Shown here one piece after another: positions 1 through 64,000 of a stretch of 64,000 bases of DNA (positions within the stretch are counted from its first letter, which is position 1; each line of letters starts with the position of its first letter). This DNA is from Schaalia sp. Marseille-Q2122 (GTDB taxonomy: Bacteria > Actinomycetota > Actinomycetes > Actinomycetales > Actinomycetaceae), in NCBI RefSeq assembly GCF_903645355.1, contig NZ_CAHJXR010000001.1, forward strand, positions 1 through 64,000, in the 5' to 3' direction. Below the pieces are notes generated by a model. It had not been told where the DNA came from, did not search any database, and saw only the letters and a program-made list of their open reading frames with translations. Both the position numbers and the translations under genes were made by a program.

Positions 1-510
1 GTGGATGGTTTGGCCGGTTGTGGTGTCCCAGATGCGGGCGGTGGCATCTTCGCTGGTGGTGAGGATGGTGGTGCCGTCGGGGCTGTAGGCACCGGAGGTC
101 ACCGGGCTGGTGTGGCCGGTGAGGGTGTGGATGGTTTGGCCGGTTGTGGTGTCCCAGATGCGGGCGGTCTTGTCGTAGCTGGTGGTGAGGATGGTGGTGC
201 CGTCGGGGCTGTAGGCGCCGGATACCAACGTCCTGGTGTGGCCGGTGAGGGTGTGGATGGTTTGGCCGGTTGTGGTGTCCCAGATGCGGGCGGTCTTGTC
301 GCGGCTGGTGGTGAGGATGGTGGTGCCGTCGGGGCTGTAGGCGCCAGATACCACCCAGTTGGTGTGGCCGGTGAGGGTGTGGATGGTTTGGCCGGTTGTG
401 GTGTCCCAGATGCGGGCGGTGGCATCTTCGCTGGTGGTGAGGATGGTGGTGCCGTCGGGGCTGTAGGCACCAAAGCGCACCGGGCTGGTATGGCCGGTGA
501 GGGTGGAGGG
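1..510 (-). repeat. 126-bp tandem repeats encoding WD40 units
   Basis: Units begin at 1, 127, 253 and 379 on the plus strand, exactly 126 bp (42 codons) apart, and are almost identical in DNA. Differences cluster at two places. After GHT the four units read, in protein order, SPVRF, NWVVS, RTLVS and SPVTS. Before the TARIWD strand they read EDA, RDK, YDK and EDA. The first and last units share the ED-A version. The array continues beyond base 1. Confidence 0.95.
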
Positions 511-3231
511 GGAAGGAAAGCCGAGCTGGAGGTTGGGAGCGCTTCGCGCCCCAAGGGGAAGGCCCGGTACCGCCCTACAGTCGATCAGGTCGGTTTGGTA
601 GCAGTCGGCCGTGTCTGTGGAGCACGCTAGAAGTGCCGAGTTCCTGAAGGTCGCGCCCGCAAGCGTCGATTCGTCGAACGAGGTGTTCGTCATCTCGCAG
701 CCGACGAAGGAAGCGGCGGTCAGGTCGCAGGCCGCGAAGCTCGCGCTGTCGAGCAGCAGGCCCTGAAAGCGAGCGTGGCGGAACGAGGCGCCGTCGAGGC
801 GAGCGCCAGAAAGGTCCAGTTGGGTTGATGCCTGCAGGCGGAAGCCGTCCAGCCTCGCGACTCGTGCGTTGAGACCTCGCAAGTCGGAAATCCGCAGACC
901 GAGCTTGAGGGCTGCTGCGGCAAAGTTGAGGACGCGGACGCCGGTTTCTTGCCTGCGCCCCAGTTCGGCGAGCGTCGTCAGGCAGGTAGACAGTTCGTCC
1001 TCGCGCAGCCCGAGCAGGGCCTCGATAAGGAAGCGCTGCGCCTCGGGGCTGGGGGCAAGGTCGGCCCAGTCCGCCTGGGCGGCGTCGGCTCCCGCTTCGA
1101 GCAGGCGCAGGAGGTGCTTGGCCAGGAAATACTCGAGCAGGGACGTGTGCGCGAACCCATAGTCGTCGCCGCTGCGGGTCACGAAGGTTGCGGTGCGCAG
1201 GTCGTCCTTCCACAAGCCGGGGAGCCACCTCTCGTAGTGGAGTTCCATGTCCGGGTGCTTCCGCATGAACCGGAGCATCCAGTTTTCGAGGTCCTGCACC
1301 TTCCAGGTGCGGCGCCCGCCGCGCCAGAGCTGTGCCGCAAGATCCTCCATCAGCAACAACTTGTGGTCGGGAAGCAGTTCGTGCTTGCCGTCGTCGCGTT
1401 TAAGCCACTGTGCCACGAATGACTCATACAGGTCGACGGAACGCATTGTTTCTCCCCGCAGGGCGCGCTGCTGCAGCGGCTCGAGTGCCGTCGTGATCAT
1501 CCGCAGCAGCATCGGCTGGGTAGAGAGCTCAGTGAGGTTATAGACCGAGCGGATCATGGCCATGATCGAGTCAACCCGGCCTGCACCGACGTTGCTCGCG
1601 ATGTACTCCCTCACCTGCTCCTGGGTGAACGGCAGCATGTGGAGGACCAGGTAGTCCTCTTCGTTCACGCTCTCGCGTCCCTGGCTGAGAAAGGTGGAGA
1701 CCTCGTCGCGGAGGGTACGGAAGTAGTGGGTGCGGCAGGAGATCGCTAACTTGGTGGTCGGGTTGTCGCCCGCGATCTGCCACAGGCGCTGGATCAGCCG
1801 CTGCCCCTGCTGCTCGGTCAGGTGCACCAGCGCCTCGTCTAGGCCGTCGAAAAGCAGGACGCAGTTCCCCTGGGCCGCCACCTCCAAGACTTCATCGCCA
1901 GACGCAGTTCCACCCCTGACATGGGTTCGCTTCATGAGCGCGTCAAGCAACTCGCTCGGGCCCATGTCGTCGACGCTCCGGCCGTTCAGCTCCCGCAGGT
2001 CGAAAAGGACGGGGAGGGGGAGCGACGCGTCCTGCTCGCGTGCGTCCAGGAGCTGCAGGGTTAGCTGCTTAAGCGCGGTGGACTTGCCCATGCCCACGTT
2101 GCCGAGCAGTGCGGCGAAGCGTGGTGAGCTCTCAGCGCGGTTCTTTGACCACTCCAGCAGGGTTGGTACCGCCTGGACGTGGCGAGGCGTATAGCCCTCC
2201 CTGGTGCCCTCTGTCGGATTCTTTGTGAGCCGGTGCTCGGCGTCGTAGTTTCCTTCAGGGTCCGTGTTGTCGAACCGTCCCGTGGAGGCGTGCAACGGAA
2301 CCTGCGATTCCTTTGCGCCAAGAGCCTTAGCAGTCCTGCGCGCATGCTGTCCCAGCAGGTCGGTGCATGAGAGATATGGAGCCGGGGGCTTCTCCCGGGA
2401 CAGCGCCTTCTGGACGGCGGCCAGCAGGTCGCCAATCGAATGGCTTCGTTGCGTGTTGTCCTTCTCCTCCCAGGGGTCCCTGTCCCACAGAACGTGCGAG
2501 CGCTCGAGTCCTCGCGTTCTTGCAGTGGCTGAGACGGAACGGAGACTGACGATCACGACTGGTCTACCCCACTGGTAGACGATCTCCGGTTCCGGGTTTT
2601 TCGGCAGCAAGTACTCCGGTGAAAGCAGGACGATGATCACGTCCGCGCGGCTGCATGCGCTCTCGAGATGCTCGTTGCGGTTTGCGCCCAGCAGAGCGTC
2701 AGAAGATGAAGCGAACTCAAAGCCCGGATTGTCCTCGGTGAGACGCAACTCAGTCTTTACCCGCGCCATCAAGTCGGACGCTGGGGAGTCTGGCTGGGAC
2801 AGCTCATGGAGTGCCGCGCTGAAATAGACGCGAATCGGGCCGGGCACTTGGGCATCCGCTTCGACAACGTCCTTGGGCAGGCCTGCGCGGGCCTCCTTAT
2901 CCGAGCGCGCTGCGAGTTCGGTTGTCAGAGGGTCGTCGCCCTCAAAGTAGGCCCACTCACTCTTGCGCCTGTCGGCCTCCAGAGAGAACCGAATGCCGGC
3001 CTCGGTGGCTGCCTTCCCGACGGTGGACCGGAACTCCCGGAATGCTGATCCCTTCAACGGAGGGCTGTCAGCGGTCGCGGTGGCGGCGATCGCATCGTCG
3101 ATGCGAATCAGGCCGTCGTCCTGCAACTGGTCGGCGATGGCCTCCACCCGGCGATAGAGAATCGGGCTGAGGTAGTCGCGCAGTTTGGGAAGGGAGCGCT
3201 TGACCCCGGCGGGCGTTAGTTGGGTGCTCAT
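1..3231 (-). CDS. TIR-like / NACHT / pentapeptide / WD40 STAND protein (C-terminus beyond window edge)
   Basis: The minus-strand frame from the ATG at 3231 stays open for 1077 codons to base 1, so the C-terminus lies outside the window. Residues 1-125 are an unrecognised helical segment. Residues about 130-260 resemble a TIR fold (GPIRVYFSA, then ADVIIVLLSPEYLL). A NACHT-type NTPase follows, with Walker A GNVGMGKST near residue 380 and Walker B LLFDGLDEA near 460. Pentapeptide-like repeats (LDLSGARLDGASF) lie at about 803-868. From about 907 there are four 42-residue WD40 units (GHT...YSPDGTTILTTS.D.TARIWDTTTGQTIH) running off the edge. The ATG overlaps the stop of the upstream TIR gene (ATGA) and GGAG precedes it, so the two are translationally coupled. 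NACHT-WD40 proteins are STAND sensors: repeats sense a ligand and the N-terminal domain is the effector. An anti-phage or self-recognition role is inferred from domains only. Confidence 0.85.
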   Translation of the reverse strand, partial: MSTQLTPAGVKRSLPKLRDYLSPILYRRVEAIADQLQDDGLIRIDDAIAATATADSPPLKGSAFREFRSTVGKAATEAGIRFSLEADRRKSEWAYFEGDDPLTTELAARSDKEARAGLPKDVVEADAQVPGPIRVYFSAALHELSQPDSPASDLMARVKTELRLTEDNPGFEFASSSDALLGANRNEHLESACSRADVIIVLLSPEYLLPKNPEPEIVYQWGRPVVIVSLRSVSATARTRGLERSHVLWDRDPWEEKDNTQRSHSIGDLLAAVQKALSREKPPAPYLSCTDLLGQHARRTAKALGAKESQVPLHASTGRFDNTDPEGNYDAEHRLTKNPTEGTREGYTPRHVQAVPTLLEWSKNRAESSPRFAALLGNVGMGKSTALKQLTLQLLDAREQDASLPLPVLFDLRELNGRSVDDMGPSELLDALMKRTHVRGGTASGDEVLEVAAQGNCVLLFDGLDEALVHLTEQQGQRLIQRLWQIAGDNPTTKLAISCRTHYFRTLRDEVSTFLSQGRESVNEEDYLVLHMLPFTQEQVREYIASNVGAGRVDSIMAMIRSVYNLTELSTQPMLLRMITTALEPLQQRALRGETMRSVDLYESFVAQWLKRDDGKHELLPDHKLLLMEDLAAQLWRGGRRTWKVQDLENWMLRFMRKHPDMELHYERWLPGLWKDDLRTATFVTRSGDDYGFAHTSLLEYFLAKHLLRLLEAGADAAQADWADLAPSPEAQRFLIEALLGLREDELSTCLTTLAELGRRQETGVRVLNFAAAALKLGLRISDLRGLNARVARLDGFRLQASTQLDLSGARLDGASFRHARFQGLLLDSASFAACDLTAASFVGCEMTNTSFDESTLAGATFRNSALLACSTDTADCYQTDLIDCRAVPGLPLGARSAPNLQLGFPSPSTLTGHTSPVRFGAYSPDGTTILTTSEDATARIWDTTTGQTIHTLTGHTNWVVSGAYSPDGTTILTTSRDKTARIWDTTTGQTIHTLTGHTRTLVSGAYSPDGTTILTTSYDKTARIWDTTTGQTIHTLTGHTSPVTSGAYSPDGTTILTTSEDATARIWDTTTGQTIH

Positions 3232-3737
3232 GCCTTGCTCCAGTTGGTGGTGCCGTCGGTGGTGAGGACGCGGGCGCGAATCTTGCGGACGAGCGCGTCT
3301 ACAAAGGCGTTGCGCTCGTTGGTGGGCGTCTGCTCGTAGCTGCGGCCGGAGGAGAAGAACTGCTGCAACTCGTTGAGGCCCTTCCAGTCGATGTTCTTGT
3401 CCTGCGGGTCGACGTAAACCAGCTGAACCGGCAGGAACTTGAGCTCCGAACCGTCCTCTTTCTGAAGTTCGATTTCTTCGATGATCTCGCTGGCGAGGAA
3501 ACCGGGGGAGAGGAACTGCAGCACGTAGTCGGCCTCTGCGACGTGGGCGCGAAGCTGTGCCCTCCAGTTCTCCCCAAGGCTCAACTCCGAGTCATCCCAC
3601 CACTCGAAGTTGACTCCCTTCTCGATCTTGAGGCGAACCCGAAGGCGATTGACGAGGTCCTCCTTCAACTCCCTGTCACCGGAGTACCAAGAAAGAAACA
3701 GCTTGACGGTAAGGACGGGTGCTGGCGTGACGTTCAT
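3228..3737 (-). CDS. Stand-alone TIR-domain protein
   Basis: This 169-residue protein is essentially one TIR domain. The first strand is KLFLSWYSGDREL (residues 12-24). WDDSELSLGENW (47-58) matches the BB-loop region, and ADYVLQFLSPGFLASEIIEEIE (from 69) matches the strand and helix that hold the catalytic glutamate in NADase TIRs; E84, E87 or E88 are candidates. The frame is open upstream to 3794, but the ATG at 3737 has a good Shine-Dalgarno (GGGAGAG) and lies downstream of a promoter-like pair, so it is preferred. Its TGA overlaps the ATG of the NACHT/WD40 gene. TIR domains in bacterial defence hydrolyse NAD+ or make cyclic ADP-ribose signals. Here the protein probably acts with the coupled NACHT protein, as effector or adaptor; that is inference. 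Confidence 0.8.
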   Translation of the reverse strand: MNVTPAPVLTVKLFLSWYSGDRELKEDLVNRLRVRLKIEKGVNFEWWDDSELSLGENWRAQLRAHVAEADYVLQFLSPGFLASEIIEEIELQKEDGSELKFLPVQLVYVDPQDKNIDWKGLNELQQFFSSGRSYEQTPTNERNAFVDALVRKIRARVLTTDGTTNWSKA

Positions 3738-3765
3738 CGTCTCTCCCTTCGTCGGTGTTACGACA

Positions 3766-3794
3766 AATCTAGCGCAGGATACAGGCAAACGCAA
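3766..3794 (-). promoter_or_regulatory. Probable promoter of the TIR/NACHT operon
   Basis: On the minus strand TTGCGT (3789-3794) and TAGATT (3766-3771) are separated by 17 bp, close to a housekeeping sigma promoter. The start of transcription would be near 3759, about 20 bases before the TIR ATG. Confidence 0.55.
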
Positions 3795-3801
3795 TCATTT
3801 A

Positions 3802-3820
3802 CTGACGATCGCCTGACGAT
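3802..3820. repeat. Direct repeat CTGACGAT upstream of the TIR/NACHT promoter
   Basis: Two copies of CTGACGAT begin at 3802 and 3813, 11 bp apart (one helical turn), just upstream of the -35 element. Such phasing suits a regulator site, but no regulator gene is visible nearby. Confidence 0.4.
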
Positions 3821-4302
3821 TGTCGCCTGCTTCTGCTTGGGGTAGGTGCCCCCAATCGGTGCGTGGGCGGACACAGTGACGACATTGGCGGAATACTTGA
3901 CGTCGCGTCTGCCTAAGACTTCCTCGCTGCGTTGCGGTTTCGATCCGTAGACACCCTAGAGGCTGTGGTGCCAAAGATAGCTGTGAATGTCAGGGGCGTT
4001 TCTGGATAGCAAAAACGCACGCGCTCGCTGTCCAGTTCTTTTTGAGGGTGTCCCCGCTGGCGCGCCGCTAGCACGAGACAGTGCCGGTCGTAGACATCAA
4101 GGTATGTATTCACTGTCTACTTAGGGGACGAATGCGGATATCGCATGAGCGATAAGCTGTCGGGATTTCCTCCAGGTCATTTTGGCCCCCCGTTGAAGGT
4201 CCAGAATTGCTCCGCGTACAGGTGTTCCCTTGAGCGCGGGAGGAGTAGAGTATTTAGCGGCTGAAAAGGCCGCATTTCTCGTCATACTGCTGGAGGAACA
4301 GC
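3821..4302. other. Gene-free stretch between the TIR operon and malic enzyme
   Basis: No credible gene is visible. Two short minus-strand open frames (3913-4113 and 4121-4366) have no recognisable motif, and the second runs into the malic enzyme gene. A short GCGGC/GCCGC hairpin lies at 4257-4273 in the malic enzyme leader. The stretch may be a recombined junction next to the defence operon, but no repeat or attachment site is evident. Confidence 0.5.
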
Positions 4303-5736
4303 ATGCGCACCTCACCGTCCTATACCGCGTCCTATCGTTTACAGATTGATGAATCACTCGCCTCACTAGCGGACCTGGTGGGTGCGGTCGGGAAAACTGG
4401 CGCAGAGGTGAAGGGCCTGGATGTTGCCGACTCTGATCGGGGTTTGATTGTTGTGGACTTGACCTGCGATATGCGTGATTCAGCGCATCGGCGCGAGGTG
4501 GAGGCTTCCCTGTCGTCGATTGAGGGCATTACGGTGTCCTCCGTTGCCGACCAGACCTTCCTGTCCCACATCGGCGGCAAGATCGAGGTCACCTCGAAGG
4601 TGCCGCTGCGTAACCGCGATGATCTGTCCCGCGCCTACACGCCCGGTGTTGCACGTGTGTGTACCGCGATCCATGACATGCCGCAAAAGGCCCATCTGCT
4701 GACGATGAAGGCCAACACGGTGGCCGTCGTTTCTGATGGCACGGCGGTGCTGGGCTTGGGGGATATCGGCCCTGAGGCCGCTCTTCCGGTGATGGAAGGA
4801 AAGGCGGTTCTCTTTAAGGAGTTCGGCGGCGTTGATGCCTGGCCGGTGGTTCTGGATACGACGGACACGGAAGAGATCATCTCTATCGTGAAGGCTATTG
4901 CCCCTGCCTATGGCGGCATTAATCTGGAGGACATTTCTGCGCCGCGCTGCTTCGAGATTGAGGAGCGCCTGCGAGCCGAGCTGGATATTCCTGTCTTCCA
5001 CGATGACCAGCACGGCACGGCCATTGTGGTGCTCGCGGCCTTGCTCAACGCCCTCAAGCTGGTGAATAAGAGAATTGAGGACGTGCGCATTGTGGTGTCG
5101 GGTGTTGGCGCTGCCGGCTCGGCCATTATTCGTTTGCTGATGGCTCAGGGCGCGCGTGACATCGTCGGTTATGGGCGGAGCGGCGCTTTGAACGCTGACG
5201 AGGTTGAGGGCATGCATCCTTCGCGCCGTTGGCTGGCGGAAAATACGAATCCTCGTCGCGTCAAGGGCAGCCTGAAGGAGGGCTTGCGTGATGCCGATGT
5301 CTTTATTGGTGTGTCGCAGGGCGATATTTTGACTGGCGAGGACGTCTCGGCGATGGTCGATGATGCGATCGTCTTTGCTTTGGCCAACCCCACTCCTGAG
5401 GTTGATCCGCTGGCTGCCGCACAGCATGCGGCGATTGTCGCTACTGGGCGTTCAGATTATGCGAACCAGATCAATAATGTGTTGGCTTTCCCCGGTCTGT
5501 TCCGCGGTCTGCTGGATGCGAAGGTCAAGGAGATTACTACTGAGGTCCTCCGGGTTGCCGCAGTGGCTATCGCATCCGTTATTGATGAGGATGAGCTTGG
5601 CCCGAACTACATCATTCCGGGTGTCTTTGATGAGCGCGTGCCTTTGGCGGTGTCGAAGGCGGTGCGTCGGGCGGTGCGCGACCTGCCGACGATTGATATC
5701 CCTGTGCAGGAACATTTGGGTGCTGTCTTGAGCTGA
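4303..5736 (+). CDS. Malic enzyme with N-terminal ACT domain
   Basis: The 477-residue protein is a bacterial short-form malic enzyme converting malate to pyruvate and CO2 with NAD(P)+. Residues about 9-85 look like an ACT regulatory domain. The catalytic part begins with YTPGVARVC, then [31 protein letters not shown] for metal and substrate binding, and a Rossmann segment [12 protein letters not shown]. The ATG is preceded by GGAGGAACAGC, a strong ribosome site. It is monocistronic, ending before a strong hairpin at 5807. Cofactor preference cannot be read with confidence, although ACT-containing forms are usually NAD-dependent. Confidence 0.93.
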
Positions 5737-5806
5737 GGTGTCGCATCGCCCTGGTTTTCGTGGTCCTGCACACAAAAATGGGCTCGACATGGGAAAACAC
5801 CTGCTT

Positions 5807-5841
5807 TTCACCCCCGCTGCGCCGCGCGTAGCGGGGGTGAA
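5807..5841 (+). terminator. Terminator after malic enzyme
   Basis: A perfect 12-bp inverted repeat (TTCACCCCCGCT / AGCGGGGGTGAA) with an 11-base loop lies 70 bases after the stop codon. It has only a weak T tail (GTGTTT). It also insulates the rRNA operon that follows. Confidence 0.75.
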
Positions 5842-5907
5842 GTGTTTGGAAGAAGCCCGGAATGTGGCCGAAAGGTGGACCTGTGTTTGGCGTCATAGTC
5901 GATTGAT

Positions 5908-5937
5908 TTGACGTTGGGGTTGGGGGGTGGGTAATGT
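5908..5937 (+). promoter_or_regulatory. Candidate rRNA operon promoter
   Basis: TTGACG (5908-5913) and TAATGT (5932-5937) are 18 bp apart, about 265 bases before the 16S start. This is the best sigma-70-like pair in the 5842-6200 leader. Other rRNA promoters may exist. Confidence 0.5.
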
Positions 5938-6060
5938 TTTCTTCGTTGCGCCGGACGGTGCGGGGACGCGAGAGTGGTTTTCCGTGGGGTGTGGCGCGAA
6001 TGTTCACCTCAGTGATTTGCTTGGATGCGTGTGTGTCTGGGTGGTTGTTGTGTGTGGGTG

Positions 6061-6081
6061 TTGTTTGTGAACTCGATAGTG
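6061..6081 (+). promoter_or_regulatory. boxA-like rRNA leader element
   Basis: TTGTTTGTGAACT followed two bases later by ATAGTG is found here, before 16S, and again at 8035-8055, before 23S, in the same orientation. Similar TTTGAGAACTCAATAGTG-type sequences precede rRNA genes in many actinobacteria and are read as antitermination or processing signals. Confidence 0.6.
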
Positions 6082-6202
6082 TGTCTTGACATTTTTTGTT
6101 GTTTTTATGCCTGTTTTTTGTTTTTGAGTTTGTTATTTGTTGGGATTGCCATGGCTGCTGTTGGTGGTTGTGGTTTTCTGGGCTTTAACAGTTTTTTGTT
6201 TT

Positions 6203-11228
<5,026 letters not shown>

Positions 11229-11368
11229 CGCCAAGCACACCGCTCGGCACACACACGCGCAAGCAAAACACGCTCACAACCACCATACAGGTTCACGACC
11301 AACCCACACCCCCCACCAAAACAAAGACCGGGGGGCGTACACAAAACAACACAATACTGGTCGACCCT

Positions 11369-11488
11369 TTTGCGGCGGCAATAGCGTGGGGGAAACGCCC
11401 GGACCCATCCCGAACCCGGAAGCTAAGCCCCACAGCGCCGATGGTACTGCACCCGAGGGGGTGTGGGAGAGTAGGACACCGCCGCAAC
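11369..11488 (+). rRNA. rrf: 5S ribosomal RNA
   Basis: The 120-base sequence has the terminal helix TTGCGGCGG / CCGCCGCAA, the core CCCGAACCCGGAAGCTAAGC and the segment GATGGTACTGC. It is 140 bases after 23S and is followed by a terminator. Confidence 0.95.
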
Positions 11489-11500
11489 ACAACCACAAAA

Positions 11501-11539
11501 TGAGGGCCCTCAGGAAGCACCGCTCCCCGAGGGCCCTCA
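11501..11539 (+). terminator. rRNA operon terminator
   Basis: An 11-bp perfect stem TGAGGGCCCTC / GAGGGCCCTCA with a 17-base loop lies 13 bases after 5S. The tail has no T run. Confidence 0.75.
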
Positions 11540-11673
11540 AACACGTACGCGCACCTCCTCGTAGTGTTTCTTCACAGCATTGATGAGGAGGCCGAAAAAT
11601 TTAATCTCCGTCACGCCGACGCTAGGACAAAACACCCCCAGGATACGGTGGGTGCCGTGAAAAACTAGTGGGC

Positions 11674-13035
11674 ATGAACGCACAAGAACCGATGCATCAC
11701 TCTTTTTCCGCAGAAGAAGACGCATCCATGACCATGCAGCGTGTGCAGGCACACGACCGCCTCGCCCACCAAAGCCGCGTGGTTTTGCGCCTCGGACAGA
11801 TGCTCCTGTCCTCAGGCGCGAGCGCCTTCCGCGTCAAGTACTCCATGGCACAACTCGCCCGCGCCGTTGGCATCCAGGAGCACCGCGCACAAGTCACCTA
11901 CAGCGAGATCCTCACAACCGCCTACGCCAACGGCACCTTCCGCACCGAACTCGCAGAAAATCGCGTCCTCGGCATTAACGCAGACCGCATCGACCGCCTC
12001 GTCAACTACGTCGAATCCCTGCGCGGCACCCGCGCCGTCGTCGAAGACGTGGACGCCGCCCTCGACGACATTGATACCGTCAAGCCCCTCTACGGCTGGC
12101 TGCCGAACGCACTTGCCTCAGGTCTTGCGTGTGCAGCCTTTGCCTTCCTCAACGGCGGTGGACCCATCGAATGTAGTGTCGTCGCTATCGCCGCATTCGT
12201 CGGCCAGTTCGTGCGCCGCCAACTCCTGCACCGCCGCATGAACCACTTCGGCGTGTGGATGCTCTGCGGCCTGACAGCAGCGCTCGTCTACATCGGAGGC
12301 CTGCAACTGCTCGACCTCATCTTCAATGTCGCTGCCACCCACCACTCGGGCATCATCTCCGCCATTCTTTTCCTCGTGCCCGGTTTCCCCCTGGTGACAG
12401 GCATCATTGACCTGGTGCGCCACGACTTCCAAAGCGGCATCGCCCGCCTCACCTACGTCTCAATGCTCCTCGTCAGTGCCGGTGTGGCCGTGTGGGCGCT
12501 ATCGCTAGCCTTTGAATGGCCCCTGCGCCAAGAGTACGTCGTGCCCGTCGAAGGGCCAGTCCTCTACGTCCTGCGCTTCCTCACCAGCTACATCGCCGCC
12601 TTCGGCTTCGCCATGCTCTTCAACTCGCCGCCAAAGGTCTGCGCAGCAGCCGCAGGTATTGGCGCCGTCGTTAACACGGCCCGCCTGCTGCTCCGCGACG
12701 AAATCACGATCCCGAACCAGGCTGCCGTAGGCGTCGCCGCCCTCGTTGCAGGCCTGCTCGCCATCTGGGTCGCCCAGCGCACTCGCTTCTCGCGCGTGAC
12801 GCTCTCCGTCCCCGCAGTGGTCATTATGATCCCCGGTGTGCCCCTCTACCGCGCTCTTGCCTTCCTCTCGAGCGGTAACACCACCGAGGCCCTGGCAGCG
12901 CTCTTTGAGGTGTTCTTCGTGGTGTCTGCTATCGGTGTGGGCCTGTCGATCTCACGTATGCTCACCGACCGCGAATGGCTGATGGAAACGCCAAAGGGCG
13001 TGCCGCGACTCGAAACGCTGCCCATGCGCTACTGA
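11674..13035 (+). CDS. thrE: ThrE-type threonine/serine exporter
   Basis: This about 453-residue membrane protein has the two-part architecture of the actinobacterial ThrE family: an N-terminal hydrophilic/ThrE domain (LGQMLLSSGASAFRVKYSM) followed by about ten membrane segments and a second ThrE-like domain (IMIPGVPLYRALAFLSSG). ThrE exports threonine and serine by proton-driven antiport in Corynebacterium. The start is uncertain: GTG at 11668, ATG at 11674 and ATG at 11728 are in frame and none has a strong Shine-Dalgarno. It stands alone and ends in a strong hairpin at 13055. Confidence 0.88.
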   Translation: MNAQEPMHHSFSAEEDASMTMQRVQAHDRLAHQSRVVLRLGQMLLSSGASAFRVKYSMAQLARAVGIQEHRAQVTYSEILTTAYANGTFRTELAENRVLGINADRIDRLVNYVESLRGTRAVVEDVDAALDDIDTVKPLYGWLPNALASGLACAAFAFLNGGGPIECSVVAIAAFVGQFVRRQLLHRRMNHFGVWMLCGLTAALVYIGGLQLLDLIFNVAATHHSGIISAILFLVPGFPLVTGIIDLVRHDFQSGIARLTYVSMLLVSAGVAVWALSLAFEWPLRQEYVVPVEGPVLYVLRFLTSYIAAFGFAMLFNSPPKVCAAAAGIGAVVNTARLLLRDEITIPNQAAVGVAALVAGLLAIWVAQRTRFSRVTLSVPAVVIMIPGVPLYRALAFLSSGNTTEALAALFEVFFVVSAIGVGLSISRMLTDREWLMETPKGVPRLETLPMRY

Positions 13036-13054
13036 CACTGCGGCAGCGATAAGT

Positions 13055-13094
13055 TGAGGGCCGAGGAACGTTGTTCCTCGGCCCTCAGCCTTTT
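13055..13094. terminator. Bidirectional terminator between thrE and pit
   Basis: A perfect 15-bp stem (TGAGGGCCGAGGAAC / GTTCCTCGGCCCTCA) is followed by GCCTTTT on the plus strand. It lies between two convergent genes and probably serves both. Confidence 0.88.
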
Positions 13095-13129
13095 CCAGAA
13101 AGAGCTGGATACGGCAGCTCAGTTGCGCA

Positions 13130-14743
13130 TCAGCCGAAGACGGCCTTCAGGGTCAATGCAGCTGCGGCAGAGACGCCAGCAGCAGCAGGAAGGGTGATCA
13201 CCCACGCCAGGGCGATGGGGCGCATGAGGCCCCAGTTCGCGGCGCGGTTGACAATACCGATACCAAGGACGGCGCCGATGAGAATGTGAGTAGAGGACAC
13301 CGGCAGGCCAGCCAGGGAGGCAGCCATGACGACGGCCGCCGCAGCAAGTTCAGCGGTGAAGCCCGATGCCGGGTGCATCTCGGTCAGGCCCGAGCCCACA
13401 GTCTTAATGACATTGCGACCAATGAACCACAGGCCAGACACAAGTGCCACGCCACAGATGAGCGTCAGCGCCGGGGGAACAACCGAGGTTGACTGGATGG
13501 CATTGTGGCGGAGCACGTCGAGGATCGCGGCGAAGGGGCCAATGGCGTTGGCAATGTCATTAGAGCCGTGGCTGAAGGCGAAGGCGGCAGCGGTGAACAC
13601 CTGCATCCACGCAAAAAGGGTGAAGGTGGACTTTGCCAGGTCCTTCTTCCGCTGGGACTTAGCAATGATGAAGACCGCCATCCACACGGCCGCACCGATC
13701 ATCGCAATGATGAGGGCGGTGCCCAGGGAGTCAATCGTGAGGTTAAGATTCTTCAGGCCCTTGAACATCAGCATGGAAGCGATGAGCATGGAGCCAAGGC
13801 CTGCGAGCATCGGCACCCACGTCAGCAGTGCCTTGTGGGCGTTAACGCCTTCGGCCTTTTCTTCGATGCGGTAAAGCTCGCGGTAGTAGTCCGATTCGAG
13901 CTCCTCGTAGTCGAAGTCGGGCATATTCAAGGTGACAGCGTCACGGGCCATCATATTGGTGTAGGAGATCTGCTGCAGTTCGCTCAGGCGGTCAAAGTGC
14001 TCGCGGTGACGTTGGCGGTGCATGGCGCGCTCGGTCTTGATCTCGCGCAGCTTGGCGTCAGCGTGGTCGTTGTAAACCAGGATGTGCTGCTTGATGGCGC
14101 TGTAGAGCATGTAGGCGGCGATACCGCCCAGCAGGGGAGAAAGCACCCACGACATGACGATCTGACCGATCTGATCCCATTGGACCATGTCAAGGCCGCC
14201 AGCTCCGGTGCGGATACCGATGGCAATTGCGGCGCCGACAATGCCGCCAATGATGGAGTGGGTGGTGGAGACGGGCAGGCCCTGCCAGGTGGCGAAGAGG
14301 AGCCACAGTGCTGCGCCCAGGAGGGCAGCCATCATGATGTAGACGAAGTCGCGAGGCTCGAGGGTAATGGATTCGAGGTCAACGATGCCGCTGCGAACCG
14401 TCTTGGTAACGGAAGAACCTGCGAGGACGGCGCCGGAGACTTCAAAGACCGCTGCGACAACGAGGGCCTGCTTCATCGTCAGGGTTTTGGCACCCACCGA
14501 GGTGCCAAAGGAGTTGGCCACGTCATTGCCGCCGATATTGAAGGCCATGAAGACGCCAAAGAGGACGGTCAGCAGGAGCAGGATGCGGTTTTCACCGCCT
14601 TCGACGTAACCGAAGGCCCATGCGCCAAACCAGATAAGGGCGGCAACAAGGATTGCGCCGAAGAATGTGTGCCACTTCCAGTCGGCCCCGAGGAGGCGGT
14701 GGCCGAGGGTTTTCGTGGGAGCGAGTGGCTCGGTAGTGTTCAC
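13130..14743 (-). CDS. PiT-family inorganic phosphate transporter
   Basis: The 537-residue protein has the duplicated PiT signature: [20 protein letters not shown] in the N-terminal half and [16 protein letters not shown] in the C-terminal half, separated by a long charged cytoplasmic loop (about residues 230-300). It has about ten membrane helices. PiT proteins import metal-phosphate or phosphate with cations. It starts with GTG at 14743, preceded by GAGGGA. Its 215-base leader holds a strong hairpin at 14849-14877 of unknown role. Confidence 0.93.
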
Positions 14744-14848
14744 TTGGAGTTTCCCTCACGCTGTGGTGCTACTTGCGGATCCATCTTTGGGGACGAAAGT
14801 GTCCAGCAGGTTAACAGGGACAGACATAAAGGTCACGAAAAGGTAACG

Positions 14849-14877
14849 GCCTGGGGTGTCTTCGAGGCTCCCCAGGC
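14849..14877 (-). promoter_or_regulatory. Hairpin in the leader of the phosphate transporter gene
   Basis: GCCTGGGG (14849-14856) pairs with CCCCAGGC (14870-14877), and flanking GGTnAnnAC/GTTACC bases can extend the helix. It lies about 105 bases before the GTG start. It matches no riboswitch class I can name with confidence. Confidence 0.4.
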
Positions 14878-14918
14878 TGTAATCACCCGCCTATCAGGCA
14901 AAGCGCAGGCTCTCAGGG

Positions 14919-14950
14919 AAAGGCCCGACCCGCACCAAGCAGGCCGGGCC
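14919..14950 (-). terminator. Terminator of the AspT/YidE-like transporter gene
   Basis: On the minus strand GGCCCG (14945-14950) pairs with CGGGCC (14922-14927), followed by TTTCCC. It is just after the stop of the transporter gene at 14959. Confidence 0.65.
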
Positions 14951-14958
14951 ACACGACA

Positions 14959-16566
14959 CTACAACGCCCCAAGAATATGGGCCACCAAGATCTTGCCGAT
15001 CATCGCCACCGGATACACCAGCGCATAGCCCAGCGCCACACGCGGATCAGCATTGGTCTTGCCATTGGCGAATGCCAAAATCGCGGGCTGAGTCTGCATG
15101 CCAGCAAGCATGCCTGACAGCTGCGTGCCCCCCATCTTGATGAGCCAGCGCATGAGGGCATACATACCAACCGCAGCTGTGGTCGTCATCGCCCCACCCA
15201 GCAGAAGGATCGACACCCAAGTGCCCGAAGCGAAAGCCTCGGAAATCTGGCCGCCAGCATAAGCGCCAGCCTGAGCGAGGAACATGAGCAGACCCAGATT
15301 CGCCAACACCTGACAGGACGTGAAAGGCAGAGCCGTGACCATCGGGCCAATACGGCCAATACGCCCAAAGAAAAGGCCCACAATAAGAGTGCCCGCAGCT
15401 GCACCAATGGAGAAGGTATCGCCGTTAGCCATAGGGATAGGGATACTCCCCAGGAGGATCCCCAAAGCCATTCCAACACCCAACGCGATCGGGTTCAGGT
15501 CAGACAAGCCACGCGAGGAATCACCAAAGAACTTCGTGATCTCACGCATCTTCGAAGTCGGAGCAACGACACGCACACGGTCACCAAGCTGAAGGACCAA
15601 GTGCGGATCAGCAAACATATCAACGTCACCGCGGCGCACTCGCGAGATCGTGGCCGAGAAACGCGACGACAGATGCAAGTCACTCAGCGGGCGGCCCGCC
15701 ACCTCAGGGTTAGACACCGTCATACGGCGGAAGTCCAAGTAAGAGCGGTCGGTGGTCAGAGAAGCCGAACTGAGGTAGCCCAACTCGGTCGCCACGCGCT
15801 GGACCGCTTCAGCGGGGCCCACCACGGAAATAAGGTCCCCTGCGTCCAGGGTGTCAGCCAGCGACGGCCTCGTAATCGGTCCTTCTTCGCCGCGGCGCAA
15901 ACGCGAGAAGGTCACCTTCTGATCCATCGCGTCGTAAATGTCACGCAGACGAGGATGGTCCTCACGCTGGACCCGAATCGTACGATTCGCCAAAGGGCTA
16001 GGGGCATCTTTGTCGTTCTTGCCGTAGGACAGTGCCGCGATAGAAGCCACGAGCATCCCGATGACCCCGAAAAGATAGGCGATCGAATAGCCAACCGTGG
16101 CCGTTCCCAGATCGCCGGAGGCCTCACCGGCAGCAGCAAGAGCCGGAGTATTCGTCAGGGCGCCAGCAAAAGTGCCAGCAATCAACGACTGAGGCATCCC
16201 CAACGCGCGCCCGAGCGTCACGCCGACAATAGCGGTGAAAGCGTAGACCCCCAGCATGAGCAGAATAGGCCCCACAGCAGTACGGAGATTATGGAAGAAC
16301 GAGGGGCCCGAGTTAATGCCGATAGCGAAGGTGAACAATGCCAGGCCAAGGAGTCCAATCTCGTGAGGGATTCTAATGGACACTCCGTAGTGTTGCGCTG
16401 CGGCAGCGAGGGCGATTGCGAGGAACAAAACTGCAGCGGCATCAAGGCTGATACCCCTGTACTTGAGGTGCCCAATCATCATGCCCGCACCGATGACAAT
16501 AAAAAGGGTAAGGATGGGGCTATTGGCTAGGAACTCAAAGATGGCCAACACTGTCGTTAACTCCAC
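14959..16566 (-). CDS. AspT/YidE-family transporter with two TrkA-C (RCK_C) domains
   Basis: The 535-residue protein shows the duplicated membrane domain of the aspartate:alanine exchanger family: AIGINSGPSFFHNLR in the first half and NGDTFSIGAAAGTLIVGLFFG in the second. The two hydrophobic halves (about 1-180 and 370-535) flank a soluble stretch with two TrkA-C-like regions (DLISVVGPAEAVQRV and DRVRVVAPTSKM). The substrate is unknown; family members exchange carboxylates or amino acids. The GTG at 16566 has no clear ribosome site, whereas the in-frame GTG at 16551 has GGAG ten bases upstream and may be the real start. Confidence 0.85.
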   Translation of the reverse strand: MELTTVLAIFEFLANSPILTLFIVIGAGMMIGHLKYRGISLDAAAVLFLAIALAAAAQHYGVSIRIPHEIGLLGLALFTFAIGINSGPSFFHNLRTAVGPILLMLGVYAFTAIVGVTLGRALGMPQSLIAGTFAGALTNTPALAAAGEASGDLGTATVGYSIAYLFGVIGMLVASIAALSYGKNDKDAPSPLANRTIRVQREDHPRLRDIYDAMDQKVTFSRLRRGEEGPITRPSLADTLDAGDLISVVGPAEAVQRVATELGYLSSASLTTDRSYLDFRRMTVSNPEVAGRPLSDLHLSSRFSATISRVRRGDVDMFADPHLVLQLGDRVRVVAPTSKMREITKFFGDSSRGLSDLNPIALGVGMALGILLGSIPIPMANGDTFSIGAAAGTLIVGLFFGRIGRIGPMVTALPFTSCQVLANLGLLMFLAQAGAYAGGQISEAFASGTWVSILLLGGAMTTTAAVGMYALMRWLIKMGGTQLSGMLAGMQTQPAILAFANGKTNADPRVALGYALVYPVAMIGKILVAHILGAL

Positions 16567-16676
16567 GCGATTCGACTCAGCTTAGGTGCTACCTCAACAC
16601 TACGACTCTCGAGTTCAGGAAACGAACTGGTAGCGGCCCAAAACAGCAGATCGGAGAAAAAAGAGGGTTCCGTACT

Positions 16677-16730
16677 GTGAGACGGGCCGCAAGATACGGG
16701 CTGATAGTCCTAACGTGGATGTGTGATTGA
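16677..16730 (+). CDS. ilvB leader peptide (branched-chain attenuator)
   Basis: A 17-codon frame starts with GTG and reads MRRAARYGLIVLTWMCD, then TGA. It contains consecutive Leu-Ile-Val-Leu codons (CTG ATA GTC CTA), including the rare ATA and CTA. GAGGG lies about 10 bases upstream as a ribosome site. It is followed by an inverted repeat and a terminator before ilvB, the layout of classical ilv attenuators. Stalling on the L-I-V-L codons when charged tRNAs are scarce would favour read-through. The reading is from sequence and known family logic; no direct proof is available here. Confidence 0.72.
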   Translation: MRRAARYGLIVLTWMCD

Positions 16731-16768
16731 AATCCACTCGGCTCTGAATGTTCGCCTCATCGTAGACA

Positions 16769-16808
16769 GGCGTGCGATTCCTGCCGGCTGACGGGTGGAT
16801 CGCACGCC
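16769..16808 (+). promoter_or_regulatory. Inverted repeat in the ilvB attenuator
   Basis: GGCGTGCGAT (16769-16778) and ATCGCACGCC (16799-16808) are perfect complements across a 20-base loop. It lies between the leader peptide and the terminator hairpin and may be the pause or antiterminator element. Confidence 0.6.
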
Positions 16809-16810
16809 TT

Positions 16811-16846
16811 ATCCCCACGCACACGACGTCGCGGAGGGGATTTTTT
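16811..16846 (+). terminator. Attenuator terminator upstream of ilvB
   Basis: ATCCCC (16811-16816) pairs with GGGGAT (16836-16841) and runs into T6. It sits 55 bases before the ilvB start, so transcription must read through it. This fits regulated termination. Confidence 0.6.
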
Positions 16847-16900
16847 CATAGGCTGCGACGATGACACAGCCAGCAACCACCATAAGGAGAGGACACAGCG

Positions 16901-18664
16901 GTGAAAGACACTGCACAGACTCAGACGATGACAGGGGCTCAAGCCATCATCGCCAGCCTGGAAGCCCTCGGGGTAACCGACGTCTTTGGCATGCCAGGTG
17001 GCGCCATTTTGCCGACCTACGACCCGCTGATGGACTCCTCGATTCGCCACATTCTTATCCGGCACGAACAGGGCGCAGGCCACGCCGCCGAAGGCTACTC
17101 CCTGGCCACAGGCAAGGTCGGCTGCGCCATCGTCACCTCCGGCCCCGGCGCCACCAACGTGCTCACCGCCCTGGCTGACGCAAACATGGACTCCATCCCC
17201 ATGGTCGTCATCTCCGGTCAGGTGGGCGCCTCCCTCATCGGCACCGACGCCTTCCAAGAAGCCGACATTGTCGGCGCCTCCATGCCCCTGGCCAAACACT
17301 CCTTCCTCGTCACCGATCCGCAGGAAATTCCCTCGCGCCTGGCAGAGGCCTTCCACATTGCCGCAACCGGACGTCCAGGCCCCGTCCTCGTCGATATTAC
17401 GAAGTCCGCGCAGGTCGCCGAGATGCAGTTCTCCTGGCCGCCCGCCATGGACCTGCCCGGCTACCGCTACGCGGGTAAGCCCCACAAGAAGCAGGTGCGT
17501 GCCGCCGCCGAAGAGATCGTTCGCGCACAAGCTCCGGTGCTCTACGTCGGCGGTGGCCTCATCCGCTCCAACGCGGCCGAACAGCTTGCCGCCCTCGTCG
17601 AACTCACCGACGCGCCCGTCGTCACCACCCTCACAGCTCGTGGCGCCTTCCCCGACTCTGACCCGCACAACCTCGGCATGCCCGGCATGCACGGCACGGT
17701 CGCCGCTGTGGGCGCACTCCAGCGCGCCGACCTCGTCATTGCCCTCGGGTCCCGATTCGACGACCGCGTGACCGGCAAGCTCGACTCCTTCGCGCCGCGC
17801 GCCCGCGTCATTCACGTCGATATTGACCCGGCAGAAATCTCCAAGAACCGCTTTGCGGACATTCCCATCGTGGGCGACCTCAAGCAGGTCATTGAGGCAC
17901 TGCTCAATGAACTCCCCGGCACCTACTCAAAGGTCGGCCGCCCCGACCTGTCAGGCTGGTGGCGCTACCTCAACCGCCTGCGCGACCGCTACCCCATGGG
18001 CTGGACCGATCCGAAGGACGGGATGCTTGCACCCCAGTACGTCATCCAGCGCCTGAGCGAACTCAGTGGCCCCGACGCCTACTACGTGACCGGCGTGGGT
18101 CAGCATCAGATGTGGTCGGCACAGTTCATCGGCTGCGAAAAGCCCCGCCACTTCCTCTCATCCTCGGGTCTTGGCACCATGGGCTTTGCCGTGCCCGCCG
18201 CGATGGGCGCGCAGGTAGGCCAGCCGGACTCGGTCGTGTGGGCTATCGACGGTGACGGCTGCTTCCAGATGACCAACCAGGAGCTCGCCACCTGCTCGGT
18301 GAACAATATTCCGATCAAGGTCGCCCTCATTAACAACTCGGTGCTGGGCATGGTACGCCAGTGGCAGTCCCTCTTCTACGACAAGCGCTACTCCAACACG
18401 ACGCTGAACCCCGCTGACGGAGACCAGATCCCCAACTTCGCAATGCTGGCCAACGCCTACGGCATTGAAGCGCGCGTGGTGCGCACCCCTGAAGAGGTGG
18501 ACGAGGCGATTGAGTGGGCGCTGTCGATCAATGACCGCCCGGTCTTCATCGATTTCCGCGTCTCCAAGGATGCGATGGTGTGGCCGATGGTTGCCGCCGG
18601 TGTTTCTAACGACGATATTCGCTATGCCCAGGGCATGGCCCCCGACTGGGATGTGGAGGACTGA
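16901..18664 (+). CDS. ilvB: Acetolactate synthase large subunit
   Basis: The 587-residue catalytic subunit joins two pyruvates, or pyruvate and 2-oxobutyrate, as the first common step of valine, leucine and isoleucine synthesis. The N-terminal pyrimidine-binding domain has the catalytic glutamate in [14 protein letters not shown]. The C-terminal domain has the thiamine-pyrophosphate motif starting GDGCFQM and ending near ALINN. The GTG start has AAGGAGAGG upstream. It is the first gene of ilvBNC; ilvN begins 4 bases after its stop. Control is probably by the attenuator at 16677-16846. Confidence 0.97.
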
Positions 18665-18667
18665 CCA

Positions 18668-19180
18668 ATGGCCCGTTTGCGTACCCTTGCCGTTCTGGTC
18701 GAAAACAAGCCGGGCGTGCTCATGCGCGTCTCTGCCCTCTTCGCCCGACGTGCCTTTAATATCAAGTCCTTGACTGTGGGCGAGACTGAGCATCCAGAGA
18801 TTTCCCGCATGACGATTATCGTCAAGGCCGATGACCTGCCCTTTGAGCAGGTGACAAAGCAGCTCAACAAGCTCATTAACGTCATTAAGGTCGTTGAGCT
18901 GGCACCGGAAACCTCGGTGGAGCGCCGCCTGGTGATGTTCAAGGTGCGTGCCGATGAGAAGTGCCGCACGGCTGTGCTGCAGATTGTGGACCTCTTCCGC
19001 GCCCATGTCGTGGATGTCCAAGCTGAGACCGTGGTCATCGAGTCGATTGGCTCACTGTCTAAGCTGGAGGCGCTGGCCGCAGCGCTTGAGCCCTACGGGA
19101 TTAAAGAAATTGTTCAATCGGGTGCCGTGGCGATTGGCCGCGGGCAACGTTCGATTACCGATCAACTGAAGGAGAAGTGA
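18668..19180 (+). CDS. ilvN: Acetolactate synthase small (regulatory) subunit
   Basis: The 170-residue protein starts with an ACT domain (LAVLVENKPGVLMRVSALF), the valine-binding regulatory part, followed by the C-terminal small-subunit domain (ALAAALEPYGIKEIVQSGAV). It activates IlvB and confers feedback inhibition. It lies between ilvB and ilvC with 3-base gaps on both sides, indicating one transcript. Confidence 0.96.
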   Translation: MARLRTLAVLVENKPGVLMRVSALFARRAFNIKSLTVGETEHPEISRMTIIVKADDLPFEQVTKQLNKLINVIKVVELAPETSVERRLVMFKVRADEKCRTAVLQIVDLFRAHVVDVQAETVVIESIGSLSKLEALAAALEPYGIKEIVQSGAVAIGRGQRSITDQLKEK

Positions 19181-20209
<1,029 letters not shown>

Positions 20210-20238
20210 AATGCTGGTGCTGAACGCCTAAACGTTTG

Positions 20239-20279
20239 AAGGCCGTGGCCCCCTGGCTTGTCCAGGGGGCCACAGCCTT
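20239..20279 (+). terminator. Terminator of ilvBNC
   Basis: A 12-bp perfect stem (GTGGCCCCCTGG / CCAGGGGGCCAC) with a 5-base loop is extended by AAGGC/GCCTT around single bulged bases. It lies 30 bases after ilvC. Confidence 0.88.
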
Positions 20280-20310
20280 GTGCTGTGTGAGCTGCCGCTT
20301 TAGGTACGTT

Positions 20311-20354
20311 TTGGCGCCGTGGGTACGTGGCATGCCACGTACCCACGGCGCCAA
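20311..20354. repeat. Perfect 44-bp palindrome without loop
   Basis: The left half (TTGGCGCCGTGGG...) is exactly reverse-complemented in the right half, with the centre between 20332 and 20333 and no unpaired base. It lies in the 498-base gene-free gap between ilvC and the fucosidase gene. Apart from this, the ilvC terminator and the inverted repeat at 20610, I see nothing else in the gap; its short open frames look spurious. Confidence 0.9.
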
Positions 20355-20609
20355 GGCATACCCAAGGCAATACCCCCTACCAAAGCAGGCATCGCTGGGC
20401 TGATGTCAAGGTCGGAACCACCAGAATCTGCTCGCTCATCACAGCAACGACACCGATCCTCCTGGAAGGACAAGCCCGCGCAGACCTCAATGAGCAGCAT
20501 CTTTGCGGCGCGATGGTTGAGGATGAGGGGACAGTGACCAGAATCTGGTTTGCATTCTGAATAAAGAGCCATACCCAGCCAATCGGGCTAGAGTTGTTCC
20601 CATCACACT

Positions 20610-20653
20610 CTGCGGTGGGGTGGGAGGCAAGGGCGCCATCCACCCCACCGCAG
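20610..20653. repeat. 14-bp inverted repeat upstream of the fucosidase gene
   Basis: CTGCGGTGGGGTGG (20610-20623) and CCACCCCACCGCAG (20640-20653) are perfect complements separated by 16 bases. It ends 55 bases before the fucosidase ATG, so it could be a mRNA leader hairpin or an operator. Confidence 0.7.
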
Positions 20654-20707
20654 GGGAAAACCGCGCGCAAAGGAGCACGCGACAGCAGAAAAACTCAGGA
20701 GACAACG

Positions 20708-22012
20708 ATGTCGGAACTTCATCCTGCTGCCCAACACCATCCCCACACCGAATGGTTCGACACAGCCCGCCTGGGCCTCTTCGTTCACTTCGGCCTGTAC
20801 TCTGTCGCTGCCAGGCACGAATGGGTCATGTGGTACGAAAAAACACCGGTTGACGAGTACGAAAAGTACGTCGACTTCTTCGACCCGGACCTCTTCAACG
20901 CCCGCGAAATCGCCCGGCAAGCACGGGCTGCGGGCATGAGCTACGCCGTCCTCACCACGAAACACCATGACGGATTCTGCCTCTTCAACACCGCCCACAC
21001 CGACTACAACTCCCTCCACCACCAGGGGCGTGACTTCGTCGCCGAATGGTGCGAGGCCCTCCGGGCAGAAGGACTGAAAGTTGGCCTGTACTACTCGCTG
21101 TTGGACTGGCACCACGAAGATTTCACCGTCGACTTCAACCACCCGCGCCGCAACGACCCAAGCGCCCGCGAGGATAACGCCAGGAAGAACTTCGCCCGAT
21201 ACCGCGAGTACCTGCACGCCCAGGTGCGTGAACTGCTGAGCAACTATGGCACCATTGACTACCTCTTCTTCGACTTCTCCTACCCTCGCGTGGAAGAAGG
21301 CTGGGAAGGCAAAGGTCACAAGGACTGGGGATCACATGAGCTGGAAGCACTGTGTCGCCAACTCCAACCTGACATCATCATTAACGACCGCCTCGACATC
21401 CCCAGCGACCTCGTCACTCCCGAGCAATACCAGCCGACCTCGCCAATGAGCATCGACGGTGTTCCTGTGCGCTGGGAGGCCTGCCAAACCCTCAACGGCT
21501 CCTGGGGGTACGACCGCGACAATACCGCCTTCAAGCCCATCAGCATGATCTTGCGGATGCTCGCCGACACGGTCTCAAAGAACGGCAACCTCCTGCTCAA
21601 TATTGGCCCCGACGGGCGCGGGGCGATCACCGCTCACGACCAGCGCATCCTCCACGAGGTGGGGGAGTGGATGAGACTGCACGGGCGGGCAATCGTCGGC
21701 GCGGGAGCCTCGTCCTTCACCCCGCCGGCCAACACCGTCTACACCCAACGAGGCGAGCGCCTCTACCTTCACGTTTTCGACTGGCCTTTCGGACACCTCC
21801 ACCTGCCAGGTCTGGCGGGCAAGGTCCGTTTCGCTCGCCTGCTCAATGATGGTTCGGAACTGCACATGGAGGTGCATGAGCCAAGCAAGGAAGCCCTCGC
21901 CACGCGTATCGGCGGACAGCCTGAAGGGACCCTCACCCTCAAGCTGCCCACCCGCGCGCCAGAGACGATCCTGCCCGTCATTGAACTTCTCCTGTCTCCG
22001 GACGCACTGTGA
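20708..22012 (+). CDS. GH29 alpha-L-fucosidase-like glycoside hydrolase
   Basis: The 434-residue protein has the GH29 barrel: WFDTARLGLFVHFGLYS near the N-terminus, LTTKHHDGFCLF, GLYYSLLDWHHEDF, and YLFFDFSYP with the likely nucleophile aspartate. A small C-terminal beta domain follows. It has no signal peptide, so it probably cleaves fucosides inside the cell. An in-frame ATG lies far upstream (20594), but AGGAGACAACG directly precedes the ATG at 20708. The next gene is a sugar-binding lipoprotein 54 bases downstream, suggesting uptake of a fucosylated glycan. Substrate assignment is from family only. Confidence 0.85.
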   Translation: MSELHPAAQHHPHTEWFDTARLGLFVHFGLYSVAARHEWVMWYEKTPVDEYEKYVDFFDPDLFNAREIARQARAAGMSYAVLTTKHHDGFCLFNTAHTDYNSLHHQGRDFVAEWCEALRAEGLKVGLYYSLLDWHHEDFTVDFNHPRRNDPSAREDNARKNFARYREYLHAQVRELLSNYGTIDYLFFDFSYPRVEEGWEGKGHKDWGSHELEALCRQLQPDIIINDRLDIPSDLVTPEQYQPTSPMSIDGVPVRWEACQTLNGSWGYDRDNTAFKPISMILRMLADTVSKNGNLLLNIGPDGRGAITAHDQRILHEVGEWMRLHGRAIVGAGASSFTPPANTVYTQRGERLYLHVFDWPFGHLHLPGLAGKVRFARLLNDGSELHMEVHEPSKEALATRIGGQPEGTLTLKLPTRAPETILPVIELLLSPDAL

Positions 22013-22066
22013 CCCCTTCCTGTGGAATTCCAAAGGCGGGATTCCCTCATCTGAAAGAAGAACACC

Positions 22067-23350
22067 ATGACACGACGCTCACTTGCACTGAGTCTGGCCG
22101 CCGTCGCAGCGGCGGCCAGTATGACCCTCGCCGCCTGCGGAGGCGGTACCGCTCCGGCTTCCTCGGGCGGCGCAGCCGATGGGAAGATCCACCTCGTGTG
22201 GGACATGTGGGCCAGCGGCGCCGACGAGGTTGAATGGCTTGAAAAGACTGCAGAAATTGCCCGCCAGCAAAACCCTGACGTCTCCATTGAGCTGCGCACC
22301 TCCGGCTGGGAAGATTACTTCACGAAGCTGACAGCAAATATGTCCTCCGGCAATGTTTCCTGTTTGACCTCCATGAACGGCCAGCGTGTGAGTGCTTTCC
22401 ATCAGGCGCTCTCACCTCTGACGGAGGAGGACTTGAAGATTGCAGGCCTGAGTGAAGACGATTTCGCTGAAGGAGCCTTCGAGATCCTCAGCCACGACGG
22501 CAAGCTCTACGGCGTGCCCTACGACGTGGCCGCCATGCTCATGTTCTACAACAAAGACATGGTGGCCGAGGCGGGCATCGAGGCCCCCAAGGGGGATTGG
22601 AAGTTCGATGACTTCCTCGCAACAGCCAAGGCCCTGACCACCGACAAACACAAGGGATTCGGTATTGCTCTGGGTGAATACCAGTGGCTGGCCATGCCCA
22701 TTGCCATGTCGGGCCTGCAGCCGGTCAATGAGGAAGGCAAGCTGGACCTGACCAACCCCAAATTCCTTGAGGCAGCCGAGTGGTACGCCAATCTGGTGAC
22801 GAAAGAGAAGGTCGCAGACCCTGCACCTTCAGCCTCTGAAACCGCGTGGGGTGAGGAACAATTCCTAGCCGGAAACGTCGGCATGGCCATTGCGGGCACG
22901 TGGAATGCTCGGAAGAACTACACCAACGAGGCCGGTTTCAAGGCTGGAGCAACACGTCTGCCGCAGGGCGAGGCAGGCCCCCTGGGTCTGGTTCTCGGAT
23001 CGGGTTTTGGTATTGGCGTGTCCTGCGAGGGCGCTGAACGCGAGGCCGCGTTGAAGGTCTTGGGTTCCTTACTGTCCAAGGACGCCCAGGACTACATGGC
23101 ACATGTGGGGCGCTCCTACCCCGCATTGAAGGCCTCTCAGGACCACTACTTCGATTCCTTCCCCGAAGAGATCCGCGAGGAAGTGAAGGTCGCCTTCGAC
23201 GAGGCATTCAAGGGTGTTGTCGGTCAGCGTTCCACCATGACATGGCCCCAGCTCACCGAGTACCTCACTCCGAACCTGGTGCCGGTCTACACCGGCGACG
23301 CCCAGATGAAGGACGTTCTCGAAGCCGGGCAGAAGCAGTTCGGGAACTGA
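22067..23350 (+). CDS. ABC sugar-binding lipoprotein (orphan)
   Basis: The 427-residue protein has a lipoprotein signal peptide with lipobox LAAC (Cys24) and the family 1 extracellular solute-binding fold (LYGVPYDVAAMLMFYNKDMV; FLAGNVGMAIAGTWN). It follows the GH29 gene closely and is probably co-transcribed. No permease or ATPase genes follow; a terminator comes next. It must therefore borrow a transporter encoded elsewhere, or act as a sensor. Confidence 0.87.
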   Translation: MTRRSLALSLAAVAAAASMTLAACGGGTAPASSGGAADGKIHLVWDMWASGADEVEWLEKTAEIARQQNPDVSIELRTSGWEDYFTKLTANMSSGNVSCLTSMNGQRVSAFHQALSPLTEEDLKIAGLSEDDFAEGAFEILSHDGKLYGVPYDVAAMLMFYNKDMVAEAGIEAPKGDWKFDDFLATAKALTTDKHKGFGIALGEYQWLAMPIAMSGLQPVNEEGKLDLTNPKFLEAAEWYANLVTKEKVADPAPSASETAWGEEQFLAGNVGMAIAGTWNARKNYTNEAGFKAGATRLPQGEAGPLGLVLGSGFGIGVSCEGAEREAALKVLGSLLSKDAQDYMAHVGRSYPALKASQDHYFDSFPEEIREEVKVAFDEAFKGVVGQRSTMTWPQLTEYLTPNLVPVYTGDAQMKDVLEAGQKQFGN

Positions 23351-23372
23351 GCCTCGTCTTGTTTCCGGCGTT

Positions 23373-23424
23373 AAAGTCCCCGTGATCGCCGACCTCTAGG
23401 CGGTTGGTGGTCATGGGGACTTTT
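23373..23424 (+). terminator. Terminator after the sugar-binding lipoprotein
   Basis: AAAGTCCCC (23373-23381) pairs with GGGGACTTT (23415-23423), with more pairs inside, and ends in TTTT. Confidence 0.8.
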
Positions 23425-23489
23425 CCGTTTCTGTGCGCCCCTAAGTCTCTGCCGTGATAATTCGTGGGGTGCGGTCGTAGACTGATCGA

Positions 23490-24272
23490 ATGATGCCACA
23501 ACGTCAGCCTCTCGCTATTCATCACTACGGTCGGCCCGCAGGCCAAGCGTCAGCGTTACTGCTGGTTCATGGCCTGACCGATGCCGGGACAGCGTGGCCC
23601 GATCTCGTGACCCGTTGGGGCGGAGGCTTCCACATTGTTGCCCCCGACCTTCGTGGCCACGGTGAATCACCTCGCTTCATGCCAGAAGAACTCCCACGCT
23701 GCCCCGAGATTATGCGAGATGATCTTCTCGACATTATCCGAGCCTGTGGCGAAGCGGTTGTCATTGTGGGCCACTCTCTGGGTGGGAACCTTGCCCTGTC
23801 TATCGCCAGCGAACACCCTGAGCTGGTGCGCGCCCTCGTCCTCGAAGACCCTGCCAGGCCCATGTATGACGCTCCGCTGTCTGTATTCGCGGAGGAAAAC
23901 CTCGCCTTCGTTGATTCCATGGACACGGCGGAGAAACGCCATGCTGCCATTGTCCGTATGCAGCAGGAAACTCCTTGGAGCCTTACTGAGCTTGTGGCGT
24001 GGGCGGAATGCAAGCCCAAAGTCGATCGAGACTACCTGCGTCAAGGCTTGGGGCTCCTACCTTGCTATGTGGAGGAGACTTACCAAACTCTCACCGTCCC
24101 CACTTTGCTGGTCATCCCAGACCCTGCCCCTATGTCACCGCAACGTGACGCCATAACCAACGCTCTGGTGCGTTGGGCAGTCATTGAAGGCGCGGGCCAC
24201 TGCGTGCGCCGCGACCGGCCGGAAGCCTACTACTCAGCTGTCGAGGCATTCCTGGCGGACGCCCTCGCCTGA
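23490..24272 (+). CDS. Alpha/beta hydrolase
   Basis: This 260-residue cytoplasmic protein has the alpha/beta-hydrolase fold. LLLVHGLTDAGTAW carries the oxyanion region, GHSLGG the nucleophile serine, and EGAGHCV the catalytic histidine. The substrate is unknown. TAGACT ends exactly 6 bases before the ATG with no Shine-Dalgarno, so the mRNA is probably leaderless. It stands alone between a terminator and a long inverted repeat. Confidence 0.85.
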   Translation: MMPQRQPLAIHHYGRPAGQASALLLVHGLTDAGTAWPDLVTRWGGGFHIVAPDLRGHGESPRFMPEELPRCPEIMRDDLLDIIRACGEAVVIVGHSLGGNLALSIASEHPELVRALVLEDPARPMYDAPLSVFAEENLAFVDSMDTAEKRHAAIVRMQQETPWSLTELVAWAECKPKVDRDYLRQGLGLLPCYVEETYQTLTVPTLLVIPDPAPMSPQRDAITNALVRWAVIEGAGHCVRRDRPEAYYSAVEAFLADALA

Positions 24273-24299
24273 CGAGAGCGCCCGCGTTGTCGCATGTTT

Positions 24300-24363
24300 T
24301 GGTCGCACCTGGTGGTAAAAAATAGCCCGAAAACGGCCCTATTTTTACCACCAGGTGCGACCA
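24300..24363. repeat. Long inverted repeat between hydrolase and leuB
   Basis: The arms start TGGTCGCACCTGGTGGTAAA and are complementary over about 26 bp with a single extra A in the left arm; the loop is short. It lies 27 bases after the hydrolase stop and 75 before leuB. It could act as a terminator or be a mobile palindromic unit. Confidence 0.8.
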
Positions 24364-24438
24364 TTCTTCCCTCTCCGTGCTGCCGCCACATCTCGGACGT
24401 TTCCGCAGCTTCAGTGCACGCCCCCACACAATAGGGGC

Positions 24439-25497
24439 ATGACCACACTTGATGTTGCAGTAATTCCTGGCGACGGCATCGGCAAAGAGGTCGTCCCCGA
24501 AGGCCTGAAAGTCCTGCGAGCCGCCCTTGACGCTGAAGGCGTTGCCCTCGCAACCACCACCTACGACCTTGGCGCGGACCGCTACCATCGCACAGGCGAG
24601 ACCCTCACCGACGAGGACCTCGCCGCCATCAAGAAACACCAGGTGATCCTCCTCGGCGCTGTCGGCGATCCCTCGGTTCCCTCAGGCGTCCTCGAACGCG
24701 GGCTGCTGCTGCGCCTGCGCTTCGACCTCGACCACTACGTGAACCTGCGCCCCTCCCGCCACTACCCGGGCGTCCCCTCACCCCTAGCTAACCCCGGCGA
24801 TATTGACTTCGTCGTCGTGCGTGAAGGTACTGAGGGCCCCTACATTGGCAACGGCGGCGTGCTGCGTAAAGACACCCCCCACGAAATCGCCACCGAGGTC
24901 TCCGTGAACACCGCCTTCGGTGTGGAGCGCCTCGTGCGCTACGCCTTCGAAAAAGCAAACGCCCGCCCGCGCAAGAAGCTGACCCTGGTACATAAGCACA
25001 ACGTCCTCGTCCATGCCGGCGGCCTGTGGTTGCGCACCGTTGAGCGCCTGCACGCCGACTACCCCGAGGTTGCCGTCGACTACTGTCACATCGATGCCGC
25101 CACCATCTACATGGTCACAGACCCGGGCCGTTTCGACGTCATCGTCACTGACAACCTCTTCGGCGATATCCTCACCGACGAGGCCGGCGCCATCACCGGC
25201 GGCATCGGCTTTGCCGCCTCGGGCAATATCAATCCTGAGGGCGCTTTCCCCTCCATGTTTGAGCCCGTCCACGGCTCCGCCCCCGACATCGCCGGCCAAG
25301 GCAAGGCTGACCCTACGGCCACCGTCGCCTCCGTCGCGCTGCTACTCGAACACTGCGGCTACGAGGCCGCCGCCCGCCGCGTGGAGGCTGCCATCACCGC
25401 CGACATGGAACGCCGCGCAGAGGCCGCCGCTGCCGGGGCTCCACTGCAGCGCTCGACCTCACAAATCGGTGACGATCTGGTGGCCGCCCTGGGCTGA
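24439..25497 (+). CDS. leuB: 3-isopropylmalate dehydrogenase
   Basis: The 352-residue enzyme oxidises and decarboxylates 3-isopropylmalate to 2-oxoisocaproate in leucine synthesis. It begins [20 protein letters not shown], and has [28 protein letters not shown] and metal-binding [17 protein letters not shown], then [19 protein letters not shown]. The open frame extends upstream to 24355, but the ATG at 24439 matches the family N-terminus. CACAAT ends 6 bases before this ATG, so it may be leaderless. Confidence 0.95.
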
Positions 25498-25525
25498 CAA
25501 ACCCTCGCAACCAGCGTTAATGCCT

Positions 25526-25565
25526 ACCCCCGCCCGCCTCTCCCCAAGAGAAGGCAGGCGGGGGT
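25526..25565 (+). terminator. Terminator after leuB
   Basis: ACCCCCGCCCGCCT (25526-25539) pairs with AGGCAGGCGGGGGT (25552-25565) with one mismatch. It is followed directly by the promoter of the TPP-riboswitch unit. Confidence 0.75.
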
Positions 25566-25581
25566 GAAGTCTGGGTGGGGG

Positions 25582-25587
25582 TATACT
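25582..25587 (+). promoter_or_regulatory. -10 element for the thiamine-regulated unit
   Basis: TATACT lies 8-10 bases before the riboswitch P1 helix. No good -35 is seen. Confidence 0.5.
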
Positions 25588-25594
25588 GTGAGCT

Positions 25595-25682
25595 GCACGG
25601 GAGCCTCGCGCAGAGGCTGAGAGGGAGGTGCGCGCCTCCGACCGGTGAACCTGATCTGGGTGATGCCAGCGAAGGGACGCAA
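25595..25682 (+). ncRNA. TPP (THI-box) riboswitch
   Basis: The conserved THI elements are present in order: CACGGGAGCC at 25597, GGCTGAGAGGGAGG with a CGCGCCTCC return, then GACCGGTGAACCTGATCTGG, and GATGCCAGCGAAGGGA to close. Helices P1 to P5 can be drawn. It lies about 90 bases before the kinase start. Bound thiamine pyrophosphate should lower expression of the two downstream genes. Confidence 0.95.
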
Positions 25683-25772
25683 CCCGCTTCACCAGCCCCT
25701 CACCCTCGCCGCGCCCGCGCGCACGCACTGATGCACATCCGCTGTGACACACGGTTCCACCAGAGGGGGATC

Positions 25773-26987
25773 ATGGGAACGACCAGCCGCGACGCTGACC
25801 TCCACACCACGGGCGAGGACACCGACTCTCAGACACTCGATATTTCACCTGTCTGGGCGCCTATCACCCTCCATGACGCCCAACGGGTCTGCGCCGCACT
25901 CGCCCAGCCCGCCCACGCCATCACGATCCTCAGCGTTTCTGCGCGTCCCACGGCGGCGGCCTCGTTGGTTGACACCGATCGCGGGCTGATCTTCCTTAAA
26001 CGCTACGCTGCCAGTGCCGTCACCGCCGACCACCTGGCCGTCACCCACCGCTACGTCAACCACCTGGCCGCAGAAGGACTACCCACCCCGCCCTTCCTGC
26101 CCTTCAGTGACGGGCGTACCACCTGGAGCGAGGGCGAGGCCCTGTGGGAGGTTTGCGAGGGCGCTCGCGGGGAGGACCGCTACCGGGATGCGCACTCCTG
26201 GCTGCCTCCGCACACCCTTGACGAGGCCCGCGAGATTGGCCGCCAATGCGCGCGCATCGCTGTCGTTGGAGGCACCTACGAGGCTCCTCGCAGCGCGCCC
26301 GCCGTCTACCAGTCGCGGTTTGGGTTGTTCGCGGGCGGGGCCGACACCCTGGATGCGCGCCTGGACGCGTGGGTTGGGGAGCGCCCTCACCTGGCAGACT
26401 TCTGTCGCGAACAAGGTGTTGATCTGCAGGAACGCTTAGACTCTCACCGCCAGTACGCTGCCCGCATTGACGCTGTGCTCACTGAGCACGCCGGTGAGGT
26501 CCCCACCACCTGGACCCACGGGGACCTCCACTGCTCCAACCTCATGTGGGAGCCCGGCACAGCCACGGTAACGAGCATTATTGATTTCGGCTTGGCTGAC
26601 CGGAACTGGAGCGTCTACGACCTGGCCGTCGCCATTGAACGCAACGCCTTCCTCTGGCTCGACATCGGAGCCGGGCACAGTGATGCTATTCGACGGGATG
26701 TCGCGCAGGCCGTGATCGACGGCTACGAGAGCGTGCGCCCCCTCACCGCCGTGGAACGGGCGCTTCTGCCCGCCATTATGCCCCTAGTTCAGGCCGAAGC
26801 TGCGTTGAACTGGATCACCTACCAGTGGGGGACCTTGCGTAACGCACAGGCCGCCACCTGGAGCCTTGAGGTGTTCTTCGGCGCCCACACCCACTGGTTC
26901 GATACCCCCGAAGGAGTATCCTTCACCCACTGGCTCAGCGACATCTTGGCCGCCAACGGCACTCACTCAAGCACCCAGCCCAGCTGA
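25773..26987 (+). CDS. APH/choline-kinase-family phosphotransferase under TPP control
   Basis: This 404-residue protein has the aminoglycoside/choline kinase fold: an N-lobe with FLKRY as likely ATP lysine region, THGDLHCSNLMW near residue 248 (catalytic loop) and SIIDFGLADRNW near 268 (metal-binding DFG-like). The ATG at 25773 follows AGAGGGGGATC; in-frame starts further up overlap the riboswitch and are rejected. Control by thiamine pyrophosphate and a THI5-like neighbour 42 bases downstream make a thiamine, thiamine-precursor or hydroxymethylpyrimidine kinase likely, as ThiK of E. coli belongs to this fold. That function is inference. Confidence 0.8.
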   Translation: MGTTSRDADLHTTGEDTDSQTLDISPVWAPITLHDAQRVCAALAQPAHAITILSVSARPTAAASLVDTDRGLIFLKRYAASAVTADHLAVTHRYVNHLAAEGLPTPPFLPFSDGRTTWSEGEALWEVCEGARGEDRYRDAHSWLPPHTLDEAREIGRQCARIAVVGGTYEAPRSAPAVYQSRFGLFAGGADTLDARLDAWVGERPHLADFCREQGVDLQERLDSHRQYAARIDAVLTEHAGEVPTTWTHGDLHCSNLMWEPGTATVTSIIDFGLADRNWSVYDLAVAIERNAFLWLDIGAGHSDAIRRDVAQAVIDGYESVRPLTAVERALLPAIMPLVQAEAALNWITYQWGTLRNAQAATWSLEVFFGAHTHWFDTPEGVSFTHWLSDILAANGTHSSTQPS

Positions 26988-27029
26988 ATTCCCGATCTAA
27001 CCCCCAAAAATCTACGAAAGGTTGCATCC

Positions 27030-27944
27030 ATGAGCGTCACGCGCGTACGCCTCGAATACGTCCACCCTTGGCCTAACCACGCCGGCCTTTTCCTCGCCCG
27101 GAAGAAGGGCTTTTTCGCTGAGGAGGGCTTGGATGTCGAGCTCATTTCGGATGGCTGGGACCGGGGTGATGCTGCGGCTCTCCTGGCTCGTAATGAGTAC
27201 CACGTGGCCTCCCTGCGGCTGGGCCAGCTGCTTGAATCGCGCCTGACGGGCACGCCTTTCGTCGCGGTGGCAACCCTCAACCAGCGCCAACTCGGTGCCG
27301 TTATCACCACCCCAGAAACCGGCATCCGCCGCTTCGCTGACCTTGGGGGTAAGTCCGTGGCGATCCCGCCCGTTGACCGTCTCATCCGTGAACTCCAGCA
27401 GGCTGTCGAGGCCGACGGCGGTGACTTTGCGAAGGTGACCGTCCTCGATCCGGGCAGTGGCGTGTGGGAACCCGATATTCGTGCTGTCGAGCAGGGCCAC
27501 TGGGACGCCATTATCAACGTGCGCGCCTGGGAACCATTCCAGGGCAATACTGCTCCCGAGGACGTTGTCATCCTTGATTTTGACGCGGTGAAGGTCGCTC
27601 CCCATCACTCCTACTTCCTGTGCGTCCGCGAGGACCTGCTCGAACGCAACCCCGAGTTCGTCCGTCGCTTCCTTTCAGCCGCAGCGAAGGGATACCACGC
27701 GGCCATGGCTGACGAGGACGCCGCCGTCGACGCCATGACCGTGCCCATGTGCCATATCGATCCAGCCGTCCTGCGCGCCTCGGTGCGTGAAATCCGCGAC
27801 TCCTGGTTCACCCCTGAAGGGCGTTGGGGTGAGATTCAAGAGGAGCTCGTCAATGGCTACACCAAGTGGATGCTTGAAGGGGACTTCTTCGACGCGCCGG
27901 TGGGGGATACCGCCGGAGCCTGGACGAATGATCTACTGCCCTAA
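27030..27944 (+). CDS. NMT1/THI5-like pyrimidine-precursor binding protein, no signal peptide
   Basis: The 304-residue protein matches the NMT1/THI5-like periplasmic-binding fold (EYVHPWPNHAGLFLARKKGF; GLDVELISDG; DLGGKSVAIPP). Bacterial ThiY-type members deliver formylaminopyrimidine or HMP-like thiamine precursors to an ABC transporter. This one begins directly with the first fold strand and has neither signal peptide nor lipobox, and no permease or ATPase gene is adjacent. It also lacks the CCCFC motif of fungal Thi5 enzymes. It belongs to the TPP-riboswitch unit with the kinase. It may work in the cytoplasm or be part of a split transporter. Confidence 0.78.
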   Translation: MSVTRVRLEYVHPWPNHAGLFLARKKGFFAEEGLDVELISDGWDRGDAAALLARNEYHVASLRLGQLLESRLTGTPFVAVATLNQRQLGAVITTPETGIRRFADLGGKSVAIPPVDRLIRELQQAVEADGGDFAKVTVLDPGSGVWEPDIRAVEQGHWDAIINVRAWEPFQGNTAPEDVVILDFDAVKVAPHHSYFLCVREDLLERNPEFVRRFLSAAAKGYHAAMADEDAAVDAMTVPMCHIDPAVLRASVREIRDSWFTPEGRWGEIQEELVNGYTKWMLEGDFFDAPVGDTAGAWTNDLLP

Positions 27945-28019
27945 GCGAAGCGGCAGACTAGGACCTTTCGCGGCCTGTTCCCGGTGTGAAAAGTCCAGAT
28001 CAGTGCGGGGTGGATCTCC

Positions 28020-28046
28020 GTGAGCCTGCCACTTACAGCCCTATAA
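28020..28046 (+). CDS. Possible ilvE leader peptide
   Basis: A nine-codon frame including stop (GTG start, MSLPLTAL) has three leucines of eight residues and precedes the hairpin at 28067. It resembles a leucine attenuator but is very short and could be chance. Confidence 0.2.
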   Translation: MSLPLTAL

Positions 28047-28066
28047 GACCTGATGGGTCACATGTC

Positions 28067-28104
28067 GGATATGCTCCAGTTCTCTTACGGACTGGGGCAT
28101 ATCC
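28067..28104 (+). promoter_or_regulatory. Hairpin in the ilvE leader
   Basis: GGATATGCTCCAGT (28067-28080) pairs with ACTGGGGCATATCC (28091-28104), 14 bp with one G-U pair and a 10-base loop. It ends 35 bases before the ilvE ATG and lacks a T run. Confidence 0.6.
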
Positions 28105-28139
28105 TTAGTGCAGTATTTGACAGCTAAGGAGGACGCCCG

Positions 28140-29285
28140 ATGTCTCAGCACCACACTCCCACGGAACTTGAACGCCTGGGAAGCCTGCCTCTTCCCGCCG
28201 CCGACGAGCTTGCCGGGCGTTTCCCCCTTACTCCCCACCCCGCGCCGGCCTCGCAAAGCGAATACGAGCTGGTGATGAGCGAATTGTCCTTTGGTAGCCG
28301 CTTCACCGACCACATGGCTCACATGCGCTGGACTGCTGCAGGCGGCTGGCAGCAGCGCGAAATCATCCCTTTCGCGCCCCTGTCACTCTCGCCTGCGGCT
28401 GCCGTTTTCCACTACGGCCAGGCCGCTTTTGAAGGGATCAAGGCCTACCGTCACGAGGACGGCTCCGTGTGGACCTTCCGTCCCGGGTACAACGCCGCGC
28501 GCCTCAACCATTCCGCCTGGCGCATGGCCATGCCTCAGATGGACGCCGAGGATTTCGTCGCCTCCATTGTGGACTACGTGCGTGCTGACGAGCGCTGGGT
28601 GCCCTCCGAAGCGGGCTCAAGCCTGTACCTGCGCCCCTTCATGTTCGCCTCCGAAGCGTTCCTGGGCGTCCACGCCGCCCAAGAGCTCGACTATTACGTC
28701 ATTGGTTCACCCTCTGGCCCCTACTTCAAGGGCGGCGTTGCTGGTGTGTCCATCTGGGTGGTGAAGGGCTTCCACCGTGCGGGTCCTGGCGGAACAGGCA
28801 CGGCCAAGGTCGGCGGTAACTACGCGGCCTCCCTTCTCCCTCAGCAGGAGGCCGCAGCGCGCGGTTTCAACCAGGTGTGCTTCCTTGACTCCTACGAGGA
28901 GCGCTACCTGGAAGAGCTTGGCGGCATGAATGTCTTTATTGTCATGGCCGATGGCACTGTGCGCACCCCCGAGCTTTCCGGCGTCATCCTTGAGGGCGGC
29001 ACCCGTTCAGCGATCTGCCGCCTGCTGCGCGATGGCGGCACTGAGGTCCGCGAAGAGAAGATTGAATTGTCCGAGCTGGTGGAGGGGATCTCCACCGGCA
29101 ACGTGCGTGAGGTCTTTGCCTGCGGAACCGCAGCCGTTGTCACCCCCATTACCCGCCTGGCAGGGGAGGGCTTCGATGTTGAGCTTCCCGTGGGCGATTC
29201 CACCATGGCGATCCGCACTCAGCTCACGGACATTCAGATGGGCAAGGCTGAGGATCCTTACGGCTGGATGTACAAGATCTGCTGA
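28140..29285 (+). CDS. ilvE: Branched-chain amino acid aminotransferase
   Basis: The 381-residue fold-type IV PLP enzyme makes the last transamination of Leu, Ile and Val synthesis. Features are FHYGQAAFEGIKAYR, LYLRPFMFASE, the PLP lysine in TAKVGGNYAAS, and LEELGGMNVF and EVFACGTAAVVTPI for cofactor and substrate. GGAGG lies upstream of the ATG. It is alone after the thiamine unit and ends in a terminator. Confidence 0.96.
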   Translation: MSQHHTPTELERLGSLPLPAADELAGRFPLTPHPAPASQSEYELVMSELSFGSRFTDHMAHMRWTAAGGWQQREIIPFAPLSLSPAAAVFHYGQAAFEGIKAYRHEDGSVWTFRPGYNAARLNHSAWRMAMPQMDAEDFVASIVDYVRADERWVPSEAGSSLYLRPFMFASEAFLGVHAAQELDYYVIGSPSGPYFKGGVAGVSIWVVKGFHRAGPGGTGTAKVGGNYAASLLPQQEAAARGFNQVCFLDSYEERYLEELGGMNVFIVMADGTVRTPELSGVILEGGTRSAICRLLRDGGTEVREEKIELSELVEGISTGNVREVFACGTAAVVTPITRLAGEGFDVELPVGDSTMAIRTQLTDIQMGKAEDPYGWMYKIC

Positions 29286-29308
29286 CAGTTCTGTCGCTGA
29301 AGACGGCT

Positions 29309-29343
29309 CCGCCCTCTCACGGTCTGTACCTGTGAGAGGGCGG
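29309..29343. terminator. Terminator between ilvE and the DUF4261-like gene
   Basis: CCGCCCTCTCAC (29309-29320) pairs with GTGAGAGGGCGG (29332-29343) and is followed by GTTCTTA. It separates convergent genes. Confidence 0.8.
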
Positions 29344-29379
29344 GTTCTTATAGCTGAAGATCAGAGAAGTAGAGACAGT

Positions 29380-30258
29380 TCAGAGATTGAGATTGATCTG
29401 TAGCGCGGTGTAGCTGTCGTCAACGAGCCATGGTGCCCAGGAGGTGGTGAACTTTTCCTGGGCGCTGCGGCCAAGGGTTTCACCTGCATGGATGCGATTG
29501 CCCTGCGCGATGTAGCCAATGATATCCATGAGGTAGGCGTAGACCTCTTGTGGATTCTGGCAGGAGGATCGCGGCGCAATCACCTGCACCTCCGGCATCC
29601 CAATATCCTTCAAGCCGTAGGAATAGAAGTGCCACTCCTGCTTGTCGCTGGTGAGCCAGAGGGGAGCGATAAACAGTGCCGGGAGGGGATCGTCAAGGAC
29701 AGCCCCACGGAAGGTGGCGGCATCGTAGGTGGTCGCAGTGCGTCCCGAGTAGACGCCGAGGGCTTCAGGGAGGCCAAGTAGGTGGGCCAGCAGGGTTGCG
29801 TGAGCGGTGATGGCCTCGACCGCCTCTCCAGTATTGCGAGGTGCGGGCCGCGTGGCGAAGGAGGGAAGGTCTGCGACGACGAGGTGGTGGCTATATCCCT
29901 GGAGGGCGTCGGGCTCGGGGAAGAAGAAGGGGTGAGTGTTACTTTCGGCCTCTTCGGCGGGGATGGCGTAGGGAGCAAGTGAGATGAGGTAGGTGCGCCC
30001 GTCGCGGGAGGCAAAGAAGCTGAGCGGGTCATCGCTTGATGCTGGTGAGGAATCCTTGTCAAGGGTCATGCCCGCATCTGCGAGGGTGTTGAGGAGGGAG
30101 AACTCGCTGGGCGCCTCGGAGAGGAGGACGAAAGCGATGTTGAGGAATTCTTCCGGCAGGGTGAAGGACGGTTCGGGAACCTTAGGGGAAGCATCGGCGG
30201 CCCGGGGCGTGTCTGCCTGAGCGCGCGAAGCAACAAGGTGTTTTAGCCAGCCAAACAT
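29380..30258 (-). CDS. DUF4261-like hypothetical protein
   Basis: The 292-residue protein starts at the ATG at 30258 (MFGWLKHLV); the frame is open further upstream but a GAAGAAAG site precedes this ATG. Its middle and C-terminal parts (AITAHATLLAHLLGLPEALGVYSG, GLKDIGMPEV, PWLVDDSYTAL) resemble DUF4261 proteins, whose role is unknown. It is soluble and has no catalytic motif I can name. Confidence 0.55.
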   Translation of the reverse strand: MFGWLKHLVASRAQADTPRAADASPKVPEPSFTLPEEFLNIAFVLLSEAPSEFSLLNTLADAGMTLDKDSSPASSDDPLSFFASRDGRTYLISLAPYAIPAEEAESNTHPFFFPEPDALQGYSHHLVVADLPSFATRPAPRNTGEAVEAITAHATLLAHLLGLPEALGVYSGRTATTYDAATFRGAVLDDPLPALFIAPLWLTSDKQEWHFYSYGLKDIGMPEVQVIAPRSSCQNPQEVYAYLMDIIGYIAQGNRIHAGETLGRSAQEKFTTSWAPWLVDDSYTALQINLNL

Positions 30259-30469
30259 TGGGTGCTTTCTTCGGGAGGAGGGGAGGCGTGTGGGGGAGCG
30301 TCGTCCTTGACGCTTGAGTGCCATGCTACAAGGCAAAGAGGGTGGGGTGTATAGGACTTTGGCGGGTGCCGTGAAGTATGAAGGCGCGTGTTGCACAGAG
30401 GGGGATGGCGCAGGATCTGACACTCGTCACACTTTCGTCGAGGAAGGTGACAAGGTGTCAAAAAGTGAA

Positions 30470-30488
30470 TAAGGTAAGCCTAAGCTGT
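30470..30488 (+). promoter_or_regulatory. DtxR/IdeR-type iron box
   Basis: The 19 bases TAAGGTAAGCCTAAGCTGT match TWAGGTWAGSCTWACCTWA at 15-16 positions, with the right half poorer. It is 26 bases before the ABC transporter gene start. A second, better box lies at 60164. Confidence 0.6.
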
Positions 30489-30514
30489 CTTAATTCGAGA
30501 GGGAAGGCGTCACT

Positions 30515-32182
30515 GTGAACAAGTGGTCAATCATGGCCTGCACATGGCTTTCATCCATCGCCCTAGCGGCAACATACATGCTGATCGGGCACGGTATTGA
30601 CCAAATCATTGAGGGGGGCGCCGTCACCATCCTCCCCTGGGCTATCGCCACCGCCATCGCAGCGGGCCTCATGGCCGCTATCGCCAGCGTCATCGGCGGC
30701 TACCTCATGCCCCGCCTTGAGATCGAAGCACGCCACTCCATGGTCGCCCACATCTTCACCCTCGGCGCCTCCGAACGCACAAAGGAACGTGCAGGCCGCA
30801 TCGTCAACACCGCAACCGACGGCGTCGAACGCTCCGCGACCTACAAGTCCATCTTCGTTGGCCCCATGCTGGCCTCCCTGGCGACGCCGGCCCTCATCCT
30901 CCTCATCATTGCCGCACTCATCGACCCCGTCGCTGCGGCCATCATGGCGATCTCCGTGCCTCTCGTGCCCCTGTGCATCGGCTCCTTCCAAGCAGCCTTC
31001 AAGCCCGTCTCACGCCGCTACCGCGCCTCCTCGCGAGCCCTGGCCGCACAAGAACTTGACGCCATCCAAGGCCTGTCCGCCCTCGTCCTCATGAACGCTG
31101 GTAAGCGTATGGGTGTTACCCTGGCTGAAGCCGCCGAAAACGTCCGCCAAAAGGTCATGAAATATCTGGCCGGCAACCAGCTGGTCCTCCTCGTCGTCGA
31201 CTCCGTCTTTTCCCTGGGCATGATTACCGGCGCAGTCGTCCTGGCACTGTGGCGCTACGACAGCGGCGCCATTACCGCAGGTCAAGGCGTTGCCATGGTC
31301 CTGCTCGCCTCCATCATGCTTGACCCCCTCGACCGTGTCGGACAGTTCTTCTACATCGGCATGGGTGGCATTGCTGCCACCAAGGAAATCAAGCGCTTCA
31401 CCAGTCAAGAACCTGAGGTCAGTGACGCCCCCGGCGTACAGGTTCCCGCCGAACTGCCCGCCCCCGGCACCCTCGCCCTTGAAAACGTCGACTTCAGCTA
31501 CGACGGACAAACCCCCGTCCTGGCCGACCTCAACCTCTCCGTCGCCCCCGGCGAGCGCGCCGCCCTCGTCGGCCCCTCCGGCGCTGGCAAATCCACTATC
31601 TCCGCCCTCATCCAAGGCGCCCGCCGCCCCGGCGCTGGCCGCGTCCTCATTGACGGCGTCGACCTCGCTCAAGCGCCACTGGCATGGGTGCGCTCGCGTA
31701 TGGGCGTGGTCGAACAAACCACCCACCTCTTCTCCGGCACCCTGCGCGACAACCTTCTCATCGCCCGCCCCGGCGCCAGCGACGAAGAACTCGTCGACGC
31801 CCTCAAAGCCGCCCATCTGAGCAACCTGCTCGAACGCCTCCCACAAGGCCTCGACACCCAGGTCGGCGAGCGGGCTGCCGCCCTCTCCGGCGGTGAAGCC
31901 CAGCGCGTCGCCATCGCCCGCGCCATCCTCAAGGGAGCGCCCTACCTGCTCCTGGACGAGCCCACCGCACACGTCGACCTCGAATCTGAACGCGAGATCC
32001 TCGCCGCACTGCGCGACATCAGCGCCAACACCACGACGCTGACCATCTCCCACCGAGCCGCCACCATCGATGACGCCGACCGTCGCATCGACCTGGCCGC
32101 CATCAATACCCCCACGACCAGCAACGCCGCCCCCGCCAACGAGGCAGCAGCAGAACCGGCACCCGCAGGAGCGCAGCGATGA
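30515..32182 (+). CDS. CydD-like ABC transporter, membrane plus ATPase half 1
   Basis: This 555-residue half-transporter has six membrane helices (about 1-310) and a C-terminal ATPase with Walker A GPSGAGKST, signature LSGGEAQRVA and Walker B YLLLDEPTAHVD. The segment SRRYRASSRALAAQELDAIQ resembles CydD. It starts with GTG and overlaps its partner by ATGA. CydDC exports glutathione/cysteine, but the iron box upstream suggests a siderophore, haem or iron-linked cargo instead. Confidence 0.82.
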   Translation: MNKWSIMACTWLSSIALAATYMLIGHGIDQIIEGGAVTILPWAIATAIAAGLMAAIASVIGGYLMPRLEIEARHSMVAHIFTLGASERTKERAGRIVNTATDGVERSATYKSIFVGPMLASLATPALILLIIAALIDPVAAAIMAISVPLVPLCIGSFQAAFKPVSRRYRASSRALAAQELDAIQGLSALVLMNAGKRMGVTLAEAAENVRQKVMKYLAGNQLVLLVVDSVFSLGMITGAVVLALWRYDSGAITAGQGVAMVLLASIMLDPLDRVGQFFYIGMGGIAATKEIKRFTSQEPEVSDAPGVQVPAELPAPGTLALENVDFSYDGQTPVLADLNLSVAPGERAALVGPSGAGKSTISALIQGARRPGAGRVLIDGVDLAQAPLAWVRSRMGVVEQTTHLFSGTLRDNLLIARPGASDEELVDALKAAHLSNLLERLPQGLDTQVGERAAALSGGEAQRVAIARAILKGAPYLLLDEPTAHVDLESEREILAALRDISANTTTLTISHRAATIDDADRRIDLAAINTPTTSNAAPANEAAAEPAPAGAQR

Positions 32183-34050
32183 CACACTCCTCCACCTCAC
32201 TCACACAGGTTTCCCAGGACACGGCCGCCAAGGAAAAGGCTGCCCAGCCACAAGCCGCCCAGGCCCGTATTCCCCACACCCGCTGGGAACTGAGCCTGCG
32301 CCTCCTACAGGTCGCCCGCTCCGTCATCGCGCCCCTAGGCCTGTCGATGATCTTCCGACTCCTGGCCCTCCTCGCCGGCGCCGCACTCTTCGGAATCGGC
32401 GGATGGGCGCTGGCCTCGCGCATGGCTGAAGGTGCAGAGGTTTCCCTGTGGACGATCGCCGCGGCACTCATCGGCCTGTCCCTGGCCAAGGGCGTGCTGC
32501 GCTACCTTGAGCAATACAGCGGACACTACGTTGCCTTCCGCTCCCTTGCACTGCTGCGCAACTACTTCTACGACGCCCTTGAACCCCAAGCCCCCGCACA
32601 AACCGAGGGCCTGGACTCAGGTGACCTCATGTCGCGCGTCACCAAGGACGTGGACCGCATCGAAGTATTCTTCGCCCACACACTGGCACCCATCGTCACC
32701 GCCGTCATCGCCCCCATCATCATGCTCAGCTACCTGGGGGTGGCAGTGTCCTGGCAGGTCGCCCTGACCCTCCTGCCTTTCCTGCTGGTTGTCGGTGTAG
32801 TCGTGCCCCTGCTGGGCTCGAAAGCAACCGACGCTGCGGCAGCGGAATTGCGCCGCGCTCGCGGCACCCTGGCCCACCATGTCACCGACTCGGTGCAGGG
32901 CGTGCGTGAAGTGCTGGCTTTTGGCTATCAAGAGGCTCGCCTGGCTGAAATGGGGCGCATCGAAGAGCGCATCACCCGCGGCCTGAAAACCACCATGGGG
33001 TATGTGGCCGTGCGCCGCGGCCTCAACCAGGGCCTGCTCGCAGGCACGCTGGTTGCCGTATTCGCCATGGGCGCCCACCAGGTCGCCGCAGGTGTTCTCA
33101 CCCCCGGCCAGGTCGGTCTGGCTTTGGGCGTGGCCCTGGGCGCCTTCGCCCCCGTCCTCGCCGTGGAAGACTTCGTGGCAGACCTCGATCAGGCCTACGC
33201 CTCGGCCCGCCGCGTCTTCTCCATCACCGAGCGCACCCCGCTGGTGGCCGACCCCGCTCAGCCTCGTGACACGGAGGTTGACGCTTCGGCAGATCTGATT
33301 GTCGAGGGCGTCTCCTTCACCTACCCCGCTGTCGACGCGGGCGCCGTCAACGCCGACCCGGTGGCCGAGGCCGAACGCCCGCAGGTCCTCCACGACGTCA
33401 ACGTGCGCCTCGCTGCGGGGAAGATGACCGCAATCGTTGGCGCCTCTGGTTCAGGCAAGTCCACCCTGGCCGCCCTCTTGGATCGCATGTGGGATCCCAC
33501 CGCTGGTAGCGTCCGCATCGGCGAGGTCGACCTGCGTGAACTCAGCCTGGAGCACCTGCGCAACCTCGTGTCCTACGCGCCCCAGCGCCCGCACGTTTTC
33601 AACGACTCCATCCGCGCGAACCTCCTGCTTGCCCGCCCTGACGCCACCGACGCTGACCTTGATCGCGTCTGCGCGCAGGTGGGGTTGAGCGAGTGGATCG
33701 CCAGCGAACCCGATGGCATGAACACCGTCGTGGGTGAAATGGGCGAACGCCTCTCAGGCGGCCAGCGTCAGCGCCTGGCCGTGGCCCGGGCGCTCCTGCG
33801 GGAAACCCCCATCACCATCCTTGACGAGGCGACCTCGCAGATCGACGCTGCCACAGAAAAGACCGTGCTTGAGGGTATTGCTCAGGCCACCGACGGGCGC
33901 ACCCTGGTCGTGATCGCCCACCGTATCTCCACCATCGAAAACGCCGACCACATTATCGTCATGGATGGCGGTCGGGTTGTGGAAGAAGGCACCTACGCCG
34001 AGCTCATGGCTTCAGGTGGCGCCTTGGCTGCCCTGGCTCAACGCGAGTAA
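32179..34050 (+). CDS. CydC-like ABC transporter, membrane plus ATPase half 2
   Basis: The 623-residue partner has a 40-residue charged N-terminus, six membrane helices and an ATPase with Walker A GASGSGKST, signature LSGGQRQRLA and Walker B ITILDEATSQID. RYLEQYSGHYVAFRSLALLR and GDLMSRVTKDVDRIEVFFAH are typical of CydC. It is translationally coupled to the first half, so the two very probably form a heterodimer in the membrane. Confidence 0.84.
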   Translation: MTHSSTSLTQVSQDTAAKEKAAQPQAAQARIPHTRWELSLRLLQVARSVIAPLGLSMIFRLLALLAGAALFGIGGWALASRMAEGAEVSLWTIAAALIGLSLAKGVLRYLEQYSGHYVAFRSLALLRNYFYDALEPQAPAQTEGLDSGDLMSRVTKDVDRIEVFFAHTLAPIVTAVIAPIIMLSYLGVAVSWQVALTLLPFLLVVGVVVPLLGSKATDAAAAELRRARGTLAHHVTDSVQGVREVLAFGYQEARLAEMGRIEERITRGLKTTMGYVAVRRGLNQGLLAGTLVAVFAMGAHQVAAGVLTPGQVGLALGVALGAFAPVLAVEDFVADLDQAYASARRVFSITERTPLVADPAQPRDTEVDASADLIVEGVSFTYPAVDAGAVNADPVAEAERPQVLHDVNVRLAAGKMTAIVGASGSGKSTLAALLDRMWDPTAGSVRIGEVDLRELSLEHLRNLVSYAPQRPHVFNDSIRANLLLARPDATDADLDRVCAQVGLSEWIASEPDGMNTVVGEMGERLSGGQRQRLAVARALLRETPITILDEATSQIDAATEKTVLEGIAQATDGRTLVVIAHRISTIENADHIIVMDGGRVVEEGTYAELMASGGALAALAQRE

Positions 34051-34084
34051 AGGGACGAATACGGCGTGGGTTAGGATGCCTCCT

Positions 34085-34777
34085 ATGACACTCAGCGCAG
34101 ACCTCCTCATCATCCAGCACTCAGAGGGCTGCCCGCCCGGGCACATCCTCAGCTACGCCCCCAACGCCACCACCGTGCGCATGTGGGAAACCCCCACCGC
34201 ACTGCAGGCGATGGCAGCGGGGCAGGCGGCTCTGCCCTCGGCAATCGTCGTCTTGGGTGGTACAGAGAATGCCTACGCCGACAGTGCCTGGCCGTGGCTC
34301 GCGGACGTTCGCGCAGTTCTTCGCCGTTGTCACGAGGAATCCGTTCCCACCCTGGCCGTGTGCCTGGGGATGCAGTTGGCGGTGGTCGCAGGAGGCGGCA
34401 GCGTTGCTGTTGGCGCAGCTGAGGGGCCCGAGACTGGCATGACCCGGATTCTGTGGGAGGAGACAGCGGCAGATCCGTTGGTGCGGGTGCTGGCAGCGGA
34501 TGAGTGGGTCTACGCTGACCATTCGGATGCGGTAAGCGAGTTACCAGCAGGCGCGTCTGTTCTGGCGCGCTCAGACAAGTACGTGCACGTTATGAGGTGG
34601 GGCAGCGTTGTGGGCGTGCAATACCACCCGGAACTGACTGCCGATATTTTACGAACCTGGCTGGAGAACAACCCTCCCTCCAATGCCGATCAACTCTTAG
34701 CCGACTACCAGGATGCCGCCGACGACCTGGCACAACACTGCCAGCGCTTGTGCGAGGCCGTATTGGGGGCGCGCTGA
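34085..34777 (+). CDS. Class I glutamine amidotransferase
   Basis: The 230-residue protein has the class I amidotransferase core: nucleophile cysteine in LAVCLGMQLAVV and histidine-glutamate in VGVQYHPEL. It resembles the GMP-synthase-like stand-alone amidotransferases. TAGGAT ends 7 bases before the ATG, so it is probably leaderless and not part of the ABC operon, which ends 34 bases upstream. Substrate unknown. Confidence 0.82.
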   Translation: MTLSADLLIIQHSEGCPPGHILSYAPNATTVRMWETPTALQAMAAGQAALPSAIVVLGGTENAYADSAWPWLADVRAVLRRCHEESVPTLAVCLGMQLAVVAGGGSVAVGAAEGPETGMTRILWEETAADPLVRVLAADEWVYADHSDAVSELPAGASVLARSDKYVHVMRWGSVVGVQYHPELTADILRTWLENNPPSNADQLLADYQDAADDLAQHCQRLCEAVLGAR

Positions 34778-34843
34778 GCTCAATCAGCGATACCAGCGGA
34801 TCGCTCCCTGGGAAGCCGTGCTCTAAAAGCCTTGACAATGCTG

Positions 34844-34879
34844 TGGGGGGTGACTGCAGAACACTGCAGTCACCCCCCA
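34844..34879. terminator. Bidirectional terminator between amidotransferase and rfbC
   Basis: A perfect 16-bp stem (TGGGGGGTGACTGCAG and its complement) has a 4-base loop, with AAGCCTT/AAGGCTT able to pair outside it. It lies between convergent genes. Confidence 0.85.
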
Positions 34880-34988
34880 AGGCTTGACCTCTTCGCTCAC
34901 CCGTCAGGCCATCGTTCGGCGATCGAGGCGTCCCCGGCAGACGGATGCGTCGTTTGAAACCCGTTTCGCGTAACAGACGACAATCTGA

Positions 34989-35603
34989 TCAGGCAAGGGA
35001 GGCGTAGAAAGCCAGGGCTTCCTCGTAGGTGGGCAGGAGGCCCTGCTCACGAGCTTCTTCCAAACCGGGAGCAAGAGTGTCCTTTTCGGAGAACTGCTGC
35101 TCCAGGGGCTCGCCATTACGTCCCACGGTCGGCCACTCAACACCGATGGTTGAACACAGCGGGTTGACGCCAAACTCGCGGCCCGGATTGTAACCGGCAG
35201 AGCACAGGTAGGTAACGGTGGAGCCGTCCTCAAGGGAACAGAAGGCGTGTCCCAGACCTTCGGACAGGAAGATCGCGCGGCGATCAACGTCGTCGAGAAG
35301 GACGGTGTCCCACTGCCCGTAGGTGGGCGAGCCAACGCGGATATCAACAACGACATCAAGGACGGCACCCTTGGGGCACATCACGTACTTAGCTTGGGAA
35401 GGAGGAATCTGAGCAAAATGAATGCCTCGGATCACGCCCGCAGCGGAGACTGAACAGTTCACCTGCTGGAGATCCAAGGATCGTCCCAGGTGCTCTTCAA
35501 ACTCATTCGCCTTGAACATTTCCATAAATAGGCCGCGTGAATCGCCTAGCTGGCGAGGGGTAATCTCCCACGCGCCCTTGATTGATAGCTCACGCCATTC
35601 CAT
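34989..35603 (-). CDS. rfbC: dTDP-4-dehydrorhamnose 3,5-epimerase
   Basis: The 204-residue cupin enzyme epimerises dTDP-4-keto-6-deoxyglucose in dTDP-rhamnose synthesis. Motifs are DSRGLFMEMFKANEFEEH, QVNCSVSAAGVIRGIHFAQ with the catalytic His, PKGAVLDVVVDIRVGSPTYG, and FLSEGLGHAFCSLEDGS. It is divergent from rfbD, sharing a 105-base intergenic region; rfbA and rfbB are not nearby. Confidence 0.94.
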   Translation of the reverse strand: MEWRELSIKGAWEITPRQLGDSRGLFMEMFKANEFEEHLGRSLDLQQVNCSVSAAGVIRGIHFAQIPPSQAKYVMCPKGAVLDVVVDIRVGSPTYGQWDTVLLDDVDRRAIFLSEGLGHAFCSLEDGSTVTYLCSAGYNPGREFGVNPLCSTIGVEWPTVGRNGEPLEQQFSEKDTLAPGLEEAREQGLLPTYEEALAFYASLA

Positions 35604-35708
35604 GGTGGTCTCTCCCTTGTGATGTCAGTTGGAGGAGTGTGCCCTTGCCCTAGAATCTCAGAGCAAGGCCCTTCCATCATCTCCATTGTGCCAAGATATG
35701 ATTGTTCC

Positions 35709-36581
35709 ATGAAGTGGACTGTAACCGGCGCAGCCGGAATGCTTGGACAAGATCTCGTTGCGGCGCTGAAGGCTCGCGGAGATGACGTGGTGGCGCTTGA
35801 TGTCGCCGAACTCGATATTCTCGACAGCTCAGCTGTGATGGAGGCTCTTGGAACACCAGGTGCTTCAGACGTGGTGGTCAATTGCGCAGCGTGGACCCAA
35901 GTCGACTCCGCTGAAGAAAAAGAAGATGCAGCCTTTCGACTCAATGCGGTTGGCCCCCAAAACCTTGCCGCAGCATGCCGAGCATCAGGTGCGCGCCTGG
36001 TGCAGATCTCCACAGACTACGTTTTTCCGGGGAATGGCACAAAGCCCTACGGGGAGGACGATCTCCTTGACCCCCTGGGCGCATACGGGCGTACTAAAGC
36101 AGCGGGTGAATGGGCCGTTCGCGCATCTGGCGCGGACTACCTTATCGTCCGTACAGCATGGCTGTACGGAGAGCATGGTACCCCCTTCCCCAAGGTCATG
36201 GCCAAGTTGCTCACCGAGCGTGGTCATGTCGACGTTGTCACCGATCAGGTCGGCCAGCCCACCTGGACCAAGGACTTAGTCGCCCTCATTATTGCCCTCA
36301 TTGACGCTCAAGCACCCTCGGGAACCTACCACGGCACTTCTTCGGGCCAGGGCTCGTGGTACGAATTCACCCAAGAGATTGCAGCGTCAATGGGCGTCGC
36401 AAAGGAGGCTGTCGGCGAAACCACGTCGGAAGCCTTCGTGCGCCCGGCACCGCGTCCGGCCTACTCGGTGCTGGCACATGATGCGCTGCGCAAGATTGGT
36501 GTCGAACCCATTGGGGATTGGCGCCAACGCTGGCAGGCAGCCGCCCCGGCGATCCTTGCAGATTTCGTGGCTAAGGACTGA
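35709..36581 (+). CDS. rfbD: dTDP-4-dehydrorhamnose reductase
   Basis: The 290-residue short-chain reductase makes dTDP-L-rhamnose. GAAGMLGQDL binds NAD(P)H; ISTDYVFPG and PLGAYGRTKAAGE carry the T-Y-K catalytic residues. TATGAT ends 6 bases before the ATG and there is no Shine-Dalgarno, suggesting a leaderless mRNA. It is transcribed away from rfbC. Confidence 0.94.
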   Translation: MKWTVTGAAGMLGQDLVAALKARGDDVVALDVAELDILDSSAVMEALGTPGASDVVVNCAAWTQVDSAEEKEDAAFRLNAVGPQNLAAACRASGARLVQISTDYVFPGNGTKPYGEDDLLDPLGAYGRTKAAGEWAVRASGADYLIVRTAWLYGEHGTPFPKVMAKLLTERGHVDVVTDQVGQPTWTKDLVALIIALIDAQAPSGTYHGTSSGQGSWYEFTQEIAASMGVAKEAVGETTSEAFVRPAPRPAYSVLAHDALRKIGVEPIGDWRQRWQAAAPAILADFVAKD

Positions 36582-36606
36582 GAGCAGCCCCGAGAGAGAA
36601 CTCAGC

Positions 36607-36647
36607 CAGTTCACCTTCGCCTCTTTGGGGCGGGGGTGAACTGTTTC
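36607..36647 (+). terminator. Terminator after rfbD
   Basis: CAGTTCACC (36607-36615) pairs with GGTGAACTG (36635-36643), with inner TCGCC/GGGCG pairs, followed by TTTCCC. Confidence 0.75.
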
Positions 36648-36778
36648 CCGCGCCCCCTCTCCCCTGAAGAAAGAAAACAGAAACGGGCGGTGATTCCACG
36701 ACACGACACGGCGGCGCGTTTTCTGACGCGACGTCTTACCCTTAATGCAGCACTAATCGGATAGACACGGAAGACACC

Positions 36779-38650
36779 ATGAGCCGCCAACTTCGATCCG
36801 CAACCTCCACCCAGGGCCGCAATATGGCCGGTGCCCGCGCACTGTGGCGCGCCACCGGCATGGGCGATGACGACTTCGGCAAACCCATTATTGCCGTCGT
36901 CAACTCCTTCACCGAGTTCGTCCCCGGACACGTCCACCTGCGTGACGTCGGAAAACTCGTAGCGGATGCGATCGTGGCAGCAGGCGGCGTCGCCAAGGAA
37001 ATGAACACCATCGCCGTTGACGACGGCATCGCCATGGGCCACGGCGGCATGCTCTACTCCCTGCCTTCGCGTGAAATCATCGCCGACTCGGTCGAATACA
37101 TGGTCAACGCCCACTGCGCTGACGCCATGGTGTGCATCTCCAACTGCGACAAGATCACCCCCGGCATGCTCAACGCCGCCCTGCGCCTGAACATCCCCGC
37201 CGTCTTTGTCTCTGGCGGCCCCATGGAGGCGGGCAAGAATATTCCCGCCGATGCGATCATCGGCGACTCCACAGCAGGCCACGGCAACCTCGTCACCGTC
37301 ATGAACGCCACCGCTAACGACGACCTCACCGACGACCAGATCCTCGCCCTCGAACGCGCAGCCTGCCCCACCTGCGGCTCCTGCTCAGGCATGTTCACCG
37401 CGAACTCCATGAACTGCCTCACCGAAGCCCTGGGCCTGTCCCTGCCCGGCAACGGCTCAACGCTGGCCACCCACTCGGCCCGCCGCAACCTCTTCATCGA
37501 GGCCGGCCGACGCGTCGTGGACCTGTGCCGCCGCTACTACGGCAACGAGGACGACGCCGTCCTCCCGCGCTCTATCGCCACCCGAGACGCCTTCCGCAAC
37601 GCCATGACCTTGGACATGGCGATGGGCGGCTCGTCCAACACCGTCTTGCACCTGCTGGCCGCCGCCCGCGAGGCTCAGGTGGACTTCGACCTGCATGACA
37701 TTGCTGAGCTGGGTCAGACCGTGCCCTGCCTGTCTAAGGTGGCCCCTAACCACAACGACTACCACATGGAGGATGTCCACCGCGCCGGTGGTATTCCCGC
37801 GATCCTGGGTGAACTGGACCGTGCGGGATTCCTCACCCATAACGTCCACTCCATCCACTCACCCTCGCTCTCGCAGTGGCTAGCCCAGTGGGATGTGCGC
37901 GGCGGCTCAGCAACCGAGGAGGCCTTCGAACTCTTCCACGCGGCCCCCGGCAATGTCCGCACCACCGAGGCTTTCTCCACCTCGAACCGCTGGGCGAGCC
38001 TCGACCTCGACGCCGAAGGCGGCTGCATCCGCGACGTTGAGCACGCCTACACGGCAAACGGTGGCCTGACCGTCCTCTTTGGCAACCTCGCCCCTGAAGG
38101 CGCGATCATCAAGGCTGCCGGTATTGACCCCAGCCTCTTCCACTTCGAGGGCCGCGCCCGCGTCATGGAATCCCAGGACGAAGCCATCGAACGCATCCTC
38201 GATAAGACCGTTGAGGCTGGCGACGTGGTGGTCATCCGCTACGAAGGTCCTTCGGGCGGGCCGGGCATGCAAGAAATGCTCTACCCGACCTCCTTCATTA
38301 AGGGCCGTGGCCTGGGCAAGGCCTGCGCGCTCATTACCGACGGCCGCTTCTCGGGCGGCACCTCGGGTATTTCTGTGGGCCATATTTCCCCTGAAGCCGC
38401 AGCTGGCGGCCTCATTGGCCTCATCGAGGACGGGGACCGCATCATCATTGACGTCAATGAGGGGCTGCTTCAGCTTGACGTCCCTGAGGAAGAGATTGAG
38501 CGCCGCCGCGCTGAGCAGGAAGCTCGCGAGCACCCCTGGACGCCGCGCACCCGCCAGCGTGAAGTGTCTGACGCGCTCAAGCTCTACGCGGCCACGGCGA
38601 CCTCGGCCTCGCAGGGCGCATTCCGTGACGTATCGCGTATCCTGCGATAG
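36779..38650 (+). CDS. ilvD: Dihydroxy-acid dehydratase
   Basis: The 623-residue iron-sulfur enzyme dehydrates dihydroxy acids to 2-oxo acids in branched-chain synthesis. Cluster and metal residues appear in [12 protein letters not shown] and [33 protein letters not shown] is near the C-terminus. It is alone, and together with ilvBNC and ilvE completes the common pathway. Confidence 0.96.
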
Positions 38651-38775
38651 CTGCAGCGGCGAGGCTGGCCTCGTCCGCAACCGACTGAGCTACGTTGCCC
38701 ACGAGGCCACCCCCGCAGCACAATGAGGGGAGGCCGCGCACCCTGTGCGTGGAAATGTCTGAGGGAAGGACACTC

Positions 38776-39849
38776 ATGCTGCCGTTGCGCGGCCACTACA
38801 CCATGCCTGGGGGTGCCAGCATTCATGTGCGCGGCACCATCGCAGGCGAACCCGCCTCCGATGGGGTCTTCACCCACTGCGCCTTCGAATCTGACGCCCC
38901 CTACCAGCCAGACAACCTGCTCGCACGCCTCGCAGCATCCCTCGAAGGCGTCGCGGCGGACACCTCGGCCATGGACCTCTCCGCCCTCCTGTCCTCCCTG
39001 CTGCTCCCGGGCGACGACCTCGCCGGACTGACCACCGACGCCATCGCCATCGCCCTGCGTCGCATGGTCGGAAAGGCTCTGGACTGGACGGACCTGGAAT
39101 TCGACATTATCTATGGGCCTGTCCTTGACCCGGCGGTGAACGTCGCCCTTGACGAAACCCTGGTTGAAGAGGTCGCCGCCGGGCGGCGCAAGCCCTTCTT
39201 GCGCATGTGGGAGTGGAACGCGCCCCAGGTCGTTATCGGCTCCTACCAGTCCTACGCCAACGAACTCCACCACGAGGGCGTCCTCAAGCACGGGATTACC
39301 GTCACCCGCCGCGTCTCCGGGGGAGGCACCATGTTTATGGAGCCTGAAAACTGCGTGACCTTCTCCCTGGTGGTGCCAACCGCCCTGGTGGAGGGCATGA
39401 GCTTCGAGCAGGCCTACCCCTACCTGGACCGCTGGGTGATGGAAGCCCTGGAAACCATGGGCGTCAAAGCCCGCTACGTGCCGCTCAATGACATTGCCTC
39501 CGATAAGGGCAAGATCGCGGGCGCTGCTCAAAAGCGCTGGGCCAACGGCATGATGCTCCACCACGTCACCATGGCCTACGACATTGACACCCCCAAGATG
39601 CTTGAGGTTTTACGCACCGGCCTGGAGCGCGTGAGCGAACGCGGGACGGCCTCGGCCGTGAAATGGGTGGATCCTCTGTGTTCACAGATTAGCCTGTCTC
39701 GCGCCGAAGTGATGCAGGTGCTCTACGACTACTTCCGCGCCAAGTATGGGGCAACGCCCTCGGCGCTGACCCCGCATGAGATTGAGGCGGCCAAGCAGCG
39801 CTGCGTGGAGAAATTCTCCACCGAGGAATGGACCTTTAAGCTGCCCTGA
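38776..39849 (+). CDS. Lipoate-protein ligase-like protein with extra N-terminal domain
   Basis: The 357-residue protein has a C-terminal LplA/LipB fold: LRMWEWNAPQVVIGSYQSY, VTRRVSGGGTMFMEPENCV and GKIAGAAQKRWANGMMLHH, the last giving the catalytic lysine. About 110 residues before it resemble a small accessory domain. It should attach lipoate or octanoate to 2-oxo acid dehydrogenase subunits. The ATG at 38776 has GAGGGAAGG upstream; ATG 38755 is a weaker alternative. Confidence 0.82.
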   Translation: MLPLRGHYTMPGGASIHVRGTIAGEPASDGVFTHCAFESDAPYQPDNLLARLAASLEGVAADTSAMDLSALLSSLLLPGDDLAGLTTDAIAIALRRMVGKALDWTDLEFDIIYGPVLDPAVNVALDETLVEEVAAGRRKPFLRMWEWNAPQVVIGSYQSYANELHHEGVLKHGITVTRRVSGGGTMFMEPENCVTFSLVVPTALVEGMSFEQAYPYLDRWVMEALETMGVKARYVPLNDIASDKGKIAGAAQKRWANGMMLHHVTMAYDIDTPKMLEVLRTGLERVSERGTASAVKWVDPLCSQISLSRAEVMQVLYDYFRAKYGATPSALTPHEIEAAKQRCVEKFSTEEWTFKLP

Positions 39850-39963
39850 GTAGAACTTGAGATTGCCTCGCAGTTCAACGAGGCTGACACGACTCTGCAG
39901 TGTGGTCGGTAAAGAAGACCTATCAATATCTGCGGTGCGAATTGATGCACACTTTGCCTATTG

Positions 39964-39989
39964 CGTTGATGTGAAGGTGTCGTTGATGT
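39964..39989. repeat. Direct repeat CGTTGATGT upstream of the NYN gene
   Basis: CGTTGATGT occurs at 39964-39972 and 39981-39989, 17 bp apart, about 75-95 bases before the start codon. It may be an operator or overlap the promoter. Confidence 0.4.
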
Positions 39990-40006
39990 AGAGTATCCCT
40001 GTAACT

Positions 40007-40042
40007 CCCCAGCGTTCTCCGGAACTGCTGGGGTTCTATTTT
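40007..40042 (+). promoter_or_regulatory. Terminator-like hairpin directly before the NYN gene
   Basis: CCCCAGC (40007-40013) pairs with GCTGGGG (40027-40033) and the inner GTTC pairs with GAAC, followed by TTCTATTTT. It ends 18 bases before the ATG, so there is no room for another promoter. It either attenuates the NYN gene or is a processing site. Confidence 0.65.
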
Positions 40043-40059
40043 CTCGCAAGGTGGTGGCA

Positions 40060-40692
40060 ATGGTGCTCCGCATGGCTGTGGTAATGGATTACCAGAATGT
40101 GCATCTGTCGGCAGCAGGAATTTTTCTTCCCGGAAGGCCGCAACATGAAGCACTTATTGATCCCTACGCTTTCGCTCAACAGGTTGCTGCAGCTCGAAAT
40201 GCATCGAATCGACCAGAATTTCACGTGGCAGTCAGCGACGTCTATGTATTCCGAGGCCAGCCATCGTCACAGCATGATCCCAGTGGCTACAGCCGTTCGC
40301 AGGCACAGAAGTCTAGTTGGGAGTACGGGCATGGTGGGCACGTACAGGTAACGATGCGTCCTCTGAAGTATCGGAGCATTAGGAGCATAGATGGCGCTGT
40401 ACAGGTATCGGCACAAGAAAAGGGTATCGACGTGCTTTGTGCGCTGTACCTTGTGCGTTTAGCACGAAGCGGTCAATATGATGTTGTAGTTCTTGCTTCT
40501 CGTGATACGGATCTAGCTCCGGCGTTGGATGAAGCAGCACAGTTGTCCGGTTGCAAAGTTGAAGCCGTGAAATGGTATGACCCGAGTAATCGGAGTACGT
40601 GGGGCCGCATCCGAACTGCTTCGTCGATTTGGACGACTAACATGGAACGTGAGCATTTTCTGGCAAGCCTTGATACTCGGGATTACTCTTAG
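40060..40692 (+). CDS. NYN (PIN-like nuclease) domain protein
   Basis: The 210-residue protein has the NYN fold: VVMDYQNVHL with the first acidic metal ligand, EKGIDVLCALYLVRLARSG, and VVLASRDTDLAPALDEA with further aspartates, then KVEAVKWYD. NYN proteins are metal-dependent RNases or RNA-binding PIN relatives. AAGGTGGTGGCA precedes the ATG at 40060. Its base composition and codon use look less GC-rich than the neighbours, suggesting transfer. Confidence 0.8.
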   Translation: MVLRMAVVMDYQNVHLSAAGIFLPGRPQHEALIDPYAFAQQVAAARNASNRPEFHVAVSDVYVFRGQPSSQHDPSGYSRSQAQKSSWEYGHGGHVQVTMRPLKYRSIRSIDGAVQVSAQEKGIDVLCALYLVRLARSGQYDVVVLASRDTDLAPALDEAAQLSGCKVEAVKWYDPSNRSTWGRIRTASSIWTTNMEREHFLASLDTRDYS

Positions 40693-40786
40693 GTGAGCCG
40701 CTCATATCGACATGCTCGTCTTCCTCTGTCGCGAGTACTGGCATCGTGAGACGAACGCATTAGCGAAGGAGCAATGCGGGCAGGAT

Positions 40787-41494
40787 CTAGTTGCGCGGAC
40801 CGAACACGTCCGTGCCTACGCGCACCAGGGTGGCGCCCTCGGCAATCGCCCACTCGAGGTCGCGGCTCATCCCCATGGATAGTTCCAGTGTCTCTTCAGC
40901 GAGGTCGAGGCGTCCGGCGAGGAGCGCGCGCAGGGCGTGCAGTTGGGCGTAGGAGGCGCGCACATCGGCCTCGACCATCGAATTGAGGCCCACCGTCATT
41001 AAACCCGCCAGCTGCAGGCGTGCGCTTGCAGCAATCGCCTCAGCGACCACGAGGGCGTCGGCGGGCGCGCACCCGTGCTTGGACGCCTCCCCGGAGGTGT
41101 TCACCTGCAGGTAGACCGGCAGTGGGCGGGTGGCGCGCTTATCGACGGCGTCCACCAGCGCGACAGAATCAATGGTTTCAATACAATCCACGACAGCCAG
41201 CGCGTGGTTGATCTTATTAGTCTGCAGGGGGCCAATCAGGTGAAGTCGCGCCCCCGCCACCTCTTTGATGGCCGAGGCCGTCTCACGCGCCTCCTGTACC
41301 CGATTGTGACCGAGCAACACGGGTAGATTCGCAGCGGCGAGGGCGCGCGCCGCAGCCTGACATTCTGCGGGCGTGCGGGTCTTTGCCGCGATCTCTAAGG
41401 TGACAGCGTCGCTGCGGCCAACGGCAGTGCAGGCATCATCAATGCGCTGGCGAATCCGGGCAATATTGTCGGCAAGAGAAGTGGTCGTGTGCAT
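40787..41494 (-). CDS. YggS/PLPBP-family pyridoxal phosphate homeostasis protein
   Basis: The 235-residue protein is a PLP-binding TIM barrel: the PLP lysine is K38 (AAKTRT), with LLGHNRVQEA, LHLIGPLQTNKIN, YLQVNTSGEASKHG, LSMGMSRDLEWAI and VRVGTDVFG. It keeps PLP balanced in the cytoplasm. The usual GENRVQE is GHNRVQE here. It starts with ATG at 41494. Confidence 0.92.
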   Translation of the reverse strand: MHTTTSLADNIARIRQRIDDACTAVGRSDAVTLEIAAKTRTPAECQAAARALAAANLPVLLGHNRVQEARETASAIKEVAGARLHLIGPLQTNKINHALAVVDCIETIDSVALVDAVDKRATRPLPVYLQVNTSGEASKHGCAPADALVVAEAIAASARLQLAGLMTVGLNSMVEADVRASYAQLHALRALLAGRLDLAEETLELSMGMSRDLEWAIAEGATLVRVGTDVFGPRN

Positions 41495-41649
41495 GCGATA
41501 GACGGTTTCCTGTTGGCAGCGGTATGACTGCAGTCTAGTGCGTGTATCACCAATCCTGGGCGGCGACCCTGGAGGGTGGGAAACACAACCAGGGTCTAAC
41601 CAGGGTGATCTGAGCGGGCAGAATCTGACGTTTCTGGGACGATAGAGGT

Positions 41650-42042
41650 ATGCGTACTCTGTTGAACATCATTTGGTTGGTTTTCGGCGGCATTTGGCTC
41701 TGGCTGGGCTACCTCCTGGCTGGCATCATTGCCTGCGCGCTCATTGTCACTATCCCTGCAGGTGTGGCTTGTTTCCGTATCGCGAACTACGTGCTGTGGC
41801 CCTTCGGCAAGCGCGTCGTTGAACAGCCCGGCGCAGGAGCGGGCTCATGCCTGATGAACACCGTGTGGTTCATCGTCGCGGGTATTCCCCTGGCGATTGG
41901 CCATGTCACCACCGCTATCCCCATGGCACTGAGCATTGTCGGTATCCCCTTGGCCATTGCCAATATCAAGATGATTCCCGTGACGGCCTTCCCCTTCGGC
42001 AAGACTGTCATCAACGATCCGCACGCCCCCATCTTCGGCTGA
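41650..42042 (+). CDS. YccF domain membrane protein
   Basis: The 130-residue protein has duplicated YccF segments (LLNIIWLVFGGIWLWLGYL and MNTVWFIVAGIPLAIGHV) and about four membrane helices. The function of YccF proteins is not known. AGAGGT precedes the ATG, and it ends in a terminator. Confidence 0.88.
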   Translation: MRTLLNIIWLVFGGIWLWLGYLLAGIIACALIVTIPAGVACFRIANYVLWPFGKRVVEQPGAGAGSCLMNTVWFIVAGIPLAIGHVTTAIPMALSIVGIPLAIANIKMIPVTAFPFGKTVINDPHAPIFG

Positions 42043-42072
42043 CAGTTTGCAGCCTGCGGGCACCATTTCTCT

Positions 42073-42118
42073 CAGCGCACCCACTCTCACTCACTTGAGA
42101 ATGGGTGCGCTGTTGTCT
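42073..42118. terminator. Terminator between yccF and the restriction gene
   Basis: CAGCGCACCCA (42073-42083) and TGGGTGCGCTG (42102-42112) pair, with inner TCTC/GAGA, then TTGTCT. It separates convergent genes. Confidence 0.8.
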
Positions 42119-42139
42119 CTGCACGACCTAGCCCGGATC

Positions 42140-43021
42140 CTAGATGCACAGATCGAGGGGCAGGTCGGAAATATCCCGCAGCCTTTGCCCTTCGACGAGG
42201 GCGGTGAGCATCGCCTGAGCCTCGTCGTTTCCAGAGGCGTTGACCGCTTCAATGAGTTCAGGCAACGCGAAGTGGTAGACCATGTCAAGATCGCCCGTGC
42301 CCAGGGCCAGGGAAGCCAGGCGCGACGGCGTTGGCTCGCCGGTGACCACCACAATGTGTGGGGCACGCCCCTTGCGGTTGCGCAGGATCGACAGGGCCTC
42401 GGCGCGCGCATTTTGAGCCCTATCGGAACGTAGCGTCCACTTGCAGGAAATCACCGCGTGAACAATATCGTGGGGCTGGTTTGCCTGGCGTAAGATGCTG
42501 AAACGGCCCGAGTGCTCATCAACGAGGGGGCCGCCCGCGTTAATGCCAGCATCGCTTTCCGGGGCGCGAAGCACCACCACATCGGGGCTAATGGAGTAGG
42601 AGTTGCCGAGGATTGCCTGCAGGGCAGGATCGGCCTGGACTGCGTCGCTGAGCAGTGCTAGATGCCGGTAGGGTTCGAAGCGAGACAGGTGCTCGCTCTT
42701 ACGGGAGTTGCCGACATTAGCGAGAGTCCACGTGCCGGGGCGCACGGAGGAAAAGTGCGGGAAGGTGGAGCTGAGGAAGTCAGCGACGATCTTTTCAAAG
42801 GTCGCGCCGCTCTGCTGCCCGGCGAGCTTTTGCACCTCAATGTGGGCACCTAGTCGTGTCGCCATGTGGAGGGCAATATCACGCGAGGTTTTCTGGCTCT
42901 TATCAGCGTTTGAGGCAATGCCGTTACCGGCAACACTCAAAACCTCGTGGAGGATCAGCTGATTGTGGAACTCTTGGCGAGCTCGCGTGAGAAGAGCCCC
43001 GGGAGTGGCTGCGTCCGACAT
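42140..43021 (-). CDS. NgoMIV-like type II restriction endonuclease
   Basis: The 293-residue protein resembles NgoMIV/Cfr10I enzymes. D147 in SISPDVVV, K194 in ISCKWTLRSDR and E208 in AQNARAEAL have the same spacing as the NgoMIV active site as I recall it (D140, K187, E201). The C-terminal LALGTGDLDMVYHFALPEL is also family-typical. NgoMIV cuts GCCGGC; the specificity here is inferred. AGGAGAG precedes the ATG, and the gene starts 14 bases after the methyltransferase stop. Confidence 0.82.
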   Translation of the reverse strand: MSDAATPGALLTRARQEFHNQLILHEVLSVAGNGIASNADKSQKTSRDIALHMATRLGAHIEVQKLAGQQSGATFEKIVADFLSSTFPHFSSVRPGTWTLANVGNSRKSEHLSRFEPYRHLALLSDAVQADPALQAILGNSYSISPDVVVLRAPESDAGINAGGPLVDEHSGRFSILRQANQPHDIVHAVISCKWTLRSDRAQNARAEALSILRNRKGRAPHIVVVTGEPTPSRLASLALGTGDLDMVYHFALPELIEAVNASGNDEAQAMLTALVEGQRLRDISDLPLDLCI

Positions 43022-43035
43022 GATGGAAGCTCTCC

Positions 43036-43968
43036 TTAGGCCTCAAGGGCGCGACGAATATTCTGGGCGACAGCGTGGGCCAGGGGAGGGGGCAGGGCGT
43101 TTCCCACCTGACGGTAGGCGGCAGTTTTTCCGCCGGTGAGTTCCCATGAGTCCTCGAATCCTTGGATCCGCGCGGCCATACGAACCGTCAGGCGAGGCAT
43201 CCCTTCAAAGGAGGCTTCAGGTGCAGCATCGGCTAGGCCCTTGCCATCCACCCCGAGCTCAGCCCAGGCCTTTTTCGCACGAGTCGGGCCAAGATCAGCG
43301 CCACCGTGCTTCTTTGAGCCGCCCACCAGCGTTGGAGCAATGGCTTGGGCCCCCTGGGCCCAGGCTTCGGCGCCTGTCCACCCATTCTGCGCCATGAGGT
43401 CAAGCAAGGTGGAGCCGACGGTCGCAGGGGGAGTGTCCAGAGGCAGGGGGTATTCGAAGGTCGCGTTCACGTCATGGCGCAGCGCCACGCAGATGACACG
43501 AGGGCGTGCCTGAGGGACGCCATAGTCGGCGGCGTTGAGGAGCTTCCATTGGACCGTGTACCCCAGATTCTCGATCTGCTCGGTAATGTGCTCGCGGTAG
43601 TGGTCAAAACGTCGATCGAGGAGGCCTCGGACATTTTCCAACATGACGGCCCGAGGTTGGATCTCTCCAATCAAGCGGATTGCTGTGGGGAAGAGATCAC
43701 GTTCGTCATTGGCTCCAAGCTGCTGCCCAGCTGAAGAAAAGGGCGGGCAGGGGACGCCGCCGGCGAGCAGATCAACCCCGGCGTATTCCTTGCCCGACCA
43801 GGACAGGAGGTCTTCTTCGAGGACGTTCCACGCGGGACGATTCGCACGCAAGGTGGCGCAGGCATGACGGTCGATCTCAACCAGTGCCGCATGCTCAAAC
43901 CCGGCCATCTCAATGCCGCGGGCCTGGCCGCCAGCACCGGCACAGATCTCCACCGACGTAAGCGTCAT
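43036..43968 (-). CDS. DNA cytosine-5 methyltransferase of the R-M pair
   Basis: The 310-residue enzyme has motif I EICAGAGGQARGIE (7-20), motif IV GGVPCPPFSSAGQ with catalytic Cys74, motif VI LENVRG, motif VIII PQARPRVICVAL and motif X RQVGNALPPPLAHAVA. It should protect host DNA from the adjacent endonuclease. The ATG at 43968 has GAGGG upstream; the frame is open to an ATG at 44085, giving an extra 39 residues that are not part of the methyltransferase core. Confidence 0.88.
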   Translation of the reverse strand: MTLTSVEICAGAGGQARGIEMAGFEHAALVEIDRHACATLRANRPAWNVLEEDLLSWSGKEYAGVDLLAGGVPCPPFSSAGQQLGANDERDLFPTAIRLIGEIQPRAVMLENVRGLLDRRFDHYREHITEQIENLGYTVQWKLLNAADYGVPQARPRVICVALRHDVNATFEYPLPLDTPPATVGSTLLDLMAQNGWTGAEAWAQGAQAIAPTLVGGSKKHGGADLGPTRAKKAWAELGVDGKGLADAAPEASFEGMPRLTVRMAARIQGFEDSWELTGGKTAAYRQVGNALPPPLAHAVAQNIRRALEA

Positions 43969-44154
43969 GCGTTTCCCTCGCAAAATCAACCGATCAACAA
44001 CGTAGAAAAATTCTCTCAGGTCCACCCCGGATTTGCGGCATCGGTCAGCTAGCGGCACATCCTTGGCCGGAAACAGGCCCAACATGGATGACAGCGACGA
44101 GTTCGCCCAGAGTCCGACCTCGCCAACCTGCGATCCACCTAGGGGCGGGGCTGT

Positions 44155-45948
44155 TTAAAGTCCAACGCGGGCGAGCTCCTCGTTGACGGTGGGACGGCGC
44201 CGGTAGTCCTCGCGTAGTTGCGCGATCCAGCGCGTCATTTCTGCTGTCAGGAGGCCTTGGCCTTCCTGCGCCTTCTTCGCGTCGTCGTGCTTGTCGGCAG
44301 TGCGGGCAATGCGCATCGCTGACAGGGTCATCCGCGCGGCCTCGCGGGCCACCTCACGGCCTGTTGTCGCATCAAGCGCGCCAATAATACGTGTCTGGTA
44401 CAGGCCGATGGCCTCGCGTGGGCGGGGCTGAGGGGAGGCTTCTGCGAGATCTTGCCACATAGCCCTCAATGGCCACCGGTCCGCCAGGCTCCACGCCCAC
44501 TCAACATCCCCAAGGTGGAGGGCGATCCTGACAGGCAAATCGCCGATACCCCATTCACATGTGTCAACCCATACGCGTGTCGCTTGCTGTTCTGCTTCTG
44601 CGCAGCCAAGGTCACTGGCTGTTGATATCAGGAGGTCGTAAATCTCAGGCAGAGGCGCGGAATGGAAGAGGTCGCGCAGGAAAGCAATCGCGTCTTCTTC
44701 CCGACCGTCGTGAAGAAACATGTCCACTGCTTTCACAGGCGAGACGTGGTAGTCGTTGGCATCGCCACACCAGTGATGAGGGTTGCTTGTCACGCGATCC
44801 TCCGCAATGGCGCGTTCGAGGTAGGCCATGGCTTCACGAGGGCGTTGGGCTGCCTCAAGACGCTGAATAATGGCACCGTATCGCGGGTGCTCCCCGCGTG
44901 AGAGTACCTTGATCGCATGGTCAACGTCACCGTCATGGTCAGCGAGTTCTAGCTCCATACTGTTGATTTCGTGGGCATTCCAGCCGCTGAGTTCCTCATC
45001 GCTTCGACGCTCCAGCTCCGTGTTGACAGCGCGACGGTAGACTGTGAGCCCCTGATCCCCGAGGGCGGACACGAAGTCGCCGAGAGTGACGACAGGCCAA
45101 CCGGGAGAATCCAGCCGGAACTTCGCTAGCCACCTGCCCAGTTTCTTGGTATCAGGATTTCCACTACGGCATGCCTGCGCGTAGAGATTGATGGCGCGCT
45201 GGCAGACTTCGCCTGGAGCTCCGGAGGAGTCATCGATACGTTCGGCGATCATTTTTCGTAGGCGCGTTGCCGTCTTCAGGAGGATCGGGGCGACGAGGTC
45301 GGAGTAGCCATCGTCAAGGAGTATCTCTACCTCGTTGAGGAAGATGTCGACCTCCTGAGAGAAGTCGATTGCCCGCCAGTAGTCTATAAAACCTCGGACC
45401 GAGAAAACAGCTTTGTACCTCTGCTGTAGTTCGTTTTCGATTGCGGCAGTATTGCCGCTGCTGAGGTCAGCTTTGCGTTGGAGCATGTTCATAATGGCGT
45501 AGTCGTGGCTTGCGAGGGACCACAGCAACTGGCGGAGCTGCTCTTGACTGAGGCTATTGAGGTATTCGAGGATCGAAGCTGAATGCTCGGCGCGGCCACC
45601 ACTCGTGTCGTCGGCGTGTTCTTCGCTGCCCTCACCCAGTACAGCTAAACCAAGGGCAACAAGGTGCTTACAGAAGTTGCCGGCGAGGTTATGGAGACAG
45701 GTGCACGAGCCGCGTAGCTCGTCCTCCCAGTGGAGTGTCACATGGTAGGTCTGGCTGCCACGTACGTGCGCGGTGGCAAAGTTCTCTCCTCGGGAGAGAA
45801 GATCAACGAAGTGACGGTACTGTGTGCCGCGCTCGAAAACACGGTCTCCTGCCTCAATGATGAGCGCTTCTTCGGTGAGCGAATCATTCGGTAACCCCAT
45901 GAGACCATTATCCTCAACATGAGGGCGTAAGAGAATCCAGATGGTCAT
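44155..45948 (-). CDS. SWIM zinc-finger protein
   Basis: The 597-residue protein has a SWIM finger near residue 80 (SCTCLHNLAGNFCKHLVAL: CxC...CxH) and a long helical C-terminus that looks like a repeat scaffold. SWIM fingers bind DNA or protein; this architecture is common in actinobacteria and uncharacterised. The ATG at 45948 has a poor ribosome site; ATG 45900, with GAGG upstream, is an alternative. It lies just upstream of the R-M genes on the same strand. Confidence 0.78.
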   Translation of the reverse strand: MTIWILLRPHVEDNGLMGLPNDSLTEEALIIEAGDRVFERGTQYRHFVDLLSRGENFATAHVRGSQTYHVTLHWEDELRGSCTCLHNLAGNFCKHLVALGLAVLGEGSEEHADDTSGGRAEHSASILEYLNSLSQEQLRQLLWSLASHDYAIMNMLQRKADLSSGNTAAIENELQQRYKAVFSVRGFIDYWRAIDFSQEVDIFLNEVEILLDDGYSDLVAPILLKTATRLRKMIAERIDDSSGAPGEVCQRAINLYAQACRSGNPDTKKLGRWLAKFRLDSPGWPVVTLGDFVSALGDQGLTVYRRAVNTELERRSDEELSGWNAHEINSMELELADHDGDVDHAIKVLSRGEHPRYGAIIQRLEAAQRPREAMAYLERAIAEDRVTSNPHHWCGDANDYHVSPVKAVDMFLHDGREEDAIAFLRDLFHSAPLPEIYDLLISTASDLGCAEAEQQATRVWVDTCEWGIGDLPVRIALHLGDVEWAWSLADRWPLRAMWQDLAEASPQPRPREAIGLYQTRIIGALDATTGREVAREAARMTLSAMRIARTADKHDDAKKAQEGQGLLTAEMTRWIAQLREDYRRRPTVNEELARVGL

Positions 45949-46003
45949 GGGAGGGGTATGTCTTCCACCATGTCGTCTGTTTTACAACGTTGCTCACTGG
46001 CTG

Positions 46004-48679
46004 TCAGCGCGGGCCGACGCTCAGCAGACGCAGCACCACGGCCTCGGCCTGGTCAGATGCCGCTAGGTCCACCAAAGCGGTCAGACGCCAATCCATATCC
46101 TCCTCGGGGTCACAGATGCGCTGCTCAGCGAGCCAATAGTTGGCAGGATTGAGGCGGTCAGCCAGGGCCTCACTGACCCCGGCTTCGACGAGGTCGGCGC
46201 GGGTGGGCGCCTCGTTGAGTGGACACAGGGCGGTAGCGCGGGCCGCCTGGTCAATGCCAATCCAGTCATACTCCGCCCAGTAGCGCTCCAAGGCGTGATC
46301 CCAGCGGTCCTCGTCCCAGCCCGACGCCTCGTCCAGTGCCGCCAAAGCAGGCACGTCGTCAGCGGACATGAGTTCCACACGGCGGAACATTGCCCGGCGG
46401 ATGGCAGTGCGGAACGCATGCCGATTCGCACTGAAGGCCACCACGCCGTTCTCATCCGCGCCGAAAGCCACCTCCACGCCGCCCGAGCTTTGCGCGTCGT
46501 CGCGAGAGGCGTAGTTGCCCGAAGCCAGCGCCTCCCATTCATCGAGCAGCGAGGAATCCACAGCGCGAATCAGCGCCGCCAGCCAGTCAATAATGGCGCG
46601 CACCTCGTCGGTCATCATCTCGTCAGGGATGATCTGACGCATCGCACGGTAGGCATCCGTCAGGTAGCGCAGGATCACGCCCTCAGAGCGGCCCACGTCA
46701 TAGCGGGACACCAACTCAGAGAAGGTCATGGCATTTTCCACCATCTCGCGCACCACCGACTTGGGGGAGAGTTCCAGTCCGCCCACCCAGGGGTTGGAGG
46801 CCACATACACAGAGAAAGCCCCCTCCAACAGGTCAGCCAAAGGACGAGGCCACACAACCTCCTCTAAAGCCGACATGCGATCGTCGTAGTCCATCCCCTG
46901 GGCCTTCATGGCGGCGACAGCCTCGCCACGCGCCACCCGCTGCTGAGCAAAGAGCAGGGGGCGAGGATCCTCCAGAACCGACTCAATCACCGACACCACA
47001 TCCAGGGCGAAAGAGGGCGAATCGGGATCCAACAAGTCCAACGCAGCCAGCGCAAAGGGAGACAGTGGCTGGTTGAGCGCAAAATCGTCAGGCAGGTCCG
47101 CCACCAGCCGCAAACGAGGCAGGCCATCGGCCGCGGCCTGCGCGGAGGGCACATGCTCCACCACGCCAGCGGTACGCATCGACGCGTAGATTTCGCCCAG
47201 GCGACGCAGGTGCGGGTTGACCTCACGAATGACGTCATCATTGTGGGTGGCCAGGTGAACCAGGTGCTCGCCCGGATCACGATGGGCGGCCCCCGCCAGG
47301 ACATTGAGCACCATCGAGTGGGTCATCTCAAAGTGAGACTGCAAGGCTTCGGGCGCGGCGTTCACCAGGCGCTCAAAGGTCGACTTCGTCCAGGAAATCT
47401 GGCCCTCCGCAGGGCCTTTCTTCTTTTTCGCATCCTTCTTCTTAGCGCGTTTAGCGGCGCGCTCGTCCGCAGCCTCCAACTGGGCAGCACTCAAGCGAGC
47501 CCGCGCCTTCGCATCCTCCACCTCATGCTCGGGGGCAAGGACACGCACAAAGCCCACCAGGTCAAAGCCCGCGCGCCCAGCCCGCCCAGCGATCTGATGG
47601 AACTCGCGGGCAGAGACGTGCCGCATCTTCGCCCCATCAAACTTCACGAGCGAGCTCATGAGTACCGTGCGGATTGGCACATTGATGCCGACCCCCAGAG
47701 TGTCCGTACCGCTGACGATCGCCAGCAGTCCTTGCTGGGTGAGCCGTTCAACCAGACGGCGATAGCGGGGCAGCATACCCGCGTGGTGAATACCGATGCC
47801 TTGCACAAGCAGGCTGCGTAGGGACGCGCCAAAACCCTTCGTGAAATGAACGGTGGAAAGCTCCTCAGCAATGCGTTTCTTCTGCTCATCGGTAATGAGC
47901 TTGGCCTTGTCGAAGGCGTGGGCAGAATCAACCGCGTCTTTCTGGGCGAAATGCACGATGTAGATTGGCCAGCGGCCTTCGTTCAAGAGGCGCGGCACGG
48001 TGTCGGTCAACGTATCGACAACGTACTCAAACTCCAAAGGCACCGGGCGTTCAGCATCGTCAATGAGCGTCACGTCCCTGCCCGTGCGTTCCTTCCACGC
48101 GCGCTCAAACCTCGTCGTATCCCCAAGAGTGGCCGACATGGCAACGTACTGGGCTTTGCGTAGTTCCAGTAGAGGCGTCTGCCACGCCCAGCCGCGCTGC
48201 GGGTCACCGTAGAAGTGGAACTCGTCCATGATGACCATGTCGGCATCGAGCTCTGCGCCTTCACGCAGGGACTGGTTGGCCAAAATCTCTGCTGTGCAGC
48301 AGATGATCGGCGCATCAGCGTTGAGGGAAACATCCCCCGTCACCATCCCCACGTTCTCAGCGCCAAAGTGGCCGACAAGGTCAAAGAATTTCTCGGACAC
48401 GAGGGCCTTCAGCGGCGCCGTGTAATAGGAGCGGCCACCTTGCGCCATCGAGACAAAATGTGCGGCCAGGGCGATCATCGACTTGCCAGAGCCCGTGGGG
48501 GTGGCGGCAATGACGTGGTTGCCTGCCAGGATCTCCACCAGGGATTCTTCCTGGTGGGGGTAGAGCGGGCGGCCTGTGGCTTCGGCCCACGAGGTGAACG
48601 CTGCGTATAGCGCGTCCACATCGTCAAGTTGGGAGGCGTCCTCCAGATCGTCAAGGAGTTCATTGAGGGTGGCCGTCAT
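46004..48679 (-). CDS. Ski2-like DEAD/DEAH-box helicase with DUF3516
   Basis: The 891-residue protein has a helicase core with TPTGSGKS, VIMDEFHFYGD, AMSATLGDT, and in domain 2 GTDTLGVGINVPIRT and HQIAGRAGRAG. A lysine-rich linker (KRAKKKDAKKKK) precedes a C-terminal DUF3516 domain typical of actinobacterial Ski2-like helicases. It probably unwinds RNA or DNA; the cellular role is not known. It is monocistronic. Confidence 0.9.
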   Translation of the reverse strand: MTATLNELLDDLEDASQLDDVDALYAAFTSWAEATGRPLYPHQEESLVEILAGNHVIAATPTGSGKSMIALAAHFVSMAQGGRSYYTAPLKALVSEKFFDLVGHFGAENVGMVTGDVSLNADAPIICCTAEILANQSLREGAELDADMVIMDEFHFYGDPQRGWAWQTPLLELRKAQYVAMSATLGDTTRFERAWKERTGRDVTLIDDAERPVPLEFEYVVDTLTDTVPRLLNEGRWPIYIVHFAQKDAVDSAHAFDKAKLITDEQKKRIAEELSTVHFTKGFGASLRSLLVQGIGIHHAGMLPRYRRLVERLTQQGLLAIVSGTDTLGVGINVPIRTVLMSSLVKFDGAKMRHVSAREFHQIAGRAGRAGFDLVGFVRVLAPEHEVEDAKARARLSAAQLEAADERAAKRAKKKDAKKKKGPAEGQISWTKSTFERLVNAAPEALQSHFEMTHSMVLNVLAGAAHRDPGEHLVHLATHNDDVIREVNPHLRRLGEIYASMRTAGVVEHVPSAQAAADGLPRLRLVADLPDDFALNQPLSPFALAALDLLDPDSPSFALDVVSVIESVLEDPRPLLFAQQRVARGEAVAAMKAQGMDYDDRMSALEEVVWPRPLADLLEGAFSVYVASNPWVGGLELSPKSVVREMVENAMTFSELVSRYDVGRSEGVILRYLTDAYRAMRQIIPDEMMTDEVRAIIDWLAALIRAVDSSLLDEWEALASGNYASRDDAQSSGGVEVAFGADENGVVAFSANRHAFRTAIRRAMFRRVELMSADDVPALAALDEASGWDEDRWDHALERYWAEYDWIGIDQAARATALCPLNEAPTRADLVEAGVSEALADRLNPANYWLAEQRICDPEEDMDWRLTALVDLAASDQAEAVVLRLLSVGPR

Positions 48680-48816
48680 ACCCCCATTGTTTCATTGCTT
48701 CGTTTGACGAGGCCAACCCCACGGCCGTGTCAGGGAATGGACAATCGGCCCCGAGATGGACAGATATGCCACCATCAAGGGGTTGCATTTTCGGTTCGAC
48801 ACAGAAAGGAAGGCCC

Positions 48817-50259
48817 ATGGACGCACTCGCATCACAGATTCAGGTGGTCGCAGACTGGATCACCCTCTACATGACGCTGTGGATTCTGGTCGGCGTGGGC
48901 ATCTACCTGACGATCCGTTCAAAACTCGTGCAACTGCGCCTTTTCCCCCATATGGTGAGTGTCGTATCTTCCTCACGTCAGGGAGCACGCGGCGGTATTA
49001 GTTCCTTCCAAGCCTTCACGATTTCACTGGCAGCCCGCGTGGGCGTGGGTAATGTCTTTGGTGTTGCCGCAGCATTGCTCATGGGCGGGCCGGGTGCGAT
49101 TTTCTGGATGTGGATTGTTGCACTCGTTGGTATGGCAACCGCTTTCTTCGAAGCCACCCTCGCTCAGCTTTTCAAGGTCCGCGCCGAGGATGGCACCTTC
49201 CGTGGCGGCCCGGCCTACTACATGCTGTACGGCATGAAGAACACCGTGATGGCAAAGATTTTCGCTGTTATTACGGTTATCACCTGTGCTTTTGTCATCA
49301 CGTCGGTGCAGTCCAATGCGATCGCTGAAACGATGGTGGCAACGACCAGCACGAAGCATTGGATGATTGCCGTGCTGCTGGTGGCGTTCGCCGGCCCAGT
49401 CATCTTTGGCGGCATTCGCTCGGTAGCGCGCGTCACCGAATGGATGGCGCCCATCATGGCAACCCTCTACGTCATTGTCATTGCGGTGATCACCGTGATG
49501 AATATTGGCGAGTTCGCTACCGTTCTTGGCCAGATCATCACCTCAGCTTTCGCTCCCGAGCCCCTCGTGGGTGGTCTTGGTGGCGGTATCCTTGCCGCCA
49601 TCATTAACGGCACGAAGCGTGGGTTGTTCTCTAACGAGGCCGGTCAGGGAACGGCCCCCAATGCTGCTGCGACCGCCACGGTGAAACACCCTGTGCGTCA
49701 GGGCCTCATCCAGTCCTTGGGTGTTTTCGTCGACACGATTATTGTCTGTACGGCCACGGCTTTCGTCATCCTCATTGCCGGTGAGGAAGTCTGGGGTGGC
49801 GAGGGCGTCAATCCTGCGAACCTCACGACCTTGGCTGTGGCGAAGGAACTGGGCGAGTGGGCGGTTGTTCCCATGTCCCTGATGATCTTCGTGCTTGCTT
49901 TCTCGTCAATTATTGCCGCTTATGTGTATTCAGAGGTCAATATGACCTTTGTTGCCGATCGCCCCTGGGCTGTGTGGATGGTTCGTTGCGTGTCGGTTGC
50001 TTCGGTGGCTCTGGGGGCAATGGTGTCATTGCCGTTGGTGTGGAACACCGTTGATATTGCCATGGCGATTATGACGATCACGAACCTTATTGCGCTGGTG
50101 TTCTTGGCGAAGTGGGGGACGGGCGCTCTGCGGGACTACGAAGAGCAGCGTCAGGCAGGCGTTGAGGAACCGGTGTTGAACGGTGTCAATAATCCGCACC
50201 TGCCGGCTGATCTTCCCGGCGATGTGTGGGTGCTCAATCAGGCGCCCACACGCCCCTAA
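48817..50259 (+). CDS. AGCS-family sodium:alanine symporter, copy 1
   Basis: The 480-residue membrane protein has the AGCS signatures SSFQAFTISLAARVGVGNVF, GGPGAIFWMWIVALVGMATA, FRGGPAYYMLYG and LFSNEAGQGTAPNAAATA. It imports alanine or glycine with sodium. GAAAGGAAGG precedes the ATG at 48817. A closely related copy follows at 50337. Confidence 0.92.
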   Translation: MDALASQIQVVADWITLYMTLWILVGVGIYLTIRSKLVQLRLFPHMVSVVSSSRQGARGGISSFQAFTISLAARVGVGNVFGVAAALLMGGPGAIFWMWIVALVGMATAFFEATLAQLFKVRAEDGTFRGGPAYYMLYGMKNTVMAKIFAVITVITCAFVITSVQSNAIAETMVATTSTKHWMIAVLLVAFAGPVIFGGIRSVARVTEWMAPIMATLYVIVIAVITVMNIGEFATVLGQIITSAFAPEPLVGGLGGGILAAIINGTKRGLFSNEAGQGTAPNAAATATVKHPVRQGLIQSLGVFVDTIIVCTATAFVILIAGEEVWGGEGVNPANLTTLAVAKELGEWAVVPMSLMIFVLAFSSIIAAYVYSEVNMTFVADRPWAVWMVRCVSVASVALGAMVSLPLVWNTVDIAMAIMTITNLIALVFLAKWGTGALRDYEEQRQAGVEEPVLNGVNNPHLPADLPGDVWVLNQAPTRP

Positions 50260-50266
50260 CACTATC

Positions 50267-50301
50267 GGTGTGTGCCCTTAGCCAAGCTGAGGGCACACAC
50301 C
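50267..50301 (+). promoter_or_regulatory. Hairpin between the two AGCS genes
   Basis: GGTGTGTGCCCT (50267-50278) pairs with AGGGCACACACC (50290-50301). There is no T tail, so partial termination or mRNA stabilisation are both possible. Confidence 0.55.
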
Positions 50302-50336
50302 ATCATCAATGAGAACTCTGAGGACGGGACATTACT

Positions 50337-51770
50337 GTGAACGCACTTGCTGATCAGATTCTGGTCGTTGCCGACTGGATCACCCTTCACCTGACTCTCT
50401 GGCTCCTTTTTGGGGTGGGCGTGTTCCTGACCCTGCGCACTCGGTTTGTGCAGGTGCGTCTGTTCCCGCATATGTTCTCTGTTCTGGCGACCTCACGCCA
50501 GGGGCGTCGCGGGGGTATTAGCTCCTTCCAGGCTTTCACGATCACCTTGGCGGCTCGCGTGGGTCTGGGCAATGTCTTTGGTGTTGCTGCCGCGCTGCTC
50601 TTTGGTGGGCCGGGCGCGATCTTTTGGATGTGGATTGTTGCCCTCGTTGGTATGGCAACAGCCTTCTTTGAGGCCACATTGGCGCAGATCTTTAAGATTC
50701 GGATGGCCGATGGTACGTTCCGTGGTGGCCCCGCTTACTACATTTACTTTGGCCTGAAGAACTCCATCATGGCGAAGGTGCTGGCGGTGATTACGGCCTT
50801 CACCTGTGCCATTGTTGTGACCTCTGTGCAGGCTAACGGTATTGCGCAGACAATGGCGGCAACGACTTCGGCCGATCCGTGGCTGATTACCGTTGTCCTT
50901 TTGGTGTTCTCTGCCCCCGTGATCTACGGCGGCCTGCGGGCGGTTGCTCGCGTCAGCGAGTGGATGGCACCGATTATGGCCATGATGTACGTCGCTGTGG
51001 TGACGGTCATTGTGCTGATGAACCTTACCGAGTTTGTCAACGTATTGGGCCTGATCTTCACCTCGGCGTTCTCTTTTGAACCCCTTGTGGGGGGCTTGGG
51101 TGGCGGGATCCTCGCTGCTGTCATTAACGGCACGAAGCGTGGCGTGTTTTCTAACGAGGCCGGCCAGGCCACCGCACCTAACGCTGCTGCCACCGCCACG
51201 GTGAGCCACCCGGTGCGTCAGGGCCTCATCCAGTCCCTGGGCGTCTTCGTGGACACGATTATCGTCTGTACGGCAACGGCTTTCGTCATCCTCATTGCCG
51301 GTGAGGAAGTCTGGGCTGCTGAGGGCGTGAATCCTGCGAATCTGACGACCCTTGCTATTGTCAGCGAGGTCGGAGAGTGGGCTGCCCTTCCTATGACACT
51401 GTTGATTTTCGTCCTGGCCTTTTCTTCGATTCTGGGCGCTTATGCCTACGCCGAGGTCAACGTTGCCTTCCTCTCTGATCGGCAGTGGGCTCAGCGCCTG
51501 CTGCAGACAGGCACTGTGATCGCTGTTGGCATTGGCGCGATGATGACCCTGCCGCTGGTGTGGAACACCGTTGATATTGCGATGGCGCTCATGTCCTTCA
51601 CGAACCTGGTAGCCCTGATTTTCTTGGCGAAGTGGGGTGTGGGAGCGCTCAAAGATTACGAGGCTCAGCGTAAGCAGGGTGTCGCTGATCCAGTGTTCGT
51701 TGGCCACGATAACCCCTTCATGCCTGCTGATGTTCCCACCGACGTGTGGGTGAGTGGCCAGGCGCGATAG
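50337..51770 (+). CDS. AGCS-family sodium:alanine symporter, copy 2
   Basis: The 477-residue GTG-start protein is a close paralogue of the preceding one, alignable along its full length (SSFQAFTITLAARVGLGNVF; VFSNEAGQATAPNAAATA). Divergence is concentrated in periplasmic loops and helix 5-6. It is a tandem duplicate, perhaps with a different substrate or affinity. Confidence 0.92.
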   Translation: MNALADQILVVADWITLHLTLWLLFGVGVFLTLRTRFVQVRLFPHMFSVLATSRQGRRGGISSFQAFTITLAARVGLGNVFGVAAALLFGGPGAIFWMWIVALVGMATAFFEATLAQIFKIRMADGTFRGGPAYYIYFGLKNSIMAKVLAVITAFTCAIVVTSVQANGIAQTMAATTSADPWLITVVLLVFSAPVIYGGLRAVARVSEWMAPIMAMMYVAVVTVIVLMNLTEFVNVLGLIFTSAFSFEPLVGGLGGGILAAVINGTKRGVFSNEAGQATAPNAAATATVSHPVRQGLIQSLGVFVDTIIVCTATAFVILIAGEEVWAAEGVNPANLTTLAIVSEVGEWAALPMTLLIFVLAFSSILGAYAYAEVNVAFLSDRQWAQRLLQTGTVIAVGIGAMMTLPLVWNTVDIAMALMSFTNLVALIFLAKWGVGALKDYEAQRKQGVADPVFVGHDNPFMPADVPTDVWVSGQAR

Positions 51771-51862
51771 GGGAGTGCTGGCAGGCAGTTCCACCACAGG
51801 GGACTTTCAACACCGCACTGTAATGCCGCGTGCTTTTCCTCTTCAGGCACTAGCCTTGAACC

Positions 51863-52633
51863 ATGCGAATCGTGCGTTTTTCAGCGGGTGACACTCCCCA
51901 ATATGGTGCCCTGGAAGAGGGCTCATCCCGAATTGTTGTCCTCAAGGGCGATCCTCTGTTCCAAGAGGTTGAACCCTCCGGGCAAATCCTTGAACTGGAC
52001 GAGGTCCGCCTGCTGTCGCCGGTGATTCCTCGCTCGAAGGTTGTGGGCGTTGCGAACGCCGGCGCTGCTGAGGGTGCTGTTGGCGCTCATGGCGAGGACT
52101 TCCCTCACGTCTTCTTGAAGCCCAATACCTCTGTTATTGGTCCTGGCGATCCGATTATCTTGCCGTCGTGGAGTGAAAAGGTTGTTGCTGAGGCGGAGAT
52201 CGGCATTGTGATCAAGACCTTGGCCAAGGACGTGCCCCTCGACAAGGTTGACGACGTGATCCTTGGTTATGTCTGTGCCAATGACGCCACTGCTGGTGAC
52301 GCTCTTGGGCAGGGCCCCTGGTCGCGCGGTAAGGGTTTTGACACCTCAACGCCTCTGGGCCCGTGGATCCTTGTTGACCCCGATTTTGATCCAGACAATA
52401 TCGACATTTCGATCAGCGTCAATGGAGAGCTTTACGATCAGGGGACGAATGCGCGAATGCGTCTACGCGCGAAGGAAGTCGTTTCTCGCGTGTCGCACAT
52501 GTTTACCTTGCTGCCAGGTGATGTGATTGTGACGGGCACGGCGCTTCAAGCGCCCGTGCTTCAGTCAGGAGACGAGGTGGCCATTACCATCGGAGGGATT
52601 GGCACCTTAAGTAACCCGGTCCATCGTCTCTGA
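51863..52633 (+). CDS. FAH-family hydrolase, variant lacking the NYxxH motif
   Basis: The 256-residue protein belongs to the fumarylacetoacetate hydrolase fold: VFLKPNTSVIGPGDPI, metal glutamates in VVAEAEIGIVI, GYVCANDATAGD and KGFDTSTPLGPW. At the usual GxNYxxHAxE site it has VGVANAGAAEGAVGA, so the catalytic His/Glu pair seems missing. TAGCCT ends 6 bases before the ATG: probably leaderless. Confidence 0.82.
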   Translation: MRIVRFSAGDTPQYGALEEGSSRIVVLKGDPLFQEVEPSGQILELDEVRLLSPVIPRSKVVGVANAGAAEGAVGAHGEDFPHVFLKPNTSVIGPGDPIILPSWSEKVVAEAEIGIVIKTLAKDVPLDKVDDVILGYVCANDATAGDALGQGPWSRGKGFDTSTPLGPWILVDPDFDPDNIDISISVNGELYDQGTNARMRLRAKEVVSRVSHMFTLLPGDVIVTGTALQAPVLQSGDEVAITIGGIGTLSNPVHRL

Positions 52634-52637
52634 GATC

Positions 52638-52670
52638 CTGTGCCTGCGCGTGATGACAGCGCAGGCACAG
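52638..52670 (+). terminator. Terminator after the first FAH gene
   Basis: A 12-bp perfect stem (CTGTGCCTGCGC / GCGCAGGCACAG) has a 9-base loop. A T-poor tail follows. Confidence 0.75.
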
Positions 52671-52789
52671 CTATTGCACCACCTTCCATACAAGCACCCA
52701 TCCGTATATTTGCCTCACTCTATTGCCCCGGTCGGCCCATCGTTGCGCAAGAGGGGGATAGGAGTGAATGACACGTTGGAGGACCACGA

Positions 52790-53572
52790 ATGAGGATTCT
52801 ACGTTTCGTTGAACACGGTCAAGTGCGATGGGGCGCCTGTGAAGATGACGCAACCATGATCCGCACTCTTGCCGCTGACCCCATGGTCAGTGGGATCATG
52901 TACCTCTCAGAGGAGGAAGTGCCCTTGACCGGCGTTAAGCTCTGCGCTCCGGTTGAGCCGCGCACAATCATTGGTATCGGCCGTAATTACGCCGAGCATG
53001 CGCGCGAAATGGGTGGTGACGTCCCCGATGAGCCGGTGGTGTTTCTCGTCCCACCGGGGGCAATCATTGGCCCGGAGGAGGCAATCGTGTTGCCCCAGTG
53101 GAGTCAGGAGGTACATTACGAGGCCGAACTTGCTGTTGTTATTGGCAAGACGGCATCCCGCGTGAGCGTTGAAGACGCACACGAGGCGATCTTTGGCTAT
53201 ACCTGCGTCAACGACGTGTCCGCCAGGGACGCGCAGCGCAGTGACCATCAATGGGCGCGGGCGAAGGGCTTTGACACCTCGACACCAATTGGGCCGTGGA
53301 TTGTCACTGCCGACAGCGTGGACCCGGCTAACCTGCGTATTCAGGCGTATGTCAATGGGGAGTGCCGCCAGGATGGGACGACTTCGGACATGCTCCGTAG
53401 CGTTGATGAATTGGTGTCCTACCTATCCCATGGATTCACCCTGCACCCGGGCGATGTCATTATGACGGGCACACCTGCAGGGGTTGGAAAACTCGTTGAC
53501 GGGGATCAGGTGGAAGTGCGTCTTGAGGGCATCGGGACGCTCAGTAATCCCGTACAATGCGAAATAATTTAA
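52790..53572 (+). CDS. FAH-family hydrolase/decarboxylase
   Basis: The 260-residue protein has the complete FAH set: GIGRNYAEHAREMG with the His/Glu dyad, FLVPPGAIIGPEEAI, HYEAELAVVIG (metal), GYTCVNDVSARDAQ and KGFDTSTPIGPW, and VIMTGTPAGVG. It may be an acylpyruvate hydrolase or oxaloacetate decarboxylase of the FAHD1 type. It is about 40-45% like the preceding gene by eye and probably its paralogue. Confidence 0.86.
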   Translation: MRILRFVEHGQVRWGACEDDATMIRTLAADPMVSGIMYLSEEEVPLTGVKLCAPVEPRTIIGIGRNYAEHAREMGGDVPDEPVVFLVPPGAIIGPEEAIVLPQWSQEVHYEAELAVVIGKTASRVSVEDAHEAIFGYTCVNDVSARDAQRSDHQWARAKGFDTSTPIGPWIVTADSVDPANLRIQAYVNGECRQDGTTSDMLRSVDELVSYLSHGFTLHPGDVIMTGTPAGVGKLVDGDQVEVRLEGIGTLSNPVQCEII

Positions 53573-53622
53573 ATGAATGAATGAAGGTGGCCATGGCGGG
53601 CACCCAACACCAAGGAGGATAC

Positions 53623-55104
53623 ATGAGCAACGCTGCACGTGACGTGACGGCTGGCGAAGGAGCCATGGCCGTCGAAATGGCGGGCCTGGACGTCATTCCC
53701 GAATCAGAACGCAAAGGTAAACCGTCCGACCTGTTCATGCCCTGGTTCGCCGCAAACATCTCTGTCCTAGGTATTTCCTGGGGCGCATGGATCCTCGGCT
53801 TTGGCCTGTCTTTCGTGCAGGCAGCCATCGTTTCAGTAGTCGGCATCGTCGCTTCCTTCTTCGTCTGCGGACTTATCGCTATTGCTGGCAAGCGCGGCTC
53901 CGCCCCCACCCTGGTGCTCTCGCGAGCCCCCTTTGGCTACAACGGCAACCGCATTTCCGCAGTGATCTCGTGGATTCTCACCGTCGGCTGGGAAACCTTC
54001 TTGTGCATTATGGCCGTCCAAGCTACTGCCACCGTCATGGGCGCGCTCGGATTCACCAACCACCTCATGGCTCAAGTCATCTCCCTGGTACTGGTGGTCG
54101 CCATCGCGGCGGGCGCGGGCATCCTCGGCTTCGACATGATTATGCGCGTCCAAACCTGGATCACCTGGGCGACCGCCGTCCTCACCGTCATCTACCTTGG
54201 TCTTGCCCTGCCCTACATTGACATGACTCAGGTCCTTTCCGCTGAGGGCGCGGGCATGGCCGCCTTCATCGGTGCCTTCTGCATGATCCTTGTGGGCTTT
54301 GGTTTTGGCTGGATTAACGCTGCTGCCGACTACTCGCGCTACTTGCCGCGTAAGGCCTCGACCGCTGGCGTTGTCGGCTGGACGACCTTCGGTTCAGCCC
54401 TGCCCACGGTCATCCTCGTTCTTTTCGGTCTGCTCATCATCGGCTCCAACCCTGCAATGGGCGAGGCGATCGGGAATGACCCAATCGGCGCCCTGACCAC
54501 CATCTTGCCCACCTGGTTCCTCATCCCCTTCGCCCTCGTGGCGATCCTGGGCCTCATTGGCGGTATCGTCATGGACATCTACTCCTCGGGCTTGTCCCTG
54601 CTGGCAACCGGCGTGCCGGTTAACCGCCCCACCGCCACTGCCCTGGACGGCACGATCATGCTGCTGGGCACCATTGGCGTTGTCTTCTTCGCTGACTCCT
54701 TCATCGGCCCCTTCACCGGCTTCCTTATCACCTTGGGTGTTGTTATTGCCGCGTGGGGTGGCATCATGCTGGCCGATATTGTCCTGCGCACAAAGAACTA
54801 CGATGAGCCGTCCTTGTTTACTCCTGCGGGCGTGTATGGTTCGGTGAACTGGGGAGCTATTGTCACCCTGGCCATTGCTTCCATTATTGGCTGGGGTCTG
54901 GTGGTCAATACTTTCGCTGAGTGGCTGGCCTGGCAGGGGTACTTCCTTGGCCCGCTTGGTGGCCGCGAGGGAGACTGGGCCTACGCTAACCTGGGCGTTT
55001 TCGTTGCCTTTGTGCTGGGCTTCATTGGCTACGTCCTGACCTCGAAGGGTCGCGTTGCCGCTCAGGAGCGTCAGCCGGTGCGCACCATGGAAGACGTGGC
55101 CTGA
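53623..55104 (+). CDS. NCS1-family nucleobase permease
   Basis: The 493-residue membrane protein has about 12 helices and NCS1 features (PWFAANISVLGISWGAW, GKRGSAPTLVLSRAPFGYNG, ADYSRYLPR). NCS1 members import cytosine, purines or allantoin. AAGGAGGATAC precedes the ATG at 53623. The stop is 1 base before the nucleoside phosphorylase start, so the two are co-transcribed and the substrate is probably a purine. Confidence 0.9.
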   Translation: MSNAARDVTAGEGAMAVEMAGLDVIPESERKGKPSDLFMPWFAANISVLGISWGAWILGFGLSFVQAAIVSVVGIVASFFVCGLIAIAGKRGSAPTLVLSRAPFGYNGNRISAVISWILTVGWETFLCIMAVQATATVMGALGFTNHLMAQVISLVLVVAIAAGAGILGFDMIMRVQTWITWATAVLTVIYLGLALPYIDMTQVLSAEGAGMAAFIGAFCMILVGFGFGWINAAADYSRYLPRKASTAGVVGWTTFGSALPTVILVLFGLLIIGSNPAMGEAIGNDPIGALTTILPTWFLIPFALVAILGLIGGIVMDIYSSGLSLLATGVPVNRPTATALDGTIMLLGTIGVVFFADSFIGPFTGFLITLGVVIAAWGGIMLADIVLRTKNYDEPSLFTPAGVYGSVNWGAIVTLAIASIIGWGLVVNTFAEWLAWQGYFLGPLGGREGDWAYANLGVFVAFVLGFIGYVLTSKGRVAAQERQPVRTMEDVA

Positions 55105-55105
55105 C

Positions 55106-55987
55106 ATGTGCGCCGCTCAGGTTGACCCGCGTTTCACTGACGCCCTCATTGACGAGGCCGCCGCCGATGCCGCTTTAGCGATCACCATTGCCTGCGGTGG
55201 GCAGCAGCCTTTCGCCCTAGTTGTTTTAGGGTCGGGTTTGGCGGGCGCCCTTGATGGGGAGCATGCCACAGACTCGGATACTGTGCGTTGGGGCGCCTGG
55301 GGTGAGCCTCGTGAGGTTCTGCCCCTGTCCGCCTTACCTGGCATCATGGCTCCCGTTGCTGACGGGCACCTTGATGAGTTGCGGGTGTACGAGCGTCCCT
55401 GCGGGCCCGTCCTCGTGGCGCTGGGGCGCACGCACCTGTACGAGGGCGTTGCCCCGAAGGCTGTGACGGCTCTTGTGCGTGCTGCTGCGGCTGCTGGGGT
55501 GGAGCGGGCCATCCTGTGCAACGCCAATGGCTGCTTGAAGGAGTGGGAGCTGGGTGATGTCATGACGATCACCGATCACCTGAACTTCTCTGGCTCCTCA
55601 CCCTTTGATGGGCCGCTATTCGTTGACATTATGGGCGTGTGGGACGCTGAGCTGAACACTGCCCTGAGCGAGCACACGCAGCGCAGCGGCACCTACGCGA
55701 TCATGCGTGGCCCCGAGTATCAGACCATGGCAGAGACTCGCTGGCTGGCCTCCACGGGCGCTGACTGTGTGGGCATGTCCACGGTAATGGAAGCAATCAC
55801 CGCACATGCCTTGGGTGTGCGCGTGTGCGGCATGAGCGTTGTTTCGGACCTGTCTTTTGCGGATGGACCTACCGACCCGCAGGCTGTGGTCGAGGCTGCA
55901 GCCCGCGCGGGCCGCACGGTCTTTGCAGGCATCGAGGCGGCCTTGCGAGTGCCCGTCTTGGAGACTGGAGAGCTCACAGCGCGATAG
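55106..55987 (+). CDS. Purine nucleoside phosphorylase
   Basis: The 293-residue trimeric-type enzyme has VVLGSGLAG (phosphate loop), RTHLYEGVAPKAV, LCNANGCL, ITDHLNFSGSSPF, GPEYQTMAETRWLASTGAD and GMSTVMEAITAHALGVRV. It splits purine nucleosides with phosphate. It starts 2 bases after the permease stop, forming an uptake-plus-salvage pair. Confidence 0.92.
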   Translation: MCAAQVDPRFTDALIDEAAADAALAITIACGGQQPFALVVLGSGLAGALDGEHATDSDTVRWGAWGEPREVLPLSALPGIMAPVADGHLDELRVYERPCGPVLVALGRTHLYEGVAPKAVTALVRAAAAAGVERAILCNANGCLKEWELGDVMTITDHLNFSGSSPFDGPLFVDIMGVWDAELNTALSEHTQRSGTYAIMRGPEYQTMAETRWLASTGADCVGMSTVMEAITAHALGVRVCGMSVVSDLSFADGPTDPQAVVEAAARAGRTVFAGIEAALRVPVLETGELTAR

Positions 55988-56014
55988 CGCAGGTCATCAC
56001 GGCTCCAACACCAA

Positions 56015-56046
56015 GGGGGGTTCTCGGCTTCAGCCGAGAACCCCCC
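56015..56046. terminator. Bidirectional terminator after purine nucleoside phosphorylase
   Basis: A perfect 15-bp stem (GGGGGGTTCTCGGCT and its complement) with a 2-base loop lies between convergent genes and probably serves both. Confidence 0.85.
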
Positions 56047-56062
56047 AACTATGCTGAAGCAG

Positions 56063-56536
56063 TTATGCCACCGAGCGTTGGCGTCTGACTCGGTCACGGT
56101 GGGAGAGGATTTCGAGAGCATCCATGTAGCGGTCGCAGACCAGGGGATCAATCTGGAAATCGCTCCCTGGTGCTGCGCCCGCTGCTCCGCTCAGGCTAGC
56201 GGGGGAGGGCATGACCAGGGTGCAGGCGTCGGTCTGATTCCACAGGGTAATGCGCACAGGCAGCTTGAGTGCCCGGGAAAAGCCGGTGATGCGCACGGCG
56301 TCGGCCTCGCGCGCGGCAGAAGGGCAGGCGTAGGCGTCGCCGTCGGCGGCGCGAAACTCCTTGGTAATGTCGCGCTGGGAGAGTTCGACTTGAATATTGG
56401 GCCACTGGGAGGATGCCTTCACATCAGCGCCTGCAACGGTGAGGAAGGACAACATGCCTTCCCAGCTGGTGGGCCAGGAAAGCTGGTAGTGGAGGGTAAG
56501 AAACCCATTGCGTTCATCAAAAGAGCGTATCTGCAT
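56063..56536 (-). CDS. Unrecognised protein, paralogue A
   Basis: This 157-residue protein has no domain I recognise. It shares three blocks with its upstream neighbour: WPTSWEGMLSFL, LSQRDITKEFRAAD and a C-terminal CDRYMDALEILSHRDRV. It begins at ATG 56536 (GAGGAACCC upstream), overlapping the neighbour by 20 bases. It is soluble and without signal peptide. Confidence 0.7.
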   Translation of the reverse strand: MQIRSFDERNGFLTLHYQLSWPTSWEGMLSFLTVAGADVKASSQWPNIQVELSQRDITKEFRAADGDAYACPSAAREADAVRITGFSRALKLPVRITLWNQTDACTLVMPSPASLSGAAGAAPGSDFQIDPLVCDRYMDALEILSHRDRVRRQRSVA

Positions 56537-57002
56537 GGTGGGTTCCTCGATCTCGTGGGGCTCCCGAGAGGACCCGCTCAATGTGGGCGATGATCTCGAG
56601 ATTATCCATGTAGCGGTCGAATACGTGGTCACTTTCGTGCATTGCCGACCCGCTGAGGGCTTCAAGCAGGCACTCGTGGACGTCGCAGCGCACAGTGAAA
56701 CGCAGGGTGCTTTCCATCAGGCGTGAATGTCCTTCGACCTGCAGGGTGTGATCCTCCGTGCGAGGCAGGCCCAAAGCGTTGTGGTTCAGGGCAGCGGGGT
56801 TGAGGTCGGCCGCGTAGAGAGCGTTGGTGATGTCCTGAGAGTTGACGAGGACGCGCAGGGGGTGAGAGCGGTCGGTGATGAGGTCGGTTGTGAGGAGGCC
56901 ACGAAGGAAAGCCGCGCAGTCTTCCCAGGTGAATGGCCATGTTGTCTCGTAGGAGTAGGCGATGGAGCCATCGGCGCGAGGCTCAGCAGCACGTAGCAGC
57001 AT
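56517..57002 (-). CDS. Unrecognised protein, paralogue B
   Basis: This 161-residue protein is related to the downstream gene: WPFTWEDCAAFL, NSQDITNALYAADL and FDRYMDNLEIIAHIERV line up in order with the same blocks there. ATG 57002 has GGGGAG upstream; earlier in-frame starts are weaker. The two overlap and are surely co-expressed. No function can be named. Confidence 0.7.
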   Translation of the reverse strand: MLLRAAEPRADGSIAYSYETTWPFTWEDCAAFLRGLLTTDLITDRSHPLRVLVNSQDITNALYAADLNPAALNHNALGLPRTEDHTLQVEGHSRLMESTLRFTVRCDVHECLLEALSGSAMHESDHVFDRYMDNLEIIAHIERVLSGAPRDRGTHHADTLF

Positions 57003-57140
57003 GGCGTGACTCCCCTTCATCCTGATGCCAACACTGATCTCTATCAACGCTAATTGAAAAAGATGTTTCGCGGGCGGTTTTGGACAACGAGTTTTCGGCT
57101 ACTTCAGGCTCTACGGCGGCTCAACAGTCCCGGAACTGGT

Positions 57141-58352
57141 CTAATGCATCCCAGGGTAGGTTGCATTAATTGCCTCGACGATTAATCCTGCCGTCTCAGG
57201 CGCGCACCCCACGTTAATACGCGCCCAGCGTTCAAACCCGGCGCCAAGGGAGCGCCCCGCGTTCGTCGAAACGCCTCCGACCTCCCTGAGCTGCGCGTCG
57301 GGCGAAGCGTCACCCTCAAGGCATAACGCACTGAAATCCCACCACGTCAGGTAGGTGGCCTGAGGGCGGTGGAAACACAAGGCACTGTCGGAAGTAGGGG
57401 AGGAGTAGAACGCCTCGTCAAGCATGTCAAAGTTGCCCCGGACGATCACCTTTACTTCCTCCAACCACGGCTCGCCCCCAGGCGACGATGCAGTCTCGTA
57501 GGCGGCGATTGCAGCCAGAGCACCATAGGAATTCATCTCGTGGGCAAGCTGATCATCCGCCGCCATCCAACGCTCGCGCAAAGCCTCGTCCGGCAGGATC
57601 ACCTGCGCGCACGGCAGGGCCGCAATATTCCAGCCCTTCGAGGCCGCCACCGCCGTCACCGTATGCGCCGCGCTCTCCGGCCCCAGGGAAGCATAGGAGA
57701 TGAAAGGGGAGTCATCCATGACCAGGGGAGCGTGAATCTCATCAGAAAACACCACCACCTCATAGTCGGCAAGCACCGCATGCAGGGCGCGTAGTTCAGC
57801 CTCGCTCAGTACCCGCCCCGTTGGATTCCACGGGTTGCACAAAATGAGCATCCCCGCCCCGGCCTCGCACGCCCGGCGAATCCTCTCCAAATCCAGCGCC
57901 CACACCGCCCCATTGCCCGGCGTGTACAGGGCGGGCACCTCGATCACGGGGTGGCCGTGGGCTGGTGGGATCGTTAAAAACGGCATGTAGGCGGGCGTGG
58001 GGACGATTACCGCAGCGCCCGCCGGAACCACCGTATCGAGGGCGAGGGCGAGCGCCCCCAGCACCGAACGCGCCGGACGAATCGCCCCGGCCTCGACCTG
58101 CCAGCCATGAACCGCGCTCTGGTAGGCGGCGGTTGCCTCAGCCAAACGAGGAGCCAACCACGTGGGCTGATAGCCCGTGAAACCACCACGGATCGCGCCA
58201 ATAATGGCCTCCTCCACCACGGGCGCCGTACCAAAATCCATCTCCGCCACCCAGGCGCCCAGCGTCGGTGAGCCATCAGCGCGAGTGATGCCCGTCCACT
58301 TCAGCGAACCGGCCTGACGCATCTGAGCGGCAGAATATGTGCGAACAGACAT
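57141..58352 (-). CDS. PatB/MalY-type aminotransferase-like beta-lyase
   Basis: The 403-residue fold-type I PLP protein has WVAEMDFGTAP, YQPTWLAPRLAEA, LCNPWNPTGRVLSEAEL, FSDEIHAPL and the PLP lysine in AASKGWNIAAL near residue 238. The family cleaves cystathionine or other cysteine-S-conjugates. It is divergent from gltX, 58 bases away. Confidence 0.9.
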   Translation of the reverse strand: MSVRTYSAAQMRQAGSLKWTGITRADGSPTLGAWVAEMDFGTAPVVEEAIIGAIRGGFTGYQPTWLAPRLAEATAAYQSAVHGWQVEAGAIRPARSVLGALALALDTVVPAGAAVIVPTPAYMPFLTIPPAHGHPVIEVPALYTPGNGAVWALDLERIRRACEAGAGMLILCNPWNPTGRVLSEAELRALHAVLADYEVVVFSDEIHAPLVMDDSPFISYASLGPESAAHTVTAVAASKGWNIAALPCAQVILPDEALRERWMAADDQLAHEMNSYGALAAIAAYETASSPGGEPWLEEVKVIVRGNFDMLDEAFYSSPTSDSALCFHRPQATYLTWWDFSALCLEGDASPDAQLREVGGVSTNAGRSLGAGFERWARINVGCAPETAGLIVEAINATYPGMH

Positions 58353-58410
58353 GGAAACTCCCTAAGTGGCGGTATTCGAGGGCCCTACACGCGAGTAGAC
58401 TACAAGCATT

Positions 58411-59925
58411 ATGACTGTTACTACCGCAACCGGCTCCGACGTTCGCGTCCGTTTCTGCCCTTCCCCCACGGGAACCCCCCACGTTGGCATGGTCCGCACC
58501 TGCCTGTTCAACTGGGCGTACGCCCGCCACACCGGCGGCACCTTCGTATTCCGCATTGAAGACACCGACGCCGCACGCGACTCGGAAGAATCCTTCGACC
58601 AGATTCTCGACTCCCTGCGCTGGCTGGGACTCGACTGGGACGAGGGCGTCGAAAAGGGAGGCCCCCACGAGCCCTACCGCCAGTCGCAGCGCATGGACAT
58701 CTACCGTGACATCGCCGCGCGCCTGCTTGAGGCCGGCTACGCCTACGAGTCCTACTCCACTCCCGACGAGATCGAAGCCCGCCACCGCGCAGCGGGGCGC
58801 GACCCCAAGCTCGGCTACGACGGCTTTGACCGCGACCTGAGCGACGAGCAGATCGCAGCCTACAAGGCTGAGGGCCGCCAGCCCGTGCTGCGTATGCGCA
58901 TGCCCGATGAGGACATCACCTTTGATGACCTGGTTCGTGGCGAGATCACCTTCAAGGCTGGCTCCGTGCCTGACTACGTCATTGTGCGCGCCAATGGGGA
59001 TCCGCTCTACACCCTGGTTAACCCCGTTGATGACGCGCTGATGAAGATCACCCACGTCCTGCGTGGCGAGGACCTGCTCTCCTCCACCCCGCGTCAGATC
59101 GTCCTCTACCGTGCGCTGGAAGCCATTGGTGTGGCCGACTACATGCCGCGCTTTGGCCACCTGCCCTATGTGATGGGCGAGGGGAATAAGAAGCTGTCCA
59201 AGCGCGACCCCGAATCGAATCTGCTGCTCCACCGCGAGGCCGGCATGATTCCCGAGGGCCTGACGAACTACCTGGCGCTGCTGGGCTGGGCCATCAGCCC
59301 CGACAATGACGTGTTCTCCATGGAAGAGATGATCGAAGCCTTCGATATCTCGGCCGTGAACCCCAACCCCGCACGTTTCGACCAGAAGAAGTGCGTGGCT
59401 ATTAACGCTGAGCATATCCGCCGCCTGGAGGTGGCAGACTTCCAGCGCCGTATCGTGCCCTTCCTGCATGGCAAGGGTTTCGTGTCGGCCGATTCTTTCG
59501 ATGCTCTGACCGATCGTGAGCGTGAGATCATCGAGGCGTCCGCCCACATGGTTCAGACCCGCGTGCAGATGCTGGGCGAGGTGCCCGGCATGATGGGCTT
59601 CCTCTTCGTTGAGGGTGCTGACGTCACTCTTGATGAGACGTCGGTGAAGAAGCTCAAGGAGAACGCCGGTGAGGTGCTCGACACCGCGATTGGCGTCATC
59701 AATGGGCTGGGCGAGGACGAGTTCACGACCACCGTCCTCGAAGAGAAGCTGCGCGAGGCCATTGTTGATGGCATGGGTATCAAGCCGCGCCTGGCCTTTG
59801 GTCCCCTGCGCGTGGCCGTGACTGGCCGTCAGGTTTCTCCGCCGCTCTTTGAGTCTATGGAGATTATTGGCCGCGAGGCCTCCGTAGGTCGCCTGCTTGC
59901 TCTGAAGGAGCACCTGGCCAGCTGA
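58411..59925 (+). CDS. gltX: Glutamyl-tRNA synthetase
   Basis: The 504-residue class I synthetase has [16 protein letters not shown] (HIGH-like), [19 protein letters not shown] (KMSKS-like) and a helical anticodon-binding C-terminus. It charges tRNA-Glu, and in organisms without GlnRS also tRNA-Gln for later amidation. TAGACT ends 9 bases before the ATG, so the leader is very short. Confidence 0.96.
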
Positions 59926-59943
59926 GTGTGGCTTGAACGGAGT

Positions 59944-59977
59944 GGAAGGGGAGTCTCGTGAGGGGCTCCCCTTCTTC
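59944..59977 (+). terminator. Terminator after gltX
   Basis: GAAGGGGAG pairs with CTCCCCTTC (59966-59974) across a 12-base loop, followed by TTC. Confidence 0.78.
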
Positions 59978-60126
59978 ATGTCCGTGGGGGCGCGGTTTGG
60001 CGTATCAAGCAGTGGGCCGGGATTCACTTGGAGTGGGACGTTGTGGTTTGAGCCCCGCCCAGTGAGTGTGTGATGTGGGACGGGAATATCGGAGAGTTTT
60101 CACTGCGCCCCGCAATGGTGATAGTG

Positions 60127-60142
60127 TTTCGGTACACCGAAA
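60127..60142. promoter_or_regulatory. Palindrome TTTCGGT-AC-ACCGAAA upstream of the metal importer
   Basis: A perfect 7+7 bp palindrome lies 22 bases before the DtxR-type box. It may be a second operator. Confidence 0.5.
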
Positions 60143-60163
60143 AATGAATGTGGGCAATGGTGG

Positions 60164-60182
60164 TAAGGTAAGGCTTGCCTTA
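60164..60182 (+). promoter_or_regulatory. DtxR/IdeR/MntR-type operator
   Basis: TAAGGTAAGGCTTGCCTTA matches TWAGGTWAGSCTWACCTWA at 18 of 19 positions. It is centred about 60 bases before the solute-binding gene and should place the operon under iron- or manganese-responsive repression. Confidence 0.85.
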
Positions 60183-60232
60183 CCACTCAATGTCTGGTGG
60201 GCAAAGCTGTAAACACGCCTAAGGAGGCATCT

Positions 60233-61186
60233 ATGTCACGAACACTTCTGCGCGGCCTCGCTCTTGCCGCCGTGGCCGCTCTGGGACTTTCGGCCTGTGG
60301 GTCAACCGAAACAACCGCCACCGACACCCCCGCAAACGACGGCGCCCTCACCATCTTCGCCACCACCGGCTACCTCGGTGACGCTGCGCAGGTCATCGCC
60401 CCCGACGCCAAGGTCACCGTCATGGTCGAACCCGGCGGCGACCCCCACACCTACCAGCCCACCACCCAGGACATCGAAGCCATGCAATCGGCCAACCTCG
60501 TCCTGTGGAACGGCCTGCACCTCGAAGCCCTCATGATCGACCAGCTCCGCGAGCAGGGCGACCGCCAGCTCGAAGTCGGCGAAAAGGTCCCCCACGACCT
60601 CCTCCTCGACTGGCCCGAAACCGACGACCAAGGCAACCCTCTGCACGACCCCCACATCTGGAACTCCCCCGAGATCTGGAAGGGCGTCGTCGACCAGATC
60701 GCCGCACGCCTCGGTGAAATCGACCCCGACAACGCCTCGACCTACGCTGACAACGCCAAGGCCTACAACACCAAGATCGACGAAATCGACGCCATGGCCA
60801 AGGAAAAGTTCGCCCAGCTCAAGGACGAAAACCGCGTGCTCGTCACCGGCCACGACGCCTTCAACTACCTGGGCGCCCGCTACAACCTCAAGGTCTACGC
60901 CACCGACTTCGTCACCTCCGAAGCCGAAATGTCTCCCGCGCAGCTTGAAGAACTCGCCACCACCATCGCCGACGCCCAGGTGCCCGCCATCTTCATCGAC
61001 AACCTGAAGAACCCTCAGGCCGTTGAATCCCTCCAGGAAGCCGTCAAGGCCAAGGGCTGGGACGTCGCCATCGCGGAGGAAGAACTCTACGCAGACTCCC
61101 TGGGTGATGCCGCACCCGTCGACACCTACCTGGGCGTCTTCGAACACAACGTTCTCGCCGTCACCAAGGGCCTTGGGGTGAAGTGA
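60233..61186 (+). CDS. Metal (Mn/Zn/Fe) ABC-binding lipoprotein
   Basis: The 317-residue cluster A-I binding protein has a lipobox LSAC (Cys22). Probable metal ligands are H72 (GGDPHTYQPT), H141 (DPHIWNSP), H207 (VTGHDAFNYLG) and D288 (YADSLGD). A third His rather than Glu is more like TroA/ZnuA than PsaA, so zinc as well as manganese is possible. AAGGAGGCATCT precedes the ATG at 60233. It heads a four-gene operon. Confidence 0.9.
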   Translation: MSRTLLRGLALAAVAALGLSACGSTETTATDTPANDGALTIFATTGYLGDAAQVIAPDAKVTVMVEPGGDPHTYQPTTQDIEAMQSANLVLWNGLHLEALMIDQLREQGDRQLEVGEKVPHDLLLDWPETDDQGNPLHDPHIWNSPEIWKGVVDQIAARLGEIDPDNASTYADNAKAYNTKIDEIDAMAKEKFAQLKDENRVLVTGHDAFNYLGARYNLKVYATDFVTSEAEMSPAQLEELATTIADAQVPAIFIDNLKNPQAVESLQEAVKAKGWDVAIAEEELYADSLGDAAPVDTYLGVFEHNVLAVTKGLGVK

Positions 61187-61926
61187 CCGTGAACGCCTGC
61201 GCCGCCCTTCACATTGACTCCCTCTCCGTTGCCTACCGGGAAAAACCGGTGGTCAAAAACGCCACCGTCACCGTTCCCCAAGGGGCAGCAATGGGGATCG
61301 TCGGGCCCAATGGCGCAGGAAAGTCCACCCTGCTGAAGGCCTCCCTCAACCTCATTCCTCGACTGACCGGAGCAGCACAGTTCTTTGGTGTGAGTCTGGA
61401 CGAGGCCCGAAGCAGGGTGGGCTACATGCCCCAACACGCCTCCGTGGACTGGGACTTCCCAGCCACCGTCGCCGACGTCGTCCTCATGGGCACCTACGGC
61501 ACCCTCCGCTGGGGAGGCCACCCCACGGCAGCCCAACGCGACGCCGCCGCAGCCGCCCTCGAAACCGTCGGCATGAGCGAATTCGCCAAACGCCAAATCG
61601 GTCAGCTCTCCGGCGGACAAAAACAGCGCGTATTCCTCGCCCGCGTCCTCGCCCAACAGCCCGAACTGCTCATGATGGACGAACCCTTCGCTGGCATCGA
61701 CGCAGCCTCCGAACGCTCCATCATGAAGGTCCTCGGTGACCTTCGCGCCCAAGGCTGCACCCTCGTCCTCGTCCACCACGACCTCTCCACCCTCTCACGC
61801 GTGTGCGACTACGCCACCTTGCTCAATGTTGAGGTCGTTGCCCAAGGCCCCATCGACGAGGTCCTCACCTCCGACAACCTCCACCGCACATACGGTGGCG
61901 GCATGATGGATTGGGCGCTGGAATGA
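61183..61926 (+). CDS. Metal ABC transporter ATPase
   Basis: The 247-residue ATPase has Walker A GPNGAGKST, signature LSGGQKQRVF and Walker B LLMMDEPFAGID. It starts with GTG overlapping the previous stop and ends overlapping the permease start, so the operon is translationally coupled. Confidence 0.93.
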   Translation: MTVNACAALHIDSLSVAYREKPVVKNATVTVPQGAAMGIVGPNGAGKSTLLKASLNLIPRLTGAAQFFGVSLDEARSRVGYMPQHASVDWDFPATVADVVLMGTYGTLRWGGHPTAAQRDAAAAALETVGMSEFAKRQIGQLSGGQKQRVFLARVLAQQPELLMMDEPFAGIDAASERSIMKVLGDLRAQGCTLVLVHHDLSTLSRVCDYATLLNVEVVAQGPIDEVLTSDNLHRTYGGGMMDWALE

Positions 61927-62879
61927 TCCTCGACATCCTCACCCAAACCGTCTACCAGCGCGTGCTCGTGGGCACGGCACTCATCGGTTTCTCCTGCGGG
62001 CTCCTTGGAACCTTCACCTACCTGCGCCGACAAGCCCTCATCGCCGACGTCGTCGGCCACTCCACCATGCTGGGCGTCACCAGCGCCTTCCTCTTCTCAG
62101 TGCTGGCCCTGGGCATTGATGGACGCAATATGATCGTCATCGTGATCGTCAGCGCCATCGTCGGCGTCCTTTCCTCCGCGCTGAGCAGCTTCCTTGAAAG
62201 GATCACCCCCCTTGGGCACGACACCACCATGGCTGTCATCCTCGCCCTCACCTTCGGCGGCGGCATGGCGCTACTGTCTGAGATCAACAAGAGGACCTTC
62301 CCCTCCTCCAAAGCCGGCCTGAAGGACTACCTCTTCGGTAATGCCACGACCCTCACCTGGTCCGATATCCGCATCTCCGGAGCCTTCGCCCTCGCTGCCC
62401 TCCTCGTCGTCCTCATCCTGTGGTCCGATATTCAGCTCTACATCTTCGACGCTGCCGCAGCGACAGTCCTTGGACGCCCCGTACGCCTCGTATCCATCGC
62501 CCTGACCAGCGCAACCGTCATCGGCATCGTCATCGGCGTCAAAGCCGTGGGTCTCGTCCTCGTTGTCGCCTACGTCATCCTTCCGGCCGTATCTGCCCGC
62601 CAGTGGGTGAACTCCATGCGATCCATGGCTATCCTCGCTGGCCTCTTTGGGATGTTCGCCTCGGTCGCCGGATCGATTATCTCCATCACCGCAGGCAAAC
62701 TCCCCACCGGCCCCACCACGGTCATCGTCCTTACGCTCCTCACAGTCTTCTCTCTGCTCGCCGCGCCTGAACGCTCACTGATCCTGCGCGCCATACGCCG
62801 ACGCCAAGCCCGCCAGGTCCTGCTTGAGCAACTACAACGAGAGGCGCAGGGCAGCACGATGCAGGAGGTGACAGCATGA
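61923..62879 (+). CDS. Metal ABC transporter permease 1
   Basis: The 318-residue integral membrane protein has the ABC-3 family fold (SCGLLGTFTYLRRQALIADVVGHSTMLG; VGLVLVVAYVILPAVSA) and about eight or nine helices. It starts at ATG 61923, overlapping the ATPase stop (ATGA). Confidence 0.92.
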   Translation: MILDILTQTVYQRVLVGTALIGFSCGLLGTFTYLRRQALIADVVGHSTMLGVTSAFLFSVLALGIDGRNMIVIVIVSAIVGVLSSALSSFLERITPLGHDTTMAVILALTFGGGMALLSEINKRTFPSSKAGLKDYLFGNATTLTWSDIRISGAFALAALLVVLILWSDIQLYIFDAAAATVLGRPVRLVSIALTSATVIGIVIGVKAVGLVLVVAYVILPAVSARQWVNSMRSMAILAGLFGMFASVAGSIISITAGKLPTGPTTVIVLTLLTVFSLLAAPERSLILRAIRRRQARQVLLEQLQREAQGSTMQEVTA

Positions 62880-63826
62880 CCCCCTACGCAGCTGGCGTCA
62901 TGATGCTCATGGTCCTCACCGCCATTACCTGCGCACTCCCGGGCGCCTTCCTCGTCACCTCGCGCCAATCCATGCTCGTTGACGCGATGAGCCACGCAGC
63001 CTTCCCCGGTATCGTCCTGGCCGCACTCATCTGGCCCATCGGTTCGCCCTACCTCATTATTGGTGCAGCTCTCCTTGCCCTCCTTGTCGTCATCGCCTCA
63101 GAAGCGGTCGAACACACAGGCCTGGTCTCACGCGACGCCGCTCAGGGCCTTTTGTTCCCGGGCTTATTTTCCGTGGGCGTGGTGCTGCTGTCCACGAAGT
63201 TCGCCCACCTCCACCTGCACGAGGACGCCGTCCTCGTGGGAGACCCCAATATCGTTGCCGTCACGCATCTGACGATCTTTGGCGTGGATGTTGGCCCCTC
63301 CTACGCCTACGTCATGCTGGGTGTCCTCGCACTCAATGCGCTCTTCCTTGTCTTGACGCACCGCCAGCTCAGTGTCGTCGTGTTTGACGCCGACTATGCG
63401 CGCACCATTGGCCTGCCCGTACGAGGCCTACGCATGGCAGCGATGGTGCTGGTGGCAATCACCCTCACGGCCTCCTTCTATGCGGCAGGCGCGGTGCTTG
63501 TCATCGCCTTCGTCGTCGTGCCTGCGGCTACAGCCTCACTCTTTGCCAGATCCTTCCCCGGCGTCATCTGGGGTTCAGTGGGCATCGCAGCGGTCATCAC
63601 CGTGCCGGTATTCCTCGCCACCTACTACACGGCGAGGCCAACATCGTCATGGACGGCGTGGGCTTTTGGGGCCGTGTTCGTATTGGCAGCTGTGGTGCGT
63701 CATCTTGGTCGCGTCCTGCACCATGCGCGCCTGCGCAGCGGGGTAGAGGCGGACTCTCAAGGGGAGGCTGAGGCGGAGGTGGCGAGCGCGCCAGAAGCGC
63801 GTGTGAGGGCCGAAAAAGTGGTGTGA
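62876..63826 (+). CDS. Metal ABC transporter permease 2
   Basis: The 316-residue protein is a second ABC-3 permease (PGAFLVTSRQSMLVDAMSHAAFPGIVLA; AGAVLVIAFVVVPAATA), overlapping the first by 4 bases. Two different permeases with one ATPase match the TroCD layout. An acidic tail rich in E/A ends the protein. Confidence 0.92.
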   Translation: MTPYAAGVMMLMVLTAITCALPGAFLVTSRQSMLVDAMSHAAFPGIVLAALIWPIGSPYLIIGAALLALLVVIASEAVEHTGLVSRDAAQGLLFPGLFSVGVVLLSTKFAHLHLHEDAVLVGDPNIVAVTHLTIFGVDVGPSYAYVMLGVLALNALFLVLTHRQLSVVVFDADYARTIGLPVRGLRMAAMVLVAITLTASFYAAGAVLVIAFVVVPAATASLFARSFPGVIWGSVGIAAVITVPVFLATYYTARPTSSWTAWAFGAVFVLAAVVRHLGRVLHHARLRSGVEADSQGEAEAEVASAPEARVRAEKVV

Positions 63827-63847
63827 GAATAACCATGACAGCAGGAT

Positions 63848-63876
63848 TTGGAAAAGAAGATCACCCCTGCTAATGT
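63848..63876 (+). promoter_or_regulatory. Promoter of tRNA-Gln
   Basis: TTGGAA (63848-63853) and TAATGT (63871-63876) are 17 bp apart, about 60 bases before the tRNA. A 16-bp perfect palindrome, AGCTCAATATTGAGCT (63898-63913), lies between promoter and tRNA and may be a processing hairpin. Confidence 0.5.
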
Positions 63877-63933
63877 TTTCTTTCGTCGCAATGAGACAGC
63901 TCAATATTGAGCTCAGTCTTTGAGTGAACACCA

Positions 63934-64000
63934 TGGGGTATGGTGTAATTGGCAGCACGAAGGTTTCTGGTTCCTTTAGTCTTGGTTCGAGTCCAGGTAC
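63934..64000 (+). tRNA. tRNA-Gln (anticodon CTG), 3' end beyond window
   Basis: The acceptor strand TGGGGTA, D-arm GTGT/GCAC, anticodon loop with CTG and T-arm CTTGG-TTCGAGT-CCAGG are all present. The sequence stops after TAC, so the last acceptor bases and discriminator are missing. Confidence 0.93.

Follow-up and report, generated by a model that had tools for sequence, protein, structure and literature searches.

Which function could be fulfilled by an APH-fold small-molecule kinase and a cytosolic NMT1/THI5-like protein (hereafter THI5cyt), encoded together behind a TPP riboswitch in Schaalia sp. Marseille-Q2122? The question arises from a window of 64,000 nucleotides, i.e., the whole stretch of DNA analysed, for which a first-pass annotation had proposed a thiamin-precursor salvage pair working in the cytoplasm, for example by phosphorylation of a pyrimidine precursor.

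The locus in Schaalia sp. Marseille-Q2122

The features of the locus are collected in Table 1. The THI box, the kinase with its two motifs and the THI5-like protein without signal peptide, all three previously read from the letters of the sequence, are confirmed. The covariance-model match covers RF00059 over its full length (1-105) and exceeds the gathering score of 54.3 bits, its E-value applying to the 64 kb window; it is one of five TPP riboswitches in the whole genome. Folding of the RNA from 25587 to 25790 reveals no clear expression platform, with a stability below that of shuffled sequences (z 1.53). The kinase gene starts with an ATG at 25773, just 3' of GAGGGGG, and the end given for it is that of its stop codon.

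Table 1. Features of the riboswitch-kinase-THI5cyt unit (window coordinates).
Feature	Position	Strand	Evidence
TPP riboswitch aptamer (THI box)	25587..25695	+	Rfam RF00059, 63.9 bits, E 3.1e-10
APH-fold small-molecule kinase, 404 aa	25773..26987	+	Pfam PF01636, 73.6 bits, E 2.8e-20
Kinase catalytic motif HGDLHCSN	26517..26540	+	alignment of 20 kinases
Kinase DFG metal-binding motif (within IIDFG)	26583..26591	+	alignment of 20 kinases
THI5cyt, cytosolic NMT1/THI5-like protein, 304 aa	27030..27944	+	Pfam PF09084 (NMT1), 143 bits, E 1.6e-41
THI5cyt H192-H193	27603..27608	+	invariant in 20 aligned; position of THI5 Cys-rich motif

The neighbouring genes, as named by reading of the ORF translations, are a lipoprotein-type sugar-binding-like gene without permease (22067-23350), a leuB-like gene, a downstream ilvE-like gene and, from 30515, a pair of ABC exporter genes. 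Between 20 and 34 kb of the window, neither a thiX- nor a ykoE-like gene is found, and the sole ThiZ match in this interval (29%, at about 33.4 kb) lies on the ABC exporter. The same genome contains a second, diverged copy of the riboswitch-kinase-THI5cyt unit, and S. canis likewise has two diverged copies.

An APH-fold kinase and a cytosolic protein of binding-protein fold

The kinase belongs to the APH fold, as indicated by its PF01636 match together with the catalytic HGDxHxxN and the D(F)G motifs; H249, G250, D251, H253, S255, N256 and D271 are invariant across the 20 aligned kinases. The best structural match of its model (pLDDT 89.5) is homoserine kinase 2ppq (Z 24.8, rmsd 4.2, 305 aligned), and homoserine-kinase models are also its nearest NCBIfam models, yet far below their cut-off. 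The NCBIfam library presumably holds a thiamine-kinase model, which is absent from the matches of the 20 kinases at E <=0.01. In this they might differ from ThiK, an enterobacterial thiamin kinase of the same fold class; a ThiK-type activity would fit the genomes that only have ThiL, but would not be needed in the 8/20 carriers that have TPK (see below).

As for THI5cyt, its ORF in the window has no longer in-frame start and no hydrophobic start. No signal-like start is found in any of the 21 sequences checked, window one included, as judged without signal predictor by the hydrophobicity of the start and by in-frame extension. A longer in-frame ORF exists in five of the 21, and none of the extensions is signal-like, the highest Kyte-Doolittle mean over 11 residues being 1.14 vs 2.15-2.64 in six exported binding proteins; the latter are those of the linked thiXYZ-type transporter, and all six have an export signal by the same hydrophobicity test. 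The export signal or lipobox expected of a ThiY/ThiXYZ binding protein is thus missing from THI5cyt.

THI5cyt nevertheless has the NMT1/THI5 fold, as shown by its PF09084 match and by its model (pLDDT 90.8), for which the thiamin-bound 4nmy, with 294 residues aligned at rmsd 4.2, is the top structure (Z 29.4), level with the FAMP-binding 3ix1 (Z 29.3). 4nmy, a thiamin-bound substrate-binding protein of C. difficile, is also the closest solved relative by sequence (E 2e-36). With 4nmy and the ThiXYZ-type binding proteins, THI5cyt has in common the NHxG, W-E/D and TN motifs (N16, H17, W167, E168, T299 and N300 in the comparison with the 4nmy clade), whereas it differs from them by the lack of signal peptide and by a first cleft loop that is one residue longer. 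Furthermore, 19 invariant THI5cyt residues are absent from the 10 rows of the 4nmy clade, among which R24, R45, R63, R117, R151, H192 and H193. These new Arg and His residues probably line the cleft and, judging from their position, could bind phosphate.

In the NMT1 family tree, THI5cyt forms its own clade, its possible placement with thiamin-binding proteins receiving 73/47 and its grouping with THI5 not being rejected (p-AU 0.47). As to the linked transporter, its binding proteins cluster with the thiamin-bound 4nmy (94/92), not with the FAMP-binding ThiY. Between Schaalia sp. Marseille-Q2122 and S. canis, dN/dS is 0.159 for the kinase and 0.014 for THI5cyt, which indicates very strong purifying selection on the latter.

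Two genes that travel together behind TPP riboswitches

The survey of the gene pair in other genomes, suggested by the first-pass annotation, reveals a near-strict pairing. Among 151 Actinomycetaceae genomes, 10 encode both proteins, one the kinase only and none THI5cyt only (Fisher p 9e-15, uncorrected for shared ancestry), and of the 112 genomes in the Bifidobacterium genus sample, the 15 that carry the kinase are also the 15 that carry THI5cyt; the scan of contigs yielded at least 12 loci. The genes are adjacent in 14 of these 15 carriers and lie on different contigs in the remaining one (G154), whose THI5cyt locus (L029) shows no kinase. The genome with a kinase and no THI5cyt (G027) has no riboswitch near the kinase.

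Two side observations can be mentioned here. The sole TPP riboswitch match of G027, of 35 bits and below cut-off, lies elsewhere, 5' of a thiB-like ORF. A Microbacteriaceae carrier (G158) has no kinase in its THI5cyt locus; besides ThiE it possesses a protein of the ThiD family and ORFs resembling ThiM and TenA, and pyrimidine use would be equally compatible with such a setting. The distance matrices of kinase and THI5cyt are similar (Mantel r 0.89); this similarity was discarded as evidence of contact, as the comparison of the transporter's binding protein with THI5cyt gives an equal result in nine operons (0.99).

The neighbours of the pair vary, being either none (window, Schaalia canis), a thiXYZ-type transporter (nine Actinomycetaceae) or ykoE (eight bifidobacterial loci). 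Gene order varies as well, with the kinase first, THI5cyt first in Gardnerella, or transporter genes in between, and both genes are kept nonetheless. In the nine other Actinomycetaceae, the kinase and THI5cyt genes flank three others, coding for a permease, an ATPase and a binding protein that is exported, so that the previously noted absence of a permease holds for this window and not for the family. The presence of a thiXYZ transporter, which had been considered as contrary to a cytoplasmic pair, is thus established in nine genomes, but the cytoplasmic role of THI5cyt stands because an exported binding protein of its own comes with this transporter. A thiZ-like ATPase is found beside THI5cyt in these nine loci, and neither in the window, its second copy and S. 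canis nor in the eight bifidobacterial loci; the ThiZ matches in L029 and in the window lie on other genes, kilobases away.

A full-length TPP riboswitch match is present 5' of the unit or operon in all 22 long loci scanned, 14 above the gathering score and eight at 48.9-53.8 bits; no match was obtained in one short locus (L073). The transporter genes beside the pair are probably of the ThiXYZ2 and YkoEDC2 kinds, which Table 1 of PMC6593275 gives as vitamin B1 transporters; the passages of that paper on ThiXYZ2 and YkoEDC2 mention neither a kinase nor a THI5-like partner in the cytosol. More generally, no description of the pair was recognised among the papers listed for thiamin, THI5, the kinase and these genera, in a collection without most subscription journals.

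Each of the 20 carriers examined for thiamin enzymes has one end enzyme above cut-off, either ThiL (12) or TPK (8). The bifidobacterial carriers have TPK and lack ThiL, and a plain thiamin kinase would therefore be of no use to them. ThiE above cut-off is missing in 12/20 carriers, including 10 of the 12 ThiL-only ones, and is interrupted in one more, Schaalia sp. Marseille-Q2122 itself. ThiC is found in none of the 20 carriers, and is also missing in the four non-carriers tested alongside; within the Bifidobacterium sample, the share of genomes with ThiC is lower among carriers (5/15) than among the others (63/97; p 0.025, uncorrected). Three of the non-carriers (G009, G042, G066) have ThiL without TPK or ThiE above cut-off and without the kinase, which is consequently not the only answer to such a gap; in the fourth (G132), ThiL, TPK and ThiE are all below cut-off.

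Possible roles of the pair

The co-occurrence and the riboswitches are in agreement with the earlier proposal insofar as it concerns a thiamin-regulated pair working in the cytoplasm. The phosphorylation of a pyrimidine precursor is, in contrast, not supported: the known route from HMP to thiamin would be closed in the 12 carriers without ThiE above cut-off, which makes pyrimidine salvage unlikely, and the linked transporter has binding proteins that group with the thiamin-bound protein, not with ThiY.

We tentatively propose, with slightly less than even confidence, that the locus is a transporter-independent capture module for a thiamin-type vitamer, repressed by TPP, as would be expected from the way in which riboswitches of this class are known to act. 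At low TPP, the riboswitch would permit the production of the two cytosolic proteins. The vitamer, thiamin or a thiamin-like compound, would enter via the importer available in a given host (ThiXYZ-type, YkoE or ThiBPQ), and would be phosphorylated by the kinase and trapped in the cell. THI5cyt, with its thiamin-binding-protein fold retained inside the cell and its new Arg and His residues, would bind, and perhaps process, the phosphorylated product, which would finally be converted into TPP by ThiL in Actinomycetaceae, or by TPK after dephosphorylation in bifidobacteria. The substrate, the order of the steps and the role of THI5cyt are putative. Such a module is consistent with the co-occurrence, the varied gene order, the two diverged copies, the riboswitches, the single end enzyme of each carrier, the frequent lack of ThiE, the grouping of the linked transporter's binding proteins with 4nmy, the residues and the selection. 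Against it stand the TPK without ThiL of the bifidobacterial carriers, the non-carriers that have the same enzyme gap and no such kinase, the homoserine-kinase models nearest to the kinase, the lack of a thiamine-kinase model among its NCBIfam matches, the kinase alone in G027, the setting of G158, the tie between 4nmy and 3ix1 and the unsettled tree.

One alternative is that THI5cyt could be a new enzyme, the kinase activating an unusual imported vitamer (e.g., modified or damaged thiamin) and THI5cyt converting the phosphorylated form to thiamin or TMP, so that the pair would salvage a vitamer as yet undescribed. This would explain why the pair is found with either end enzyme, why constraint is stronger on THI5cyt than on the kinase, and why it has seven new, invariant Arg/His residues. 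THI5, DszB and MqnD, which are cytosolic and whose solved structures are among the matches of THI5cyt, show moreover that the fold can become an enzyme. The catalytic role and the substrate of THI5cyt are, however, putative only, and we regard this alternative as unlikely, if worth keeping in mind. The same doubt applies to a two-enzyme B1 salvage in bifidobacteria, Gardnerella and Actinomycetaceae, in which an unrecognised imported thiamin derivative would yield thiamin phosphate without ThiC, ThiE or TenA.

That THI5cyt might be a cytosolic sensor regulating the importer or the kinase appears improbable. The analogy would be with the presumably regulatory, binding-protein-like domain of cyanobacterial NrtC/CmpC; the structural matches of THI5cyt include, at Z about 19, such regulatory domains from nitrate/bicarbonate transporters, and THI5cyt belongs to a thiXYZ-type operon in nine genomes. 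It follows the kinase, however, not the transporter, and no thiX-like gene adjoins it in the window or in the eight bifidobacterial/Gardnerella loci. THI5cyt is free-standing, without the fusion or constant linkage to a transporter ATPase expected of an NrtC/CmpC-type domain.

It is more than doubtful that THI5cyt would be the bacterial counterpart of THI5, with HMP-P produced out of PLP and a histidine and a phosphorylated precursor supplied by the kinase. THI5, the yeast HMP-P synthase (4h65, 4h67, 4h6d, 4esx), has the same non-exported fold (Z 24.8 to 27.1), and the tree and the distribution of ThiC in carriers could fit. Its K62 and H66, however, described in passages of PMC10848271 as the PLP lysine and the substrate histidine, are not conserved: in the 14 THI5cyt rows compared, the K62 position is always hydrophobic and the H66 position is Q, E or D in 13 and H in one, and the Cys-rich motif is replaced. 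As, in addition, 12/20 carriers have no ThiE above cut-off to use HMP-P, a THI5-type synthesis was rejected. A simple replacement of ThiC was rejected as well, ThiC being present in five of the 15 bifidobacterial carriers.

Finally, a non-orthologous thiamin kinase accompanied by a binding protein that has merely gone astray after the loss of its signal is scarcely credible, since, even though the 10 ThiL-only carriers without ThiE above cut-off require either an enzyme that phosphorylates thiamin or the import of TMP, the dN/dS of THI5cyt, the near-strict co-occurrence and a separate clade with distinctive residues speak strongly against a decayed relic.

Our results point to a two-protein step, so far undescribed, by which certain animal-associated bacteria would capture vitamin B1 itself or a closely related compound. 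Thiamin salvage itself is known, and it is within it that the module is new. Two proteins travelling together behind TPP riboswitches can now be named, one of which is a binding-protein fold in the cytosol under very strong selection, and the prediction is that another cytosolic function arose in the fold that gave THI5. Lacking ThiC and ThiE, many carriers have no access to the known route of thiamin synthesis, and the form of vitamin B1 on which these bacteria can live in their animal hosts may be determined by the pair.

The riboswitch-associated gene pair of Schaalia

The first-pass annotation described a TPP riboswitch with an APH-fold kinase and an NMT1/THI5-like protein; this description is correct, and all three elements are present. 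The latter protein, a cytosolic form without signal peptide (THI5cyt), has its N-terminus at the first strand of the fold, and its ORF in the window offers no longer in-frame start. As read from the ORFs, leuB-like and ilvE-like genes and two ABC exporter genes flank the pair; a lipoprotein-type binding protein is encoded farther upstream.

Features of the window, of the rest of the genome and of other loci, with the targets of the genome's TPP riboswitch matches
Feature	Location	Basis
TPP riboswitch	window 25587-25695	
APH-fold kinase, 404 aa	window 25773-26987	
THI5cyt, NMT1/THI5-like protein, 304 aa	window 27030-27944	
ORF of unknown kind	window 29380-30423	
Complete rRNA operon (16S, 23S, 5S)	window 6203-11487	
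Riboswitch target: window kinase and THI5cyt pair		ORF reading
Riboswitch target: thiM/thiE/tenA group		ORF reading; TenA by Pfam
Riboswitch target: ykoE gene accompanied by ECF-type ATPase and permease sequence		ORF reading; PF09819
Riboswitch target: thiB-like gene with permease and ATPase		ORF reading
Riboswitch target: second kinase and THI5-like pair		ORF reading
ThiE of the thiM-thiE-tenA group, in two pieces	G000:C3:167907-168472 (L008)	
Kinase without THI5cyt, genome G027	L057:7138-8256	
APH_6_hur-type kinase, Microbacteriaceae MAG	L086:1608-2561	PF04655, 52 bits

Five TPP riboswitch matches are found in the genome, three above the gathering score and the others at 51.7 and 48.9 bits. 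Relative to the window pair, the second one shows 52% identity in THI5cyt and 39% in the kinase, and both pairs are present in Schaalia canis. A third NMT1 protein, whose N-terminal part contains a lipoprotein-like stretch, adjoins a permease-like ORF. The ThiE gene of this genome, interrupted by an internal TGA, is either a pseudogene or an assembly error; no ThiE match is found in the S. canis genome.

S. canis is a close relative (97% identity for THI5cyt, 96% for the leuB-like protein, 73% for the kinase). Between the two genomes, dN/dS is 0.014 for THI5cyt (96.7% identity) and 0.159 for the kinase (71.8% identity) of the first pair, ratios that are rough because dS is about 1.2, and 0.033 and 0.163, respectively, for the second pair. 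Of eight regional proteins, with the comparison of one restricted to part of the sequence, THI5cyt is the most alike; the others range from 55% to 96%. That THI5cyt could be a relic is rejected on its low, albeit rough, dN/dS. For the ORF of unknown kind, identity to the S. canis counterpart is just 55%; for its neighbours (ilvE-like and exporter proteins) it exceeds 90%. In the rRNA operon, the 23S alignment contains insertions relative to the Rfam consensus.

Distribution and neighbourhoods of the pair

THI5cyt (E up to 1e-30) is found in 10 of 151 Actinomycetaceae genomes, all of which fall within the 11 that have the kinase (E up to 1e-15). In a genus sample of 112 genomes centred on Bifidobacterium tsurumiense, Gardnerella included, THI5cyt (E up to 1e-30) and the kinase (E up to 1e-20) occur in the same 15 genomes; they are adjacent in 14 and on separate contigs in one (G154). 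The Fisher p-values of co-occurrence, uncorrected for ancestry, are 9e-15 and 6e-19, respectively. A scan of named genome contigs yielded at least 12 loci, and among the matches listed there are two in S. canis, one in an Actinomycetaceae MAG, two in Gardnerella, six in Bifidobacterium and one in a Microbacteriaceae MAG. One Actinomycetaceae genome has the kinase without THI5cyt (G027), with no riboswitch match in its short locus, and a bifidobacterial genome (G209; L071, L073) has two diverged THI5cyt genes and one kinase match.

Three types of neighbourhood are observed. In nine Actinomycetaceae (L036-L044), the riboswitch is followed by the kinase, an exported NMT1 protein, a permease, an ATPase and THI5cyt, in that order: kinase, binding protein and THI5cyt are present in 9/9, as are permease and ATPase by tblastn (confirmed by Pfam in L039) and a riboswitch above the gathering score, that of L038 being counted through L026, apparently the same MAG contig, each having a length of 189069 bases. 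In Bifidobacterium and Gardnerella, ykoE is present in 8/8 loci, with a match in 3/3 tested to PF09819, a family that includes YkoE, and is followed by kinase-THI5cyt, by THI5cyt-kinase (Gardnerella) or by a lone THI5cyt (L029). Both Gardnerella loci have a riboswitch that exceeds the gathering score; those of all six Bifidobacterium loci are full-length and fall below it (50.4 to 53.8 bits, E 5e-8 to 7e-7). In the third type, that of the window and S. canis, no thiXYZ-type or ykoE transporter gene adjoins the pair. At the Microbacteriaceae locus, THI5cyt is flanked by two riboswitches and accompanied by ThiM-like, ThiD-family and transporter-like ORFs, with no kinase within the locus.

A riboswitch match lies upstream in 22/22 long loci, 14 exceeding the gathering score; L073, a short locus, and L055, with the kinase only, have none. 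The pair is real, has TPP riboswitches upstream and is conserved in at least two families; its two members are very probably functionally coupled. The APH_6_hur-type kinase of the Microbacteriaceae MAG, read as lying directly upstream of a TPP riboswitch and then two TenA-like ORFs, is another small-molecule kinase near thiamin genes.

Relatives of the kinase and of THI5cyt

Across 20 aligned kinases, no variation is seen at the catalytic residues H249, D251, N256 and D271. The kinase model (pLDDT 89.5) best matches the homoserine kinase 2ppq (Z 24.8), followed by N-acetylhexosamine kinases (Z 23.3 to 24.1) and choline kinases (Z 18 to 19). NCBIfam homoserine-kinase models match 20/20 members, with scores for the window kinase of 56 bits (cut-off 271) and 51 bits (cut-off 256). 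The NCBIfam matches of these 20 kinases include no thiamine-kinase model.

The solved sequences closest to THI5cyt are 4nmy (E 2e-36) and 3ix1 (E 1e-23), according to their titles thiamin-bound and FAMP-binding, respectively, and then THI5 (E 9e-15). The THI5cyt model (pLDDT 90.8) ties between 4nmy (Z 29.4, rmsd 4.2, 294 residues) and 3ix1 (Z 29.3), whereas THI5 gives Z 24.8 to 27.1. In two trees, the binding proteins of the transporter linked to the pair in the nine Actinomycetaceae join 4nmy (94/92 and 92/92, slightly below the strongest support level), and THI5cyt forms a separate clade (100/99 and 98/99). Its joining of this thiamin group has support of 73/47, and its grouping with THI5 is not rejected (p-AU 0.47). 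In THI5, PLP is held by Lys62 and His66 is consumed (PMC10848271). THI5cyt, in contrast, has L, V, I or M at the Lys62 position in 14/14 rows and Q, E or D at the His66 position in 13/14, with H in one; opposite the THI5 Cys motif it has APHH or TPHH, and once ARHH.

Among 53 columns invariant in the 14 THI5cyt rows, 24 are shared by 8 or more of the 10 thiamin-group proteins, including N16, H17, W167, E168, T299 and N300. Nineteen occur in 0/10 thiamin-group rows, among which that of 4nmy comes from an incomplete chain and is gapped at 9 and 10: E9, Y10, V11, W14, R24, R45, G46, R63, N84, Q87, R117, R151, A160, V164, G172, L182, H192, H193 and W280. In the modelled secondary structure, R45, R63, R117, H192 and H193 map to loops or to the ends of strands or helices; they are probably sited where this fold binds ligands, and could bind phosphate.

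Thiamin metabolism of the carriers and role of the pair

ThiC, TPK, ThiL and ThiE were each searched for in 24 genomes, 20 of them carriers and four non-carriers. ThiC is found in 0/20 carriers and 0/4 non-carriers. Of the two end enzymes toward TPP, a single one is above cut-off in every carrier: ThiL in 12 and TPK in eight. Weak TPK matches in seven carriers, of 38 to 41 bits and spanning some 40 to 50 residues, fall far short of the 76.4 cut-off. ThiE above cut-off is missing in 12/20 carriers (G034 has a 20-bit match below cut-off) and intact in seven, the remaining one being the interrupted gene of this genome. The known route therefore offers most carriers no use for a pyrimidine alone, and both thiamin rings should be part of the ligand. 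In ten carriers that have ThiL and lack ThiE, TMP has to be supplied by a thiamin kinase or taken up from outside. However, three non-carriers (G009, G042, G066) have the same ThiL-only, ThiE-less gap without the kinase, which counts against the argument that the kinase is needed; in a fourth (G132), ThiL, TPK and ThiE are all below cut-off or absent. The four same-genus non-carriers scanned for TPP riboswitches, G009, G042, G114 and G132, have one match apiece, its target, readable in two of the four, being a ykoE-like gene (G009) or a thiB-like gene (G132). Across the Bifidobacterium sample, 68/112 genomes have ThiC (5/15 carriers and 63/97 others, p 0.025, uncorrected).

The best reading is that the pair would capture thiamin, or a vitamer resembling it, in the cytosol, a step that would not be tied to a single importer and in which THI5cyt may serve as carrier, regulator or enzyme.
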